Made by a program: the position numbers and the translations under genes. From positions 682,001 to 746,000 of the forward strand of contig NZ_CP014546.1 of NCBI RefSeq assembly GCF_001579805.1: DNA of 64,000 nucleotides, written 5' to 3'. The notes below the pieces were generated by a model. That model saw only the letters and a program-made list of their open reading frames with translations. It was not told the DNA's origin and searched no databases. The DNA comes from Pseudomonas azotoformans (GTDB lineage: Bacteria > Pseudomonadota > Gammaproteobacteria > Pseudomonadales > Pseudomonadaceae). Below are positions 1-64,000 of the stretch, piece by piece (position 1 is the stretch's first letter; every line of letters begins with the position of its first letter).

Positions 1-2
1 TT

Positions 3-1313
3 TCCCGTCGTTGGCACCTTCGCCAATTGATCGCTGCCTCCAGCCTCATTCTGCTCGTCGCCTGCGCGGAAAAACCCACCGCCGCCGACGCTCAACCCCT
101 GCCCAAGCTCCAGACCGCCCCTGTGGTAGCGCCCGCTGTCGTGGCCCCGCTGGCTGTGGACAATCTGGATATCCAACCGACCCAGACCTTCGCCGAATGG
201 CAGGCGGGTTTCCGTGTGCAAGCCCTGCAGGCCGGCATCACTGCCGCCGTGTTCGACAACGCGTTCGCCAACGTCACCCCGGACATGGCGGTCATCCGCG
301 CGGACCGCAGCCAGCCGGAGTTTTCCCGCCCAGTGTGGGAATACCTCGACGGGGCCCTCTCGCCCCTGCGCGTGCGTAATGGCCAGGCGCTGTTGATCAA
401 GTACGCCGACATCCTGCAGAGCATCGAACAACGTTATGGCGTCGACCGCCAGGCATTGGTGTCGGTATGGGGCATGGAGAGCAACTTCGGCCAGTTCCAG
501 GGCAATAACTCGGTGATCCGCTCACTCGCGACCCTGGCTTACGAAGGGCGTCGCCCGGCATTCGCCCAGGCGCAATTGCTGGCCGCGTTGCAGATCATCC
601 AGCACGGCGACATCCAGGCCGACCAGATGAAAGGCTCCTGGGCGGGCGCCATGGGCCAGACCCAGTTTATCCCGACCACCTACAACACCCACGCCGTGGA
701 CTTCGATGGCGACGGTCGCCGCGATATCTGGAACAGCCCGGCCGACGCCCTCGCCTCCACCGCGCACTACCTGCAAAGCTCCGGCTGGCAGAAAGGCCAG
801 CCGTGGGGTTTCGAGGTGAAACAACTGCCGGCGAACTTTGATTACGCCCTGGCCGATGGCGGTGTACGCAAGACGGTTGCCGAGTGGATGAAACTCGGTA
901 TCCAGTTGCCCTTTGGTGCAAGCATGCCGCCAAATGTCGACCAACTGTCCGCCGCCCTGCTATTGCCGGCCGGTTACCGTGGCCCGGCGTTCCTGGTGCT
1001 GGATAACTTCCGCGCGATCCTCAAATACAACAACTCATCGTCCTACGCACTGGCGGTCGGCTTGTTGTCGGAACGCTTCGGTGGTGGTGGCGTGATTCGT
1101 GGCGATTGGCCGAAGGATGAGCTGCCATTGAGCCGCTCGCAGCGCATCGACTTGCAGACGGCCTTGAGCGCCAATGGCTACGACGCGGGTAACCCGGACG
1201 GGATTATCGGCGCCAATACGCGCAAGGCGATTCGTGCGGCGCAGCAAGCGCTGGGCTGGCCGGCGGATGGGTATCCGACGGTGAAGTTGCTGGAGTCGCT
1301 GCAGAACCGCTGA
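3..1313 (+). CDS. Lytic murein transglycosylase with C-terminal peptidoglycan-binding domain (5' partial)
   Basis: This periplasmic enzyme cleaves the MurNAc-GlcNAc bond of peptidoglycan with formation of 1,6-anhydro ends. The reading frame is open from the left window edge. An internal TTG at 27 would begin inside the signal sequence (IAASSLILLVACAEKP), so the true start probably lies upstream of the window. That signal ends in a lipobox-like LLVACA, suggesting a lipoprotein. The MltB-type catalytic domain shows WGMESNFGQF, with the catalytic Glu codon at 477, and SWAGAMGQTQFIP further on. The last ~60 residues form a PG_binding_1 domain (NGYDAGNPDGIIGANTRKAI). It faces the LD-carboxypeptidase gene across a shared hairpin terminator. 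It is a paralogue of the mltB at 6801-7817, which lacks the binding domain. Confidence 0.9.
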   Translation, partial: SRRWHLRQLIAASSLILLVACAEKPTAADAQPLPKLQTAPVVAPAVVAPLAVDNLDIQPTQTFAEWQAGFRVQALQAGITAAVFDNAFANVTPDMAVIRADRSQPEFSRPVWEYLDGALSPLRVRNGQALLIKYADILQSIEQRYGVDRQALVSVWGMESNFGQFQGNNSVIRSLATLAYEGRRPAFAQAQLLAALQIIQHGDIQADQMKGSWAGAMGQTQFIPTTYNTHAVDFDGDGRRDIWNSPADALASTAHYLQSSGWQKGQPWGFEVKQLPANFDYALADGGVRKTVAEWMKLGIQLPFGASMPPNVDQLSAALLLPAGYRGPAFLVLDNFRAILKYNNSSSYALAVGLLSERFGGGGVIRGDWPKDELPLSRSQRIDLQTALSANGYDAGNPDGIIGANTRKAIRAAQQALGWPADGYPTVKLLESLQNR

Positions 1314-1322
1314 CGCAAAACT

Positions 1323-1354
1323 TTTGTTGGAGCCGGAAAGCCGGCTCCAACAAA
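1323..1354. terminator. Bidirectional hairpin terminator between convergent genes
   Basis: A perfect stem of about 13 bp (TTGTTGGAGCCGG at 1324-1336 against 1341-1353, loop AAAG) lies between the stop codons of the convergent transglycosylase and LD-carboxypeptidase genes. T-rich and A-rich flanks on the two sides suit termination in both directions. Confidence 0.7.
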
Positions 1355-1356
1355 GT

Positions 1357-2274
1357 TCAGCGGATGACCACATCCTGCTCCAACACCAACCGCTGCTCCC
1401 CCGCATCCAACCGCACCAACGCGCCCATCGGCAGCGTCAGGTTCGGATCGCAATGCCCACTGCGCCAGCCGGACAACACCGGAATGCGCAACGGTTCGAA
1501 GGTCTGCTTGAGCAGCCGCTCCAGCGCAACGCCCTCCACGCCCGCCACATCCCCCACCAGTACGCCGGCAACCTGCGCCAGCTTGCCGGCCAAACGCAGG
1601 TGCGTCAGCAGGCGGTCGATGCGGTAGATCGGCTCGTTGACGTCTTCGATCAGCAGAATGATGCCTTCAGCGTCGATCTCAAAAGGAGTGCCCATGACCG
1701 CCGCGATCATCGACAGGTTGCCACCCAACAGGCGCCCACAGGCGATGCCAGGCTCAATGGTGGTCAGCGGATAGGCTGCCGGGTGCGCGAGCACGCTCCC
1801 GGTACCTAGTTGACCGCGTAGCATGCTGAACAATGAAGACTCGGTAGGTTGTTGCTTGTCACCCAACAGGTCAGCGTTGAGCATCGGACCGTGGAAGGTC
1901 ACAAAACCGGCATAGCGGCTGATGGCCAGGTGCAACGCGGTGATGTCGCTGTAGCCTACGAAGGGCTTGGGGTTGGCACGCAGCAGGTCGAAGTCCAGGC
2001 TATCGAGCAGGCGTGGCGTGCCGTAACCGCCGCGCAGGCAGAAAATGGCGTCGATGTCAGGGTTGGCAAAGGCGTTGTGCAGGTCGTTGAGACGGGTTTT
2101 ATCGCTACCGGCAAGGTAGCCGTCGCGCTCATAGACGCCGGGGAAGATTCGCAGGTCGTAGCCGCGAGCGCGCATCCATTGACCGGCTTTTTCCACGTCC
2201 AGGGTGGCGGGGCCGGCGGGGGCGATCAGGGCGATGGTGCCTTCGGATCGCAAGGCAGGTACGGCGATGCTCAT
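1357..2274 (-). CDS. ldcA: Muramoyltetrapeptide (LD-) carboxypeptidase, family S66
   Basis: LD-carboxypeptidase removes the terminal D-Ala from murein tetrapeptides during cytoplasmic peptidoglycan recycling. The 305-residue protein has the family's early sequence IALIAPAGPA, then FCLRGGYGTPRLL and GYSDITALHLA carrying the putative nucleophilic Ser. The C-terminal part includes a conserved Glu/His region (LIEDVNEPIYRIDRLL). I place the start at the ATG at 2274, seven bases behind a good Shine-Dalgarno (AGGAGA); a TTG two codons upstream is less likely. It sits in a region rich in cell-wall genes and has its own downstream terminator. There is no signal peptide, which fits a cytoplasmic recycling enzyme. 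Confidence 0.9.
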   Translation of the reverse strand: MSIAVPALRSEGTIALIAPAGPATLDVEKAGQWMRARGYDLRIFPGVYERDGYLAGSDKTRLNDLHNAFANPDIDAIFCLRGGYGTPRLLDSLDFDLLRANPKPFVGYSDITALHLAISRYAGFVTFHGPMLNADLLGDKQQPTESSLFSMLRGQLGTGSVLAHPAAYPLTTIEPGIACGRLLGGNLSMIAAVMGTPFEIDAEGIILLIEDVNEPIYRIDRLLTHLRLAGKLAQVAGVLVGDVAGVEGVALERLLKQTFEPLRIPVLSGWRSGHCDPNLTLPMGALVRLDAGEQRLVLEQDVVIR

Positions 2275-2306
2275 CCACAACTCTCCTTGGCTGACGCGGA
2301 ACTAAA

Positions 2307-2397
2307 TGTGGGAGCGGGCTTGCTCGCGAATACGGAGTGTCAGTCAACTAATCAGGTGACTGAAACACCGCCTTCGCGAGCAAGCCCGCTCCCACAC
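2307..2397. repeat. REPIN-like extragenic palindrome, copy 1
   Basis: Two 24-base arms (2307-2330 and 2374-2397) are perfect inverted repeats built on TGTGGGAGCGGGCTTGCTCG. The 43-base centre is itself partly self-complementary (GTGTCAGTCA against TGACTGAAACAC). The element fills the gap between ldcA and lipA. A near-identical element lies at 26913-27007. Paired inverted REP units of this kind are common between genes in fluorescent pseudomonads. Confidence 0.85.
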
Positions 2398-2429
2398 AAG
2401 CCCGCATGCACGTTCAATTTCGGTACGGT

Positions 2430-3455
2430 TTACGAAACCAGGCTCGCCTTGACCAGCTTGGCCTGCTCGTCCGCATGGTACGAAGAGCGTACCAACGGGC
2501 CCGACGCCACGTTCTTGAAGCCCATCTTGTAACCTTCCTCGGCGAACCAGGCGAAGGTGTCCGGGTGCACGAAACGCTGCACCGGCAAGTGGCTGCGGGA
2601 CGGTTGCAGGTATTGGCCCAGGGTCAGCATATCGATGTCGTGTTCGCGCATGCGCTTCATGACTTCGATCACTTCCTCGTCGGTCTCCCCCAGGCCCAGC
2701 ATCAGGCCGGATTTGGTCGGGATGTGCGGCATCATCTGCTTGAATTTCTGCAGCAGGGTCAGCGACCACTGGTAGTCCGAACCCGGACGTGCGGCCTTGT
2801 ACAGGCGCGGCACGGTTTCCAGGTTGTGGTTGAACACATCCGGCGGCTCGGCGGCGGTGATTTCCAGCGCCACGTCCATGCGGCCACGGTAGTCCGGCAC
2901 CAGGGTTTCGAGCATCACGTTCGGCGACAGCTTGCGGATCTCGCGGATGCAGTCGGCAAAGTGCTGGGCGCCGCCGTCACGCAAGTCGTCGCGGTCTACC
3001 GAGGTGATCACCACGTACTTGAGGCGCAGGTCGGCGATGGCGATGGCCAGGCTTTCCGGCTCGTTGACGTCAAGCGGCTTCGGACGGCCGTGGCCGACGT
3101 CGCAGAACGGGCAACGACGGGTGCAAATGTCACCCATGATCATGAAGGTCGCAGTGCCGCCGGAGAAGCACTCGCCCAGGTTCGGGCAGGACGCTTCTTC
3201 GCACACGCTGTGCAGCTTGTGTTTGCGCAGCAGCGCCTTGATACGGTCGACTTCCGGCGAAACCGGGATGCGCACGCGGATCCAGTCGGGTTTCTTCGGC
3301 AGTTCGGTGGTCGGAATGATCTTCACCGGGATGCGTGCAACCTTCTCGGCGCCGCGCAGCTTGACGCCGGCTTCCACCTTGGCACGCGGGGCCGGGGCCG
3401 GACGGTCGGTAACGTCCACCGTCGGGATCATGGTTTGCACTGCATCAGTAGTCAT
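2430..3455 (-). CDS. lipA: Lipoyl synthase
   Basis: LipA is a radical-SAM enzyme that inserts two sulfur atoms into protein-bound octanoyl groups to make lipoyl cofactor. The 341-residue protein has both iron-sulfur sites: the auxiliary cluster motif [12 protein letters not shown] and the radical-SAM motif [13 protein letters not shown]. The C-terminal lipoyl synthase signature is also present ([20 protein letters not shown]). It follows lipB by two bases and ybeD before that, so ybeD-lipB-lipA reads as an operon on the minus strand. Length is normal for the family with a short Pseudomonas-type N-terminal extension. Confidence 0.97.
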
Positions 3456-3457
3456 AA

Positions 3458-4105
3458 TCAGTCGATTCCGCCCGTAAGGGTCGTCTGCTCAGCATAGTCG
3501 AGGTGTTTGACGAGCTGCGCACGCAGCCGGGCACTCACCTCGGCAAATTTAATCGGTGAAGCATGGTCACTCAGTTGCGTCATCGCCAACCCGGCATAGC
3601 CACACGGGTTGATCCGCCGGAACGGGGCCAGGTCCATGTCCACATTCAGGGCCAGGCCATGAAAGGAACAACCATGGCGAATCCGCAGCCCCAGGGAAGC
3701 GATTTTCGCGCCGTCGACGTACACACCCGGTGCATCGGGCTTGGCCGCGGCGGTCACGCCGTAACTGGCCAACAGCTCGATCAGGCAAGCCTCCATGCGG
3801 CTGACGAGGTCACGCACGCCAAACCCCAGCTTGCGCACGTCCAGCAACAGGTATGCGACAAGTTGTCCGGGGCCATGGTAAGTCACTTGGCCACCTCGGT
3901 CGACCTGCACCACCGGAATATCCCCCGGCAGCAACAGATGCTCGGCTTTGCCGGCCTGGCCCTGGGTGAAGACCGGCGGGTGTTCCACCAGCCAGATTTC
4001 ATCGGGGGCCGACGTGCCGCGTTCATTGGTGAACCGCTGCATGGCGTGCCAGACGGGCTCATAGTCCATCCGGCCGAGCTCGCGAAAGCCCAGGATTTGA
4101 GACAT
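3458..4105 (-). CDS. lipB: Octanoyl-[ACP]:protein N-octanoyltransferase
   Basis: LipB moves the octanoyl group from acyl carrier protein to lipoyl domains, the step before LipA. The 215-residue protein shows the family's motifs [28 protein letters not shown], the lysine-containing [10 protein letters not shown] and the cysteine-containing [14 protein letters not shown]. Those carry the Cys/Lys catalytic pair. I choose the ATG at 4105, which overlaps the ybeD stop as TGATG and implies translational coupling. A GTG one codon upstream is possible. The gene lies directly ahead of lipA. Confidence 0.96.
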
Positions 4106-4380
4106 CACAACACCATGTGCACGAAGCCGGTGGCCCGCAGTTCGCTGTTGATGTTGTAGAGCTGGTCTTGATCAATCGCAACGATGTGCAACTGGATCGT
4201 GGTGTATTTGCCGGTCGAGCTGGATCGCTCGTCCACGCGCTGGTCGTTGATCGTTGCGTGCTTGCGCACGATCTCGAGGATCAGGTCTTTACGGCCGACA
4301 CCGGTATCGCTGATCACCTTGATGGGATAGTCCACCACCGGGAATTCGATCTTTGGCGCCTTTACTTCTTTATCGGTCAT
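4105..4380 (-). CDS. ybeD: YbeD family protein (DUF493)
   Basis: This 91-residue protein belongs to the DUF493/YbeD family, which has a small ferredoxin-like ACT-type fold. Its exact role is not settled. The sequence shows the typical [14 protein letters not shown] start ([15 protein letters not shown]), [12 protein letters not shown] and the C-terminal TGFVHMVL. It lies immediately upstream of lipB, with stop and start overlapping, and this position is conserved in gamma-proteobacteria, suggesting a link to lipoate attachment. The dacA terminator at 4418-4452 separates it from the gene upstream. Confidence 0.9.
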
Positions 4381-4417
4381 GGCGTAACGGCCTCGTAAGC
4401 GTAAGCCGTGGCGACGG

Positions 4418-4452
4418 GCAAAGCCCCGCGTCGGATCAACACGGGGCTTTGC
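4418..4452 (-). terminator. Terminator downstream of dacA
   Basis: An 11-bp inverted repeat (GCAAAGCCCCG at 4418-4428 against 4442-4452) follows the dacA stop codon in the direction of transcription. The U-run is weak, so it may also act as an mRNA 3' stabiliser. Confidence 0.6.
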
Positions 4453-4464
4453 AGGTGCACACTA

Positions 4465-5622
4465 TCAGTTGAACAAGCTGTAGAAGAATAGACGGATGCT
4501 ATCCCAGACGCGGCGGAAGATACCACCTTCGTCGACGGCGTCCAGCGCGATCAGGTCGGCGCTGTGCACCACCTTGTCGTCCAGCTTCACTTCGACCTTG
4601 CCGATCACATCACCCTTGGCGATTGGAGCAACCAATTGCGGGTTCATGGTCATGCTGGCCGCGAGCTTTTTCAGCTGGCCTTTAGGCATGGTCAGGGTCA
4701 GGTCTTCGGCCAGGCCGGCCTTGACCTGGGAGGTCGCGCCTTTCCACACCGGCGCGGTCGCCAGTTCAGCACCCTTCTGGTAGAAGGTCTGGGTTTCGAA
4801 GAAGCGGAAACCGTAGGTCAGCAGTTTTTGCGTCTCGGCCGCACGGGCCTGCTCGCTGTTGGTGCCGAAGACCACGGCGATCAGGCGTTGGCCGTCACGC
4901 ACAGCAGACGACACCATGCAGTAGCCGGCTTCGTCGGTGTGGCCGGTTTTCAGACCGTCGACGGTCTTGTCGCGCCACAGCAGCAGGTTGCGGTTAGGCT
5001 GCTTGATGTTGTTCCAGAAGAATTCCTTCTGGGAGTAGATCGCGTAGTGCACCGGGTCAACGCGGATGATCGCGCGTGCCAGGATCGCCATGTCGTGAGC
5101 CGACGAGTAGTGCTCTGGGTTCGGCAGACCGGTCGGGTTCATGAAGTGGCTGTTGGTCATGCCCAGGTCGGCCACGGTTTTGTTCATCATGTCGGCGAAC
5201 GCGTCTTCGCTGCCGGCGATGTGCTCGGACAGGGCGACACTGGCGTCGTTACCCGACTGGATGATGATGCCGTGCAGCAGGTCGCTCACAGTGACTTGCG
5301 AGCCGACCTTGATGAACATCCGCGAACCGCCGGTACGCCAGGCGTTTTCGCTGACGGTGACCGGGTCGTTTTCGCCGATCTGGCCGCGACGGATTTCCAG
5401 GGTCGCGATGTAGGCGGTCATCAGTTTGGTCAGGCTGGCCGGCGGCAGGCGCTGGTCACCGTTGCTCTCGACCAGCACGTTGCCACTGGCGGCATCCATG
5501 AGGACCCAGGACTTGGCGGCCAGTTGCGGGGAAGCCGGCACCATTTCAACGGCCCAGGCGGCCGGGGTGATGATCAGCGAAAGAAGCAGGCACGTGCGTT
5601 TGGCTAAGGTGGTGATGTTCAT
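4465..5622 (-). CDS. dacA: D-alanyl-D-alanine carboxypeptidase (PBP5/6 type)
   Basis: This low-molecular-mass penicillin-binding protein trims the terminal D-Ala of pentapeptides in the periplasm and so limits cross-linking. The 385-residue sequence starts with a clear signal peptide (LLSLIITPAAWA). The three active-site motifs are present: SLTK in PPASLTKLMTAYI, SGN in SGNDASVALSEH and KTG in GLKTGHTDEAGY. The C-terminal PBP5-type beta domain ends in a likely amphipathic membrane anchor (VWDSIRLFFYSLFN). It is transcribed alone behind a ~180-base spacer from rlpA, and ends in the hairpin at 4418-4452. Confidence 0.96.
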   Translation of the reverse strand: MNITTLAKRTCLLLSLIITPAAWAVEMVPASPQLAAKSWVLMDAASGNVLVESNGDQRLPPASLTKLMTAYIATLEIRRGQIGENDPVTVSENAWRTGGSRMFIKVGSQVTVSDLLHGIIIQSGNDASVALSEHIAGSEDAFADMMNKTVADLGMTNSHFMNPTGLPNPEHYSSAHDMAILARAIIRVDPVHYAIYSQKEFFWNNIKQPNRNLLLWRDKTVDGLKTGHTDEAGYCMVSSAVRDGQRLIAVVFGTNSEQARAAETQKLLTYGFRFFETQTFYQKGAELATAPVWKGATSQVKAGLAEDLTLTMPKGQLKKLAASMTMNPQLVAPIAKGDVIGKVEVKLDDKVVHSADLIALDAVDEGGIFRRVWDSIRLFFYSLFN

Positions 5623-5802
5623 CCGTCTCTCGAAATTGCTTATGGAAACTTGCCCTCGCGGGCAAAACTTATTCAGACAGCCCGTTGCCAGACTGTCGCG
5701 TGTTCGGTTGCCCGCTCACCCCTTGCCCCTGGGTTTTTATTGTTCAACGAGCCAACAACCAGGGTTCGAGCCCGCGCACGAGCCTGAACCATCAATTCTC
5801 TA

Positions 5803-6801
5803 TTATTCGGCAGTGACCACGCTGGGTTGCCCCAGGTTGGCCATGCGTACGCTGTTCTGTACTTGTGCCACTTCGCTCGGCGAGCCGATCGGGCCCATGC
5901 GCACACGGTGCAATGTCTGCTGGTTACGCACGATGGAGCTGATGAACACCGGCGCGTTGACCATGCCACTGAGCTTGGACCTTAACAGTTCTGCCGCATC
6001 CGGGTTGGCGAAAGCGCCGACCTGCAGGTATTGCCCGCCGGCCATCGAAGCGCCAGGCGCGGCATGGGGCACGACCACCGTGTCAGGCGCGTGCTGTGCC
6101 GGTGGCGGCGTCCACTGCTCGATCTTGCCGGTAGAGGCGGTCACTTGCGGCTGTTGGGTTTGCGGCTCGTTGAGCATCAACGGCGCGGGTTTGCCACGCT
6201 GGGCCCAGTACTGCGCCGGGTCGATACCTTCGACCTTCACACGTGCGGTGCCGGTTTCGGCGTAACCGAGTTTCTTCGCGGCAGCGTAGGACAAGTCGAT
6301 GATGCGGTCCGAGTAGAACGGGCCACGGTCGTTCACACGCAGGATCACTGTGCGGTTGTTGTCCAGGTTGGTCACACGGACATAGCTGGGCAGCGGCAAG
6401 GTCTTGTGCGCGGCGCTCATGCCGTACAGGTCATACACTTCGCCGTTGGCGGTGTTCTGGCCGTGGAATTTGGTGCCATACCAGGACGCCGTGCCCGACT
6501 GCACGTAGGTCTTGGATTCCTGCAGCGGGAAGTAGCTCTTGCCCAGCACGGTATAGGGGTTGGCCTTGTATGGACCGGTGTGCAGGGTCGGCGTGGCATC
6601 CGGGATCTTCGACACGTCGACGTCCCACCACGGCGCGCCGTCTTTGTGTGCGCGGTTGATGTCCAGGCCCGGCTGGGAACGGACGACCGCCCCCCCCGAC
6701 TTCTGCGCCGGGCCACGGCTGGTGGAGCAACTGACGACCAGCAGGGACAACGCGGCGAACGCCACCAGCTTGAGCGGTTGATTGAACGGCGATGCCCGCA
6801 T
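5803..6801 (-). CDS. rlpA: RlpA septal lytic transglycosylase with SPOR domain
   Basis: RlpA is an outer-membrane lipoprotein; in P. aeruginosa it cleaves denuded glycan strands at the septum. The 332-residue protein has a lipoprotein signal ending LLVVSCS. The double-psi beta-barrel domain (about residues 95-190) includes SGTASWYGTKFHG, MSAAHKTLPLPS and VNDRGPFYSDRIIDLS with the conserved catalytic-site Asp. The C-terminal SPOR domain (about residues 255-330) binds denuded septal peptidoglycan. Its ATG overlaps the mltB stop as TAATG, so it is translationally coupled as the last gene of pbpA-rodA-mltB-rlpA. Confidence 0.95.
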   Translation of the reverse strand: MRASPFNQPLKLVAFAALSLLVVSCSTSRGPAQKSGGAVVRSQPGLDINRAHKDGAPWWDVDVSKIPDATPTLHTGPYKANPYTVLGKSYFPLQESKTYVQSGTASWYGTKFHGQNTANGEVYDLYGMSAAHKTLPLPSYVRVTNLDNNRTVILRVNDRGPFYSDRIIDLSYAAAKKLGYAETGTARVKVEGIDPAQYWAQRGKPAPLMLNEPQTQQPQVTASTGKIEQWTPPPAQHAPDTVVVPHAAPGASMAGGQYLQVGAFANPDAAELLRSKLSGMVNAPVFISSIVRNQQTLHRVRMGPIGSPSEVAQVQNSVRMANLGQPSVVTAE

Positions 6802-7817
6802 TACTTGTTGCCCCGTGCTTGGACCAGCATGTCTGACAGCTGATGCACGGCCATGGCGTACATCACACTGCGGTTATAACGCGTGATTGCGTAGAAATTC
6901 TTCAGGCCCATCCAGTATTCCGGGCCGTTTTCGCCTTCAAGGCGGAACGCCGTGACTGGCATATCGTCCGGCAGCGCATTCTGACTCGACCAGCCCAGCG
7001 CCCGCAACTCCCCGACCGTCTTGGCCGGCTCAATGCCCTGGGTCAGGCCTTCATCGGCGCGGTCACCGGTGACATCGGCGCGGATTACCACCGGTTCGCC
7101 GGCTACCCAGCCGTGGCGCTTGAAATAGCTGGCCACGCTGCCAATAGCATCGTCGGGGTTGCTCCAGATATTGATATGCCCGTCGCCGTCAAAGTCCACT
7201 GCATAAGCGCGGAAGCTGCTCGGCATGAACTGCGGCAAGCCCATCGCTCCGGCGTAGGAGCCTTTGAGTGTCAGCGGGTCGACCTGCTCTTCGCGGGCCA
7301 GCAGCAGGAATTCGCGCAGCTCCTTGCGGAAGAAGTCAGCACGTGGCGGGTAATCGAAGCCCAGGGTCGACAAGGCGTCGATCACCCGATAACTGCCGGT
7401 ATTGCGCCCGTAAAAGGTTTCGATGCCAATGATCGAGACGATCACCTGGGCCGGTACGCCGTATTCCTGTTCGGCACGGGCCAGTACCGCTTCGTGCTGG
7501 CGCCAGAAGTCCACACCCCGTGCCACGCGGGCGTCGGTGAGGAACATCGGGCGGTATTCCTTCCACTGCTTCACCCGTTCGGCAGGGCGGGAGATGGCGT
7601 CGAGGATCGCCTGCTTTTTCTGGGCTTCGCGAAACACACCCATCAGCTGTTCACCGGCGAAACCATAGTCGCGGGTCATTTCACCGACAAACTCGGCGAC
7701 CTGGGGTGAACCATCGTAGTCACCGGCCTGCGCCTCTTGCGTTGCGCCCAGCAGGCCAATCAGGCCCATCCAGGACGCGTGCCGAGTCGCCCAGCCGCGC
7801 ATTACTTGCATTGACAT
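6801..7817 (-). CDS. mltB: Lytic murein transglycosylase B
   Basis: MltB cleaves glycan strands in the periplasm. The 338-residue protein has a signal peptide and the family's catalytic region (IIGIETFYGRNTG, with the catalytic Glu) followed by GSYAGAMGLPQFMPSSFR and VDFDGDGHINIWSNPDDAIGS. I prefer the ATG at 7817, which has AAGGTG upstream and gives a normal signal peptide. An in-frame ATG at 7847 lies inside rodA and would add ten charged residues before it. No C-terminal peptidoglycan-binding domain is present. The gene lies between rodA and rlpA, tying strand cleavage to elongation proteins. Confidence 0.93.
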   Translation of the reverse strand: MSMQVMRGWATRHASWMGLIGLLGATQEAQAGDYDGSPQVAEFVGEMTRDYGFAGEQLMGVFREAQKKQAILDAISRPAERVKQWKEYRPMFLTDARVARGVDFWRQHEAVLARAEQEYGVPAQVIVSIIGIETFYGRNTGSYRVIDALSTLGFDYPPRADFFRKELREFLLLAREEQVDPLTLKGSYAGAMGLPQFMPSSFRAYAVDFDGDGHINIWSNPDDAIGSVASYFKRHGWVAGEPVVIRADVTGDRADEGLTQGIEPAKTVGELRALGWSSQNALPDDMPVTAFRLEGENGPEYWMGLKNFYAITRYNRSVMYAMAVHQLSDMLVQARGNK

Positions 7818-7828
7818 CTTCACCTTAT

Positions 7829-8974
7829 TCAAACCTGCGCGATCCATTTGCGATGCGTATGGATCGACATCAAAACCCCAAACGCTGACAGCAATGTCAC
7901 CAGCGAAGTTCCGCCGTAGCTAATGAACGGCAACGGCACCCCCACCACCGGCAACAGGCCACTGACCATACCGATGTTGACGAAAACGTAAACAAAAAAA
8001 GTCATGGTCAAGGCACCGGCCAGCAATTTGCCGAACAGTGTCTGCGCTTGCGCAGTGATCACCAGGCCGCGACCAATCAACAACAAATAGATCAGCAACA
8101 GCGCGCAAATGCCCACCAGACCGAACTCTTCGCCCATTACTGCAATGATGAAGTCGGTGTGACTCTCGGGCAAAAAGTCCAGATGCGACTGGGTGCCCAG
8201 TAACCAACCCTTACCAAATACTCCGCCGGAACCGATGGCGGCCTTCGACTGGATGATGTTCCAGCCGGTCCCCAGCGGGTCGCTTTCCGGGTCAAGGAAG
8301 GTAAGGATCCGTTGCTTCTGGTAGTCGTGCATAAAGAAGAACCACATGGCGACCGCCACGGGCACGGCGGCGGCCAGTACGCTGAGGATCCAGCGCCAGC
8401 GCAGACCGCCCATGAACAGCACGAACGCACCGCCCGCCAGGATCAGCAGCGAGGTGCCGAGGTCCGGCTGGCGCACGATCAGGATGAAGGGAATGCCGAT
8501 CAGAATCAGGCTGACGCCCACGTGTTTGAGTTGCGGCGGCAAGGTGCGCTTGGACAAATACCAGGCGATGGTCGCCGGCATCAGGATCTTCATGAATTCC
8601 GACGGCTGGAAGCGAATCACCCCCGGAATGTTGATCCAGCGGGTCGCGCCCATGGCGTTGTGGCCCATCACGTCCACCACCACCAGCAGCAATACGCCTG
8701 CCACATAGCCCAAGGGCACCCACCGCGCCATGAAGCGTGGCTCAAGCTGAGCGATCACCACCATCGACAACAAGCCCAGGCCGAACGACGAGGCCTGCTT
8801 GATCAGCAGGTCCCAGTTTTTGCCGCTGGCCGAATACAGGACGAACAGGCTGCCGGCCGCCAGGGTCAGCAGCAGGATCAGCAACGGGCCATCAATGTGC
8901 ATGCGTTGCAGCAACGTCGCACGGCGACGCATCACATCTTCGCTGGAGAGGATGCGGTCAAAATTACTCTTCAC
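7829..8974 (-). CDS. rodA: Peptidoglycan glycosyltransferase RodA (SEDS family)
   Basis: RodA polymerises glycan strands from lipid II in the elongasome, working with PBP2. The protein is polytopic, with about ten membrane spans. It carries SEDS features such as GATRWINIPGVIRFQPSEFMKI, PDLGTSLLILAGG, the FLPESHTDFI loop and the C-terminal GVPLPFISYGGTSL. I choose the GTG at 8974 (KSNFDRILSSEDVMRRR follows), 381 residues, overlapping the end of pbpA by 11 bases with AGG upstream. An ATG at 9010 would add twelve residues and overlap pbpA by 47 bases. Confidence 0.95.
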   Translation of the reverse strand: MKSNFDRILSSEDVMRRRATLLQRMHIDGPLLILLLTLAAGSLFVLYSASGKNWDLLIKQASSFGLGLLSMVVIAQLEPRFMARWVPLGYVAGVLLLVVVDVMGHNAMGATRWINIPGVIRFQPSEFMKILMPATIAWYLSKRTLPPQLKHVGVSLILIGIPFILIVRQPDLGTSLLILAGGAFVLFMGGLRWRWILSVLAAAVPVAVAMWFFFMHDYQKQRILTFLDPESDPLGTGWNIIQSKAAIGSGGVFGKGWLLGTQSHLDFLPESHTDFIIAVMGEEFGLVGICALLLIYLLLIGRGLVITAQAQTLFGKLLAGALTMTFFVYVFVNIGMVSGLLPVVGVPLPFISYGGTSLVTLLSAFGVLMSIHTHRKWIAQV

Positions 8975-10862
8975 GGGCCGTAACCTCAGTGCTTGAAGGG
9001 GGGCCGCCATATTCAGGCTTGAGCCTGCCGTCGTCGGCCAACAGCCAAGCGTCCATCACTTGGCGCACCACCGGCGCCGCGACGCCGGAGCCGGACTCGC
9101 CGTTCTCGACCATCACCGCGACCACGATTTTCGGGTCATCCGCCGGCGCGAAGCCAACAAACAAGGCGTGGTCTCGGTGGCGTTCCTGGACCTTGGTGCG
9201 GTCGTATTTCTCGCCCTGCTTGATCGCCACGACCTGGGCGGTACCGCTCTTGCCGGCAATACGGTACTGCGCGCCAACGGCTGCCTTGCGCGCGGTACCA
9301 CGGGCGCCGTGCATCACCTGTTGCATACCGTGATTGACCTTGGTCCAGTCCGACGCGTCGCGCAGCACAATGTCGGGGATCGGGTTGTCGTCCACCGGTT
9401 TTTCACCTTCGATGGTCTTGGCCAGGTGCGGACGGTTCCAGATGCCTTTGTTGGCCACCAGCGCCGTGGCCTGGGCCAGTTGCAGCGGTGTGGCCTGCAT
9501 ATAGCCTTGGCCGATGCCGAGAATCAGGGTTTCACCCGGGAACCACGCCTGGCGACGGGTCGCGCGCTTCCATTCCCGCGACGGCATCAGGCCGGGGGAT
9601 TCCTCGAACATGTCCAGGGAGACTTTCTGGCCGAGGCCGAACTTGCCCATATAGGTGGACAAGCGGTCGATCCCCAGCTTGTGCGCCAGGTCATAAAAAT
9701 AGGTGTCGTTGGAGCGCATGATCGCGGTGTCCAGGTCGACATAGCCGTCACCGGTGCGGTTCCAGTTACGGTATTTGTGATCGTAGTTGGGCAGCATGTA
9801 ATAGCCCGGATCGAACACCCGGCTGGAGGCTGTGACCACACCCGCGTCCAACCCCGCAATCGCCACCGCCGGTTTGATCGTCGACCCCGGCGGATACAGG
9901 CCGCGCAGTACGCGGTTGAACAGCGGGCGGTCGATGGAATCGCGCAACTCGGCGTAGGCCTTGAAGCTGATGCCGGTCACAAACAGGTTGGGGTCAAAGC
10001 TTGGCTGGCTGACCATCGCCAGCACTTCGCCAGTCTTCGGGTCCAGCGCCACCACCGCGCCACGACGCCCCCCCAGGGCCATCTCGGCGGCTTCCTGCAA
10101 CTTGATGTCCAGGCTCAGGACGATGTCCTTGCCCGGCACCGGGTCGGTACGCTTGAGCACCCGGAGCACGCGGCCACGGGCGTTGGTCTCGACTTCTTCG
10201 TAACCGACCTGGCCGTGCAACTCCGGCTCGTAGAAACGCTCGATGCCGGTCTTGCCGATATGGTGGGTACCGCTGTAATTGACCGGATCGAGGGTTTTCA
10301 GCTCTTTCTCGTTGATCCGCCCCATGTAGCCGACGGAGTGAGCAAAGTGCGGCCCTTGCGGGTAATGGCGCACCAACTGCGCCACCACTTCCACACCCGG
10401 CAAACGGAACTGGTTCACCGCGATCCGTGCGATCTGCTCTTCGGTCAGCTCAAAGAGGATCGGCACCGGCTCGAACGGCCGGCGCCCCTGCTTCATGCGT
10501 TTCTCGAAGATCACTCGGTCTTCCGGCGTCAGTTGCAGCACCTCGACGATCACATCGAGGATCTGCTGCCAGTCGCCGGAGCGCTCGCGGGTCATGCTCA
10601 GGCTGAAACTGGGCCGGTTATCCGCCACCACCACGCCATTGCGGTCGAAAATCAGCCCACGAGTTGGCGGAATCGGCTGCACATGCACCCGGTTGTTTTC
10701 CGACAAGGTGGAGTGATAGTCGTACTGGATCACCTGCAGGAAATACAGGCGCGCGATCAGCACACCCAACAACGCCACCACCATGATTGCGCCAAACACC
10801 ACGCGAGCGCGTACAAGACGTGCGTCTTTCTCGTGGTCCTTGATGCGGATCGGCTGGGTCAT
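8964..10862 (-). CDS. mrdA: Penicillin-binding protein 2 (transpeptidase)
   Basis: PBP2 is the monofunctional class B transpeptidase of cell elongation. It has 632 residues, the usual length. An N-terminal membrane anchor (VFGAIMVVALLGVLIARLYFLQV) precedes the pedestal domain. The transpeptidase motifs are STIK in YPPGSTIKPAVAI, SND in IMRSNDTYFYD and KSGTAQ in IAGKSGTAQVVA. Beta-lactams acylate the Ser of the first motif. It follows rlmH by 15 bases and overlaps rodA, so PBP2 and its partner polymerase are made together. Confidence 0.96.
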   Translation of the reverse strand: MTQPIRIKDHEKDARLVRARVVFGAIMVVALLGVLIARLYFLQVIQYDYHSTLSENNRVHVQPIPPTRGLIFDRNGVVVADNRPSFSLSMTRERSGDWQQILDVIVEVLQLTPEDRVIFEKRMKQGRRPFEPVPILFELTEEQIARIAVNQFRLPGVEVVAQLVRHYPQGPHFAHSVGYMGRINEKELKTLDPVNYSGTHHIGKTGIERFYEPELHGQVGYEEVETNARGRVLRVLKRTDPVPGKDIVLSLDIKLQEAAEMALGGRRGAVVALDPKTGEVLAMVSQPSFDPNLFVTGISFKAYAELRDSIDRPLFNRVLRGLYPPGSTIKPAVAIAGLDAGVVTASSRVFDPGYYMLPNYDHKYRNWNRTGDGYVDLDTAIMRSNDTYFYDLAHKLGIDRLSTYMGKFGLGQKVSLDMFEESPGLMPSREWKRATRRQAWFPGETLILGIGQGYMQATPLQLAQATALVANKGIWNRPHLAKTIEGEKPVDDNPIPDIVLRDASDWTKVNHGMQQVMHGARGTARKAAVGAQYRIAGKSGTAQVVAIKQGEKYDRTKVQERHRDHALFVGFAPADDPKIVVAVMVENGESGSGVAAPVVRQVMDAWLLADDGRLKPEYGGPPSSTEVTAREE

Positions 10863-10877
10863 CGGGAGGGGCGCAGA

Positions 10878-11345
10878 CTATTTGTGGTAAGGGTGCCCGG
10901 ACAGAACTGTCCAGGCGCGATACAGCTGTTCACCGATCAGAATCCGTACCAACGGGTGCGGCAACGTCAGCGCCGACAGCGACCAACGCTGATCCGCCCG
11001 CGCACAGACTTCCGGCGCCAACCCTTCGGGGCCGCCGACCATGAAGTTGACCGTACGCGAATCCAGGCGCCAGCGATCCAGCTCCACCGCCAACTGCTCG
11101 GTGCTCCAGGGTTTTCCGTGCACTTCCAGGGTGACGATGCGCTCGTTGGGGCCGACCTTGGCCAGCATGGCTTCGCCTTCCTGACGGATAAAGCGCGCCA
11201 CATCGGCATTCTTGCCCCGGGTGTTAAGCGGTATTTCCACCAGTTCAAGCGACAGCTCAGCGGGCAGACGCTTGGCATACTCGTGCCAGCCTTCTTCCAC
11301 CCACTTGGGCATGCGTGAACCGACAGCGATCAGACGCAGGCGCAC
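10878..11345 (-). CDS. rlmH: 23S rRNA pseudouridine-1915 N3-methyltransferase
   Basis: RlmH is a small SPOUT methyltransferase that modifies pseudouridine 1915 in helix 69 of 23S rRNA. The 155-residue protein matches the family along its length: [16 protein letters not shown] at the start, the SAM-binding knot (FMVGGPEGL) and the C-terminal [28 protein letters not shown]. It lies between rsfS and pbpA on the same strand, ten bases after rsfS, the standard order in pseudomonads. Confidence 0.97.
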
Positions 11346-11354
11346 AGCCGTTCC

Positions 11355-11849
11355 TTATTCCTGGTCTTTGTTCAGCTTGTCGAAGTGCGCGTGGCCCACT
11401 TCCGGGCTGTGGTGCTTGCCATCGGCGGCACGGCTCTGCTCGGCGCCTTTCCACAGACGCTCCAGGTCGTAGAACTGACGGGCGTTGGAGGTCATCATGT
11501 GAACGATCACGTCGTCCATGTCCAGCAGCACCCAGTCGCTGTCGCCCTTGCCTTCTTCACCCAGTGGCTTGACGCCTTGGGCTTTGACGGCTTCGCGGAC
11601 CTTGTCCAGCATCGCGCCGATCTGGCGGTTCGAAGTACCGGTGGCGATGATCATGTAGTCGGTGATGCTCTGCTTGTCGCGCACGTCCAGCACCTGGATG
11701 TCCTGGGCTTTAACGTCTTCCAGGGCAGCCACGGCGACTTTTACCAGCTCTTCGCCAGCCAGTTCTGGGCCAACGTGGGCTTCTACCGGCAGCGGGGCGC
11801 TTTTGAAGGTGCCTTTGCGCTTAACTTTGCTTACGTCTTTGTTCGTCAT
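11355..11849 (-). CDS. rsfS: Ribosomal silencing factor RsfS
   Basis: RsfS binds ribosomal protein uL14 and blocks joining of the subunits in stationary phase. The DUF143/Iojap core covers about residues 33-140 (VAALEDVKAQDIQVLDV, SITDYMIIATGTSNRQ, WVLLDMDDVIVHMM, FYDLERLW). The protein is 164 residues against about 105 in E. coli because of a lysine-rich N-terminal extension of some 30 residues and a polar tail. The ATG at 11849 has no strong Shine-Dalgarno, and no later ATG lies before the core domain, so the start is moderately certain. Confidence 0.93.
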   Translation of the reverse strand: MTNKDVSKVKRKGTFKSAPLPVEAHVGPELAGEELVKVAVAALEDVKAQDIQVLDVRDKQSITDYMIIATGTSNRQIGAMLDKVREAVKAQGVKPLGEEGKGDSDWVLLDMDDVIVHMMTSNARQFYDLERLWKGAEQSRAADGKHHSPEVGHAHFDKLNKDQE

Positions 11850-11918
11850 ATAAAACTCGTTTTGCTCGTATGTTCGGGCGCTCGCTGCACGACATTTCGT
11901 GCATTCAAGCGCGCCTTT

Positions 11919-12563
11919 TCAGTTCGACGCACGGTAAAGCCCGTGCGCATCGATGTAGGCCAGGACCGCGTCAGGCACCAGGAAACGTACCGACTTACCG
12001 CTGGCCAGCAGTTGACGGATCTGGGTGGCGGACACCGCAAGCGGGGTCTGCCAGACGAATGCAATATTCCCGTTCGGCCCGGTCAGGGCCAAGGGGTCAC
12101 TTACCGACCGCGCGGCCAGCAGGTTGCGCAAGGCATCCGGCGGTTCGCTGTCGGCATCCGGGCGTTGCAAAACCAGGATGTGGCAATGCTGGAGGAGTTC
12201 CTCCCAGCGATGCCAAGAGGGCAGGCCGCAAAATGCGTCCCAGCCCAAAAGCAGAAACAACTGGTCATCTGCGGCCATTTCAGCGCGCATCACTTCCAGG
12301 GTATCGACAGTGTAGGACGGTTTGTCACGCTTGAGCTCGTGGTCGTCCACCACCAGCGGCGTTATGCCCTCCACCGCCAGGCGCACCATTTCCAGGCGCT
12401 GCTGCGGCGACACTTGCGGCGTATCGCGATGGGGCGGCCGAGCGTTGGGCATCACGCGCAACTCGTCCAGCGCCAGGGCATCCGCGACTTCCAGGGCGCT
12501 GCGCAAATGGCCGATGTGCACGGGGTCGAAAGTACCGCCGAGCAACCCGATGCGTTTACCCAT
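11919..12563 (-). CDS. nadD: Nicotinate-nucleotide adenylyltransferase
   Basis: NadD makes deamido-NAD from nicotinate mononucleotide and ATP. The 214-residue sequence has the nucleotidyltransferase motif [12 protein letters not shown] near the start, [15 protein letters not shown], and the C-terminal [21 protein letters not shown], which matches the ISSTxIR signature region. The ATG at 12563 overlaps the proA stop as TGATG, implying coupled translation. A TTG one codon earlier is less likely. RsfS and RlmH follow downstream. Confidence 0.96.
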
Positions 12564-13828
12564 CAAGTGCGCACATGACCATCGCCGAACACCACGTACT
12601 TCTCGCTGGTCAGGCCTTCCAGGCCAACCGGGCCACGGGCGTGGAGCTTGTCGGTGGAAATACCGATCTCCGCCCCCAGGCCATACTCGAAGCCGTCGGC
12701 AAACCGCGTCGAGGCGTTGACCATCACCGAAGCGGAATCCACTTCATTGAGGAAGCGCCGGGCATCGCTGAAATGCTCGGAGACAATGGCGTCGGTGTGC
12801 TTGGAGCCGTAGGTGTTGATGTGTTCGATGGCTTCGTCCAGGTCGTCGACCAGCTTGATCGACAGGATCGGCGCCGTGTATTCGGTGTACCAATCCAGCT
12901 CGGTCGCCTCGATCACGTCCGCGCCCAATAGCGCACGGGTACGCTCGCAACCACGTAGCTCAACCCCTTTGTCCCGGTAGATGGCAGCCAGCGGCGGCAG
13001 CACGCGCTCGGCAATGCCTGCGTGCACCAGCAGGGTTTCCATGGTGTTGCACGGGGCGTAACGGTGGGTCTTGGCGTTGTCGGCGATGCGGATCGCCTTG
13101 TCGATGTCGGCGGCGATGTCGATATAGACATGGCACACGCCGTCCAGGTGCTTGATCACTGGCACCTTGGCATCACGGCTGACGCGCTCGATCAGGCTCT
13201 TGCCACCGCGCGGCACGATCACGTCGACGAATTCCGGCATGGTGATCAACGCGCCAACAGCGGCGCGGTCGGTAGTTTCCACCACTTGCACCACTTCGGC
13301 GGGCAACTCGGCCACGGCCAGGCCCTGCTGGATGCACGCGGCGATGGCGCGGTTGGAATTGATCGCCTCGGAACCGCCACGCAGGATGGTGGCATTGCCG
13401 GACTTGAGGCACAGGCTCGCGGCGTCGATGGTCACGTTCGGGCGCGACTCATAAATGATACCGATCACGCCCAGGGGCACGCGCATCTTGCCGACCTGGA
13501 TGCCGGACGGCAGATAACGCATATCGCGGATTTCACCGATGGGGTCAGGCAGCTTGGCTACCTGACGCAGGCCTTCGATCATGTCGTCGATACGTGCCGG
13601 GGTCAGCGCCAGGCGGTCCAGCAGGGCCGGTTCCAGGCCATTGGCGCGGCCGTTGGCCAGGTCTTGCTCGTTGGCGGCAGTGAGCTCGGAGCGCGAAGCA
13701 TCCAGAGCGTCGGCGGCGGCCAGCAGGGCGCGGTTCTTCTGCGCGGTGCTCGCACGGGCGATCAACCGCGAGGCCTGACGGGCAGCGCGACCCAGGCGGG
13801 TCATGTAGTCAAGAACGGACTCAGTCAT
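12563..13828 (-). CDS. proA: Gamma-glutamyl phosphate reductase
   Basis: ProA reduces glutamyl 5-phosphate to glutamate semialdehyde in proline synthesis. It has 421 residues, the usual length. The catalytic Cys lies in [15 protein letters not shown]. The NADPH-binding and substrate regions appear as [35 protein letters not shown] and the late [22 protein letters not shown]. It heads the minus-strand run proA-nadD-rsfS-rlmH-pbpA-rodA-mltB-rlpA and is divergent from the DNA glycosylase gene at 14004. Confidence 0.97.
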
Positions 13829-14003
13829 GGTCAGGGAGTCTTGGCAGGGAGGAAAGCGGCAGATTATAGCTGTGACGCCGCTCGACTGACAGCGGTGAGG
13901 GGCGGATGGTCGAAATGAACTGTAAAAACCTGGGGTTCAGCGGTAATTAAGGTGGGAGTTGTTATGATTCCGTCACATTTAGCCGTATTTACCCCTGACT
14001 GCC

Positions 14004-14687
14004 ATGCCCAGCTCATCGCCCCAACTCCCCGCCAGCGCCCTGCCCGACAGCTTCTTCGACCGTGACGCGCAAATTCTTGCGCAGGCATTGCTCGGAAAAA
14101 TCATCCGTCATCGCGTGGGAAAAATCTGGCTTTCGGCGCGAATTATTGAAACCGAAGCCTATTACGTGGCCGAAAAAGGCAGCCATGCGTCGTTGGGCTA
14201 CACAGAAAAGCGTAAGGCTTTGTTTCTGGATGGTGGCCATATCTACATGTATTACGCCCGTGGCGGCGACTCGCTGAACTTCAGCGCCCATGGGCCGGGC
14301 AATGCCGTGTTGATCAAATCGGCCTATCCGTGGGTCGATGAATTATCCGGCCCGGCGAGCCTGGCGCAAATGCTGTTGAACAACCCGAATGCCGACGGCA
14401 GCCCACGCGCCTCGCAGAAACTCTGCGCCGGCCAGACCCTGCTGTGCAAAGCCCTGGGGTTGAAGGTGCCGATGTGGGACGCCAAGCGTTTCGATCAGGA
14501 ACGGCTCTACGTTGAAGACGTGGGCCAAACCCCGACCCAGATCATCCAGACCACCCGCCTGGGCATTCCCAGCGGGCGTGATGAACACCTGATGTACCGC
14601 TTCGTCGATGCGGGCTACGCGCCTTATTGCACGCGGAACCCCTTGCGCCGGGGCCAGGTCGAAGGCCGCGATTATTTTTTGATTTGA
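14004..14687 (+). CDS. DNA-3-methyladenine glycosylase (AAG/MPG family)
   Basis: This enzyme removes alkylated and deaminated purines from DNA as the first step of base excision repair. The 227-residue protein has the AAG fold signatures: RIIETEAYYVAEKGSHAS with the conserved Glu that activates water, RGGDSLNFSAHGPGNAVLIKSAYP, and the late TTRLGIPSGRD. It is the mammalian-type AAG family, not AlkA or TagA. It is divergent from proA and is followed closely by the DedA-PAP2 gene, which may share its transcript. Confidence 0.94.
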   Translation: MPSSSPQLPASALPDSFFDRDAQILAQALLGKIIRHRVGKIWLSARIIETEAYYVAEKGSHASLGYTEKRKALFLDGGHIYMYYARGGDSLNFSAHGPGNAVLIKSAYPWVDELSGPASLAQMLLNNPNADGSPRASQKLCAGQTLLCKALGLKVPMWDAKRFDQERLYVEDVGQTPTQIIQTTRLGIPSGRDEHLMYRFVDAGYAPYCTRNPLRRGQVEGRDYFLI

Positions 14688-14703
14688 GCAGGGAGTGAAT
14701 TGT

Positions 14704-16020
14704 ATGGGCCAATGGCTCGATAGCATTACCGGCTGGTTGACGCTGAACCCCGAATGGCTGGCGGTCGCGGTGTTTATCGTCGCCTGCGTGGAGTGCCTGG
14801 CCATCGCCGGGTTGATCGTGCCGGGCACGGTGTTGTTGTTTGCCATTGCCGCCCTCGCCGGCAGCGGTGCGCTGTCACTCAGCGAAACGTTGTTGCTGGG
14901 CTTCCTCGGCGGTTTGCTGGGTGATGCGGTTTCCTACTTCCTGGGCCGACATTTCCATCAGAACATCCGGCGTTTACCCGGCTTGCGCCACCACCCAGAA
15001 TGGATGAACAGCGCCGAAACCTACTTCCACAAGTACGGCATCGCCAGCCTGCTGGTCGGCCGTTTCATCGGCCCGCTGCGCCCCATGCTGCCGATGGTAG
15101 CCGGGATGTGCGATATGCCCTTCCCGCGCTTTGCGATTGTCAGCATCGTCGCGGCCGCGGGCTGGTCCGTGGCGTATCTGCTGCCAGGCTGGGCGACCGG
15201 CGCCGCTTTCCGCCTGCCATTGCCCGAAGGTTTCTGGTCGGAAGCCGGCATCGTTGCCGCCTGTATCGCGGTGGTGGTGGGCCTGAGTTTGAACAGCAGC
15301 CTGCGCGGCCATCGTCGCGCCACCTTGTGGATCGGTTGCGCCAGCCTGATCGTGTTGATCGCCTTGTTTATCGGCTACCCCCACCTCAATGACTTCGACC
15401 AGGGCCTGAGCGCCCTGGTGCAGGAACACCGCAGCCCGTGGCTGGACGAAGTCATGGTGCGCATCACCCAGTTGGGCGAATTCAAGAAGATGTTCTTCGC
15501 CAGCGCCGTGTTCACTGGCCTGCTACTGCTGGCGCGACAATGGCGCCATGCCGTGTTTGTCGGCGCGACGCTGGCCGGGGCTGCGGTGATCAACACCGGG
15601 ACTAAGTTGTTTTTCGCACGCGGCCGCCCGGAAATCCTGACAGACCCACTGACCAGTTTCAGCATGCCCAGCGGCCATGCGTCCGGTGCGTTCGCGTTTT
15701 TCCTGGCGCTGGCGATCCTGGCCGGTCGCGGACAACCCGTGCGATTGCGCCTGACCTGGATGCTGCTGGGCTGCATTCCTGCGGCATTCATTGCGCTGTC
15801 GCGGGTCTACCTTGGGGCCCACTGGCCTACCGATATCCTGGCGGGCACGCTGTTGGCGATGACGGTGTGTGCGTTCAGCCTGGGCATCACCCAGTATCGA
15901 AGCCCGCTGCCGGCCATGTCGCAAAAAACCTGGTGGCTGTTGCTGCCGGCGCTGGTCGCGGTGTTGAGCTTCATTGCACTCACCGGCACGCCCCACGCCC
16001 TGCTGCGCTATGCCTACTGA
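14704..16020 (+). CDS. DedA (VTT) - PAP2 phosphatase fusion membrane protein
   Basis: This 438-residue inner-membrane protein joins two modules. Residues 1-200 form a DedA/VTT domain (GLLGDAVSYFLGRHFHQN and the VGRFIGPLRPMLPMVAGM signature), a family linked to undecaprenyl-phosphate or lipid scrambling. Residues 240-420 form a PAP2 lipid phosphatase with all three motifs: KLFFARGRPE, SMPSGHASG and SRVYLGAHWPTD. A combined role in dephosphorylating and recycling a polyprenyl or lipid phosphate is a reasonable inference. The ATG at 14704 follows GGGAG at 14691; a GTG at 14695 lies on that ribosome site. It overlaps the convergent LON-domain gene by 7 bases. Confidence 0.9.
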   Translation: MGQWLDSITGWLTLNPEWLAVAVFIVACVECLAIAGLIVPGTVLLFAIAALAGSGALSLSETLLLGFLGGLLGDAVSYFLGRHFHQNIRRLPGLRHHPEWMNSAETYFHKYGIASLLVGRFIGPLRPMLPMVAGMCDMPFPRFAIVSIVAAAGWSVAYLLPGWATGAAFRLPLPEGFWSEAGIVAACIAVVVGLSLNSSLRGHRRATLWIGCASLIVLIALFIGYPHLNDFDQGLSALVQEHRSPWLDEVMVRITQLGEFKKMFFASAVFTGLLLLARQWRHAVFVGATLAGAAVINTGTKLFFARGRPEILTDPLTSFSMPSGHASGAFAFFLALAILAGRGQPVRLRLTWMLLGCIPAAFIALSRVYLGAHWPTDILAGTLLAMTVCAFSLGITQYRSPLPAMSQKTWWLLLPALVAVLSFIALTGTPHALLRYAY

Positions 16021-16607
16021 GTGAACAGTTCGCCCTGCAACTCGTCGAGCAGCATCTGGATCGCGTCCAGGCGCTGTTGCGGGTCGTCGAGTTGCAGCAG
16101 GTCGATCTTGTCGGCCTCGGTAAAGGGCAGCAGATACGCCAACTGATTGCCCAAGGCTTGCTGGCCGTCGGCGTGGGCGTCCATGTCCAGCGAGGCCACC
16201 ATCGGGTGCTCGGCCAACGCCTGGAGCAGCGCCAGCAGGTCGGCGTCTTCCTCTTCCAAGGGTTGGTCCGGCAGCTCTTCAAGCCACTGCACTTCAGCCA
16301 CCAGCAACTGGTCCTTCTGCACACCGGCATCGCGTACACGGAACCGGCGTCCGCCCTCGACGCGAATCCCCAGCAGGCCATTGTCCTGTTGCTTGAAGTC
16401 GCGGATCAGCGCTTCACAGCCGATCAATGCGTAGCCATCCGGCGCCGTGCCCACCTCCTGGCCGTCAAGAATGCACACCACGCCGAAGCTTTCGCCCTTT
16501 TTCATGCAACGGGCGACCATGTCCAGGTAGCGCGCCTCGAACAGTTGCAGGTCGAGGGTGCAGCCAGGGAACAGCACAGTATTGAGCGGGAACAGCGCCA
16601 GACTCAT
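16014..16607 (-). CDS. LON substrate-binding domain protein
   Basis: The 197-residue protein is a stand-alone version of the N-terminal substrate-binding domain of Lon protease (MSLALFPLNTVLFPGCTLDLQLFEARYLDMV, GVVCILDGQEVG, IGCEALI). It has no ATPase or protease domain. The function of such single-domain proteins is unknown; binding of unfolded or specific protein substrates is inferred from the domain. It lies 21 bases downstream of lrgB and may be the third gene of that operon. Confidence 0.88.
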   Translation of the reverse strand: MSLALFPLNTVLFPGCTLDLQLFEARYLDMVARCMKKGESFGVVCILDGQEVGTAPDGYALIGCEALIRDFKQQDNGLLGIRVEGGRRFRVRDAGVQKDQLLVAEVQWLEELPDQPLEEEDADLLALLQALAEHPMVASLDMDAHADGQQALGNQLAYLLPFTEADKIDLLQLDDPQQRLDAIQMLLDELQGELFTQ

Positions 16608-16628
16608 AAAGGTTTCCTTAAACCTGGT

Positions 16629-17345
16629 TTAAACGATCACCGACACGGCCAGCGGCAGGAACACTGCCGTGGCCACGCCCATCAGACTCATCGCCAGCGC
16701 GGCAAAGGCGCCGCATTCTTCGCTTTCCTGCAGGGCCACCGACGTGCCGACGGCGTGGGCCGTCATGCCCAGCGCCATGCCGCGCGCCTCGGGGCTGTGC
16801 ACACCCAGGCGCGACAAATAGGCCGGGCCGATCATCGCGCCGACCACCCCGGTGATCAGCACAAACACCGCCGCCAATGCCGCCACGCCGCCGATCTGCT
16901 CGGCCACCAGCATGGCAATTGGCGAGGTCACCGATTTGGGCGCCATGGTCATCAACATCATGTGTTCGGCACCGAACCACCAACCCAGCAGCACACACAG
17001 GCCGGTGGCGAGGACCCCACCTATCACCAGCGTAGTAAAAATCGGCCAGAACAATTGGCGAATGCGCCGCAGGTTCAGGTAAAGCGGCACCGCCAGGGCC
17101 ACTGTTGCCGGGCCGAGCAGGATGCCCATGATCTCGGTGCTCTTGCGGTACTCGGCGTAGCTCAGGCCACAACTGATCAGCACGCCGATCACCAGCAGCA
17201 TGGACACCAGCACCGGCTGCAGGAAGATCCAGCGGGTTTTCTCGAACCCTGCCAGTACCAGTTGATAGGCGCCAAGGGTGATGCCGATGCCGAATAGCGG
17301 GTGATGAATGACTGCCGTCCACGCGCCCTGCCAGTCGACGATCAT
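16629..17345 (-). CDS. lrgB: LrgB/CidB family membrane protein
   Basis: This 238-residue protein has about seven membrane spans and the LrgB family pattern: PLFGIGITLGAYQL, PATVALAVPLYLNL, APKSVTSPIAM and GMALGMTAHAVGTSVAL. With its LrgA/CidA partner it forms a holin-like or metabolite-transport pair associated with control of autolysis and with efflux of small carbon compounds. The start codon overlaps the lrgA stop as ATGA, so the pair is translationally coupled. It lies close to several murein hydrolase genes, but no direct link is visible. Confidence 0.92.
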   Translation of the reverse strand: MIVDWQGAWTAVIHHPLFGIGITLGAYQLVLAGFEKTRWIFLQPVLVSMLLVIGVLISCGLSYAEYRKSTEIMGILLGPATVALAVPLYLNLRRIRQLFWPIFTTLVIGGVLATGLCVLLGWWFGAEHMMLMTMAPKSVTSPIAMLVAEQIGGVAALAAVFVLITGVVGAMIGPAYLSRLGVHSPEARGMALGMTAHAVGTSVALQESEECGAFAALAMSLMGVATAVFLPLAVSVIV

Positions 17346-17695
17346 TGATCCTTCTCCTTGCGCTTGACCATCTGCTGCATCAACACGCCCACGAAGCCCA
17401 TGGCAATCACCAGCGACAGCACCAGCGCGCCGACAATGGCCCAGAAATCCGCGGCAATGTCCTTGGCATACACCATCACCCCTACCGCCGGCGGCACCAG
17501 CAGCAACGGCAAGTACCGTAATAGGCTGCTGGCCGCCAGGCTCAAGGGCTCGCCGACCTCGCCCTTCCAGATCAGGAACCCCAGCATCAGCAGCAGGCCG
17601 ATGATCGGCCCCGGCAGCACCGGCAACAGCAAATGATTGATCGCCGTGCCGATCAGTTGAAACAGCACCAGCCAGGTCAGGCCACGTAACAGCAT
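17342..17695 (-). CDS. CidA/LrgA family holin-like protein
   Basis: This small membrane protein (117 residues, four predicted spans) shows the family pattern LLPVLPGPIIGLLLMLGFL and LLRYLPLLLVPPAVGVMVY. I choose the ATG at 17695, preceded by GAGGGGGA. The longer open frame runs up to 18055 but would add about 120 non-homologous residues on the opposite strand of the MaoC gene; an in-frame ATG at 17725 has no comparable ribosome site. The overlap with lrgB fits joint production of the two subunits. Confidence 0.9.
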   Translation of the reverse strand: MLLRGLTWLVLFQLIGTAINHLLLPVLPGPIIGLLLMLGFLIWKGEVGEPLSLAASSLLRYLPLLLVPPAVGVMVYAKDIAADFWAIVGALVLSLVIAMGFVGVLMQQMVKRKEKDQ

Positions 17696-17872
17696 CCGTT
17701 CTTCCCCCTCAAGACTCGCCCGCATTATAAGCACGCCCGCCCTATACACCGGCATTCGCCAAAAGCATGGTGGGTTGACCGAGCCGATTGGCCATGATGA
17801 TCTACATTGGTTCTCTGTAACCCATAAAAAACCAGACGTTGTACACAGCGTGATGAACCAAGGAGAGACGCA

Positions 17873-18328
17873 ATGCCCTATGTACCCGTAGCGCAGCTCA
17901 AAGATTATGTCGGCAAGGAACTGGGACGTTCCGAATGGCTCACCATCGACCAGGCGCGTATCAACCTGTTCGCCGAGGCCACGGGCGATCATCAGTTCAT
18001 CCACGTCGACCCGGTCAAGGCCGCGCAAACCCCGTTCGGCAGCACTATCGCCCACGGCTTCCTGTCGCTGTCGCTGATGCCCAAGCTGATGGAAGATCTG
18101 CTGATCGTGCCCGAAGGCCTGAAAATGGCGGTCAACTATGGCCTGGACAGCGTGCGATTCATCCAGCCGGTCAAGGTCAATTCAAAAGTGCGCCTGAACG
18201 TGACACTCAATGACGTCACCGAGAAAAAACCCGGCCAATGGCTGCTCAAGGCCACCGCCACCCTGGAGATCGAAGGCCAGGAAAAACCGGCTTACATTGC
18301 CGAGTCGTTGTCACTCTACTTCGTGTAA
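17873..18328 (+). CDS. MaoC-like (R)-specific enoyl-CoA hydratase
   Basis: The 151-residue hot-dog-fold protein carries the MaoC hydratase motif: FAEATGDHQFIHVDPVKA with the catalytic Asp and His, followed by TIAHGFLSLSL. Such enzymes hydrate trans-2-enoyl-CoA to (R)-3-hydroxyacyl-CoA, and the NodN-like subgroup is close. The actual acyl substrate cannot be read from the sequence. AAGGAGAG sits just ahead of the ATG. It is divergent from lrgAB and followed by the MORN-repeat gene. Confidence 0.88.
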   Translation: MPYVPVAQLKDYVGKELGRSEWLTIDQARINLFAEATGDHQFIHVDPVKAAQTPFGSTIAHGFLSLSLMPKLMEDLLIVPEGLKMAVNYGLDSVRFIQPVKVNSKVRLNVTLNDVTEKKPGQWLLKATATLEIEGQEKPAYIAESLSLYFV

Positions 18329-18433
18329 GCCCGTGCCTGTGGTGGGGATATAAACCTCACCACAGTGTATGTAAATTTATGTATGAAACTCGCAGCTGCG
18401 GCATACTCGGCGCTCAATTATCCGGATCCCGCT

Positions 18434-20152
18434 ATGCGCCCACTCGCCCCCCTCGCCCTTGCCCTGTTGCTCACCGCTTGCGGAGACGGCGAATCGCTGT
18501 TGCCGCCCGATGCGCGCCTGCCCGACGGCGGCCGTTACCGGGGCGACGTGGTCGATGGCTTGCTGCAAGGCCAGGGCCGCGTGGACTACCCCAACGGCAG
18601 CTGGTACGCCGGCCAGTTCGATAAAGGCCAGTGGCACGGCCAGGGCGAGTGGCATGGCAGCAACGGCGAAGTCTATAAAGGCCAGTTCCAACAGGGCCTG
18701 TTCGACGGCCAAGGCAGCTTGACCACGGCGGGCAGCCACTATGTCGGCGGCTTCAAAAATGGTCGACGCAATGGCGAAGGCACCCTCAAAGAGGGGCAGA
18801 TGACCTATCGCGGCGAGTTCAAGGACGACCAGTATTCCGGCCTCGGCCGCCTGGAGCTGGCCGACGGCAGCCAATACCAGGGCCAGTTCGCCCACGGCAA
18901 GCCGAACGGCGAAGGCCAGCGCAACGACGACAGCGGCAACCAGTTCAGCGGTCATTTCGTTGATGGCCAGCTGGAAGGCAATGGCACGTTCAACAGCGCC
19001 GATGGCGACATCTATGTCGGCCAGTTCAAACAAAACCAACTGAACGGCAAGGGCCGCTACGAGAACGCCGACGGCGACGTGTGGATCGGCCAGTTCAAAG
19101 AAGGCGCGCTCAGTGGCAAGGGCGAATTGATCGGCGTGGATGGCAGCCACTATGTCGGCCAGTTCAGCGATTGGCGTTTCACCGGTGAAGGTCGCCTGAA
19201 CCTCACCGACGGCAGCTTCTATATCGGCGGTTTCGACAGCGACAGCTATCAAGGCAAAGGCACTCTCGTGCTCACCGACGGCAGCGTACAGGCCGGCACT
19301 TGGGTCAACGGCATGCGCGTGCGTGACGCCGACGGCAAACTGCTGCCCGACCCGTTGGAAATCGGCGTGTTGGCCCAGGGTCGCCTGCTCGACGCCGCCC
19401 TCGCCGCCGTGCCCGCCTCCACCCCTGCCGTGGAGCTGTACACCCTGGCCGTGGCCGGCGATGGCAAGCAGAGCGTGTTCCTGCGCGAAGCCGATTACGT
19501 CAGCAACATGCTCGCCACCCGTTTCGGTGCACGCGGGCAGATTCGCCTGGTCAACCACCGCGACCACATTGCCGACCGCCCGCTGGCCACTCGCGAAAGC
19601 CTGCGCCGCGCCGTACAGACCCTGGCCGACCGCACCGGGCCGGAAGACCTGGTGTTTATCTACATGACCAGCCACGGCACCCACGAACACGAACTGGTGC
19701 TCGACCAACCGCGCATGGAACTGGCCGACCTGCCCGCCGATGAACTCGCCGCCGTGCTCGCACCACTGAAGAACCGCGACAAGATCGTGGTGATCTCGGC
19801 CTGCTACTCCGGTGGTTTCATCCCGGCCCTGAAGGACGAGCGCACCCTGATCATGACCGCGTCCCGTGCCGATCGCGTGTCCTTCGGCTGCTCCGAAGAA
19901 GCCGACTTCACCTACTTCGGCGACGCCCTCTTCGCCCAAGCCTTCAACCAGACCGACGACTTGCAGCAAGCCTTCAAGCTGGCACAGCTGCATGTGGCCG
20001 AACGCGAGCAGGCGGACAGCTTCGAAGCCTCAGAACCGCAGATCTGGGCCCCCAAGGGTGTGATCGCCCATTGGCAATTATTACGCAAACAGCAGGCACG
20101 AAAGGCGCTCGAAAGCGTCTCAATGAATAGCAAGGAAGCCAAAGGCAACTAA
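18434..20152 (+). CDS. MORN-repeat lipoprotein with C13 (legumain/caspase-fold) peptidase domain
   Basis: The 572-residue product begins with a lipoprotein signal (MRPLAPLALALLLTAC, acylated Cys at residue 16). Eleven or twelve MORN repeats of about 23 residues follow (residues 35-300; for example YVGQFKQNQLNGKGRYENADG). The C-terminal domain (about residues 340-560) is a peptidase C13-like caspase fold. It shows the catalytic His414 in YMTSHGTHEHE and Cys457 in VVISACYSGGF, both placed as the family requires. The cysteine protease would thus be tethered to the outer or inner membrane in the periplasm. I choose the ATG at 18434; an upstream in-frame ATG at 18365 would spoil the signal. Substrate and role are unknown. 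Confidence 0.88.
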   Translation: MRPLAPLALALLLTACGDGESLLPPDARLPDGGRYRGDVVDGLLQGQGRVDYPNGSWYAGQFDKGQWHGQGEWHGSNGEVYKGQFQQGLFDGQGSLTTAGSHYVGGFKNGRRNGEGTLKEGQMTYRGEFKDDQYSGLGRLELADGSQYQGQFAHGKPNGEGQRNDDSGNQFSGHFVDGQLEGNGTFNSADGDIYVGQFKQNQLNGKGRYENADGDVWIGQFKEGALSGKGELIGVDGSHYVGQFSDWRFTGEGRLNLTDGSFYIGGFDSDSYQGKGTLVLTDGSVQAGTWVNGMRVRDADGKLLPDPLEIGVLAQGRLLDAALAAVPASTPAVELYTLAVAGDGKQSVFLREADYVSNMLATRFGARGQIRLVNHRDHIADRPLATRESLRRAVQTLADRTGPEDLVFIYMTSHGTHEHELVLDQPRMELADLPADELAAVLAPLKNRDKIVVISACYSGGFIPALKDERTLIMTASRADRVSFGCSEEADFTYFGDALFAQAFNQTDDLQQAFKLAQLHVAEREQADSFEASEPQIWAPKGVIAHWQLLRKQQARKALESVSMNSKEAKGN

Positions 20153-20181
20153 GCTGAACTGTGTAACAAGGGGGAGACACC

Positions 20182-20823
20182 ATGTACCTGACGCCTCAGC
20201 ATATCTTGCTCGCCGGAGCCACCGGCCTTACCGGCGAACACCTGCTCGATCGCCTGCTCAACGAACCCACCGTGACTCGCGTGCTCGCGCCCAGCCGCAA
20301 GCCACTGGCCGAACACCCGCACCTGGAAAACCCGGTGGGCGACCCGGCGGTGTTCCTGCCGCAGCTGAGTGGCCAGGTGGACCTGGCCTTCTGCTGCCTG
20401 GGCACCACCATCAAACAGGCGGGCTCCGAAGCGGCGTTTCGCGCCGTCGATCTGGACATGGTCGTGGCCTTCGCCAAACGCGCGCGGGAAATGGGCGCAC
20501 GCCACCTGATCGTGATCAGTGCAATTGGCGCCGACCCGAAATCCTCGATCTTCTACAACCGGGTCAAAGGGGAAATGGAAGAAGCACTCAAAGCCCAAGG
20601 CTGGCCACAACTGACCATCGTGCGGCCGTCGTTGCTATTGGGGGAACGGTTGGAACCGCGTTTGGCGGAGCAACTGGCCGGGCCGTTGTCGCGACTGATT
20701 CCGGGCAAATACCACGGCATTGAAGTGTGCGAACTGGCCCGGGCCATGTGGCGACTGGCGCTGGAAGAGCAGGACGGGGTGCGGGTGGTGGAGTCGGATG
20801 AGTTGCGCAAGTTAGGTAAGTAA
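20182..20823 (+). CDS. NAD(P)-binding oxidoreductase (atypical SDR, YbjT/HTATIP2-like)
   Basis: This 213-residue Rossmann-fold protein starts with the dinucleotide-binding loop [19 protein letters not shown]. It then shows [47 protein letters not shown] with the Tyr-x-x-x-Lys pair, and [13 protein letters not shown]. This matches atypical short-chain dehydrogenase relatives such as HTATIP2. Whether it has catalytic activity and on what is unknown. A Shine-Dalgarno (AAGGGGGAG) precedes the ATG, and the gene directly follows the MORN-C13 gene by 29 bases, so they may be cotranscribed. Confidence 0.85.
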
Positions 20824-20875
20824 TTCTGCGGTGACCTGGCTGGCCTGCGTTGAGGCCAGCACAGGCAATACACCT

Positions 20876-21160
20876 CTATAGGCCGCCTGTAGCATTGAAG
20901 CCAACCCCCAACACCGTCAACACCGACAGCGGCAACAGCAAGGTATCAAGCAACGCACTCGCCGGCAGATCCACACCGGGATAAGCCGGCGCCTCTGCAC
21001 CAAACCTGTCCTTGGCGCAGCAACCGCCATTCATTGCATATAAATCCAACCGCGTACCGGCATACACCACCGGCGCGCCAGGTTGCGCCGCGTCCAACGT
21101 GCGCGCCGTGGCGCAGCCCGTCAGTTGCAGCGCCAGCACGATCAGCAGTGCCTTATTCAT
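20876..21160 (-). CDS. YceK/YidQ family lipoprotein
   Basis: A 94-residue small lipoprotein with a clear signal and lipobox ([14 protein letters not shown]). The mature part has the YceK/YidQ pattern: [14 protein letters not shown], then [22 protein letters not shown]. The family is of unknown function. Its start overlaps the ubiX stop by eight bases, so it is probably expressed behind mpl and ubiX. Confidence 0.85.
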
Positions 21161-21782
21161 CGCTGCTCAAATGGTGCTCGCCCCAACGCGGCAGCATGTC
21201 CTGGGGAATGTTCAGCAGGTTGAGAATGCGCGCCACCACAAAATCCACCAGGTCATCGATGGTCTGCGGCTGGTGATAGAAACCCGGCGAGGCCGGCAGA
21301 ATCGTCACACCCATGTTCGACAGTTTGAGCATGTGTTCCAGGTGAATGCTCGAATACGGCGCTTCACGGGGCACCAGGATCAACTGGCGGCGCTCCTTCA
21401 GGGTCACGTCCGCTGCGCGCTCGATCAGGTTGTTGCAGGCTCCCGTGGCAATGGCCGACAGGGTGCCAGTGGAACACGGCACCACCACCATCGCCGCCGG
21501 CGCACCGGAGCCGGACGCCACGGGCGACATCCAGTCCTCTTTGCCGTAGACCTTGATCTGCCCCGCCGCAGCCCCGGTGTATTCGGTGAGGAAGGCCTGC
21601 ATCGTCTGCACCTTGGGCGGCAGCGCCACGTCGGTCTCGGTGGCCATCACCAGTTGCGCCGCCTTGGAGATCAGGAAGTGCACCTCACGGTCTTCGCGCA
21701 CCAGACAATCCAGCAGGCGCAAACCATAAGGCGCACCGGAGGCGCCGGTCATCGCCAGCGTGACGCGTTCCGGGCCACTCAT
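21153..21782 (-). CDS. ubiX: Flavin prenyltransferase UbiX
   Basis: UbiX joins dimethylallyl phosphate to FMN to make the prenylated flavin cofactor of UbiD decarboxylases, used in ubiquinone synthesis. The 209-residue protein has the flavoprotein start [18 protein letters not shown], the phosphate-binding [27 protein letters not shown] and the late [14 protein letters not shown] and [11 protein letters not shown] signatures. It overlaps mpl by four bases (ATGA), as in other pseudomonads. Confidence 0.96.
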
Positions 21783-23128
21783 TTCAGCGCCTCGGCCAGT
21801 TTGCCGTGCAGGCCACCAAAGCCGCCGTTGCTCATGACCACCACGTGAGTACCGGGTTCGGCCTGTTGCTTGACGTGTTCGATGATGCCGTCAATGGAGT
21901 CGCACACGGTTGATGGCACGGTGCACCGCGCTGCGATTCCCGGCAGGTCCCAGCCGAGGTTGGCCGGTGCGTACCAGACCACCTGGTCGGCATCGTTGAC
22001 GCTTTCCGGCAGACCATCGCGGTGGGAACCTAGCTTCATGGAGTTGGAGCGCGGCTCGACAATCGCAATGATCGGCGCATCGCCGACACGCTTGCGCAGG
22101 CCGTCCAACGTAGTCGCAATGGCCGTCGGGTGGTGGGCAAAATCGTCGTAGATGGTAATCCCATTCACGTCGGCAACTTTTTCCATGCGGCGCTTCACGC
22201 TTTTGAAAGCGCTCAACGCGGCAATGCCCATGGACGGCACCACGCCCACATGCCGCGCAGCCGCCAGGGTGACCAAGGCGTTGGCGACGTTGTGCTGGCC
22301 GGTCATGTCCCACTCGACGACGCCTTGGGCCTCACCTTCGAACAGCACTTCAAATCTGGAACCGTCTTCGCTGAGCAGCTTGACCTGCCACTGCCCACCC
22401 GCGCCGGTGGTTTGCACCGGGGTCCAGCAGCCCATCTCGATCACACGCTGCAAGGCGGGTTCGGTGGTCGGGTGGATCACCAGGCCTTCGCTTGGGATAG
22501 TACGCACTAGGTGGTGGAACTGACGTTCGATAGCCGGCAAATCGGGGAAGATGTCAGCGTGATCGAATTCCAGGTTGTTCAGGATCGCTGTGCGCGGGCG
22601 GTAGTGAACGAACTTGGAGCGTTTGTCGAAGAAGGCACTGTCGTATTCATCCGCCTCGATCACGAAGAACGGCGTGTCGCCGAGGCGCGCCGACACCGAG
22701 AAATTCTGCGGCACGCCGCCGATCAGGAAGCCCGGGCTCATGCCCGCATGTTCCAACACCCAGGCCAGCATGCTGCTGGTGGTGGTTTTGCCGTGAGTGC
22801 CGGCGACCGCGAGTACCCAACGGCCTTGCAATACATGGTCAGCCAACCATTGCGGGCCGGACACATAAGGCAAACCTTTATTGAGTACGTATTCGACCGC
22901 CGGATTGCCACGGGACATGGCATTGCCGATCACCACCAGGTCCGGGACCGGGTCGAATTGCGACGGGTCGTAGCCTTGGGTCAGCTCGATGCCCTGGGCC
23001 TCGAGTTGCGTGCTCATGGGCGGATAGACGTTGGCGTCGGAGCCTGTCACGTGATGGCCCAGCTCTTTGGCCAGAACCGCCATCGAGCCCATGAACGTGC
23101 CGCAAATACCGAGAATATGAATGTGCAT
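21779..23128 (-). CDS. mpl: UDP-MurNAc:L-Ala-gamma-D-Glu-meso-DAP ligase
   Basis: Mpl reattaches recycled murein tripeptide to UDP-MurNAc in the cytoplasm. The 449-residue Mur ligase has [16 protein letters not shown] at the start, the ATP loop [30 protein letters not shown] and the C-terminal [16 protein letters not shown] start it at the ATG at 23128; the open frame extends further upstream to 23182, but those 18 residues do not belong to the family. With ldcA at 1357 it covers two steps of peptidoglycan recycling in this window. Confidence 0.96.
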
Positions 23129-23185
23129 AGTCGACCTCGTAAAACATCGAGGCAGGTTAGCGCAGGGGGGCGAAAATCGCACCCT

Positions 23186-25084
23186 TTAGCTGAGGGTGTG
23201 ACGTGCGATGCCGTGCCGGCGCAGCTTCCTATACAGCGTGTTGCGGCTGACGCCCAGTTGCTCTGCCGTGTGCGTCATGTGCCAGCGCTGCTGCTGCAAC
23301 GCGGCGAGCAAGGCCAGGCGCTCGGCGTCTTCCAGCGGTGATTCCAACGGTTTGGCCTGCGCAACCGGCACGGGTCGGGCCTGACGAATCTGCGCGGGCA
23401 AATCCTCCAGGCCGACACGTCCTCCATCACACAGCGCCACCAGGGTGCGCAGTACCGTGCGCAACTGGCGGACGTTACCCGGCCAGGCAAACGCCAACAA
23501 CGCGCCACGCGCCGATGGGTCGAGAGCCACCGACTCGCCATTGGCCTCCTGGGCCAGCAGGAAATCCAATAACTGGGACTTATCGCTACGCTCGCGCAAC
23601 GGCGGCAAGCCGACTTCCAGGCCATTGAGCCGGTAGTACAAATCTTCGCGGAAGCTGCCGTCCTGCACGCGCTCCAGTAGATTGCGGTGGGTCGCGCTGA
23701 TAATTCGTACATTCACCGCCTGGGGCTCGCCGCCGAGCGGCACCACCAGCCGATCCTCCAGCACCCTTAATAGTCGGGTTTGCAGCGCCAGGGGCATGTC
23801 GCCGATTTCATCGAGGAACAGGGTGCCGCCGTCGGCTTGCTGCAACTTGCCTTGCATGCCTTCTTTGCGCGCACCGGTAAAGCTGCCGCCGCGATAGCCG
23901 AACAGTTCGCTTTCGATCAGGCTTTCCGGGATGGCGGCGCAGTTGAGCGCGACGAATGCCTTGTCGGCACGTTGGCTGGCCAGGTGCACCGCCTTGGCGA
24001 AGGCCTCTTTGCCGGAACCGGTTTCGCCATTGATCAACAGCGGCACATCACGCTCGAACACCCGCAGCGCCTTGCGAAAGTCCTGTTGCAGCGTCGGATC
24101 GCCCAGGCAGATGCCTGGCAACGGAGCAGGCTCAGGCTTAATGAAAGGTGCTGGTGCGCTGCGCGCTTGCCCACGTAATGCGGCAAACAGTTGTCGACCA
24201 TCGCGGGTGCGCAGCGGCCAACTGGCCGTGGCATTGGCGCTGGCGCGGCCGAGTAATTGATCCAGGGAACAGTCGAAAAACGCTTCCACAGGCTGTCCCA
24301 GCAAACCGCCCCGTAGCTGCCCAAGCAGGTTCAGGGCACTTTGGTTCACTGCACAGATTCGCCCTTCACCATCGAACGCCAATAGCCCTTCGCTGAACAG
24401 CCCCACCGACTCGGCTTGCAAGTGAAAACGCAGCAGCCAGTGGTTCTCGAAATGACGCAGGAAGTAGCAACTCTCGATCATCTTCGCCGACAGGTTCACC
24501 AGCGCCATCGTGTGAAACTGGCTCTGGCGCGACACCGCTTCCCGCGCGGAGGACACATCCAGCACCGCCAGCAGATCCCCATGGGGATCGAACACCGGGC
24601 TCGCCGAGCAGGTCAGCCCGGTATGCCGGCCACGAAAGTGTTCGTCACGATGAATGGTCAGGGATTGGCGTTCCACCAGGCAGGTGCCGATGCCGTTGGT
24701 GCCCTCGCAGGCCTCACTCCAATCCGCGCCCAGCCACAACCCGGCGCGCTCGAAGATCTTGCGCTCGGACGGCGCGGTGACACAGTTGAGGATCACGCCG
24801 CGTGCATCCGTGAGCAACACCGCATGGCCGGCGCCCGAGAGCTGCTGATGCAGGCTGTTCATCTCGTTGCCGGCGATGTGCAGCACTTGTTGCAGGCGCT
24901 CGCGGCGTTCCAGCAAGCGACCATGTTCAAGCACAGTCGGAGCAATGGTTTGCGCAGGGTCGAGGTGGTAGTCCTCCAGACAACGCAGCCAGGAGCGGGC
25001 GATGGACGGATCGCTGGACGGGTCGCGGCCATGCGCCACGGTAAGGACTTGCTGGGCATGGCGGCTGAAATGATCGTTGTGCAT
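23186..25084 (-). CDS. eatR: Sigma-54 activator of ethanolamine catabolism (AcoR/EatR type)
   Basis: This 632-residue enhancer-binding protein activates RNA polymerase carrying sigma-54. An N-terminal GAF sensor region (residues ~60-200: GTNGIGTCLVERQSLTIH) and a PAS region precede the AAA+ domain, with Walker A GETGSGKEAFAKAVH and Walker B GGTLFLDEIGDMP. The sigma-54 contact loop reads GSFTGA where most family members have GAFTGA; this variant is common in AcoR relatives. A Fis-type helix-turn-helix (EQLGVSRNTLYRKLRRHG) closes the protein. It is divergent from exaC, eat and eutBC, the arrangement of EatR in P. aeruginosa. The symbol is given by synteny. Confidence 0.85.
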   Translation of the reverse strand: MHNDHFSRHAQQVLTVAHGRDPSSDPSIARSWLRCLEDYHLDPAQTIAPTVLEHGRLLERRERLQQVLHIAGNEMNSLHQQLSGAGHAVLLTDARGVILNCVTAPSERKIFERAGLWLGADWSEACEGTNGIGTCLVERQSLTIHRDEHFRGRHTGLTCSASPVFDPHGDLLAVLDVSSAREAVSRQSQFHTMALVNLSAKMIESCYFLRHFENHWLLRFHLQAESVGLFSEGLLAFDGEGRICAVNQSALNLLGQLRGGLLGQPVEAFFDCSLDQLLGRASANATASWPLRTRDGRQLFAALRGQARSAPAPFIKPEPAPLPGICLGDPTLQQDFRKALRVFERDVPLLINGETGSGKEAFAKAVHLASQRADKAFVALNCAAIPESLIESELFGYRGGSFTGARKEGMQGKLQQADGGTLFLDEIGDMPLALQTRLLRVLEDRLVVPLGGEPQAVNVRIISATHRNLLERVQDGSFREDLYYRLNGLEVGLPPLRERSDKSQLLDFLLAQEANGESVALDPSARGALLAFAWPGNVRQLRTVLRTLVALCDGGRVGLEDLPAQIRQARPVPVAQAKPLESPLEDAERLALLAALQQQRWHMTHTAEQLGVSRNTLYRKLRRHGIARHTLS

Positions 25085-25177
25085 TTCTTATTATTCTCCC
25101 TGCGTGAGAACCACCAGCATCCCCCAGCCCTCCAGGCAATGCAATCCCGGAGCGACTCACCGGTCACAGGCTGTACC

Positions 25178-25192
25178 GTTTGTGGCACAAAC
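25178..25192. promoter_or_regulatory. Candidate upstream activating site for the sigma-54 activator
   Basis: A perfect 15-base palindrome (GTTTGTG, one central G, CACAAAC) lies in the divergent region about 85 bases upstream of the predicted -24 element of exaC. That is a typical position for an enhancer site. Direct binding is inferred only. Confidence 0.4.
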
Positions 25193-25275
25193 TGTCACAC
25201 GGGGTGTATCGAGCCTGCCACAGCAACGCCTTGCTACAAAGCCTAACCCCTTGATTTGCCTAGCCAGCAAGGCGG

Positions 25276-25291
25276 TGGCCCAACCTTTGCT
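25276..25291 (+). promoter_or_regulatory. Sigma-54 (-24/-12) promoter of exaC
   Basis: TGGCCC at 25276 and TTGCT ending at 25291 match the TGGCAC-N5-TTGC consensus with exact GG-to-GC spacing and one mismatch in the -24 block. It lies 67 bases ahead of the exaC ATG and faces away from a sigma-54 activator gene, which supports it. Confidence 0.65.
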
Positions 25292-25357
25292 CTACGCTTT
25301 ATCAAGCGCTTGCTGCGCTGCGCTCCCAATAAACATAAAAGCCAGGAGATACCCACC

Positions 25358-26878
25358 ATGCGTTACGCACACCCCGGTACTGAAGGCGCCATCGTTTCGT
25401 TCAAAGCCAAGTACGGCAACTACATCGGTGGCGAGTTCGTTGCGCCGGTCGATGGCAACTATTTCACCAACACCTCGCCGGTCAACGGCAAGGCAATTGC
25501 CGAATTCCCGCGCTCCACCGCCAAAGACATCGACAAGGCCCTGGACGCCGCCCATGCCGCCGCCGACGCCTGGGGCAAGACCTCGGCCCAGGACCGTTCG
25601 CTGGTCCTGCTGAAAATCGCCGACCGCATCGAACAGAACCTCGAACTGCTGGCCATCACCGAAACCTGGGACAACGGCAAGGCCGTGCGTGAAACCCTCA
25701 ACGCCGACATCCCACTGGCCGCCGACCACTTCCGCTACTTCGCTGGCTGCATCCGCGCCCAGGAAGGCACCAGCGCCGAAATCAACGAACACACGGCGTC
25801 GTACCACTTCCATGAACCACTGGGCGTGGTCGGCCAGATCATCCCGTGGAACTTCCCGATCCTGATGGCGGCGTGGAAACTCGCCCCGGCCCTGGCCGCC
25901 GGTAACTGCGTAGTGCTCAAGCCCGCCGAGCAAACTCCGCTGGGCATCACCGTGTTGCTGGAGGTGATCGGTGACCTGTTGCCACCTGGCGTGTTGAACG
26001 TGGTTCAAGGCTTCGGTAAAGAAGCCGGCGAAGCCCTGGCCACCAGCAAGCGCATCGCCAAGATCGCCTTCACTGGCTCGACGCCCGTGGGCTCGCACAT
26101 CATGCATGCGGCGGCCGAGAACATCATTCCGTCGACCGTGGAATTGGGCGGCAAGTCGCCGAACATCTTCTTCGCCGACATCATGAAAGCCGAGCCGTCC
26201 TTTATTGAGAAAGCCGCCGAAGGGTTGGTGCTGGCGTTCTTCAACCAAGGCGAAGTGTGCACCTGCCCTTCCCGTGCGCTGGTGGAAGAGTCGATCTACG
26301 ACGACTTCATGAAAGTCGTGATGAAGAAAATCGAGTCGATCAAACGCGGCGACCCGCTGGACACCGACACCATGGTCGGCGCCCAGGCGTCCGAGCAGCA
26401 GTTCGACAAGATCCTGTCCTACCTGGAAATCGCCAAGGGCGAAGGCGCGCAACTGCTCACCGGCGGCAAGGTCGAGAAGCTCGAAGGCGACATGGCCGGC
26501 GGCTATTACATCCAGCCGACCCTGCTCAAGGGCACCAATGAAATGCGCGTGTTCCAGGAAGAAATCTTCGGCCCGGTGGTGAGCATCACCACCTTCAAGG
26601 ACGAAGCCGAAGCCCTGGCAATTGCCAACGACACTGAGTTCGGCCTGGGTGCCGGGGTGTGGACCCGCGATATCAACCGCGCCTACCGCATGGGCCGCGC
26701 AATCAAGGCGGGCCGCGTGTGGACCAACTGCTACCACCTGTACCCGGCGCATGCCGCGTTTGGTGGTTACAAAAAGTCAGGTGTAGGGCGTGAAACGCAC
26801 AAGATGATGTTGGATCACTACCAGCAGACTAAAAACTTGCTGGTAAGTTACGACATTAATCCATTGGGCTTCTTCTAA
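25358..26878 (+). CDS. exaC: Acetaldehyde (aldehyde) dehydrogenase ExaC type
   Basis: This NAD-dependent aldehyde dehydrogenase oxidises acetaldehyde, the product of ethanolamine ammonia-lyase, to acetate. The 506-residue protein has [33 protein letters not shown], the catalytic-Glu region [14 protein letters not shown] and the catalytic Cys in [12 protein letters not shown]. The ATG at 25358 follows CCAGGAGA and gives the usual start [10 protein letters not shown]; a longer open frame from 25256 runs through the promoter. It sits between its putative activator and the permease-eutBC genes. Confidence 0.93.
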
Positions 26879-26912
26879 CTGACACCCCGCTCTCACATTT
26901 GAAATGCAATTA

Positions 26913-27007
26913 AAATGTGGGAGCGGGCTTGCTCGCGAAAGCGGTGGGTCAGTTAATAAATCAGTGACTGTTACACCGCTTTCGCGAGCAAGCCCGCTCC
27001 CACATTT
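26913..27007. repeat. REPIN-like extragenic palindrome, copy 2
   Basis: Two perfect 34-base inverted arms (26913-26946 and 26974-27007) enclose a 27-base centre. The outer 24 bases are identical to the element at 2307-2397. It lies 35 bases after the exaC stop and 80 bases before the permease gene, so it may act as a terminator or as an mRNA 3' stabiliser that separates exaC expression from eat-eutBC. Confidence 0.88.
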
Positions 27008-27086
27008 AGATCTTCATAAGTACTTGCGAAGTGCATTCGGCACAAAGAGGCCGAGTTAAAACAATAACAACGGAAGGTACTTTCCC

Positions 27087-28520
27087 ATGTCTAGCGAACC
27101 TACAAGTTCATCTGTCGACTTCGAAAAAGTCGACTCCCAATACTTCCAACAACGCGAATTGAAAAAAGGTGCCGCCGGCTGGGTACTGCTGGTCGGCCTT
27201 GGCGTTGCCTATGTGATCTCCGGCGACTACGCCGGTTGGAACTTCGGCCTGGCCCAGGGTGGCTGGGGCGGGATGTTCCTTGCCACCTTGTTGATGGCCA
27301 CCATGTACCTGTGCATGTGTTTTTCCCTGGCCGAACTGTCTTCCATGATTCCCACCGCTGGCGGCGGCTACGGTTTTGCGCGCAGCGCCTTTGGCCCTTG
27401 GGGCGGGTTCCTTACGGGCACCGCGATCCTGATCGAATACGCCATCGCCCCCGCCGCCATCGCGGTGTTTATCGGCGCGTATTGCGAGTCGCTGTTCGGT
27501 ATCGGCGGCTGGATGATTTACCTGGCGTTCTACATCATCTTTATCGGCATCCACATTTTTGGCGTGGGCGAAGCCCTGAAGTTGATGTTTGTGATCACCG
27601 CCGTGGCCGCGATCGCACTGGGTGTGTTTCTGGTGGCGATGGTGCCGCACTTCAATGTCGCCAACCTGCTGGATATTCCGGTGACTGAAGCCAAGGGCGC
27701 CAGCACCTTCCTGCCGTTCGGCTACGTGGGTGTGTGGGCCGCAATTCCTTATGCCATCTGGTTCTTCCTGGCCGTAGAAGGCGTACCCCTGGCCGCCGAA
27801 GAAACCAAGAACCCGAAACGCGACCTGCCGCGTGGCCTGATCGGCGCCATTGTGGTGCTGACCAGTTTTGCCCTGTTGATCCTGGTGATCGCACCGGGCG
27901 GCGCCGGCACTTACGCATTGATCAAATCCGGCAACCCGCTGGTTGAAGCATTGGCGCTGTCCTACGGCGGTTCCACCTGGATGGGCAGCTTCGTAAACCT
28001 GGTGGGGCTTGCTGGCCTGATCGCGAGCTTTTTCTCGATCATATACGCCTATTCGCGGCAGATCTTCGCACTGTCCCGTGCTGGCTACCTGCCGCGCAAA
28101 CTGTCCCAGACCAACAAGAGCAAAGCGCCAGTGTTGGCCTTGGTGATCCCCGGCATCATCGGCTTCGGCTTGTCGCTGACCGGCCAGGGTGACCTGCTGA
28201 TTCTGGTGGCAGTGTTTGGCGCAACCATTTCCTACGTGCTGATGATGGCCGCGCACATCACCCTGCGCATCCGTCGCCCCAAAATGGACCGTCCATACCG
28301 CACACCGGGCGGTATCTTCACTTCCGGCGTTGCGCTGGTGCTGGCCTGCGTGGCCGTGGTGGCGGGCTTTCTGGTGGATCCGCGGGTGGTGATTGGCGCC
28401 GCGATCATCTATGGAGTATTAATTGCTTACTTTGCTTTCTACAGCCGGCATCACTTGGTAGCAGGCACGCCCGAAGAGGAATTCGCGGCGATCCAGGCCG
28501 CAGAGGCCGCCCTGCACTAA
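27087..28520 (+). CDS. eat: Ethanolamine permease
   Basis: This APC-superfamily transporter (477 residues, about twelve spans) imports ethanolamine. The first span region GAAGWVLLVGLGVAYVISGDYAGWNFGLAQGGWGG and the motif FFLAVEGVPLAAEETKNPKRDLPRG are typical of the ethanolamine permease subfamily. It has a hydrophilic N-terminus of about 25 residues. GGAAGGTA precedes the ATG. EutB follows after 52 bases, so eat-eutB-eutC reads as one unit. The upstream palindrome at 26913 makes its own promoter possible, but none is obvious. Confidence 0.9.
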   Translation: MSSEPTSSSVDFEKVDSQYFQQRELKKGAAGWVLLVGLGVAYVISGDYAGWNFGLAQGGWGGMFLATLLMATMYLCMCFSLAELSSMIPTAGGGYGFARSAFGPWGGFLTGTAILIEYAIAPAAIAVFIGAYCESLFGIGGWMIYLAFYIIFIGIHIFGVGEALKLMFVITAVAAIALGVFLVAMVPHFNVANLLDIPVTEAKGASTFLPFGYVGVWAAIPYAIWFFLAVEGVPLAAEETKNPKRDLPRGLIGAIVVLTSFALLILVIAPGGAGTYALIKSGNPLVEALALSYGGSTWMGSFVNLVGLAGLIASFFSIIYAYSRQIFALSRAGYLPRKLSQTNKSKAPVLALVIPGIIGFGLSLTGQGDLLILVAVFGATISYVLMMAAHITLRIRRPKMDRPYRTPGGIFTSGVALVLACVAVVAGFLVDPRVVIGAAIIYGVLIAYFAFYSRHHLVAGTPEEEFAAIQAAEAALH

Positions 28521-28572
28521 CTGCCGTAAACCTCGACGCGGGCAGTTGCCCGCGTCGCCAAGGAGACACTGT

Positions 28573-29967
28573 ATGGCAAGCTTTTCCCACGCGGTGGGTG
28601 CACAAACCTATCGCTTCGACAGCCTCAAGGACGTGATGGCCAAGGCCAGCCCCGCGCGTTCCGGGGACTTCCTCGCCGGCGTCGCCGCACAGAACGACGG
28701 TGAGCGCGTGGCGGCGCAGATGGCGTTGGCGAATATCCCGTTGAAACACTTCCTGCAAGAAGTGCTGATCCCTTACGAAAACGACGAAGTCACCCGCCTG
28801 ATCATCGACACCCACGATAAACAGGCGTTTGCCACCGTCAGCCACCTGACCGTCGGCGGTCTGCGTGACTGGCTGCTCAGCGACGCGGCCGACGAACATT
28901 CCCTACGCGCCTTGGCCCCAGGTCTGACGCCGGAGATGGCCGCCGCCGTGTCAAAGATCATGCGCGTGCAGGACCTGGTACTGGTGGCGCAGAAGATCCG
29001 CGTGGTCACGCAATTTCGCGGCACTATGGGCCTGCGCGGGCGTTTATCCACACGCCTGCAACCCAACCATCCTACAGACGAACCGGCGGGCATCGCCGCG
29101 AGCATTCTGGATGGCCTGCTGTACGGCAATGGCGACGCCATGATCGGCATCAACCCGGCCACCGACAGCATCGCCTCGATCTGCGCCATGCTGGAGATGC
29201 TCGACGCGATCATCCAGCGCTACGAGATTCCGACCCAGGCCTGCGTGCTGACTCACGTCACCACCTCCATCGAGGCCATCAACCGTGGCGTGCCGCTGGA
29301 CCTGGTGTTCCAGTCGATCGCCGGCACCGAGGCGGCCAACGCCAGTTTCGGCATCAGCCTGAGCGTGCTGCAGGAAGGTTATGAAGCAGGGTTGAGCCTC
29401 AATCGCGGCACCTTGGGCCAGAATTTGATGTATTTCGAGACAGGCCAAGGCAGCGCCTTGTCGGCCAACGCGCACTTTGGCGTCGACCAGCAAACCTGCG
29501 AGACCCGCGCCTACGCGGTAGCCCGACATTTCAAACCGTTTCTGGTGAATACCGTCGTAGGATTTATCGGGCCGGAGTACCTGTACAACGGCAAGCAGAT
29601 CATCCGCGCCGGCCTCGAAGACCACTTCTGCGGCAAGCTGCTGGGCGTGCCGATGGGTTGCGACATCTGCTACACCAACCACGCCGAAGCCGACCAGGAC
29701 GACATGGACACCCTGCTGACCCTGCTGGGCGTGGCCGGGATCAACTTCATCATGGGCATCCCCGGTTCCGACGACATCATGCTCAATTACCAGACCACTT
29801 CATTCCACGACGCGCTCTACGCCCGGCAAACATTGGGTTTAAAACCGGCGCCGGAATTCGAACAGTGGCTGGCAAAAATGGGCATCTTCACGCAAGCCGA
29901 CGGCAAGGTGCACTTCGGCAACAGCCTGCCACCGGCCTTTCGCCAAGCCTTGGCGCAACTGGGATGA
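28573..29967 (+). CDS. eutB: Ethanolamine ammonia-lyase large subunit
   Basis: EutB with EutC forms the adenosylcobalamin-dependent ammonia-lyase that splits ethanolamine into acetaldehyde and ammonia. The 464-residue protein has the family's central sequences: [56 protein letters not shown] and the late [21 protein letters not shown]. The ATG at 28573 follows AAGGAGA; the open frame begins 27 bases earlier without a ribosome site. No microcompartment shell genes are present, as is usual in pseudomonads. The B12 requirement fits the btuB/btuF genes at 57-59.7 kb, though these are not linked. Confidence 0.96.
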
Positions 29968-29978
29968 AGGAGCCGCCT

Positions 29979-30797
29979 GTGCAACTCGACCTGCCTGACA
30001 ACCCCTGGCTGGAACTGCGCCGCCTGACCCCGGCGCGCATTGCCCTGGGCCGAACCGGCACCAGCATTCCCACCAACGCGCAGTTGGACTTTCAATTTGC
30101 CCACGCCCAGGCGCGGGACGCGGTGCATTTGCCCTTCGACCATGCGGGTCTCAGCAGCCAGTTGGCCGAACGCGGGCGTGACACGCTGTTGCTGCACAGC
30201 GCGGCTGCCGACCGCCACAGCTACCTGCAACGCCCGGATTTGGGGCGGCGCTTGAGCGATGACTCCGCCCAAGCGCTGCGCGATCACGCATCGGCCAATC
30301 CCGGCGGCGTCGACTTGGCCGTGGTGGTGGCCGATGGTTTATCCGCGCTGGCCGTGCATAAACACACCTTGCCGTTTCTGACACGCATGGAAGAACAAAC
30401 CCACGCCGAAGGCTGGTCGTTGTCGCCGGTCATTCTGGTGGAACAAGGCCGGGTGGCGGTGGCGGATGAAATCGGGCAATTGCTCGGCGCCAAGATGGTG
30501 GTGATCCTGATCGGCGAACGGCCGGGGCTCAGTTCGCCGGACAGCCTGGGACTGTATTTCACCTACAACCCCAAGGTCGGCCTCACCGACGCCTATCGCA
30601 ATTGCATCTCCAATGTGCGTCTGGAAGGCCTGAGCTATGGCATGGCGGCCCATCGTTTGCTGTACTTGATGCGAGAGGCGTGTCGTCGGCAGCTGTCGGG
30701 GGTCAATCTCAAGGACGAGGCGCAGGTCCAGACCATCGAGTCGGATGATCCGGACCTGATGAAAGGCAATTTCCTGCTCAGTTCACCGGATGACTGA
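29979..30797 (+). CDS. eutC: Ethanolamine ammonia-lyase small subunit
   Basis: EutC completes the B12-binding site of ethanolamine ammonia-lyase. The 272-residue protein has [33 protein letters not shown] sequence ([17 protein letters not shown]), [27 protein letters not shown] and [21 protein letters not shown] choose the GTG at 29979, six bases after AAGGAG; an ATG at 29964 overlaps that ribosome site and the eutB stop. It ends the ethanolamine operon, followed by a GNAT gene after 92 bases. Confidence 0.95.
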
Positions 30798-30889
30798 TCG
30801 CTGCATGATTGCGCTTTTTCGCGCCATTAGGCAGCATCGAGTCACGGCCGCTTGTGTGGTCATACCCCATTTGGAAGTTGAGGCCTGGC

Positions 30890-31348
30890 ATGCGGATTAC
30901 TCAAGCGACCCTGGAACATCTGGACCTGTTGACCCCGTTGTTCGTCAAATACCGCGAGTTCTACGGGGCGTTGCCCTTCCCGGATTCATCGCGGGACTTC
31001 CTGGAAAAGCGCCTGCGCCGCAAGGAATCGGTGATTTACCTGGCCCTGGCGGATGATGACGACAAAAAACTGTTGGGCTTTTGCCAGCTGTACCCGAGCT
31101 TTTCGTCGTTGTCGCTCAAGCGGGTGTGGATCCTCAATGACATCTACGTGGCTGAAGACGCACGCCGGCAACTGGTGGCGGACAACCTGATGCGCACGGC
31201 CAAGAAGATGGCCAAGGAGACCCATGCGGTGCGGCTGCGGGTGTCGACCAGCAGCGACAATGAAGTGGCACAGAAGACCTACGAGTCGATTGGGTTTCGC
31301 GAAGACACGGAGTTCAAGAACTACGTGTTGCCGATCAGCGAAGATTAA
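30890..31348 (+). CDS. GNAT family N-acetyltransferase
   Basis: This 152-residue protein has the GNAT acetyl-CoA fold: MRITQATLEHLDLLTPLFVKYREF at the start, YPSFSSLSLKRVWILNDIYVAEDARRQLVADNLM with the pantetheine-binding turn (here R-R-Q-L-V-A), and NEVAQKTYESIGFREDTEF near the end. The substrate is unknown. The start at 30890 matches the usual N-terminus; the open frame runs upstream to 30809 without a ribosome site. A homologue follows eutC in P. aeruginosa as I recall, so it is part of the conserved backbone. Confidence 0.85.
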   Translation: MRITQATLEHLDLLTPLFVKYREFYGALPFPDSSRDFLEKRLRRKESVIYLALADDDDKKLLGFCQLYPSFSSLSLKRVWILNDIYVAEDARRQLVADNLMRTAKKMAKETHAVRLRVSTSSDNEVAQKTYESIGFREDTEFKNYVLPISED

Positions 31349-31370
31349 TGCTCGTCGGGCGGGCCTCTAT

Positions 31371-31410
31371 TGTGGCGAGCGGGCTTGCCACAACAAGCCC
31401 GCTCGCCACA
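31371..31410. repeat. Short REP-type palindrome and likely terminator
   Basis: A 17-bp perfect stem (31371-31387 against 31394-31410, loop of six) shares the GCGGGCTTG core with the larger palindromes at 2307 and 26913 but starts TGTGGCGA. It follows the acetyltransferase stop by 22 bases, so it may serve as the 3' end of that transcript. Confidence 0.75.
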
Positions 31411-31486
31411 GAAAGCTCGTTCCCCTATCCTGCTAGCCACGACATCCCCCGCTACAAAACCAACACGCTTTTCACCTCTCAATCCG

Positions 31487-31492
31487 TATAAT
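31487..31492 (+). promoter_or_regulatory. Predicted -10 box upstream of dedA
   Basis: A perfect TATAAT lies 105 bases before the dedA ATG, followed by a purine 7 bases later. No good -35 is seen at 16-18 bases upstream, so the call is tentative. Confidence 0.35.
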
Positions 31493-31596
31493 GCGGACCT
31501 TTCAGGGTTGTAAGAAAAGCGGCATACACTTGTAGCCTTATTACCCGAGCTTCCGCACAGGCCTGCTGAGCCGGGCCATCCACACAGGTGCCATCC

Positions 31597-32253
31597 ATGG
31601 ATTTCAACCCGCTTGACCTTATCCTGCATCTCGACGTCTACCTCGACCTGCTGGTAACCAACTACGGTCCGTGGATCTACGCCATTCTGTTTCTGGTCAT
31701 CTTTTGCGAAACCGGCCTGGTGGTCATGCCGTTCCTGCCGGGTGACTCGTTGCTGTTCATTGCCGGCGCCGTGGCCGCAGGCGGCGGCATGGACCCGGTG
31801 CTGCTCGGCGGCCTGTTGATGCTGGCGGCGATCCTGGGCGACAGCACCAACTACGTCATCGGGCGAACGGTCGGCGAACGCTTGTTCAACAACCCGAACT
31901 CGAAGATCTTCCGCCGCGACTACCTGCAAAAAACCCACGATTTCTACGACAAGCACGGCGGCAAAACCGTGACCCTGGCGCGTTTCCTGCCGATCCTGCG
32001 CACCTTCGCACCATTCGTAGCCGGTATCGCCAAGATGCCTTACCCACGCTTCTTCGGCTTCAGCGTATTCGGCACCATCCTATGGGTTGGCGGCCTGGTG
32101 ACCCTGGGTTACTTCTTCGGCAACGTGCCCTTTATCAAGAAAAACCTGTCGCTGCTGGTGGTGTTCATCATCCTGCTGTCCCTGGTGCCGATGATCATTG
32201 GTGTGTTCCGCAGCCGCTTTGGCCGCGCATCCTCCGAAGCCAAGCCGCAGTAA
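31597..32253 (+). CDS. DedA family membrane protein
   Basis: This 218-residue inner-membrane protein is a typical DedA/VTT member. It has PLDLILHLDVYLDLLVTNYGPWIYA at the start, VVMPFLPGDSLLFIAGAVAA, GDSTNYVIGRTVG and the family signature TLARFLPILRTFAPFVAGIAKMP. DedA proteins are linked to recycling of undecaprenyl phosphate and phospholipid carriers and to membrane potential. The ATG at 31597 is preferred over a GTG three codons earlier. It is the second VTT-domain protein in the window, the other being fused to PAP2 at 14704. The peptidase gene follows by six bases. Confidence 0.92.
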   Translation: MDFNPLDLILHLDVYLDLLVTNYGPWIYAILFLVIFCETGLVVMPFLPGDSLLFIAGAVAAGGGMDPVLLGGLLMLAAILGDSTNYVIGRTVGERLFNNPNSKIFRRDYLQKTHDFYDKHGGKTVTLARFLPILRTFAPFVAGIAKMPYPRFFGFSVFGTILWVGGLVTLGYFFGNVPFIKKNLSLLVVFIILLSLVPMIIGVFRSRFGRASSEAKPQ

Positions 32254-32259
32254 CCGGAT

Positions 32260-33075
32260 ATGTGGTCCCTCAGCGCCTGGCGTCGCCGGCGCTTGCTGGC
32301 CAAGCACCCGATTGCCGATGACACCTGGCAGCGGGTGCGCCATCACCTGACCTTCCTCGACGGCATCAGCGCCGAGCAGGACCAGTGGCTGCGCGAAGCC
32401 TGCGTGATGTTCCTCGCCGAAAAGCACCTGACCGCCCTGCCCGGCGTCGAGCTGCACCAGGAACAACGCCTGCTGCTCGCCGCGCAGGCGCAATTGCCGC
32501 TGATGAACCTGGGCGACCTCGACTGGTACCAGGGCTTCCATGAAATCGTGCTGTACCCCGACGACTTCGTCAGCCCTCAGCGCCATCGCGACAGCAGCGG
32601 CATCGAGCACGAATGGGACGGCGAACACAGCGGAGAAGCCTGGCAACAGGGCCCGGTGATCCTCGCCTGGCCCGGCGTGCTGGCCAGTGGCAACTGGGAA
32701 GGCTACAACCTGGTCATCCACGAACTGGCGCACAAACTCGACATGCTCAACGGCGACGCCAACGGCCTGCCGCCGCTGCACAACGACATGCGCGTGCAGG
32801 AATGGGCCAGCGTGATGCAGACCGCCTACGACGACCTCAATCGCCAACTCGACGCCAACCCGGACGCCGAGACCGAGATCGACCCCTACGCCGCCGAAAA
32901 CCCGGCTGAATTCTTTGCCGTCACCAGCGAATATTTTTTCAGCGCCCCGGATTTGCTGGTCAGCCATTATCCACAGGTGTACGCCCAACTCAGCCGCTTT
33001 TATCGCCAGGATCCCTTGGCCCGCCTCACCCAACTGCAAGCCAGCGACCCGCGTTATCAGCCACAAGGCGAATGA
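32260..33075 (+). CDS. Zinc-dependent peptidase, MtfA (M90) family
   Basis: MtfA in E. coli binds the repressor Mlc and has aminopeptidase activity. This 271-residue protein carries the M90 pattern: LTFLDGISAEQDQWLREACVMFLAEK, PGVLASGNWEGYNLVIHELAHKLDML with the zinc site HELAH, and the downstream Glu in NPAEFFAVTSEYFF. It follows dedA by six bases, so the two are probably cotranscribed. The physiological substrate in Pseudomonas is not known. Confidence 0.9.
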   Translation: MWSLSAWRRRRLLAKHPIADDTWQRVRHHLTFLDGISAEQDQWLREACVMFLAEKHLTALPGVELHQEQRLLLAAQAQLPLMNLGDLDWYQGFHEIVLYPDDFVSPQRHRDSSGIEHEWDGEHSGEAWQQGPVILAWPGVLASGNWEGYNLVIHELAHKLDMLNGDANGLPPLHNDMRVQEWASVMQTAYDDLNRQLDANPDAETEIDPYAAENPAEFFAVTSEYFFSAPDLLVSHYPQVYAQLSRFYRQDPLARLTQLQASDPRYQPQGE

Positions 33076-33117
33076 CCGTACGACGTCTGGCGCATGGCAT
33101 CGGCGTCAGAATGTGCC

Positions 33118-33123
33118 TATAAT
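33118..33123 (+). promoter_or_regulatory. Predicted -10 box of ppa
   Basis: A perfect TATAAT lies 62 bases before the ppa start. The -35 region at 17 bases spacing reads TGGCAT, a weak match. The strong -10 fits a highly expressed gene. Confidence 0.4.
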
Positions 33124-33184
33124 CGCCGCCACTTTTAGGCCAATCCGGCCATGTTTAATGGCCAATTAACGGGGGCAACGCCCA

Positions 33185-33712
33185 ATGAGCTACAGCAAGA
33201 TTCCGGCTGGCAAAGACCTGCCGAACGACATCTACGTCGCCATCGAGATTCCGGCCAACCACGCGCCGATCAAATACGAAATCGACAAAGACAGCGACTG
33301 CCTGTTCGTTGACCGTTTCATGGCCACCCCGATGTTCTACCCGGCCAACTACGGTTTCATCCCTAACACCCTGGCCGACGACGGTGACCCCCTCGACGTG
33401 CTGGTCGTAACCCCTTACCCGGTTACCCCTGGCTCGGTGATCCGCGCACGTCCGGTCGGCATCCTGAACATGACCGACGACGGCGGCGGCGATGCCAAAG
33501 TCATCGCAGTGCCACACGACAAGCTGTCCCAGCTGTACGTGGACGTGAAGGAATACACCGACCTGCCGCCCCTGTTGCTGGAGCAGATCAAACACTTCTT
33601 CGAGAACTACAAAGACCTCGAAAAAGGCAAATGGGTGAAGATCGACGGTTGGGGCAACGCAGACGCCGCCCGTGCCGAGATCCTGAAGTCGGTCGCTGCC
33701 TACAAAGGCTGA
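33185..33712 (+). CDS. ppa: Inorganic pyrophosphatase
   Basis: This soluble family I pyrophosphatase hydrolyses pyrophosphate from biosynthetic reactions. It has 175 residues, the bacterial norm. The metal-binding signature [10 protein letters not shown] lies in [23 protein letters not shown], with upstream [15 protein letters not shown] and downstream [21 protein letters not shown]. It has its own promoter and ends in a strong terminator. It marks the last backbone gene before the accessory region. Confidence 0.97.
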
Positions 33713-33741
33713 TACCCGCTCCTCATTGCCTCGGCAATTGA

Positions 33742-33772
33742 AAAAGCCCCGATCATTCGGGGCTTTTTTTGT
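33742..33772 (+). terminator. Rho-independent terminator of ppa
   Basis: AAAAAGCCCCG pairs with CGGGGCTTTTT around a short loop (33742-33770), followed by further T residues. This is a classic intrinsic terminator 30 bases after the ppa stop. Confidence 0.9.
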
Positions 33773-33778
33773 GGGAAA

Positions 33779-33820
33779 AATTAAACGGCAAGTTCAATTA
33801 CTTATAGAAAATGTTTAATT
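33779..33820. promoter_or_regulatory. Inverted repeat, possible operator of the S24 repressor
   Basis: An 8-bp inverted repeat (AATTAAAC at 33779-33786 against GTTTAATT at 33813-33820) lies in the AT-rich leader 47 bases before the repressor ATG at 33867. LexA/CI-type repressors commonly bind such sites to control themselves. The role here is inferred. Confidence 0.25.
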
Positions 33821-33866
33821 TCGACATTGATCCGAAGTATCAGGCTACAACTAAGCAAAGACCTAC

Positions 33867-34703
33867 ATGACCAACTCAACGCATGGTTTATTTGATCTGT
33901 TGTCCCGGTCAGTAAGCTTTGTGTTTATGAATACATCAGGTGATCGTTTAAAAGCGCTACTGCGGGAAGTCCATCTTTCCGCCTCCGACTTCGCCAAGAA
34001 CCGCGGCGTCACGCCTCAACACGTGAACAACTGGTTCAAGCGCGGTGTACCCATGGGCCGACTCAACGAGATCGCAGAACTGCTGTGCATCTCCAGCCGT
34101 TGGCTGCGCACCGGCGAAGGCCCCAAACACCCACCGGCCAACTTCCTGCTGGAAGGCCCGACCACCCGTAAAGGACTGCCCACCATCCGCGAAGGAAGCG
34201 GCAAATACCTCACAGGCCCCGCCTGTCTCCCAGAAAAAATCGACGTGGAGATCGACCTCCACCCCTCATTCACCTCCACCGAACGCATCCGCGTCACCCT
34301 ACATACCCTCCAAGCCCTCAACGTCAACCCCGAGCGCGCCCTGGGCGCCTACATGGTCGACAACAGCATGATCGACATCATCCAACAAGGCGCCACCCTC
34401 GCCATCGACCGAGGCCGCACCCAAATCATCGACGGCGAAATCTACGCCGTCGAACACGACGGCATGCTGCGCATCAAATACCTCTACAACCGACCCGGCG
34501 GCGGATTGCGCATGCGTAGCCACAATGCCGGTGAACATCCCGACGAGTACCTTACGTACGAGCAACGGTTCGAGCAGAACTTCCAGATTGTGGGCTGGGT
34601 GTTCTGGTGGTCCACCCTGAATAACCGCCGCCCGCCCGTACCGCTGGATGAGCATTTGTTGGGTTGGGAAGGCTCTAAATCGGATCCAGAGGTGGGCAAC
34701 TGA
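33867..34703 (+). CDS. LexA/CI-type repressor with S24 self-cleavage domain
   Basis: The protein has an N-terminal XRE/Cro-like helix-turn-helix (SASDFAKNRGVTPQHVNNWFKRGVPMGRLNEIAELL) and a C-terminal S24 peptidase fold. The catalytic Ser (YMVDNSMIDII, residue 167) and Lys (LRIKYLY, residue 204) are 37 residues apart, exactly as in LexA. It would dissociate on RecA-stimulated autocleavage, as in phage CI or PrtR. The frame gives 278 residues from 33867. An in-frame ATG at 33927 gives 258 and places the helix-turn-helix nearer the start; neither has a good ribosome site. No phage structural genes lie nearby, so its regulon is unknown. Confidence 0.85.
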   Translation: MTNSTHGLFDLLSRSVSFVFMNTSGDRLKALLREVHLSASDFAKNRGVTPQHVNNWFKRGVPMGRLNEIAELLCISSRWLRTGEGPKHPPANFLLEGPTTRKGLPTIREGSGKYLTGPACLPEKIDVEIDLHPSFTSTERIRVTLHTLQALNVNPERALGAYMVDNSMIDIIQQGATLAIDRGRTQIIDGEIYAVEHDGMLRIKYLYNRPGGGLRMRSHNAGEHPDEYLTYEQRFEQNFQIVGWVFWWSTLNNRRPPVPLDEHLLGWEGSKSDPEVGN

Positions 34704-34881
34704 GGTGAATGTGGGTATCATGCGCCGCACATTTGGCAGGGGGTGGCGAAGGCTATCCACCCTGCTCGGCGATGCGGAGGAGTTCCCGCAGATGCCCCTA
34801 CTATTCAGCCCGACGCAATGTGGGCTGAGCGATTTGAAGGCTGGTGAGGTTTGTCAAAAACAAGCTGAAGCAGTCAGCGAG

Positions 34882-34906
34882 AAGCCGGCCACAAGCCGGC
34901 TTTTTA
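34882..34906 (+). terminator. Rho-independent terminator in the repressor-abi intergenic region
   Basis: AAGCCGG (34882-34888) pairs with CCGGCTT (34896-34902) around a seven-base loop, followed by TTTT. It lies 180 bases after the repressor stop, so it ends either a long 3' UTR or a separate small RNA. Confidence 0.7.
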
Positions 34907-34983
34907 ATGCCTTAAATATTTACATCCACCGACAAAGCAATGCCTGTGACAGGTTGGCAGTTCAACGGGTGTACTCATACAGC

Positions 34984-35011
34984 AAGGACGGCTAGGGTAA
35001 CGTCCTTCGTT
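34984..35011 (+). terminator. Weak hairpin followed by T-rich run
   Basis: AAGGACG (34984-34990) pairs with CGTCCTT (35001-35007) around ten bases and is followed by CGTTTTG. It is a possible second terminator. Confidence 0.35.
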
Positions 35012-35113
35012 TTGCGGTCAGAGGAACGGACCTGCCCCAATCAAACACATTCGCTTTCGAGTATCGAGGGGGTCGAGATACCATGGCCAAAATGGTTTCC
35101 CAGAAAAGCGAAA

Positions 35114-35140
35114 CCCCGGGAGAGTTTGACTGTCCCGGGG
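35114..35140. terminator. GC-rich hairpin upstream of the abi gene
   Basis: CCCCGGGA (35114-35121) is perfectly complementary to 35133-35140 with an eleven-base loop. No T-run follows on the plus strand. It may be a structure that shields the abi gene from readthrough. Confidence 0.35.
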
Positions 35141-35224
35141 CTCTAGATCTAGTGCGGAGGGCGCTTGATCCAAGGGATCAGAGGGGCCACATCAGCTGCT
35201 AGTTAATGAGGAATATACACGCCC

Positions 35225-36295
35225 ATGGCGGAGAGTCAACAGTCGTTCTCGTACGGAGCGCCTATCGCGAGGGATCTGGAGGCACTGATTTCGAGCAAAC
35301 GGTACTCCACTTATCTCAAAAAAGCAGGTCACAAAGATGACTTTGCTTTCGAGCTCTATCTTTACAACGCCAGATTGGCCAAGGCATTCCTCTTTCCACT
35401 GCATGTGACTGAAGTTGTGGTGCGCAATGCAATCGACGAGATTCTGTGCACGCAGTACACGAACCAATGGCACCTGGATGCGGCTTTCCGGTCGATGATC
35501 ACACCGGAAAGCTTAGCAACCTTGAAAAAGGCAATCGACCGGGCGTCGAAGGGTAGCGCTCCTGCGCAAAAGGATGATGTGGTGTCTCGGCTTACGTTTG
35601 ACTTCTGGTCCAACCTATTCCGAGCATCCTATGACCGACCACTGTGGCAGACCAACATCAAGACATTGATGCCGCTCAACCCCTCAATCACTAGAGCTTC
35701 GCTTCAGACTCTGATGATGAGTATCAACAATTTCCGAAATCGCATAGCTCACCATGAACCGATTTTCGCGCTAGACGTCTCGTTGATGCACAAAGAAATC
35801 CTGCAAGTCGTGGGGTATCGATCAGCAACAGCCGAAAACTGGATCAAGTGTCACTCAACTGTGCATAAAGTTATGCGATCCAGACCGTCGTCAGGGCTAG
35901 GCGCTGGGCCAACGTTAGCGTCCCTCTGCGATAGTGACTTTTCGACCTTACCGATCACTACAAAATTGTCAGACCTAAAAGCTAAGCAACCGCAGACCAA
36001 GTTCATTGTTTGCTTGGATGACAAGTCTGGGGAGACGGTCGGCATACTCAAAGCTGCTGAGCTAGGTGAGTTTATGTTCTCTTGCGCAGACGAAAGCGGG
36101 CTGATCGATCTAACCGAGCACAGTTTGGGTGACGTATGCGCCCATACCGATGCTGCGCGCGCCTATGCAAAAGTCGACGGTGCCGAGGGCGCTATCGCCC
36201 TCACCCATATTTTTCGGGGCTTTGTCTGCTATGCCCTCGTGCTGGAAGCTGGGAAGCTCAAAGGCGTGATTTCAAAACCCCACCGGAAGTATTGA
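35225..36295 (+). CDS. Abi family (HEPN-type) protein with CBS-like C-terminal region
   Basis: The N-terminal ~225 residues look like an Abi_2/COG4823 abortive-infection protein: LYNARLAKAFLFPLHVTEVVVRNAIDE, then FWSNLFRASYDRPLWQ, and FRNRIAHHEPIF. The last carries an Rx4H motif (Arg171-Asn172...His176) typical of HEPN ribonucleases. The C-terminal ~100 residues are unusual. FIVCLDDKSGETVGILKAAELG (about 260-281) and YALVLEAGKLKGVISKP (about 336-352) each resemble the end of a CBS repeat, suggesting a degenerate CBS pair that could sense a nucleotide. The gene stands alone in an AT-richer stretch, next to an S24 repressor. Function as a phage-defence toxin is inferred from the family. The ATG at 35225 lacks a strong ribosome site. 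Confidence 0.75.
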   Translation: MAESQQSFSYGAPIARDLEALISSKRYSTYLKKAGHKDDFAFELYLYNARLAKAFLFPLHVTEVVVRNAIDEILCTQYTNQWHLDAAFRSMITPESLATLKKAIDRASKGSAPAQKDDVVSRLTFDFWSNLFRASYDRPLWQTNIKTLMPLNPSITRASLQTLMMSINNFRNRIAHHEPIFALDVSLMHKEILQVVGYRSATAENWIKCHSTVHKVMRSRPSSGLGAGPTLASLCDSDFSTLPITTKLSDLKAKQPQTKFIVCLDDKSGETVGILKAAELGEFMFSCADESGLIDLTEHSLGDVCAHTDAARAYAKVDGAEGAIALTHIFRGFVCYALVLEAGKLKGVISKPHRKY

Positions 36296-36376
36296 GGCAG
36301 CAGGTTCATTCTCACGCATCAACGTTTTTTCAAGGACGGGTAAGCGCAATCATCAAGTGCGGTACGGATGGTGATA

Positions 36377-36450
36377 TGTCGCCAGTAACCACATAAAGAA
36401 ACGACGTGTCGCCAAAAATGACAAATAGCGACATTTGGCCAGCCTCACCG
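36377..36450. repeat. Repeated TGTCGCCA motifs and inverted repeat
   Basis: TGTCGCCA occurs at 36377 and 36407, exactly 30 bases apart, with a third, inverted near-copy (TAGCGACA) at 36427. An imperfect 11-base inverted repeat (ATTTGGCCAGC against GCTGACCAAAT) follows immediately. Such spaced short repeats look like protein-binding sites, for instance a transposon end. No transposase is adjacent. Confidence 0.45.
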
Positions 36451-36472
36451 CTGACCAAATGTAAATATCACA

Positions 36473-36703
36473 TCACTTCGTCTGCCTACACTCCACCGCC
36501 CGATCCGCCACCATCTTCGCCATCTCCACCAAATGCATCACCGCCCTCAGCGGCGCACCCTGGGGTTCCCCGAGCACCTGCGACGTCGCCACCGCACATT
36601 GCAGCAACTCAGCCACACGCAGCCAAGCATCCTCAAAGCTGAGTTCTTCATTAACGGTAAATGGATTAGGCGCAAGCGCAGAGCGAGAGTTCGAAAAGGG
36701 CAT
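36473..36703 (-). CDS. Small DUF3077-like protein
   Basis: The 76-residue product starts MPFSNSRSALAPNPFTV at the ATG at 36703; thirteen more codons are open upstream. The pattern FTVNEELSFEDAWLRVAELLQCAV followed by RAVMHLVEMAKMVADRAVE resembles the short pseudomonad DUF3077/DUF6124-type proteins, which are predicted to be helical and have no known function. The ribosome site (AAGAAAAAA) is weak. It lies alone, opposite to its neighbours, with the TGTCGCCA repeats just past its stop codon. Confidence 0.6.
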   Translation of the reverse strand: MPFSNSRSALAPNPFTVNEELSFEDAWLRVAELLQCAVATSQVLGEPQGAPLRAVMHLVEMAKMVADRAVECRQTK

Positions 36704-36742
36704 TTTTTTCTTGGCACAACTCCAATTAAAAGTGTGTACCAA

Positions 36743-37139
36743 TCGAATCCGGGCGACTAAACCCGATCACTGAATAAGCAGTGACGATCCGGAGCCTAGT
36801 CACCCATCCCCGCTGGCGCAATGCGCTGGGGATTCTCTCGGAAACGTCCTGCAAATGAAAAGGATGTGCCCTGCTGGCCCTTGAAAATCAGGTCATTCCC
36901 GCCTTTGGGTTCCCCCCACACACCTGTGTTCCCAGGTGACACTCACCTCGCTCTCCTACACAAAATGAACACCAAGAAAACTTTCTTACACGCATATCTA
37001 AACAAGTCGTTTAAACCCCAATTCTTCGCGGCCTCTCCTCGATGGCCCAAAACCTGCTTATTGCACGCCGTACAATAAAACCGGCCCAAGCCGGACCACC
37101 ACCCACATCCACTGCGCAACGCAGTACGGGGGAATGCTG
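36743..37139. other. Intergenic stretch before the permease gene
   Basis: These ~400 bases contain no frame I would call. There are small hairpins (CACCTG/CAGGTG at 36921-36938; CCGGC/GCCGG at 37081-37094) but no clear promoter. It marks the boundary between the AT-richer repressor-Abi segment and the catabolic cluster. Confidence 0.5.
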
Positions 37140-38540
37140 ATGTCCACAACACCGCTTCACTCTTCCAACCATGGCTTGGCGCGATCGCTTAAAGAGCGCC
37201 ATGTGATGTTGATCGCAATCGGCGGAATTATCGGGGCCGGTTTGTTTTTGGGGTCGGGCAAGGCGATTGCCACGGCGGGGCCGGCGTTGTTGCTGGCGTA
37301 TGCGTTGTGTGGGGGGATGGTTTATCTGATTGCGCGGGCGCTGGGGGAGTTGTCGTTGTATCGGCCCAGCAGTGGGTCGTTTGCGACCTATGCGGAAGAG
37401 TTTTTGGGGCCGCGAGTGGCGTTTATCACGGGGTGGTCGTATTGGATGATCTGGATTCTGGTGGGGGTGCTGGAGGTGACCGGGATCGGGGTGTTGATGA
37501 AGTATTGGTTTCCGGAGTTGCCGCAGTGGATTCCGGCCTTGGTCACTGTAGGCGTGTTGATGGTGATCAATCTGTTTGCGGTGAAGACCTTCGGCGAGGT
37601 GGAGTTCTGGCTGGCGTTGATCAAGGTGTTGACGATTGTCGGGCTGATTGGGGCGGGGTTGGTGATTCTGCTGTTTGGGCTGGAGACGTCGGCGCAGACG
37701 ACACCCTCGGTAGCCAATCTCTGGCAGCACGGTGGGTTTTTTCCGAATGGCTGGAGTGGGTTTTGGTTTGCGGTGCCTGTCGCCGCTTTTACCTTTGCCG
37801 GGATTGAGGTGGTCGGTCTGGTCGCGGCGGAAACGGCGGAGCCGCAGCGCACGTTGCCACGGGCGATCAATAGCATTTTGTGGCGCATGGCGATTTTTTA
37901 CCTGGGGTCGACGGCGGTGATCATGGCGCTGTATCCGTGGAATCAGATCGACACGTCGCAAAGCCCGTTTGTGATGGTGTTCGACAGTATCGGGCTGGGG
38001 ATGGCGGCTGGGCTGATCAATTTTGTGGTGATCAGCGCGTTGGCGTCTTCCTGTAATACCGGGCTGTTTGCCACCAGCCGAATGTTATTTGCACTGTCAC
38101 ATATTCAGCAGGCGCCGCGTCAGTTGCGGGTGTTGAGCCCGCGCCAGGTACCGGCTCGGTGCTTGATGGTGTCCACTGCGATTTTGCTGGTGGGGGTGCT
38201 GCTTAACTACCTGATTCCGGAGCGCATTTTCAGCCTGTTGATCACCGGCATTCTGGGCCTGTTGATTTGGGTATGGGTGGTGATTATCACCGCGCATATG
38301 GCTTATCGCCGCAAGGTGCAGCGCAATGGCTTGGAGCAGGTGCATTACCGTTTGCCCTGGCCCAAGGTCAGCAGTGTCTTGGTGCTGGGTTACCTGGGTG
38401 TGCTGACGGTGTTGGTGATCCGCGACCCGGAAACGCGGGCGGCGTTTTATGTTGCGGCGGCGTGGTTCGGGTTGTTGATGCTGGTGTATCCGAAACGTGC
38501 GGCGCTGAAGAAGGGGGTGGGTGATGCCTGGAATGCTTGA
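37140..38540 (+). CDS. APC-family amino acid permease
   Basis: This 466-residue, twelve-span transporter belongs to the amino acid/proton symporter group (AAT: GabP, ProY, LysP type). Motifs include LKERHVMLIAIGGIIGAGLFLGSGKAI, FTGWSYWM-like FITGWSYWMIWI, and FAGIEVVGLVAAETAEPQRTLPRAINSI. Two ATGs exist; 37140 is chosen because GGGGGA sits seven bases upstream, while 37134 is too close. The stop overlaps the start of the aminotransferase gene, so uptake and transamination of one substrate are probably coupled. I infer a beta-amino acid from the next gene; the sequence alone does not show the substrate. Confidence 0.88.
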   Translation: MSTTPLHSSNHGLARSLKERHVMLIAIGGIIGAGLFLGSGKAIATAGPALLLAYALCGGMVYLIARALGELSLYRPSSGSFATYAEEFLGPRVAFITGWSYWMIWILVGVLEVTGIGVLMKYWFPELPQWIPALVTVGVLMVINLFAVKTFGEVEFWLALIKVLTIVGLIGAGLVILLFGLETSAQTTPSVANLWQHGGFFPNGWSGFWFAVPVAAFTFAGIEVVGLVAAETAEPQRTLPRAINSILWRMAIFYLGSTAVIMALYPWNQIDTSQSPFVMVFDSIGLGMAAGLINFVVISALASSCNTGLFATSRMLFALSHIQQAPRQLRVLSPRQVPARCLMVSTAILLVGVLLNYLIPERIFSLLITGILGLLIWVWVVIITAHMAYRRKVQRNGLEQVHYRLPWPKVSSVLVLGYLGVLTVLVIRDPETRAAFYVAAAWFGLLMLVYPKRAALKKGVGDAWNA

Positions 38541-39795
38541 GCTGGAACATTGCATTCAACGGTACATCCAGGCCAATCCCAACAGTGCACGTCAACTGGA
38601 TTGGGCGGCGCGGGTGATGCCAGGGGGTAACACCCGCTCGGTGCTGTTTTACGAGCCGTTTCCGTTGGTGATGACGGGCGGCAATGGGTGCTTTCTCGAC
38701 GATCTGGACGGGCACCGTTATGTCGACTTTTTGGCCGAATACACGGCGGCGTTGTATGGGCACTCTCATCCGGTGATCATCCATGCGCTGTCAGAAGCGA
38801 TGGCGAACGGGTTGAACCTGAGCGCACACACAGAACTGGAAGCGCGACTGGCGACGCTGATTGTGGAACGCTTCAGTTGCATTGAGCAGGTGCGCTTTAC
38901 CAACTCTGGCACCGAGGCGAATCTGCTCGCACTGGCGGCGGCAAAAGCCTACACGGGGCGCAACGGCGTCATCGCGTTCAACGGCGGTTACCATGGTGGC
39001 GTGTTGAGTTTTGCCGGGACGAGCACAGCGATGAATGTGCCGCATCGGGTGTACCTGGCTGACTATAACGACCTGGAGAGCGTCGAGCGTTTGCTGCGTG
39101 AGCATGTCGACATCTCGGCCATCCTGGTAGAGCCGATGCTCGGTGCAGGCGGGTGTATTTGCGCAGAGCCGGGTTTTCTCGAAGGCCTAAGGGAAAGGAG
39201 CCAAGCCCACGGTTCACTGCTGATCTTCGACGAAGTGATGACCTCGCGCCTTGGCCCCGGTGGCCTGCAGGAAAAACTCGGCATCACGCCCGACCTGATC
39301 ACCCTGGGCAAATACATCGGCGGCGGCATGCCGTGCGGTGTCCTCGGTGGGCGGCGGGACATCATGGGGCAGTTCGACCCGCGTCACGGGAGCCTCTCCC
39401 ATGCGGGCACGTTCAACAACAATGTGCTGACCATGGCGGCGGGTATCGCCGGATTGGAGCAGGTGTATACCCGCGAAGCCGCATCGGACCTGAATGCTCG
39501 AGGCAACAAGCTACGCGAACAGCTCAATCAAGCACTGGCCCCCATGGCGATGCAATTTACCGGACAAGGTTCGGTGATGAATCTGCATCCCACGGGCTTA
39601 CTCATCCGTCGGCCCTCGGACATTCCAACGGAACGAAACGACCTACGCGACCTGTTCTTCTTTCACCTGCTCGAATCTGGCATCTATAGCGCGCGACGCG
39701 GGTTGTTTGCACTGAGCTTGCCACTGACTGAGCGCGAACTAAGCAGGCTGATATCGGCCACACAGGCATTTGTCGAGCGCTACGGAGGAAGCTAA
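38524..39795 (+). CDS. Class III aminotransferase, beta-amino acid (beta-phenylalanine) transaminase type
   Basis: This 423-residue PLP enzyme has the fold of glutamate-1-semialdehyde aminomutase. The PLP Lys is residue 263 (TLGKYIGGGMPCG) and the Asp holding the pyridine nitrogen is residue 236 (IFDEVMTSRLGPGG). The segments NTRSVLFYEPFPL (Arg38), RFTNSGTEANLLAL, GTFNNNVLTMAAG, AMQFTGQGSVMNLH and ARRGLFALSLPLT closely resemble what I recall of Variovorax beta-phenylalanine aminotransferase. There, the Arg of RSVLFY and a late Arg bind substrate carboxylate and 2-oxoglutarate. It would convert a beta-amino acid to a beta-keto acid. The ATG at 38524 follows AGGGGG and overlaps the permease by 17 bases. 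Confidence 0.82.
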   Translation: MPGMLELEHCIQRYIQANPNSARQLDWAARVMPGGNTRSVLFYEPFPLVMTGGNGCFLDDLDGHRYVDFLAEYTAALYGHSHPVIIHALSEAMANGLNLSAHTELEARLATLIVERFSCIEQVRFTNSGTEANLLALAAAKAYTGRNGVIAFNGGYHGGVLSFAGTSTAMNVPHRVYLADYNDLESVERLLREHVDISAILVEPMLGAGGCICAEPGFLEGLRERSQAHGSLLIFDEVMTSRLGPGGLQEKLGITPDLITLGKYIGGGMPCGVLGGRRDIMGQFDPRHGSLSHAGTFNNNVLTMAAGIAGLEQVYTREAASDLNARGNKLREQLNQALAPMAMQFTGQGSVMNLHPTGLLIRRPSDIPTERNDLRDLFFFHLLESGIYSARRGLFALSLPLTERELSRLISATQAFVERYGGS

Positions 39796-39869
39796 CCCCG
39801 CCCCGGCAGAGCGACAGCGAATCGGTGAACCGCTATCCTTTCGCCGTCGCTCAACCGGAACCCACAACA

Positions 39870-40598
39870 ATGACCAGCAAAACCGCAAACCCTCGGGGCA
39901 GGCGCAAGAAGACCGCTGGCGAAGACGCGAAAAGCCCATTGAACAGGGACACCATCATCGCCGCCGCGCTGGCGCTGATCGATCGCGATGGCCTGGACAA
40001 ATGCAGCCTGCGCAACCTGGCCAACAGCCTTGGGGTGTACCCGACGGCGATCTATTGGTACGTCTCGTCGCGGGAGTTGTTGTTGAGCGAAGTGCTGGCC
40101 AACGTCCTGCAAGATGTCGCCCCGCCCCCTCAGGAACGTTGGCAGGACTACCTGCGTGCGGCGATGGTCAACTGCCATGACGCCGTGCACCAGCACCCGA
40201 ATATCGCGCCGTTGCTGGGGTCGCAATTGGTCTCCAACTCCAGCACTGACTTCAAGTTGGTCGAAGGCGTGTTGGCGGCTCTGCAACAGGCGGGTTTCAG
40301 CGGCCCTTCCCTGGTCGGTGCCTACAATACGTTCATTGCCGCGCTTGCCGGTTTCACCACGTTGGAGTACGCGCCATTGCCGGAAAACACCGAGGCATGG
40401 CAGCACCAGGTGCAGGAAAACCTGCGTGCCGTCGACGCCGAAAAACACCCCACTCTCGCGCAGAATATGGACCAGTTGAGCAATCGCGGTTTCAGCCTGC
40501 GCTGGCAAAACGGGGTGGATGCGGCGCTCGATGAGAGCTTCACGTTTTACGTCGATACCCTCCTCTGCGGCCTGGAAACCCAAGCCTTGCGCTGCTGA
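39870..40598 (+). CDS. TetR family transcriptional regulator
   Basis: The 242-residue protein has an N-terminal TetR helix-turn-helix (RDTIIAAALALIDRDGLDKCSLRNLANSLGVYPTAIYWYVSSRELLLSEV) and a TetR_C-type ligand domain. The start at 39870 gives the basic leader TSKTANPRGRRKK; a GTG 45 bases upstream is open but has no ribosome site. It lies between the permease-aminotransferase pair and the ligase-thiolase genes, all on the same strand, so it most likely represses this catabolic cluster and answers to a pathway acyl compound. The C-terminal half of the DNA-binding domain is of the tetracycline-repressor type (YPTAIYWYV). Confidence 0.88.
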   Translation: MTSKTANPRGRRKKTAGEDAKSPLNRDTIIAAALALIDRDGLDKCSLRNLANSLGVYPTAIYWYVSSRELLLSEVLANVLQDVAPPPQERWQDYLRAAMVNCHDAVHQHPNIAPLLGSQLVSNSSTDFKLVEGVLAALQQAGFSGPSLVGAYNTFIAALAGFTTLEYAPLPENTEAWQHQVQENLRAVDAEKHPTLAQNMDQLSNRGFSLRWQNGVDAALDESFTFYVDTLLCGLETQALRC

Positions 40599-40716
40599 AA
40601 ATTCGTACAACAAAACCAGAAACGCCACTAATTGTACGATGTACAGCTTATCGCTACAGTCCGCCACGCAAGAGCACCCATGACTCGAATAACAAAAACG
40701 TCAGAGGTCTTTTATC

Positions 40717-42714
40717 GTGGCAACTGCATTCGACAACGTGGTCCAGGGCCAACTGCTCTGGCTGCCCTTCCCTGAACATCTTCAACACGCCCGACTCACG
40801 CATTATCTGGATTGGCTGAGGCGCGAGCGCGGGCTCAGGTTTGCCGACTATCAAGACCTGTGGCAGTGGTCGGTCGATAAACCGGAAGCCTTCTGGCAGT
40901 CGATCTGGGATCACTATCAGGTGCAGGCCAGCAGCCCCCATCAGGCAGTGCTGGGTGATCGAGCAATGCCCGGTGCGCAGTGGTTTCCCGGCGCACGCTT
41001 GAACTTTGCCGAGCATATTCTGCGCAATGAGCAGGACGGCGACGCGCTGCTCTACTTGAATGAAACCACCGGCCTGCAAGGCCTGCCCTGGAGTGAGTTC
41101 GTCGACCAGGTGCGCAGGCTGGCGACCTATCTACGTGAGTCGGGCGTCGTGCCGGGTGACCGGGTTGTGGCTTACCTGCCGAACATCCCCGAGGCGATGA
41201 TCGCGCTGTGTGCCTGTGCTTGCATCGGAGCTGTCTGGGCCAGTTGCTCACCGGATTTCGGCGCGGAGGGCGTGTTGGATCGGGTGCGGCAATTGTCGCC
41301 CAAGGTGCTGTTGGCGGTGGATGGGTATCGCTATGGCGGCAGGGTGTTTGACCGACGAGAACAGGTACGACACATCGCCCGCGAGCTGAAGAGTATCGAG
41401 CATGTCATTGTGCTGCCAGCGCTGTTTCCCGATGACACGCTGATGTTCGCAAACGCCATCGACTGGCCTACGTTGCAACAACGTCCTACGGTTTCCGCAG
41501 CCGACTTCCATTGCGAGCAACTACCTTTCGATCATCCGCTTTGGGTGCTGTTTTCTTCCGGCACGACCGGCTTGCCCAAAGCCATCGTGCAGAGCCATGG
41601 CGGCATTCTGCTGGAGCAGTTTAAGGCCCTGCATCTGCACCTGGATTTTCGCCCCGGTGATGCCGCATTCATTTTCACCACCACAGGCTGGATGATGTGG
41701 AACACCTTGTTCAGCGCGTTGCTCTGCGGGGTGCGGCCGGTGCTGTACGACGGCCATCCCACTTGGCCGAATATCGATACGCTGTGGCACATTCTGCAAG
41801 ACAGTCGCGCCAGTTTTTTTGGCACCAGCCCAACCTATATCGACTTGATGAAGCGTCACGACGTGGTGCCTCGAGAGCGCTTTGACCTGGGCGCGCTACG
41901 CACTGTCATGCCCGTAGGCTCGCCGGTTTCGCCACAGTGCAACGCCTGGTTTTATCGTAACCTCAAGGCCGATGTGTGGGTGACCACGGGCAGCGGTGGC
42001 ACGGATATTTGCACGGGACTGGTGAGTGGCGTGCCCACGCTGGCGGTGTATGCCGGGGAGATCCAGGCGCGAGCCTTGGGGGTGGATGCCCATGCGTTTG
42101 ATGAACAGGGCCGGGCGGTGATTGATCAAGTGGGCGAGTTGGTGGTGACGTCACCGATGCCGTCGATGCCGGTGTATTTCTGGAATGATCCAGAGGATGA
42201 GCGTTACCGCGACAGCTATTTCCAACCCTGGCCTGGCGTGTGGCGTCATGGGGATTTTTTCCTGCTCAATGCGCGCGGAGGCTGCCAGGTGCTCGGGCGT
42301 TCGGATGCGACGCTGAATCGCTTTGGGGTGCGGATCGGCACTGCTGAGATCTACCGGGCGCTGGAGCCGATAGAGGAAATCGACGATGCACTGATCGTGA
42401 ATCTGGATCTGCCCGAGGGTGGTTTCTTCATGCCGCTGTTTATCCAACTGCGCTCTGGTGCCGTGCTGGACGAAGCATTGCGCCAACGCGTGTGTGAATG
42501 TTTGCGGCAGGCTTGTACGCCCCGGCATGTGCCGGACCAGATCATCGCAGTGCCGCTGATTCCGCTGACGCTTACCGGTAAAAAAATGGAAGTGCCGGTG
42601 CGCCGAATCCTGATGGGCCACGATCCGCAAAGCGTCGCCAACCCCAGCGCCATGCGCGACCCACAGGCGCTGGCGTTTTTTATCGAATACGCCAACCGCA
42701 GGTGCCAATCATGA
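40717..42714 (+). CDS. Acetoacetyl-CoA synthetase-type beta-ketoacyl-CoA ligase
   Basis: This adenylate-forming ligase (665 residues) is in the acetoacetyl-CoA synthetase group. It activates acetoacetate or a related beta-keto acid to its CoA thioester with ATP. It shows an ACS N-terminal domain, the phosphate loop LFSSGTTGLPKAIVQSHGG, TTTGWMMWNTLFSALL, GSGGTDICTGLVSG and the late catalytic Lys in LTGKKMEVPVRRIL. The GTG at 40717 has AGAGGT upstream. Its last bases overlap the thiolase start (ATGA). In this cluster it would take the beta-keto acid made by the aminotransferase; acetoacetate from another source is the alternative. Confidence 0.88.
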   Translation: MATAFDNVVQGQLLWLPFPEHLQHARLTHYLDWLRRERGLRFADYQDLWQWSVDKPEAFWQSIWDHYQVQASSPHQAVLGDRAMPGAQWFPGARLNFAEHILRNEQDGDALLYLNETTGLQGLPWSEFVDQVRRLATYLRESGVVPGDRVVAYLPNIPEAMIALCACACIGAVWASCSPDFGAEGVLDRVRQLSPKVLLAVDGYRYGGRVFDRREQVRHIARELKSIEHVIVLPALFPDDTLMFANAIDWPTLQQRPTVSAADFHCEQLPFDHPLWVLFSSGTTGLPKAIVQSHGGILLEQFKALHLHLDFRPGDAAFIFTTTGWMMWNTLFSALLCGVRPVLYDGHPTWPNIDTLWHILQDSRASFFGTSPTYIDLMKRHDVVPRERFDLGALRTVMPVGSPVSPQCNAWFYRNLKADVWVTTGSGGTDICTGLVSGVPTLAVYAGEIQARALGVDAHAFDEQGRAVIDQVGELVVTSPMPSMPVYFWNDPEDERYRDSYFQPWPGVWRHGDFFLLNARGGCQVLGRSDATLNRFGVRIGTAEIYRALEPIEEIDDALIVNLDLPEGGFFMPLFIQLRSGAVLDEALRQRVCECLRQACTPRHVPDQIIAVPLIPLTLTGKKMEVPVRRILMGHDPQSVANPSAMRDPQALAFFIEYANRRCQS

Positions 42715-43889
42715 AGGGCAAAGCCTTTGTTGTCGGCGCTTATGAACATCCCACACGTCATGCGGTGGATCGCTCTCTCGCGCAACTGCATGCGGATGTG
42801 GCCCGAGGCGCCTTGGCGGATGCGGGGCTTAGCCTCAGTGATGTGGACGGTTACTTCTGCGCGGGTGACGTACCCGGTTGGGACGCACCCGGTGTAGGAC
42901 CTTTCTCCATGGTCGAATACCTAGGCATACAACCCCGGCACCTGGAGACTACAGAAAGCTGGGGCTCTTCCTACCTTCATCACGTCGCCCAGGCCACCCG
43001 CGCCATTGCCGACGGGCTTTGCACCGTGGCCCTGATCACCCAGGCCGGCCGCCCACGCGCCGAGCGCCAGCGACCGGATACCAGTCACCTCGATCAACCG
43101 CAAACCACCTGCGAAGCGCCCTTTGAAATGCCCTACGGCGCCGCCGTTACCAACCTCTACGCGATGTGCGCCATGCGCCATCAGTACGAACACGGCACCA
43201 CCGCCGAGCAACTGGCCTGGATCAAAGTCGCGGCGTCGCACCACGCCCAACACAATCCTCAGGCGATGTTGCGCAAGGTCGTGACGGTGGAGGATGTGTT
43301 GAACTCGCCGCTGATCGCAGCGCCCTTGCGACGGCTGGATTGCTGCGTGATCAGCGATGGCGGTGGCGCGCTGGTGGTGGTGCATCCGTCCATCGCGCGC
43401 GCCCTCAAGCGGCCGTTGATTACACCGATTGGCGCCGGTTATTCGATCAGCCATTTGAACGGCGGCTATTTCGACCTGCTGTCTTCCGGTGCGGTGAAGT
43501 CGGGTGCCGATGCGTTCGCCGAAGCACGGCTCAAACCCGGGGATATCCGCTACGCCTCGCTGTACGACAGCTTCACCATCACTGTCCTGATCCAGCTGGA
43601 AAACCTCGGTTTCTGCGCACCTGGTCAGGGCGGCGCCTTTGTTGCCGACGGCAAATTGATCAGCGGCGTGGGTCCGTTGGCAATCAACACCGACGGCGGT
43701 GGGCTGTGCAACAACCATCCTGGCAATCGCGGCGGAATGGCCCGGCTGATAGAAGCGGTGCGGCAACTCCGTGGAGAAGCTCACCCGGCGGTGCAACGGC
43801 CCGACTGCGCGCTGGCCCTGGCCCACGGCACCGGGGGTTTGCTGGGCTCACGGCACGGCAGCGCGACGCTTATTCTGGAGCGCCTTTGA
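42711..43889 (+). CDS. Thiolase-like protein (SCP-x/BbsB type)
   Basis: The 392-residue protein has the two-half thiolase fold of the SCP-x/lipid-transfer group. The usual nucleophilic Cys position near residue 85 reads ETTESWGSSYLHHVAQA, without Cys. The HDCF-type motif reads YDSFTITVLIQLENLGFC, and the C-terminal motif GGGLCNNHPGNRGGM keeps Cys and His. This matches a subgroup that works with a DUF35 partner, as in the BbsAB benzoylsuccinyl-CoA thiolase. Thiolytic cleavage of a beta-ketoacyl-CoA is a reasonable role in this cluster but the altered active site leaves doubt. It is coupled to both neighbours (ATGA overlap; one base to the next start). Confidence 0.83.
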   Translation: MKGKAFVVGAYEHPTRHAVDRSLAQLHADVARGALADAGLSLSDVDGYFCAGDVPGWDAPGVGPFSMVEYLGIQPRHLETTESWGSSYLHHVAQATRAIADGLCTVALITQAGRPRAERQRPDTSHLDQPQTTCEAPFEMPYGAAVTNLYAMCAMRHQYEHGTTAEQLAWIKVAASHHAQHNPQAMLRKVVTVEDVLNSPLIAAPLRRLDCCVISDGGGALVVVHPSIARALKRPLITPIGAGYSISHLNGGYFDLLSSGAVKSGADAFAEARLKPGDIRYASLYDSFTITVLIQLENLGFCAPGQGGAFVADGKLISGVGPLAINTDGGGLCNNHPGNRGGMARLIEAVRQLRGEAHPAVQRPDCALALAHGTGGLLGSRHGSATLILERL

Positions 43890-43890
43890 T

Positions 43891-44271
43891 ATGCACCTGA
43901 CCTCACCGCACATCACCCCCGAAAGCGCACCGTTCTGGGAGGCCGCCAACCGCGAACAGCTACTGCTGCGCCGCTGCCTCGACACCGGCAAGCCGTATTT
44001 CTACCCCCGCGACCACAGCCCGTTTACTGGCAGCGCCCACACCGATTGGATCTTCGCCAGCGGCAACGCCACCTTGTACAGCTTCAGCTACAGCGGGCGG
44101 AACCATGAGACGTATTGCATCGCCTACGTAACGCTCGATGAAGGGCCAACAATATTATCGGTTGTCCAGTGCGACGAGCCACGACAGTTGCGCATCGGCC
44201 AACGGCTCAAAGTGGCCTTTGCACCGACGCCGAACGGGCAAAAAACACCTGTGTTCACATTGTCTCCTTAG
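43891..44271 (+). CDS. OB-fold / DUF35 protein, thiolase partner
   Basis: This 126-residue protein has a short N-terminal arm and an OB fold of the DUF35 family (FWEAANREQLLLRRC, YPRDHSPFTGS, TDWIFASGNATLYSFSYSGR). The zinc-ribbon cysteines normal for DUF35 (CxxC...CxxC) are absent here except one: the region reads RRCLDTGKPYFYPRDHSPF. Such proteins form complexes with SCP-x-type thiolases and are needed for their activity. I start it at the ATG at 43891, one base after the thiolase stop; the frame is open upstream inside the thiolase gene. Confidence 0.82.
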   Translation: MHLTSPHITPESAPFWEAANREQLLLRRCLDTGKPYFYPRDHSPFTGSAHTDWIFASGNATLYSFSYSGRNHETYCIAYVTLDEGPTILSVVQCDEPRQLRIGQRLKVAFAPTPNGQKTPVFTLSP

Positions 44272-44381
44272 GGTTGACGGTAAGACACACCGCAGACGAT
44301 TTATCACCCCATGCTCACCCATTAATCTGTGCCCATGTTGAACGCAACGCCCCACCAACCTAAACAAAAAAGGATTCAACC

Positions 44382-45014
44382 ATGAGCACTGCAACCTACA
44401 ACCGCCTCAACAAAGACGACGCCATTGTTCTGCTGGTCGACCACCAGACCGGCCTGATTTCCCTGGTGCAGGACTTCTCGCCCAACGAATTCAAGAACAA
44501 CGTGCTGGCCCTGGCCGACCTGGCCAAGTTCTTCAACCTACCGACCATCCTCACCACCAGCTTCGAGCAAGGCCCGAACGGCCCGCTGGTGCCAGAATTG
44601 AAAGAGATGTTCCCGGACGCGCCGTACATCGCCCGCCCAGGCCAGATCAACGCATGGGACAACGAAGACTTCGTCAAGGCGATCAAGGCCACCGGCCGTA
44701 AGCAGATCATCATTGCCGGCGTGGTCACGGATGTGTGCGTAGCGTTCCCGACCTTGTCGGCGCTGGCGGAAGGGTTTGAGGTGTTTGTGGTGACCGATGC
44801 ATCGGGCACGTTCAATACCACGGTGCAGCAGGCGGCGTGGAGCCGGATGACGCAAGCCGGGGCACAACTGATGAACTGGTTCTCGGTGGCGTGTGAGTTG
44901 CACCGTGACTGGCGCAACGATATCGAAGGCCTGGGAAACCTTTTGTCCCAGCGCATTCCTAACTATCGCAACTTGATGAATGGTTACTCGGCGTTGACGG
45001 CGCGTAAGGACTAA
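44382..45014 (+). CDS. ycaC: YcaC-like isochorismatase-family hydrolase
   Basis: This 210-residue cysteine hydrolase belongs to the isochorismatase superfamily and is close to E. coli YcaC. It has the catalytic Asp in VLLVDHQTGLI, a conserved region PYIARPGQINAWDNEDF, and the catalytic Cys in GVVTDVCVAFPTLSALAEGFEVFVVTDASGT. The physiological substrate of YcaC is unknown. It is transcribed separately from the DUF35 gene, with a 110-base spacer and AAAAAGGA before the ATG, and ends in its own strong terminator. Confidence 0.88.
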   Translation: MSTATYNRLNKDDAIVLLVDHQTGLISLVQDFSPNEFKNNVLALADLAKFFNLPTILTTSFEQGPNGPLVPELKEMFPDAPYIARPGQINAWDNEDFVKAIKATGRKQIIIAGVVTDVCVAFPTLSALAEGFEVFVVTDASGTFNTTVQQAAWSRMTQAGAQLMNWFSVACELHRDWRNDIEGLGNLLSQRIPNYRNLMNGYSALTARKD

Positions 45015-45032
45015 CTCAACTGCTGCACACAC

Positions 45033-45061
45033 TAAGCCTGCCTTAAAACGCAGGCTTTTTT
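45033..45061 (+). terminator. Rho-independent terminator after ycaC
   Basis: AAGCCTGC (45033-45040) pairs with GCAGGCTT (45049-45056), followed by a run of T. It is a classic intrinsic terminator 19 bases after the stop codon. Confidence 0.9.
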
Positions 45062-45110
45062 GGTTAACTAGCAATGCGCCATTAGCACACTCGCCCTAAT
45101 TGTGTAGTGG

Positions 45111-46273
<1,163 letters not shown>

Positions 46274-46401
46274 TTGACACCTCGATCTGGCGAGCATTCT
46301 CGCCTAAATGGGTGTCCGGTTTCATTAGACCACTACAATGTGACCGCGCCGCCTCACCACTAAAGTCCTTCGCTTATTTCGAGCCTCAAGGAAGGACGCT
46401 A

Positions 46402-46968
46402 TTGAATACCTTAACCAAAGTCGGGCGCTGCCTGGCACTGCTGCCCGTCTTGCTGATCAGCACAACGTCGGTATTGGCCGATGAAGAAACACCGATCGGC
46501 GACTGGTCGATCATCTACGGCAGCGGCCGAGCCCATAAAAATGTGATGTATGTGGCCGACCGTACCTCCGTGGTGCCCTCGAACCACAACAAGGGCGCGA
46601 AGCTGGTGGCCGTCACGGTGGTGTATGAAGAACCGGGCAAGCCGATGATCGATGTGTACAACATTGAGGTGCAGTGCTCCACGCGCAAGGTGCGCTTTCT
46701 CAACGGCCAGTCGGTCGCGCCGTTTTCCTACACCCTCACGCACTTGAAGGTCTCCAACACGTGGCAGACGCCGAAGGAGTTCTGGCTCGACCGCACGCTC
46801 GCGTATGTCTGCGAACCGGGCAAGAGCAAGGACACCATCGCCATGGGCAAGATGACCCACCTGCAGATGATCCAGACCACCAAAGCGATGTTCCAGCAAT
46901 TGGGGCCGACTCAGGAGAAGAGCCAGATGATCGATGACCTCGACGACATGCTGGGCAACAAGCGCTGA
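46402..46968 (+). CDS. Secreted protein of unknown function
   Basis: The 188-residue product has a signal peptide (ALLPVLLISTTSVLA) and a mature part beginning DEETPIGDWSIIYGSGRAHKN. The pattern of a short beta-rich domain with MYVADRTSV and a late CEPGKSKD loosely resembles the surface-adhesin E-like family; this is weak. I choose the TTG at 46402 because AAGGAAGGA lies just upstream and the signal follows at once; the open frame runs back into the IS. Two cysteines (VQCSTRKV and YVCEPGK) may form a disulfide. The insertion sequence ends 64 bases upstream and may have altered its promoter. Confidence 0.65.
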   Translation: MNTLTKVGRCLALLPVLLISTTSVLADEETPIGDWSIIYGSGRAHKNVMYVADRTSVVPSNHNKGAKLVAVTVVYEEPGKPMIDVYNIEVQCSTRKVRFLNGQSVAPFSYTLTHLKVSNTWQTPKEFWLDRTLAYVCEPGKSKDTIAMGKMTHLQMIQTTKAMFQQLGPTQEKSQMIDDLDDMLGNKR

Positions 46969-46997
46969 GCAACACTCACCTACAAGAAGGACTCACG

Positions 46998-47432
46998 ATG
47001 CCTACATGGACAAGGCTGACGCTGGCTGGGCTTTTGTTGCCCGCCGTGCTGTTTATCAACGGGTGCCACCTGATTGCTCAATCACGCTGGGAGGGTCGTG
47101 ACGTGCAAGAGGCGCTGGATTTATTCGGTAAGCCCGATTCGATGAAGAAGCAGAATGCGCCCAATGGCGACACGCAGGTGGTGATGACTTGGCACAAGTC
47201 CTCTTCATGGACGACCACTGAAGCCGCCGGAACTTCAATGAATCACACCGGAAACGGGATGGTGTATACGGAGTATTACCAGCAGGTAGGGCACAGTTCG
47301 GATTGCAAGCTGGAAGCCACGGTGGATAAGACGAAGAAGATCGTGCTGTTCAGGATTGAGGATGGCCGGATCCTGCATGGCAAGTGCCTGAATGTGCCAT
47401 TTGTGCCTGGGTATATTCCGCCGGGGTTTTGA
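46998..47432 (+). CDS. Putative lipoprotein
   Basis: A 144-residue protein with a lipoprotein signal (LAGLLLPAVLFINGC, acylated Cys at about residue 23). The mature part contains GRDVQEALDLFGKPDSMKKQ, resembling the start of small SmpA/OmlA-like domains that sense or stabilise envelope proteins, but I cannot assign it to a family. It follows the preceding secreted-protein gene by 29 bases with AAGAAGGA ahead of the ATG, so the two are probably one operon. Confidence 0.7.
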   Translation: MPTWTRLTLAGLLLPAVLFINGCHLIAQSRWEGRDVQEALDLFGKPDSMKKQNAPNGDTQVVMTWHKSSSWTTTEAAGTSMNHTGNGMVYTEYYQQVGHSSDCKLEATVDKTKKIVLFRIEDGRILHGKCLNVPFVPGYIPPGF

Positions 47433-47447
47433 GGCTGTCAGTCGGTT

Positions 47448-48479
47448 TTAACCCGCCAGCTCCCGCTCGATCTGCTCGATGCTTGGCAGGCTGGTTCGCA
47501 GCTCTGCGGGCAACGACTCCACCAGTTGATATTCCGCCACGCCAATCGGTCGGTTGTTATCGCGCAACGCATATTCGGCGACGACTTCGTTCTTGCTCTT
47601 GCACAACAGCAGGCCGATGGTGGGCCCATCTTGTGGATGTTTAAGCTGGGCATCGACGGCAGCCAGATAAAAGCTCAGCTTCCCCAGATGCTCGGGTTTG
47701 AACTTGCCGGCTTTCAGTTCGATGACCACGTAGCAGCGTAGCTTCACGTGATAGAACAGCAGGTCGACAAAGAACTCATCGCCTCCGACATCCAGCAGTA
47801 CTTGCTGGCCGACAAAGGCAAAACCGGCGCCCAGCTCCAACAAAAAGTCGGTGACGTGCTTGATCAAGGCGTTTTCTATGTCGCGCTCCTGCGCGTCCAG
47901 GGCCAGGCTGAGGAAGTCAAAACGGTAAGGGTCTTTCAGCGACTCACGCGCCAGGTCGGATTGCGGCTTGGGCAGGTGGGTCTCGAAGTTGCTGACGGCC
48001 TTGCCACTGCGCTCCAGCAGGCGGTTTTCGATTTGCATCACCAGCGAGTTACGCGACCAGTTGTTTTCAATTGCCTGGGTGATGTACCAGCGACGAGTTT
48101 CGGGGCCGGGGAGTTTGTCGAGCAACACCACATTATGGCCCCAAGGCAATTGTGCAGCAGCCTGTTGCACAAATTCAGAACTGGGCCACGCCTCGGCAAA
48201 AGCCCGCATGTACTTGAGATTACGCGGTGAAAAACCCTTCATTCGTGGAAAGGCCGCACGCAAATCCTGGGCAAGTCGATCTATGACTTTGCTGCCCCAG
48301 CCCTGCTCCGCCTGGCGGGTCAAAATGTCGTGGCCAATCTGCCAATAGAGCAGCACCAATTCCCGATTCACCGCCAGTGTTGCGCGCTGCTGCGCCGCAT
48401 GAATACGGCCTTTCAGGTCGGTCAGCCAGTCACTGTAGCCCGCCGGTGGTGTGGTCAAGCCGATACAGGGTTCGCTCAT
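47448..48479 (-). CDS. PD-(D/E)XK nuclease family protein (YhcG/DUF1016)
   Basis: The 343-residue protein has the DUF1016 N-terminal domain (LVLLYWQIGHDILTRQAEQGWGSKVIDRLAQDL, then FSPRNLKYMRAFAEAWP, LPWGHNVVLLDKL) and a C-terminal PD-(D/E)XK nuclease. Asp239 (FFVDLLFYH), Glu254 and Lys256 (VVIELKAGKF) supply the catalytic triad. YhcG relatives are found with restriction or toxin loci and with mobile elements. No partner methylase or antitoxin is beside it. It converges with the lipoprotein gene, 15 bases apart. Confidence 0.88.
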   Translation of the reverse strand: MSEPCIGLTTPPAGYSDWLTDLKGRIHAAQQRATLAVNRELVLLYWQIGHDILTRQAEQGWGSKVIDRLAQDLRAAFPRMKGFSPRNLKYMRAFAEAWPSSEFVQQAAAQLPWGHNVVLLDKLPGPETRRWYITQAIENNWSRNSLVMQIENRLLERSGKAVSNFETHLPKPQSDLARESLKDPYRFDFLSLALDAQERDIENALIKHVTDFLLELGAGFAFVGQQVLLDVGGDEFFVDLLFYHVKLRCYVVIELKAGKFKPEHLGKLSFYLAAVDAQLKHPQDGPTIGLLLCKSKNEVVAEYALRDNNRPIGVAEYQLVESLPAELRTSLPSIEQIERELAG

Positions 48480-48666
48480 GCCATATCACTCTGAAGTTTT
48501 GAGGCAGGCTAGTCAGGCGCATTGACTGTCACAAGGGGCGAAGCGCGTTCCAGGAAGGACCTTTCAATCACTACAGAAACGTCCTGCTGGCCATTGCGGA
48601 CTACTGACTTGACTCTCCCCTATACAGCAGCCTTTAACCTGAAACGCCCTGTTCAGGACCTCCCCC

Positions 48667-49311
48667 ATGACCCCGCGTACCCTGGTGATCCTAGGCCACC
48701 CCTCCCGTTCCAGCTTTTGTTCAGCCCTGGCCGAAACCTACATCCAGGCCGCAAAAACCGCCGGCCATGAAGTACGTGTCGTACGCTTGGGCGACTTGGC
48801 ATTCGACCCCGTGCTTCATCATGGTTACACCCAGATTCAGCCGCTGGAGCCCGACCTGCTCAACGCGCAATCCGACATTCTCTGGGCTACTCACCTGACC
48901 TTTGTTTTCCCTATCTGGTGGGGTGGCATCCCGGCGTTAATGAAGGGCTTTATCGACCGAATCTTCCTACCCGGTTTTGCCTTCAAATACCGCGCGGGCA
49001 AGGCATTCCCTGACAAACTGCTTCACGGCCGAACGGCACATTTACTGGTGACCCTGGACACGCCGCCATGGTATTACCGCTGGTTCTATCGCATGCCGGG
49101 CATTCACCAGATGCGCAAGACCACCCTGGCGTTTTGTGGCATCAAGCCAATCAAGACGCTGCTGTTCGGCCCGGTGCTGGGCTCTACACCGGAGCAGCGG
49201 GAAAAGTGGCTGAAGCAAGCCGGCGCACTCTTGGGAAAAGGGAGTTTTCATGTACATCGGCAAAGCCGCGCAGTTGTCGGGCACGACCATCAAGGCGATT
49301 CGTCACTATGA
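48667..49311 (+). CDS. NAD(P)H-dependent oxidoreductase (flavodoxin-like quinone reductase)
   Basis: This flavin enzyme of the NQO1/MdaB group has the flavodoxin-like start TLVILGHPSRSSFCSALAETY. It then shows FVFPIWWGGIPALMKGFIDRIFLPGFAFKY with the isoalloxazine contact region, and TLDTPPWYYRWFY. It probably reduces quinones or electrophiles with two electrons. The 214-residue frame runs 62 bases into the following MerR gene; the last ~20 residues (FHVHRQSRAVVGHDHQ) are read from that overlap and are unlikely to be conserved. The MerR protein is its likely regulator. Confidence 0.85.
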   Translation: MTPRTLVILGHPSRSSFCSALAETYIQAAKTAGHEVRVVRLGDLAFDPVLHHGYTQIQPLEPDLLNAQSDILWATHLTFVFPIWWGGIPALMKGFIDRIFLPGFAFKYRAGKAFPDKLLHGRTAHLLVTLDTPPWYYRWFYRMPGIHQMRKTTLAFCGIKPIKTLLFGPVLGSTPEQREKWLKQAGALLGKGSFHVHRQSRAVVGHDHQGDSSL

Positions 49312-49618
49312 AGCCATCGGACTGTTGCCTGCGCCGCAGCGTTTAGGGCAGTACCGGGTGTATTCAGCCCAAAGCGTTGAACTGTTGACGTTTATCAAGT
49401 GCGCGCAGCAACTGGGTTTCAAGCTAAAGGAATTGCAGGCGATTCTGCAGGATCATCAAGGCGATGCATTGCCGTGGGACCGCGCAGACCAGGCCATTGC
49501 CAACAAGAAACATCAACTGGCCATGCAAATAGCCGAACTGCAGAAGATGCACGCCGGTTTGCAGGCATTTGAGGCGCAGTTGAAAACGGCGCATGGGCAG
49601 TGTGCCTTGAACACCTGA
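49250..49618 (+). CDS. MerR family transcriptional regulator
   Basis: The 122-residue protein has the MerR winged helix-turn-helix (YIGKAAQLSGTTIKAIRHYEAIGLLPAPQRLGQYRVYSAQSVELLTFIKCAQQLGFKLKEL) and a C-terminal coiled coil for dimers. It has no cysteine pattern of metal sensors in the effector region beyond a single late Cys. The start is well supported by AAAGGGAG just upstream, although it lies 62 bases inside the preceding oxidoreductase gene. Regulation of that oxidoreductase is inferred from position. Confidence 0.88.
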   Translation: MYIGKAAQLSGTTIKAIRHYEAIGLLPAPQRLGQYRVYSAQSVELLTFIKCAQQLGFKLKELQAILQDHQGDALPWDRADQAIANKKHQLAMQIAELQKMHAGLQAFEAQLKTAHGQCALNT

Positions 49619-49625
49619 CGTTCTT

Positions 49626-49644
49626 GCGACAATTTCTCATTAGC
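49626..49644. promoter_or_regulatory. Candidate Fur box upstream of the ECF sigma gene
   Basis: The 19 bases match the GATAATGATTCTCATTATC-type Fur consensus at about 12 positions; the right half (TTCTCATTAGC) is nearly perfect. It lies 45 bases before the sigma factor ATG, as expected for iron-repressed FecI-type genes. Confidence 0.45.
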
Positions 49645-49688
49645 ACTAACATCGCCTTCCCCTACTCCCCAGAGCGGCGTCCTCCGCC

Positions 49689-50198
49689 ATGTCCGAAGAC
49701 CCTGGCAATCGCAACCTCGGCCCGCTCTACCGCCGGCACCGTAGTGAGCTGCTGGCTTACCTCGCTCGCCGGGTCAACTGTCGCGAAACCGCCAACGATC
49801 TGCTGCAGGACGCGTTCATCCGCTTGATGAACAGCGAAGTGACCAAGATTGGTAATGTGCGCGCCTTTTTGTACCGTATTGCCAACAACCTGAGCATCGA
49901 CCATGCGCGGCGAAACCGTGTGCGTGGCATCAATGACGAGCAGGATTTGCAGGATCTGGCGAGTGATGCCGATCCGCAAAGCAGTGCAATTGCCGGAAAT
50001 ACTCTGGAACATTTGCAGCGCTTGATCGATGGGCTACCCTCGCCCACACGGGAAGTGTTTCTGCTGGCCCGGGTCGAGCAGTTGAGTTACAAGGAGATCG
50101 CCATTCGCCTGGGCCTGGATGCCCGTGCGGTCGAGCGGCATTTGAACAAGGCCATGGCGCATTGCGCCGCTGTCCTGCACGCCAACGAGTCGCGATGA
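49689..50198 (+). CDS. FecI-like ECF sigma factor
   Basis: This 169-residue extracytoplasmic-function sigma factor has region 2 (YLARRVNCRETANDLLQDAFIRLMNSE, VRAFLYRIANNLSIDHARRNR) and region 4 (LPSPTREVFLLARVEQLSYKEIAIRLGLDARAVERHLNKAM). FecI-type factors are released by FecR when the outer-membrane receptor binds its siderophore and then transcribe the receptor gene. The fecR start overlaps its stop codon. A Fur-box-like site lies just upstream, so expression is probably iron-repressed. Confidence 0.9.
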   Translation: MSEDPGNRNLGPLYRRHRSELLAYLARRVNCRETANDLLQDAFIRLMNSEVTKIGNVRAFLYRIANNLSIDHARRNRVRGINDEQDLQDLASDADPQSSAIAGNTLEHLQRLIDGLPSPTREVFLLARVEQLSYKEIAIRLGLDARAVERHLNKAMAHCAAVLHANESR

Positions 50199-51127
50199 AC
50201 AATCAGCCAAGCCCCTCGCCGTCCGAACGTGATCAGCAAGCGCTGGATTGGTGGACGCGCCTGCGTGGCGACCACGTCACGGCCCAGCAGCGCAACACGT
50301 TCGAGCTCTGGCGTGCGGACCCGTTGAATGCCAACGCCTATCAGAATGTGGAAACGCTCTGGAAACTACTGGAGCAGCCTGCACACGCGGTTCGGCGTCA
50401 CGAGCGGCGTAAGCCGGTGCCGCGACGGGCGATCTATGCGGCGGCAGCCTGCCTGGTACTCGCGTTCGCCACAGTGATGTTGATGACACCGCCAATGAGT
50501 ACCTGGGGCAGCGATTACGCCACGGCCACCGGGCAGCAACAAGACATTACACTGGCTGACGGCTCACAACTGCATCTGGACAGCGACAGCGCAGTCGACA
50601 TCACGCTGACCAGCGATGAACGACGCGTGAACCTGTTGCGCGGTCGGGTGTTTCTGGACGTGAGTCACGACGGTCGCCCCTTTGTGGTTCGGGCTGGAAA
50701 CACGCGGGTGAAGGTGTTGGGCACCGCGTTCTCCGTCAGTCACGGATCGGCCGAGGACGAGGTCACGCTGCTGCGCGGCCGCGTTGAAGTGATGGCTGGC
50801 GGCAGGCATCAGCCGCTGCAACCAGGCGAACAACTCAAGGTCATCAGTGGCCAGATCCAAGCGCCTCTTGCTGTCGACGCCGACCGCCTGCTGGCTTGGC
50901 GCGACGGCCAACTGCGGGTGCGCAATGCGCCGCTGCGCGAGGTGCTGGACGAGTTGATGCGTTACCAGGGCGGCCGCGTGATCTGGCTCGACGACCAGGC
51001 CGCGCAACGCCCTATCAGTGCCAGCTTCAATCTCAAGCAAATCGACAGTGCTCTCGACGCGTTGATCACCACGCATAAACTGCGCGCCACCTCCCTGACT
51101 CGCCGCATCCTGATCGTCCGCGGCTGA
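50195..51127 (+). CDS. FecR-type anti-sigma factor / sigma regulator
   Basis: The 310-residue inner-membrane protein has a cytoplasmic DUF4880 domain that holds the sigma factor (ALDWWTRLRGDHVTAQQRNTFELWRAD). One membrane span follows (AAACLVLAFATVMLM), then the periplasmic FecR domain (TLADGSQLHLDSDSAVDI, LLRGRVFLDVSHDGRPF, VKVLGTAFSV) and an STN-like C-terminus. It would relay a signal from the receptor at 51231 to the sigma factor. The ATG at 50195 overlaps the sigma stop codon (ATGA); the longer frame from 50162 lies within the sigma gene. Confidence 0.9.
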   Translation: MNNQPSPSPSERDQQALDWWTRLRGDHVTAQQRNTFELWRADPLNANAYQNVETLWKLLEQPAHAVRRHERRKPVPRRAIYAAAACLVLAFATVMLMTPPMSTWGSDYATATGQQQDITLADGSQLHLDSDSAVDITLTSDERRVNLLRGRVFLDVSHDGRPFVVRAGNTRVKVLGTAFSVSHGSAEDEVTLLRGRVEVMAGGRHQPLQPGEQLKVISGQIQAPLAVDADRLLAWRDGQLRVRNAPLREVLDELMRYQGGRVIWLDDQAAQRPISASFNLKQIDSALDALITTHKLRATSLTRRILIVRG

Positions 51128-51157
51128 GGCCTTCGAAAAATTATTTACGCTGCCCAC

Positions 51158-51182
51158 GGTAATTTGGATTTCTGCTGCGTCT
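51158..51182 (+). promoter_or_regulatory. Candidate ECF-sigma promoter of the receptor gene
   Basis: GGTAAT at 51158-51163 and CGTCT at 51178-51182 resemble the -35 and -10 elements used by iron-starvation ECF sigma factors in pseudomonads, about 50 bases ahead of the receptor ATG. Spacing is slightly short, so the call is tentative. Confidence 0.25.
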
Positions 51183-51230
51183 CACCCCGCACTTAGGAAG
51201 CATTATCATTTGTAGCTCGGGGGAGAATCT

Positions 51231-53661
51231 ATGCAGTATTCACAGGTCACAGGGTTCAACTACTTACCGCTGGCGGTCGCCTTGATGGCTGCCGGCTTGC
51301 CTTTGTCCTACGCCCAAGCCGCCACGCCTGCGGCGAGCGAAGCCACGAGCCAGCGCGTGAATTTCAATATCGCCGCGCAATCGCTTACTGATGCATTGGA
51401 CCAATTCGCCCGGCAAAGTGGCTATCAGGTGATCTACGACGCGGCGCAAGCCACCGGTCTGCGCTCCACGACACTGAACGGCGAACATACGCCGCAGCAA
51501 GCCCTGGCCATTCTCACCAACGGCACTCACGCCCGTTACAGCCAGCCCAATGCCAGCAGTTTTGTCATTGATATCCCGGCCAGCGCCGGCGATACCTTGC
51601 AATTGTCGCCTGTGAGTATTTCTGGCAAGGCGCCTGGTTCGACCACCGAAGGCACCGGCTCCTACACCACGCAATCCTCCAGTAGCTCCAACCGCCTGAA
51701 CATCGCACTCAAGGAAACACCCCAGTCCGTCACGGTGATTACCCAGCAGCGTATCGCTGACCAAAAGCTGTCGAACCTGACCGACGCGATGGAGGCTACG
51801 TCCGGCATCACCGTGGTCCGCGAAGGCCAGGGTGCGGATTCCGACGCTTACTACTCGCGCGGTTTCGCCATCACCAACTTTGAGGTCGATGGCGTGCCCA
51901 CCTCATCGAGGATGGACAACTACACCCAGAACACCGCCATGTACGACCGGGTTGAAGTGGTGCGCGGCGCCACTGGCCTGATCAGCGGCATGGGCCAACC
52001 GTCCGCCACCATCAACCTGATCCGCAAGCGCCCCACCGCCACGCCTCAGGCCAGTATCAGCGGCGAAGCCGGCACTTGGGACCGTTACGGCACATCGGTG
52101 GACGTGTCCGGCCCGCTCAACGACGCCGGCAACATCCGTGGCCGCATGGTGCTGGACTACAAGAACCAACACTCCTGGGTAGACCGCTATAAACAGGACA
52201 CCAACCTGGTGTATGGCATCAGCGAATTCGACCTCAACGAAAGCACCCTGCTGACCCTGGGTTTCAGCTACCAGACTGTGCACACCAATGCGCCGCCTCG
52301 CAGCGGTTTCCCACTGTTCGACAGTGCCGGCGGGCGTACGGATTTCAAGCGGTCCTACAACACCGCCGCCAATTGGTCCTACTACGATCACGACCAGACC
52401 AGCTATTTCGCCTCTCTGGAACATCAGTTCGATAACGGTTGGAGTGCCAAGCTCGACTTCACCCGCACCGAGAACAAATACGACTCGGCCATCGATTTTC
52501 TCTCCGGCAACCCAGACCCAGTCACTGGGCCTGGGCGGCGTGGTGATCCCCAACAAATTCCAGGGCAACCCCAAGCAGAATGCAATCGACGCCTATGTCA
52601 CTGGCCCGTTCGAATTTCTGGGGCGCGAACACGAACTGATTGCGGGCATGCAGTTGTCGCAGATCCGCAATACCAACGCGCCGGACTACGGCGGATGGAT
52701 GCGCGCCTGGACCGGCTACAACGGCAACATCGGACCTATCTACGACTGGGACGGCGGCGCGCCCAAACCCAATTTCGAGAAGAAAGGCGAAGGGGATTTC
52801 AAAGAAAACCAGTACTCGGCCTACCTGACCTCGCGCTGGCATCTGAATGACGCCACCAGCCTGATCCTGGGCGGACGCCTGATCAATTGGAAACAGACTG
52901 ATGACGTAACCTACACCGCCGCCGGCTACGACGACATCCATCTTGATCGTGAAGAAAACGGTGTGTTCATCCCTTATGGTGGCCTCGTCTACGACCTGAG
53001 CGACAGCTGGTCGGTGTACGCCAGCTACACCAAGATCTTCAGCCCGCAAAGCGACCAGACCGTCACGGGTTCCTACCTGGCGCCGCTGGAAGGCACCGGC
53101 TATGAACTGGGGGTCAAGGGCAGCTTCAACGACGACATGCTCAACGCCAGCCTGGCGTTGTTCAAACTCGAGCAGGACAACCTGTCGCAACCCGACGGCA
53201 ACAACCTCACACCCACGAGTTTTCAGGCCTACAAAGCCGTGCAAGGCACCACCACCCAGGGCGTGGAACTGGAACTCAACGGCGAACTGGCCCAAGGCTG
53301 GAACGTTGCCGGCGGCTATACCTATAGCGTCAGCACCGACGCGGATGACAAGCGCATCGCCACGCAAATCCCCCGTCATAGCGTGAAGATGTTCACCACA
53401 TACCGCCTGTCCGGCCCACTGGACAAACTGACCGTCGGCGGCGGCTTCAACTGGCAGAGCAAAACCGGCTTTGACCTGCGTTACTACACACAGGACAGCT
53501 ACGCCGTGGCCAACCTGATGGCCCGCTATGAGATCACGCCAAACCTGTCGGCCTCGGTGAACCTCAACAACGTGTTTGACAAGGAGTATTTCACTACCAC
53601 CAGCGCCGGGGTTTATGGGGCGCCGCGTAATGTGATGACGGGGTTCAAGTACGACTTCTAA
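51231..53661 (+). pseudogene. TonB-dependent siderophore receptor with STN signalling domain, frameshifted
   Basis: The whole reading distance codes for about 810 residues: signal peptide, STN domain (NFNIAAQSLTDALDQFARQSGYQVIY), plug (LKETPQSVTVITQQRI; VEVVRGATGLISGMGQPSATINLIRKRP) and barrel ending in GAPRNVMTGFKYDF. The frame is broken near 52510-52530. Up to FLSGNPD the frame from 51231 is right; from SLGLGGVVIPNKFQGNP the frame from 52288 is right. One extra base, for instance a C in the ACCCA run at about 52518, accounts for it. The STN domain and the fecI-fecR pair mark it as a signalling receptor. It is either a recent pseudogene or a sequencing error. Confidence 0.88.
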
Positions 53662-53712
53662 TAATGAACTGAAAGAGGTGTGAGCCGAATAGAGTCGCTA
53701 ATCGGCTTATTT

Positions 53713-53745
53713 GGTGAGCCGAATAGCCCATTTATTCGGCTCACC
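53713..53745 (+). terminator. Hairpin terminator after the receptor gene
   Basis: A perfect 13-bp stem (GGTGAGCCGAATA at 53713-53725 against 53733-53745) with a seven-base loop lies 52 bases after the receptor stop. A partial direct copy of GTGAGCCGAATAG occurs upstream at about 53681. The T-run is short. Confidence 0.65.
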
Positions 53746-53844
53746 GTCTTGCACGCACATCCCCACTCATTTGCCCGCTTATTTGCCCAGAATCCCCATG
53801 TCTGCTAGTGTCGCGCCGGTTTACCGTCTACCGGAATAGCCGCC

Positions 53845-54087
53845 ATGGCCCGCAAAAAAGTTGCACTCGATTTCGAACAATCCCTCGCTGACCTGCAAAC
53901 CCTGGTTGAGCGTCTGGAGAACGGCGAGTTGTCGCTGGAAGACTCGTTGACAGCGTTTGAGCAAGGCATCGGCCTGACCCGCGACTGCCAGAGCGCGCTC
54001 GCGCAGGCAGAGCAGAAGGTACAAGTGCTGCTGGAACGCGACGGGGAGTTGGCCGAAGAACCTTTCGATGCGGAACAGCCCGAATGA
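53845..54087 (+). CDS. xseB: Exodeoxyribonuclease VII small subunit
   Basis: XseB is the small subunit of exonuclease VII, which degrades single-stranded DNA. The 80-residue protein has the usual coiled-coil pattern [51 protein letters not shown]. It overlaps ispA by four bases (ATGA). With ispA and dxs it forms the standard gamma-proteobacterial xseB-ispA-dxs operon, marking the return to conserved backbone. Confidence 0.96.
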
Positions 54088-54971
54088 TCGATGCGTATCA
54101 GGCCAGTAGCCAAGCCCGGGTCAATGCGGCCTTGGAACCCTTGTTTGTTGCGCCAAGCCCCGAACTCAAGCGTCTTTACGAAGCCATGCGCTACAGCGTG
54201 ATGAACGGCGGCAAGCGCGTGCGCCCGTTGCTGGCGTATGCGGCGTGCGAGGCCTTGGGCGCAGACGCCGAGCAGGCGAATGGCGCGGCCTGTGCGGTGG
54301 AGTTGATCCACGCCTATTCCCTGGTGCATGACGACTTGCCGGCGATGGACGACGACGATCTGCGTCGCGGCCAGCCGACTACCCACAAAGCCTTTGATGA
54401 AGCCTGCGCGATCCTCGCCGGTGACGGCCTGCAAAGCCTGGCGTTCAGCGCACTGCTGGACCCGACGCTGAGCAGCGTGAATGCCGAGATCCGCTTGCGC
54501 ATGGTCACGGCGCTGGCCGTGGCGGCAGGCCCGGCCGGTATGGTCGGCGGCCAGGCCATCGACTTGGGTTCGGTCGGCCAGAAGCTCGATCAACAAGCAT
54601 TGGAATATATGCACCGCCACAAGACCGGCGCCTTGATTGAAGCCGCCGTGCACTTGGGCGCGCTGGCCAGTGGGCGTGCCGAAGCCGCTCAACTGGCGGC
54701 GTTGAAGACCTACGCGCTGGCCATCGGCCTGGCGTTCCAGGTGCAGGACGACATTCTCGACGTAGAAAGCGACACGGCCACCCTGGGCAAACGCCAAGGC
54801 GCCGATATCGCACGGGATAAACCGACGTACCCTGCGTTGCTCGGGCTGGAAGCGGCCAAGGCCTATGCCCTGGAACTGCGTGACCAGGCCCTGGACGCCC
54901 TGCGACCTTTCGACGCGGCAGCCGAGCCACTGCGTGACTTGGCGCGGTATATCGTCGAACGCCGGCACTGA
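54084..54971 (+). CDS. ispA: (2E,6E)-farnesyl diphosphate synthase
   Basis: IspA condenses two isopentenyl diphosphates with dimethylallyl diphosphate to make farnesyl diphosphate. The 295-residue protein has both Asp-rich motifs: [23 protein letters not shown] and [11 protein letters not shown]. The chain-length region before the first motif ([10 protein letters not shown]) is of the FPP type. It is translationally coupled to xseB and lies 110 bases ahead of dxs. Confidence 0.96.
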
Positions 54972-55081
54972 TAACGGCGGCCATTGCGGCCGCATATCGG
55001 CCAAGTTCGGCGCTCTGCGTGGGCAGTTCGCGATGCTTGAGGTAAACTGCCGCCTCTTCTATACCTATAACGATTCGCCTG

Positions 55082-56980
55082 ATGCCCACGACGTTTCAAG
55101 AGATTCCCCGCAAGCGCCCGTCCACGCCCCTGCTTGACCGTGCTGTCACGCCGGCCGGCCTGCGTCGACTGGGTGAAGCCGAGCTGGAAACCCTGGCCGA
55201 TGAGTTGCGCCTGGAATTGCTCTACACGGTCGGCCAGACCGGTGGGCATTTTGGTGCCGGGCTGGGCGTCATCGAGCTGACCATCGCCCTGCATTACGTG
55301 TTCGACACCCCGGATGACCGGCTGGTGTGGGACGTGGGCCATCAGGCGTATCCGCACAAGATCCTCACCGGTCGCCGCGAGCAGATGGGCACCCTGCGCC
55401 AGAAGGACGGCATTGCCGCCTTCCCGCGCCGCGCCGAGAGCGAGTACGACACCTTTGGCGTCGGCCACTCCAGCACCTCCATCAGCGCCGCGCTGGGCAT
55501 GGCGATTGCCGCCCGCCTGCAAGGCAGCGATCGCAAGGCGATTGCGGTGATTGGTGATGGCGCGCTGACCGCCGGCATGGCCTTCGAAGCGCTCAACCAT
55601 GCGCCGGAAGTGGACGCCAACATGTTGGTGATCCTCAACGACAACGACATGTCGATCTCGCGCAATGTCGGTGGCCTGTCCAATTACCTGGCCAAGATCC
55701 TCTCCAGCCGCACCTACGCCAGCATGCGCGAAGGCAGCAAGAAGGTGCTCTCGCGTCTGCCTGGAGCGTGGGAAATTGCCCGCCGTACCGAAGAATATGC
55801 CAAGGGCATGCTGGTACCCGGCACCCTCTTCGAAGAGCTGGGCTGGAACTACATCGGCCCGATCGACGGCCACGACCTGCCCACCCTGATCGCCACGCTG
55901 CGCAACATGCGTGACCTCAAGGGCCCGCAGTTCCTGCATATCGTCACCAAGAAAGGCAAAGGCTTCGCCCCGGCGGAAGTCGACCCGATCGGCTACCACG
56001 CCATCACCAAGCTGGAACCGCTGGACGCGCCTGCCGCCGCGCCGAAAAAGGCCAGCGGGCCGAAGTATTCCGGCGTGTTCGGCGAATGGCTGTGCGACAT
56101 GGCCGCCGCCGACCCGCGCCTGGTGGGCATTACCCCGGCGATGAAGGAAGGCTCGGACCTGGTCGCGTTCAGCGAGCGTTTCCCGCTGCGCTACTTTGAC
56201 GTGGCAATTGCCGAACAGCACGCGGTGACCTTCGCGGCCGGCATGGCCTGTGAAGGCGCCAAGCCGGTGGTGGCGATCTACTCCACCTTCCTGCAGCGCG
56301 GTTATGACCAATTGGTGCATGACGTCGCGGTACAGAACCTTGACGTGCTGTTCGCCATCGACCGCGCCGGCCTGGTGGGCGAAGACGGCCCGACTCACGC
56401 TGGCAGCTTCGACTTGTCCTACCTGCGCTGCATCCCCGGCATGCTGGTGATGACGCCGAGCGACGAGAACGAACTGCGCAAGATGCTCAGCACCGGCCAC
56501 CTGTACAACGGCCCGGCCGCCGTGCGCTACCCGCGCGGTAATGGCCCGAATGCAGTGATCGAGAAGGACCTTGAGACTATCGAGATCGGCAAGGGCATCG
56601 TGCGTCGCCAAGGCAGCAAGACTGCGTTCCTGGTGTTCGGCGTGCAGCTGGCCGAAGCGCTGAAGGTGGCCGAGAAGATCGACGCCACCGTGGTCGACAT
56701 GCGCTTCGTCAAACCCCTGGATGAAGCGTTGGTGCGTGAGATTGCCGGCAGCCATGAGCTGCTGGTGACCGTCGAAGAAAACGCCATCATGGGCGGTGCC
56801 GGCGCGGCCGTCAGCGAGTTCCTGGCGCGGGAGAACATCCTCAAGTCGGTGCTGCACCTGGGCCTGCCTGATGTGTACGTCGAACACGCCAAGCCGGCGC
56901 AGATGCTGGCCGAATGCGGGCTGGATGAAGCCGGTATCGAGGCATCGGTTCGCGAGCGCATGGCCTTGCTCGGCCTGTAA
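55082..56980 (+). CDS. dxs: 1-Deoxy-D-xylulose-5-phosphate synthase
   Basis: DXS joins pyruvate and glyceraldehyde 3-phosphate in the first step of the MEP isoprenoid pathway. The 632-residue thiamine diphosphate enzyme has [30 protein letters not shown], the ThDP motif [19 protein letters not shown]...[14 protein letters not shown], and the transketolase-type half with [16 protein letters not shown] and [19 protein letters not shown]. It is the usual length. A strong hairpin terminator follows. Confidence 0.97.
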
Positions 56981-56986
56981 CCCACG

Positions 56987-57012
56987 AAAGGTGGGAGCCT
57001 GCTCCCACCTTT
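56987..57012 (+). terminator. Hairpin terminator after dxs
   Basis: AAAGGTGGGAGC (56987-56998) is a perfect inverted repeat of 57001-57012 with a two-base gap, ending in CTTT. It lies directly after the dxs stop and only 14 bases before the btuB start, leaving very little room for a btuB promoter. Confidence 0.75.
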
Positions 57013-57025
57013 GCTATGGATAGCC

Positions 57026-58922
57026 ATGAAAAGCCTGCGCTTCGCCCTGCCCCTGCTGCTTTTGCCCGCTACTGATTTGCTCGCCGAGACGTTCGAGCGC
57101 GACGACGCTCTGAAACTCCCCAACGTAGTCATCAGCGCCAACCGTCAGGTCCAGGCCCGCAACGACAGCAGCGCCGCCAACACCGTCTTCACCCGCGACG
57201 ATATCGACCGCCTGCAACCTACCAGCGTGACGGACCTGCTCAGCCGCGTCCCGGGTGTGCAGGTCGCGCCGACTGGCGGGCGTGGCAGCCTGCCGGGGAT
57301 TTATATCCGTGGCACCAAGTCCGCACAAAGCCTGGTGTTGGTGGACGGCCAGCGCATCGCCAACACCACCTCTGGCGACAGCGGCCTGCAGTACCTGAAC
57401 GTCGACCAGATTGAACGGGTGGAAGTGCTGCGCGGCTCCCGCTCGGTGATCTATGGCAGCGATGCGATTGGCGGGGTGATCCAGGTATTTACCCGGCGTA
57501 ATGCCGAGCAGGGCCTACAGCCGCGCCTGAAAGTGGGCTTTGGCAGCCACCAAACGTGGGAGCGCAGCGTCGGCCCTGTCCGGTGCCGATGAACGCACAC
57601 GTTTCAACCTCGGCGCGAGCCTGGATGAGACCGCCGGCATCAACTCGACACACACTTCGTTCCCCAGCGATGGCGACCATGACGCCTACCGCAACCAGTC
57701 CGTCAGCCTGAACCTCAGCCACGCCTTCAGCGATGAGTTGGAAGCGGGTTTCAATCTGTTGGATAACCGTGGCAAGTCGGAGTACGACAACAGCTTCGGC
57801 CGCTACGACGTCGCCACCGGGCAAACCGGTGGGCAAAAGCCCTACACCGACTACACCCTGAGCAGCGCCAGCGGTTACCTGGATGCCAAGCTCAACGAGC
57901 GCTGGCAGTCGCGCCTGGAACTGGGCCACAGCGAGAACCGCGATACCAAGCGCGACACCCTCAGTGACGATTTCAGCGTGTTCAACACCTACCGCGACTC
58001 GGTCAACTGGCAGAACGATCTGACACTCAATGACCAGAACAGCCTGATACTCGGCGGCGACTGGTATGAAGACCGCCTCCATGGCTTTACCACCTTTACC
58101 GAGAACAGTCGCTGGAACCGCGCCGCCTTTGTGCAGCATCGCTTCCACGGCGAAGGGTTCTCCACCGAGCTGGGCCTGCGGCGTGACCAGAACCAACAGT
58201 TCGGCGGGCAGAACAGCTGGAGCGGCACCCTGACCTTGCCCGTCAACCCGGACAATGAACTGCTGCTGAGCTACAGCGAGGGCTTCCGCGCCCCGACCTT
58301 CAATGACCTGTATTACCCGGACGAATACGGCTTCAAGAACAGCAACCCGGACCTGAAGCCCGAAACCTCGAAAAGCTACGAGATGCAATGGCGCAGCCAA
58401 CTCAGCGACACCAGCCGCCTGGAAGCTTCGCTGTATCGCACCGATATCCAGGATGCGATCGTGTTCGGCAGCGACGGCCCGCAAAACGTCAGTTCGGCGC
58501 GCATCAACGGTTTCGAGGCCGCACTCAAGCAGGAGCTGTTCGGCTGGGAAAGCAGTCTGGGACTGGCGATGATTGATCCACGAGACCGCGATTCCGGGCG
58601 TACGTTGGCACGTCGCGCCAGGCGCACGTTGAGCCTGGACCTGGATCGCCAGTTCGACCAATTCGGCGTCGGCGCCAGCTGGCAGGCGGTCAGCAGCAGC
58701 TACGACGACCCGAAGAACCAGCAGCCGTTGGGAGGCTATGGGTTGCTCGGGTTGCGCGCCAGTTGGGCGGTGAACCGTGAAATCGTGCTGAACATGAAGG
58801 TCGATAACCTCCTGGACAAAGCCTACAGCCGCGCGCTGTATCAGTATCAAGGCCAGCAATATGGCTACCGGGAAGCTGGCCGGGCGCTGATGGTGGGTAT
58901 GACGTGGACGCCGGACCTCTAA
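57026..58922 (+). pseudogene. btuB: BtuB-like TonB-dependent vitamin B12 receptor, frameshifted
   Basis: The gene codes for about 632 residues of a BtuB-type outer-membrane receptor: signal peptide (LLLLPATDLLA), TonB box region, plug (VFTRDDIDRLQPTSVTDLLSRVPGVQV; VEVLRGSRSVIYGSDAIGGVIQVF) and a 22-strand-type barrel ending in GRALMVGMTWTPDL. It is broken near 57565-57580: the frame reads GSHQTWERS and then shifts, and ALSGADERTRFNLGASLDET is read one base on. A single extra base around GCGTCGGCC explains it. The start is the ATG at 57026. It converges with btuF, four bases overlapping. No cobalamin riboswitch fits into the 45 bases after dxs. Confidence 0.87.
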
Positions 58923-59704
58923 CGGGGCGCGATCACCTCACACAACCGCGCCACCGCCTCCAACATCTGCCCGCTCGGACGCTCCAGGCCTTTATCCGGC
59001 ACCACGCGCACCCGTTCCGCCATCGCCGGCCAGACCTTCCAGGCCTCCTTCTGCGCTTGATCCCCGACCAGAATCAATTCGGGATCACGCTGCAACACCG
59101 ATTCAATGCTCACCTGCGGCGCGGGCAACTTGAGGTCATCGAACACATTACGCGCGCCGCACACACTCAACGCATCGCTGATGATCTGCCCGCCGCCCAC
59201 GGTATACAGCGGCTGGTTCCACACTTGGTAAAACACGCGCAATGGCTCGGCACGCTGATAGCGCTGACGCAACTCGGCCAGGCGTTGGCGTAATTGCGCG
59301 GCCAATTGCCGGCCGGCTTCAGCACGACCCAATTGCTCGGCGATGGCCTGGACCTGGGTGGTGAGTTGTTCAAGGCTATGGGGTTCAGCGACGTAGACCG
59401 GGATGTTCAGGCGCTGCAACTGCTCACGCTGGGCTGGGCCGACGCTGCCGGGCCACAGCAGGATCAAGTCGGGCTTGAGGCTGAGCAGGCGTTCCATATC
59501 CAATTGGCCGTAATGCCCCACGGACGCCACGTGCGCCAGGGCAGCAGGGCGCTCGCCACCATCGAGCACACCCACCAGCACGTCGGCGGCGCCCAGTTCA
59601 GCAACGATTTCAGACAGGGACGGCGCCAGGCTGACCACCCGCTCGGCCGACAATGCCTGGGCACTCAACGCCAGCAGCAGGACCGCCAGCCAAGCACGCT
59701 TCAT
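58919..59704 (-). CDS. btuF: Periplasmic cobalamin-binding protein
   Basis: BtuF-type proteins bind vitamin B12 in the periplasm and pass it to the BtuCD transporter. The 261-residue protein has a signal peptide (LAVLLLALSAQALS) and the class III helical-backbone substrate-binding fold: ERVVSLAPSLSEIVAELGA, VASVGHYGQLDMERLLSLKPDLILLW, then an interdomain helix and LIISDALSVCGARNVFDD-like sequence. BtuC and BtuD are not in the window. Its start overlaps the preceding membrane-protein gene (ATGA), which in turn overlaps ribA. Neighbouring btuB faces it. Confidence 0.87.
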   Translation of the reverse strand: MKRAWLAVLLLALSAQALSAERVVSLAPSLSEIVAELGAADVLVGVLDGGERPAALAHVASVGHYGQLDMERLLSLKPDLILLWPGSVGPAQREQLQRLNIPVYVAEPHSLEQLTTQVQAIAEQLGRAEAGRQLAAQLRQRLAELRQRYQRAEPLRVFYQVWNQPLYTVGGGQIISDALSVCGARNVFDDLKLPAPQVSIESVLQRDPELILVGDQAQKEAWKVWPAMAERVRVVPDKGLERPSGQMLEAVARLCEVIAPR

Positions 59705-60120
59705 CCCAGTTGACGGGGGATGCGGTAGAGGTAGAACAGCACCAGCGTCGACAGTGCCAGCAGGAACAGCGGCACCGCCTCCAGGCCGACGAACACCGCC
59801 AGCGCGCCGATCCAGGCCGGAACCGCCGCCACCAGCAACGCCGTACGCCGACGGGCCGCCAAGGTAATCCAGGCAGCCGGTTCTTCCGGGGTATCGAGGG
59901 CTTTGGAGGTGGCGATCAACGCGTGTTTATAGCCGTTGAAGTAACGCAGGCTGAGAAACATCGAGGCCACGCCGGCAATGAAGAACGGCATGGCCAGCAC
60001 TGGCAGCAAGGATTCGGCTTGGCCGAACACCAGGTTGATCACAAACAGGGGCAGCAGCGCCAGGGCCAGGTACTGCCACCAGTTGAAGGACAGTCGCCGT
60101 TTCACCTGGCCACGGGTCAC
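59701..60120 (-). CDS. Small inner-membrane protein of unknown function
   Basis: The 139-residue protein has about four predicted membrane spans ([78 protein letters not shown]). The start is basic (TRGQVKRRL). I do not recognise a family with a known role. It is coupled by ATGA overlaps to ribA upstream and btuF downstream, an order I recall as conserved in pseudomonads, so it may be linked to cobalamin or flavin handling, but that is only context. Confidence 0.8.
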
Positions 60121-60734
60121 GCGCGGTCGACCTCGCCCTGGTGCTCGTTGCCCATCATGTGGTCGAGCTTGCTTGCCTTGGTGGCCAGGTAGAGTTTGTT
60201 GTGCGGGTTGTGCCCGGTGTGCAGCGGCACGCGCTCGGCCACGGTGATGCCCATCTCGGTCAAGGCTTTGACCTTGCGTGGGTTGTTGGTCATCAAGCGC
60301 AGGGATTTGACGCCCAAGTGCTCCAGCATCGGCAGGCAGATCGCGTAGTCACGCTGGTCGGCGGCGAAACCCAGGCGCTCGTTGGCCTCGACGGTATCGG
60401 CGCCGCCGTCTTGCAGCTCGTAGGCGCGGATCTTGTTCATCAGGCCAATGCCACGGCCTTCCTGACGCAGGTACAGCAACACGCCACGGCCTTCACGGGC
60501 GATGGCCCGCATGGCGGCTTCCAGTTGCGAACCGCAGTCGCAACGCTGACTGAACAGCGCATCGCCGGTCAGGCATTCGGAATGCACACGACCCAGCACT
60601 GGCGCGCCATCCGCGATATCGCCCAGGCTCAGCACAACGTGCTCGCGCCCGGTGGCTTCTTCGAGGAAGCCGTTCATGGTGAACGTGGCAAAAGGGGTAG
60701 GCAGCTTGGAAGCGGCGACGAAAACGACGGGCAC
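60117..60734 (-). CDS. ribA: GTP cyclohydrolase II
   Basis: RibA opens the ring of GTP to give the first committed riboflavin precursor. The 205-residue protein has [23 protein letters not shown] with the zinc cysteines, the [21 protein letters not shown] motif and [13 protein letters not shown]. It starts the ribA-hypothetical-btuF operon. A second riboflavin locus (ribH, ribBA) lies 2.5 kb away on the same strand. No FMN riboswitch is evident ahead of it. Confidence 0.96.
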
Positions 60735-60863
60735 CGTGTGCTCCTGATTTCAGTTTTTACGATGGCGGCCATTGTAACAGCAGGTTCCTACAGACGCTTA
60801 AGCTGAATTATCGCTGATAAAGATCAATAGGTTCGATTGGCCTTCGCCTTGGTTCTATGCAGG

Positions 60864-61583
60864 TCAGAACGGATACGGCTGTTTCCAGTGCTCGAAAATC
60901 GCCTTTAACTCGCCGCTTTTCACCAGCGCCGCCATGCGCTGGTCGAACACGGCCATCAAGGCGCGACCTCGCTCGTTATCGGCAAACCCGATATAGAGCG
61001 GCAGTTCGGCGATGTGGGTCAGTGTGAACTTGGACGGGTCATCCGCCTGATTCAGCACGTACTTGGCCTCGGTCAGCGCATCGATGTAGAAGTCGGCCCG
61101 CGCGTGTTGCAGCATCGGCAAAATACCGTCGCGGCGCTCGATCTGGTTGAAGCGGTGCACATTGGGCAAGTACTCCTCGTACTTGTAGCCGCGCACCCAG
61201 GCCAGGCGGTAATTGCCCAGCGTGGCCACTGTCGGCGCCGGCGTGCTGGCCAGGCCGAGGGCGTAGATATGATCGGAATCGAAGTTCCAGTGGGAGTACA
61301 ACACACCCGTGGCTTCATCGCGATAGGAACCGACCCAGCCATCCACCTCGCCGCGCTGGGCCAGGCCGACCGATCGTGTGTAGGGTACGGAGCGGGTCTG
61401 CAGCGTGATTCCGGCGGGTTCGAACACCTGGCGCAGCACGTCCCAGGCCAGGCCGCTGCCGTCTTTGTTGGTGTAGTCGTTCCACTCTTCACTGGCCAGC
61501 ATGACCTTGCCGGGCACGTCCTGCGCCTGGACTAACGACGTAAAGGCACACAGCACTATCAGCAGCCAGCGGCGCACATCCAT
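60864..61583 (-). CDS. Periplasmic substrate-binding protein, family 3
   Basis: This 239-residue protein has a signal peptide (WLLIVLCAFTSLVQA) and the amino-acid-binding (SBP_bac_3) fold: VMLASEEWNDYTNKDGSGLAWDVLRQVFEPAGI, YTRSVGLAQRGEVDGWVGSYRDE and the late IGFADNERGRALMAVFDQRM. No permease or ATPase gene is beside it, so it may act alone as a sensor partner or with a distant transporter. It lies where I expected pgpA next to thiL, 66 bases beyond thiL on the same strand. Confidence 0.85.
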   Translation of the reverse strand: MDVRRWLLIVLCAFTSLVQAQDVPGKVMLASEEWNDYTNKDGSGLAWDVLRQVFEPAGITLQTRSVPYTRSVGLAQRGEVDGWVGSYRDEATGVLYSHWNFDSDHIYALGLASTPAPTVATLGNYRLAWVRGYKYEEYLPNVHRFNQIERRDGILPMLQHARADFYIDALTEAKYVLNQADDPSKFTLTHIAELPLYIGFADNERGRALMAVFDQRMAALVKSGELKAIFEHWKQPYPF

Positions 61584-61649
61584 GGTGGCGACCTCCTACA
61601 GGGCCTTGCATCCGTGATTACGCTATAGAGGGTAGCGCAGCTCGCCGAT

Positions 61650-62615
61650 TCAGGGCGCCCCGCGAAAATGTTGATAGCCACGAATGGCCGGCGTGATGTC
61701 CTGCCCGTTGGCGTCGAGCAGCGTCACGCCCTGCCCCGCCTCAACCCGGCCGATCACATGGACCGGCCAGCCGTCGGCCAGCAATGGCGCCAGCTCGGCG
61801 GGTGGCAGGGTGAACGCCAGCACATAATCGTCGCCCCCGCTCAGGGCCGCCACGCGCGCGGCGTCATCGCCGACAAACGCCAACAGTGCCTGAGACAGAG
61901 GCAACCGCTGACGCTCGATCAACAGGCTGACAGCCGAAGCCGTGGCGATATGCCCGCAATCGGCCAGAAGGCCGTCGGAAATATCCATGGCAGACGTGGC
62001 CTTGCCGCGCAGCGCCAGCCCCAGCGCCAACTGCGGTTGCGGCGACCAGTAATGGGCTAATAGCGGATCAGCGATGGCTGCGTCGGCACTGCGCTGACCC
62101 AATACCAACGGCAGCGCGCCGGCCGCATTGCCCAGTTCGCCACCGACACACAGCAAGTCACCCGGCTGCGCCCCGCTGCGGGTCAAGGCTTGCCCTGCAG
62201 GTACGCGACCAAATACGGTGAGGGTCAGGGTTAACGGCCCACGGGTGGTATCGCCGCCCACCAGGCCCACGCCACAACTCTGCGCCATCAGGTTCAAACC
62301 CTGGGCATAGCGTTGCAACCAATCGGCGTCGACCGTCGGTGTGGTGAGGGCAAGGGTAAAGGCGAGGGGGTTGGCGCCCATGGCGGCCAAATCGCTTACC
62401 GCCACGGCCAGCGAGCGCTGACCCAGCAGGAACGGATCGCAGGGGTCGGCAAAATGCACCCCGGCCACCAAAGTATCGGTGGAGATCGCCAGCTGCTCCC
62501 CGGCAGGAAGCGCCAGCAAGGCGCAGTCGTCGCCGATCCCAAGGGCAATGCCTTCGCCGCCTTGCGCACAGGGCGCGGCGGCGAAGTAATTGCGGATCAG
62601 CTCAAACTCGCCCAT
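61650..62615 (-). CDS. thiL: Thiamine-monophosphate kinase
   Basis: ThiL phosphorylates thiamine monophosphate to the active diphosphate. The 321-residue protein has the PurM-like fold: GIGDDCALLALPAGEQLAIS, DLAAMGANPLAFTLAL, GLVGGDTTRGPLTLTLTVFG, and MDISDGLLADCGHI. It is slightly shorter at the C-terminus than some homologues (ends YQHFRGAP) but complete. It follows nusB by 18 bases. The usual next gene in many gamma-proteobacteria, pgpA, is absent here. Confidence 0.95.
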   Translation of the reverse strand: MGEFELIRNYFAAAPCAQGGEGIALGIGDDCALLALPAGEQLAISTDTLVAGVHFADPCDPFLLGQRSLAVAVSDLAAMGANPLAFTLALTTPTVDADWLQRYAQGLNLMAQSCGVGLVGGDTTRGPLTLTLTVFGRVPAGQALTRSGAQPGDLLCVGGELGNAAGALPLVLGQRSADAAIADPLLAHYWSPQPQLALGLALRGKATSAMDISDGLLADCGHIATASAVSLLIERQRLPLSQALLAFVGDDAARVAALSGGDDYVLAFTLPPAELAPLLADGWPVHVIGRVEAGQGVTLLDANGQDITPAIRGYQHFRGAP

Positions 62616-62633
62616 TCAGGACTCAAGCGCCAA

Positions 62634-63134
62634 TTAGCGCTTGTACGCCTTCACTTCGGCTTCACGCAGGCGCGGCGCCAGCTTGTCGAGCACGCCGTTG
62701 ACGAACTTGTGGCCGTCGGTCGAACCGTAGACTTTCGCCAGTTCGATACCTTCGTTGATGACCACCCGGTACGGCACGTCGACGCGATACAGCAGTTCCC
62801 AGGCAGACAGGCGCATCACGCACAGTTCAACCGGGTCCAACTCTTCGATGGTCAGGTCCAGGCAAGGTGCCAGGGCCGTGTCGATCTCGGTCAGGTGCGC
62901 ATGTACACCGTGCAGGATGTCGTGAAAGTACGGCAGGTCGGCGAAGGTGAAATCGTTGTCGACGCGAAACTGTGCTTCGATCTCGTTCAACGACGCGCCT
63001 GCCAGGTGACGCTGGTACAGCGCCTGGGTCGCCAATTGACGAGCAGCGCGACGCTTCTCGTTCTTGGACGGCTTGCCAGCATCGGCTGGACGTGGCTCGC
63101 GCGGGTTGAAGTTGTCGCTCTCGTCGGAAATCAC
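62634..63134 (-). CDS. nusB: Transcription antitermination protein NusB
   Basis: NusB with NusE binds boxA in rRNA leaders and holds the antitermination complex on RNA polymerase. The 166-residue protein has a basic N-terminal extension and the NusB fold ([81 protein letters not shown]). It overlaps ribH by four bases, the standard order ribBA-ribH-nusB-thiL. Confidence 0.96.
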
Positions 63135-63607
63135 TTGGCCTCCAACTGCGACAGCAGGCTGACCATTTCCAGGGCGGACAGGGCAGCTTCAGCGCCTTTG
63201 TTACCGGCCTTGGTGCCGGAACGCTCGATGGCTTGCTCGATGGAATCCACGGTCAGCACGCCGAAAGCGACTGGCACGCCGAACTCCATGGACACCTGGG
63301 CCAGGCCCTTGGTGCATTCGCCAGCCACGTATTCGAAGTGCGGAGTACCGCCACGAATGACCGCGCCCAGGGCGATGATCGCCGCGTATTCACCCTGTTG
63401 AGCAACTTTTTGCGCAACCAGTGGAATTTCGAAGGCGCCAGGCGCGCGGATGATCGTGATGTCGCTCTCGCTCACACCGTGGCGAACCAGGGCGTCAACG
63501 GCACCGCTTACCAGGCTTTCAACCACGAAGCTGTTGAAGCGGCCAACCACCAGGGCATAGCGGCCTTTGGGGGCGATGAAGGTACCTTCGATGGTCTTCA
63601 GGGTCAT
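63131..63607 (-). CDS. ribH: 6,7-Dimethyl-8-ribityllumazine synthase
   Basis: RibH condenses the ribityl pyrimidine with dihydroxybutanone phosphate in the penultimate step of riboflavin synthesis. The 158-residue protein has [61 protein letters not shown] and [12 protein letters not shown], matching the icosahedral lumazine synthase family. It lies 90 bases after ribBA and couples to nusB. Confidence 0.97.
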
Positions 63608-63697
63608 TCGACAAATCTCTTAAAGAGCCGGGACGCGTGTATGACGCGCCCCTTAGTGATATTTGAACCGCGAACAAGGGGCGAAAATCGCCGGCCT

Positions 63698-64000
63698 TTA
63701 TTCGGAGGGCACATATTCTACTACTTCCAGGTCGAAACCGGATATCGCATTAAATTTCATTGGCGCACTCATCAAGCGCATTTTACGCACGCCCAGGTCA
63801 CGCAGGATCTGCGAACCGGCACCGACGATGCTGTAGGTGGTCGGTTTTTTCACCGGCGCGTGGTCAGCTGTTTCGCGGATATGCGCCAGCAACACATCGC
63901 CATCCAGCGGGTGACCGAGCAACAGCACCACACCACTGCCAGCCTCGGAAACCGCAGCCATGGCGGCGCGCAGGCTCCAGCGGCCCGGCTGCTTGACCAT
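63698..64000 (-). CDS. ribBA: RibBA-type 3,4-dihydroxy-2-butanone 4-phosphate synthase, C-terminal part (partial)
   Basis: Only the last ~100 residues of this gene lie in the window; its start is beyond the right edge. The visible part is the C-terminal RibA-like half found in Pseudomonas RibBA proteins: SGVVLLLGHPLDGDVLLAHIRE, then YSIVGAGSQILRDLGVRKMRLMSAPMKFNAISGFDLEVVEYV. In this family the C-terminal half often lacks cyclohydrolase activity, and here it lacks the [10 protein letters not shown] motif region, as the RibA at 60117 would provide. It is ahead of ribH in the operon. Confidence 0.85.
   Translation of the reverse strand: MVKQPGRWSLRAAMAAVSEAGSGVVLLLGHPLDGDVLLAHIRETADHAPVKKPTTYSIVGAGSQILRDLGVRKMRLMSAPMKFNAISGFDLEVVEYVPSE

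Follow-up and report, generated by a model that had tools for sequence, protein, structure and literature searches.

The stretch of the Pseudomonas azotoformans genome analysed here (the window, 64,000 nucleotides) raises the question of whether six neighbouring genes form one catabolic pathway and, if so, for which substrate. We read them as a catabolic cassette under TetR control whose substrate is a beta-amino acid, most likely an aromatic one such as (S)-beta-phenylalanine or a relative, and give this reading a probability of roughly 0.6; the substrate, the direction of the reactions and the chemistry of the cleavage step are what we infer.

Gene order, occurrence and proposed regulation of the cassette

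As an earlier note made from the letters alone had claimed, six genes lie here on the forward strand; all are intact. They encode an APC-family amino acid permease (37134..38540, with an alternative start at 37140; 372.7 bits to PF00324/AA_permease), a class III aminotransferase (AT, 38524..39795, with a GTG start at 38521; Aminotran_3, 188 bits), a TetR-family protein that we propose as the regulator (39825..40598), an acetoacetate-CoA-ligase-type enzyme (AACS, 40717..42714; AMP-binding and ACAS_N domains), a thiolase-fold protein that lacks the nucleophilic Cys (THIO, 42711..43889, with an in-frame GTG at 42702; Thiolase_C_1) and its DUF35/ChsH2-type OB-fold partner subunit (43891..44271). 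The overlap that the note had seen between the permease and AT genes is 17 bp, at the permease 3' end. A search across Pseudomonas, which the note had suggested, detected the AT in 4 of 398 sampled genomes, the genome of the window (G000) included, and the cassette is thus rare in the genus; all four carriers have the six genes in identical order. Compared with the three other cassettes, every gene is under purifying selection (dN/dS 0.04-0.22), which together with the retained order argues that the arrangement is not due to chance. The adjoining YcaC-type isochorismatase-like hydrolase gene (44382..45014, forward strand; NF041461, 401.7 bits against a cut-off of 310) was considered as a seventh member, but it adjoins the cassette in just three of the four genomes and the 19-kb region of G366 (L114) contains nothing that matches it; it probably lies outside the cassette core.

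Outside the cassette, the two halves of the block mostly occur apart. Neighbours were counted by tblastn. At 19 other AT loci, examined in windows of 7-19 kb, no AACS of more than 23% identity was found, and a THIO-like gene (39%) was present at one. Conversely, at 79 THIO loci outside Pseudomonas, an AACS-like gene lies within 6 kb at one (L086, 29%) and an AT-like gene at one (L052, 33%), and four of the eight Pseudomonas genomes with THIO lack the AT. The earlier note had named such separation in most genomes as grounds for giving up its proposal; the halves are indeed separate at these loci, yet they are together in all four carriers. The union of AT, ligase and THIO therefore looks like a Pseudomonas innovation and not a widespread operon.

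The presence of a TetR regulator, also claimed earlier, was borne out by the domains TetR_N (PF00440) and TetR_C_1 (PF02909). A palindrome, TTGTAC-N3-GTACAA, which is newly described here, precedes both transcription units in all four cassettes (eight of eight sites, with at most one mismatch). In the window, the putative operators are TTGCACGCCGTACAA upstream of the permease gene (37061..37075; one mismatch to TTGTACNNNGTACAA) and TTGTACGATGTACAG upstream of the AACS gene (40632..40646; one mismatch); the AACS-side copy is perfect in three of the four cassettes. TetR homologues (38-47%) were found at 6 of the 19 other AT loci, directly beside the AT at five, and the palindrome is present at four of these six as against none of the 13 without a TetR homologue. 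Two loci at which a TetR gene stands beside a VpAT-clade AT (L143 and L146) have a different palindrome, with four mismatches. Genome-wide, the number of copies (at most one mismatch) was close to that of a backwards-pattern control (7 vs 5, 4 vs 3 and 6 vs 3), so the case for the palindrome rests on position and not on number. Copies outside the cassette in G000, G219 and G366 were considered as further regulon members and rejected: of 11 such copies, nine were inspected (5/5 in G000, 2/2 in G219 and 2/4 in G366), and seven of these lie inside reading frames, while the remaining two represent a single site that G000 and G219 share, located before a sensor-like gene or at its start. Neither G000 nor G366 has a copy (at most one mismatch) at its ben genes. 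Given the eight of eight promoters and the pattern at other AT loci, both halves of the cassette probably answer to one TetR protein, which would control the two transcription units by binding the two palindromes.

Aminotransferase, ligase and permease

The best match of the AT among solved structures is 4ao9, the beta-phenylalanine aminotransferase of Variovorax paradoxus (VpAT; E 5.1e-137), the very enzyme to which the earlier note had likened it, and the segments RSVLFY, TNSGTEANL, GTFNNNV and RRG...SLPLT that it quoted are all present. Aligning the two proteins, the first check it had proposed, placed R39, V41, E73 and Y74 in register with R41, V43, E75 and Y76, which constitute the aromatic beta-transaminase motif as described in PMC9850050. 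Among 18 aligned sequences, R39, E73, K264 and R393 are invariant and V41 is found in 17, whereas position 74 is Tyr in nine and Phe in the other nine. In a tree of 30 sequences, the AT falls in a 100/100 branch of 23 rows that includes the VpAT orthologue of G900 (L146; 829 bits to 4ao9), and the genome's own HemL-like row falls outside it, although the tree is midpoint-rooted and the HemL row drew a long-branch warning from the program. By sequence the AT is thus assigned to the VpAT clade. A glutamate-1-semialdehyde aminomutase, the identity that would have counted against the note's proposal, was rejected both on the tree and on the TIGR00713 HemL score (272.8 against a cut-off of 527.3). 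The enzyme would move the beta-amino group of its substrate to 2-oxoglutarate or pyruvate, leaving a beta-keto acid.

The ligase was correctly recognized as an acetoacetyl-CoA-synthetase type: it clears the NCBIfam equivalog for acetoacetate--CoA ligase, TIGR01217, with 782.8 bits (cut-off 520.9), matches the solved structure 4wd1 (E 1.1e-206) and is 61-63% identical to proteins named AACS from several phyla. Its residue 330 is Thr, whereas 96% of the 81 other AACS compared carry Phe there, a difference that hints at another acyl group and may reflect a larger acyl pocket. We propose that it turns the beta-keto acid at once into its CoA thioester, so that the acid would not be lost by decarboxylation. 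The permease would import the beta-amino acid; none of the 23 NCBIfam models listed for it reaches its cut-off, and the top-ranking one is a D-Ser/D-Ala/Gly transporter model.

The Cys-less thiolase-fold protein and its partner

The earlier note had called THIO a BbsB-like thiolase, and here it was not upheld. Numbering from the GTG at 42702, the position of the nucleophilic Cys is Gly (G88) in an alignment to 7yvy, leaving a BbsB-like active site unsupported, and the BbsB equivalog NF053628 scores 134.7 bits against a cut-off of 750. No NCBIfam equivalog is passed, but at the subfamily level NF006010, "thiolase domain-containing protein", accepts the protein with 661.8 bits (cut-off 462). In all 92 aligned sequences, the window protein among them, G88, Y288 and H339 are retained, the last being the GHP-type histidine, here within NHP. 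One residue after the Gly position, 12 of the 92 homologues have Cys, and the window protein has Ser. An AlphaFold model of THIO (14 sequences) had a pLDDT of 46 and was set aside. The DUF35 partner was confirmed by its zf-ChsH2 and OB_ChsH2_C domains (PF12172, PF01796) beside the THIO gene, and of the 79 THIO loci outside Pseudomonas, 78 likewise have a DUF35 match no more than 6 kb away.

The neighbours of THIO elsewhere imply that it handles a beta-ketoacyl-CoA. The order enoyl-CoA hydratase (ECH), ligase, SDR, THIO, DUF35 recurs in two genera, THIO-DUF35 also adjoins a 3-oxoacid CoA-transferase gene, and FadB/J-type neighbours occur at some loci, but beta-oxidation-type neighbours are absent at many of the 79. 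HyuB lies within 6 kb of THIO in 10 of the 79 loci, and a link to hydantoinase B, as in acetophenone carboxylase, was entertained. It was dropped after two of these loci were scanned, because an opposite-strand gene (an FAD monooxygenase at L036, a molybdopterin oxidase at L047) intervenes, with an asparaginase gene next.

The THIO/DUF35 complex would release acetyl-CoA from the beta-ketoacyl-CoA and leave an acid or acyl-CoA of shorter chain, which from beta-phenylalanine would be benzoate or benzoyl-CoA. Since THIO lacks the thiolase nucleophile, cleavage is probably non-covalent, with acid-base catalysis via Y288 and H339. Water may replace CoA as the attacking group; THIO/DUF35 would then be a retro-Claisen hydrolase in a complete aerobic pathway for an aromatic beta-amino acid, yielding acetyl-CoA and free benzoate for the ben pathway. 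This last proposal is speculative, and we would sooner bet against it than for it. If it is true, the thiolase/DUF35 fold would have hydrolysis as a third type of reaction, in addition to thiolysis and retro-aldol cleavage, and this chemistry would extend to a family present in several proteobacterial groups.

A downstream benzoate pathway is suggested by adjacency in one genome. The cassette of G366 abuts benABCD, the ends of its DUF35 gene and of benD being 2 bp apart, and the four proteins pass the BenA, BenB, BenC and BenD equivalogs. That adjacency is the one link left: benA is not enriched in carriers (3/4 at 1e-180, against 59/99 in the genus). BoxB had no match in any of the four carriers.

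Alternative readings and known systems

The most serious alternative is an aliphatic substrate (3-aminobutyrate, beta-leucine or similar), from which the AT would form acetoacetate or a homologue, the AACS acetoacetyl-CoA, and THIO/DUF35 two acetyl-CoA or acetyl-CoA and a branched acyl unit. That the ligase passes an acetoacetate--CoA ligase equivalog and resembles named AACS fits this, as does the cassette of G219, whose genome has no BenA match at 1e-180; VpAT-type enzymes also accept aliphatic beta-amino acids, and a VpAT relative, VboTA, deaminates beta-homoalanine and beta-leucine, as described in PMC9850050. However, a dedicated Cys-less enzyme should not be required to cleave acetoacetyl-CoA, a further AACS (41% identical) is already encoded in G000, the change to Thr at 330 may point to a larger acyl pocket, and benABCD lies next to the cassette of G366. 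We regard an aliphatic substrate as possible but doubtful. Still less probable is that the halves serve two functions, with the AT and permease obtaining nitrogen from a beta-amino acid while AACS-THIO-DUF35 would handle an acid of ketone-body type that has nothing to do with it: their separation outside the cassette fits such a division, but the shared order and the same palindrome before both units in all four carriers make it improbable.

The cleavage step itself has a competing explanation, that THIO/DUF35 is a retro-aldolase like Sal or Ltp2 acting on a beta-hydroxyacyl-CoA, formed by an unseen reduction or by a ligase that activates a beta-hydroxy acid. Two aldolases, CtSal (9myr) and TcLtp2 (6ok1), rank second and third among the solved matches of THIO, which shares with them the Gly in place of the Cys nucleophile and the Tyr (Y288) of the YDxF/Y motif; the Cys-less relatives of known chemistry covered in PMC12329534 are aldolases on beta-hydroxyacyl-CoA. 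The second catalytic residue differs, however, with Ser290 in place of Cys304, which CtSal requires (C304S had no detectable activity; PMC12329534), and H339 where Ltp2 has Tyr344 and Sal Gln352. The cassette has no reductase or hydratase gene, and THIO neighbours elsewhere include 3-hydroxyacyl-CoA-type dehydrogenases and the 3-oxoacid CoA-transferase, so that retro-aldol cleavage appears unlikely. The aromatic beta-amino acid cassette remains our preferred reading, and the earlier inference of a single pathway survives in its beta-type AT, AACS-type ligase, conserved order and shared putative operators, while its BbsB-like thiolase site does not.

Among known systems, the steroid aldolases Ltp2/ChsH2 and Sal/Shy have in common with THIO a thiolase fold without the Cys nucleophile, the YDxF/Y Tyr and a DUF35 partner, but in THIO the third motif residue is Ser, the GHP position is occupied by His, and some homologous loci have beta-oxidation-type neighbours. 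The benzoylsuccinyl-CoA thiolase BbsAB likewise pairs thiolase-fold and DUF35 subunits and has a proposed aryl-CoA product; its motif is HDAF, that of THIO YDSF. THIO draws attention to a Cys-less thiolase branch that is widespread and whose members carry the database names "acetyl-CoA acetyltransferase" or "thiolase". The beta-valine pathway of Pseudomonas sp. SBV1 (BvaA/BvaB) is also a CoA-dependent beta-amino acid route in Pseudomonas, but, as described in PMC4619459, it opens with the ligase, whose substrate is the beta-amino acid itself, and continues with a CoA-dependent ammonia lyase, with no transaminase step.

VpAT and VboTA share with the AT the clade, the aromatic beta-amino acid motif and the PLP lysine, and at the VpAT orthologue's locus in G900 (L146) a TetR homologue (47%) stands alongside, as in the cassette; unlike the cassette, the VpAT-clade loci L115, L143 and L146 have no AACS, THIO or DUF35 match. 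The Aromatoleum acetophenone route (apcABCDE-bal) similarly needs a CoA ligase for benzoylacetate and then cleavage of benzoylacetyl-CoA (PMC4729919), the likeness to Bal being by description. There the beta-keto acid arises by carboxylation of acetophenone, whereas in the cassette it would arise by transamination, and the thiolase that the same source calls "so far unknown" would have its counterpart in the THIO/DUF35 pair. In the account of PMC6150868, known beta-phenylalanine degraders are followed only as far as the beta-keto acid or acetophenone, and what becomes of this keto acid in bacteria that transaminate beta-phenylalanine is called uncertain, with loss as acetophenone; the cassette provides a full candidate route for that acid, comprising a ligase, a cleaving complex and a regulator.

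Conservation and putative operators of the cassette

The earlier note had claimed six same-strand genes for a single beta-amino acid pathway, and domain and family scans place them on the + strand at 37134-44271 of the window (G000:C1:682001-746000, the genome G000 being one contig, C1, of 6.86 Mb). The first 17 bp of the aminotransferase gene (AT) are shared with the end of the permease gene, and the TetR gene, 3' of AT, is separated by a 118-bp gap from the acetoacetate-CoA-ligase-type gene (AACS); the AACS end and the start of the thiolase-like gene (THIO) overlap by four bases, and the THIO stop and DUF35 start are one base apart. Two transcription units, permease-AT-TetR and AACS-THIO-DUF35, are likely. 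Just upstream, a lower-GC stretch contains an Abi-like gene (35225-36295; PF07751, 33.9 versus 25.6 bits). A YhcG/DUF1016 PDDEXK nuclease-like gene lies downstream (47448-48479), and the G219 cassette has a homologue on its downstream side, too. Two overlapping ORFs on the - strand (45111-46297), by eye an IS3-type transposase-like pair, separate the YcaC gene from the gene that follows; in G219 (L112) this pair is absent and the flanking ORFs are direct neighbours.

AT was found at 1e-80 in 4 of 398 genus genomes, own included (the others are G206, G219, and G366), and all four have the six genes in the same order; the Pseudomonas edaphica locus L022 appears to be the same record as G206 and was counted once. 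Relative to the three other cassettes, dN/dS of the six core genes is 0.04-0.22, THIO being lowest at 0.04-0.07. Further afield, AT was found at 1e-125 in 12 of 250 genomes of the family of G768, and at 1e-90 in 8 of 398 of a phylum sample (own and G768 included). From these hits, 19 outside loci belonging to 18 genomes were read, each in a window of between 7 and 19 kb. Within these windows AACS above 23% identity was found at none of the 19, and THIO- and DUF35-like genes at one (L118; 39% and 27%, about 6 kb away), whereas a TetR homologue (38-47%) was present at six, directly beside AT in five and 3 kb away in L121. AT and TetR thus look like the older pair, which AACS-THIO-DUF35 would have joined in Pseudomonas. 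THIO occurs at 1e-100 in eight of the 398 genus genomes, namely the four carriers and four others without AT.

The window promoters upstream of the permease and AACS contain TTGCACGCCGTACAA and TTGTACGATGTACAG, respectively, and TTGTAC-N3-GTACAA occurs with at most one mismatch in both promoters of all four cassettes (8/8 sites, five perfect). In G366, the most diverged cassette (proteins 69-85% identical), both palindromes are perfect, and that genome has no other perfect copy. The window holds four matches with at most two mismatches versus 1.0 expected, and 2 of 100 shuffles reach four, so the strength of the palindrome lies in its place and conservation. At each of the 19 outside loci, the 400 bases preceding the AT match were searched for it: it was perfect in L117 and had one mismatch in L139 and L142, all three with a TetR homologue directly beside AT, and the remaining 16 had at least four mismatches; in L121 a one-mismatch palindrome lies upstream of the TetR gene. 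It is therefore present at four of the six outside loci with a TetR homologue versus none of the 13 without. Two loci of the clade of VpAT, the Variovorax paradoxus beta-phenylalanine aminotransferase, also have TetR beside AT (L143 and L146) and carry a different palindrome, TTGAGCACTGATCAA, before AT, which may serve that TetR branch as its operator. The four Pseudomonas THIO loci without AT have no palindrome with fewer than three mismatches in 19 kb. The putative operators would, judged by sequence, tie AT and AACS-THIO-DUF35 to one regulator. In the genome-wide search, which covered the own genome, G219, and G366, an identical one-mismatch palindrome also turned up either ahead of a sensor-like gene or at its start, in the own genome (L154, 2841-2855) and in G219 (L155, 3242-3256).

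Proposed formation and activation of a beta-keto acid

The proposed likeness of AT to VpAT was borne out. Its best solved match is beta-phenylalanine aminotransferase 4ao9 (E 5.1e-137), followed by the beta-transaminases 2yku and 6iz9 at about 1e-135, and named aminomutases appear only from 1e-64 on. The aromatic beta-transaminase motif is given in PMC9850050 as R41, V43, E75, and Y76, to which R39, V41, E73, and Y74 of the window AT correspond in the printed alignment with 4ao9; of the 18 sequences aligned, all have R39 and E73 and 17 have V41, and position 74 is Tyr in nine and Phe in nine. A 30-sequence tree places the window AT with the three other cassette ATs (100/100) within a 23-row beta-AT branch (100/100), the VpAT orthologue being that of G900 (829 bits to 4ao9). 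The own genome's gene resembling HemL, the glutamate-1-semialdehyde aminomutase, is 38% identical to AT and falls outside that branch, although flagged as a long branch. As VpAT relatives are described as accepting both aliphatic and aromatic beta-amino acids (PMC9850050), the AT clade does not fix the substrate.

AACS is, as had been claimed, of the acetoacetyl-CoA-synthetase type, scoring 782.8 against TIGR01217 (acetoacetate--CoA ligase; cut-off 520.9) and matching the solved acetoacetate-CoA ligase 4wd1 at E 1.1e-206; a second AACS elsewhere in the genome is 41% identical. Forty-five positions set 38 cassette-type ligases apart from 81 other AACS (61-63% identical). One is T330, the residue that follows the TGWMMWN motif; Phe stands there in 96% of the 81 others and in 4wd1, Trp in the own paralogue, and Thr or Ser in three relatives of intermediate identity. 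In acetyl-CoA synthetase the corresponding segment lines the acyl pocket, and T330 in place of Phe would make room there.

Probable substrate and product

The neighbours of the THIO family speak for a beta-ketoacyl-CoA as substrate. The order enoyl-CoA hydratase, ADP-forming CoA ligase, SDR dehydrogenase, THIO, DUF35 is common to Marinobacterium nitratireducens (L023) and the AT-lacking Pseudomonas genome G134 (L164), although in L164 only the hydratase of the first three passes an NCBIfam cut-off. In G304, also Pseudomonas without AT (L167, 8003-10982), a fused 3-oxoacid CoA-transferase A/B gene (the subunit A model passes its cut-off, that of subunit B does not) follows THIO-DUF35 by 5 bp, and is perhaps another way of activating a beta-keto acid for the same pair. 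A FadB/J-type gene stands divergent beside the pair in G267 and G290, and after it in a Variovorax (L079). Among the best 80 of at least 583 confirmed stretches, 79 lie outside Pseudomonas (the other is the P. edaphica locus), and within 6 kb of THIO these 79 have DUF35 in 78, SDR in 12, FadB/J-type genes in two, acyl-CoA dehydrogenase in nine, and ADP- and AMP-forming ligases in nine and ten; many are thus without any beta-oxidation-type neighbour. A class III extradiol dioxygenase (498 versus 299 bits) and a formaldehyde dehydrogenase (749 versus 637), on the other strand near THIO in L023, fit aromatic acids. Separately, G467 (L163, 1919-7600) has a run of genes made up of DUF35, a THIO relative (39%), and what by eye look like a CoA ligase and a FadB/J-type gene; an AT (50%) lies roughly 6 kb away. 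Relatives of THIO (P0137, 82%) and AACS (P0277, 72%), each listed with a longest contig of 30,610 bases, possibly form a pair outside the known cassettes.

In G366, benDCBA is convergent with the cassette, 2 bp after it, and BenA, BenB, BenC, and BenD all pass equivalog cut-offs. A benABCD-like set (58-73% identical) lies elsewhere in the own genome and G206, with BenA below its cut-off (737 and 741 bits). The best BenA match in G219 is 496 bits, in a region with relatives of BenA, BenB, and BenC at 38-46% and none of BenD; our guess is an anthranilate-type enzyme. As BenA-like genes occur in 59 of 99 genus genomes at 1e-180 (46 over cut-off), only the G366 adjacency counts. The four carriers gave no match to BoxB, which belongs to the aerobic benzoyl-CoA route, in a search without a positive control since none of 14 control genomes exceeded the cut-off. 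If the substrate is beta-phenylalanine, the cells could therefore make better use of free benzoate, a product consistent with hydrolytic release or with thiolysis followed by a thioesterase step.

The cassette is real, conserved, and probably a co-regulated catabolic one. Its best reading is beta-amino acid degradation, to which we give a probability of roughly 0.6, an aromatic substrate being likelier than an aliphatic one. Two papers bear on the later steps: the fate of the beta-keto acid is called uncertain, with acetophenone reported (PMC6150868), and in Aromatoleum a benzoylacetate-CoA ligase is described and its thiolase is "so far unknown" (PMC4729919). Among open-licence PMC papers, searched by title and opening lines of the abstract, we found neither an operon of this composition nor a Cys-less thiolase that works with DUF35 on beta-ketoacyl-CoA. 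The parts are of known kinds; what is new is their combination, the putative dual operator, and the proposed Cys-less cleaving subunit.

The thiolase-like protein and its known relatives

The chemistry of the proposed cleavage by THIO/DUF35 is the most interesting point. The suggestion of a thiolase like BbsB, the benzoylsuccinyl-CoA thiolase subunit, was not supported: THIO scores 134.7 against NF053628 (cut-off 750) and passes subfamily model NF006010 only. In the profile alignment, G88 (numbered from the GTG start at 42702) stands opposite the Cys of 7yvy that we take to be the thiolase nucleophile, H339 is the His of GHP, and YDSF takes the place of the HDAF motif found in 7yvy and BbsB. 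All 92 sequences of an alignment share G88, Y288, and H339; position 290 is Ser in 88 and Ala in four, and position 89 is Cys in 12 and Ser in the window protein. The cassette-clade DUF35 (43891-44271) seems, by eye, to be without most of the zinc-ribbon cysteines kept by other DUF35 partners, such as that of L064.

The retro-aldolases TcLtp2 and CtSal, which have DUF35 partners as well, are marked by loss of the Cys nucleophile and by Tyr in YDxF/Y (PMC12329534), and THIO resembles them in both. However, the THIO family has Ser where Sal needs Cys304, and His where Ltp2 needs Tyr344. With Gly at the nucleophile position as well, THIO is, judged by sequence, neither an ordinary thiolase nor Sal or Ltp2.
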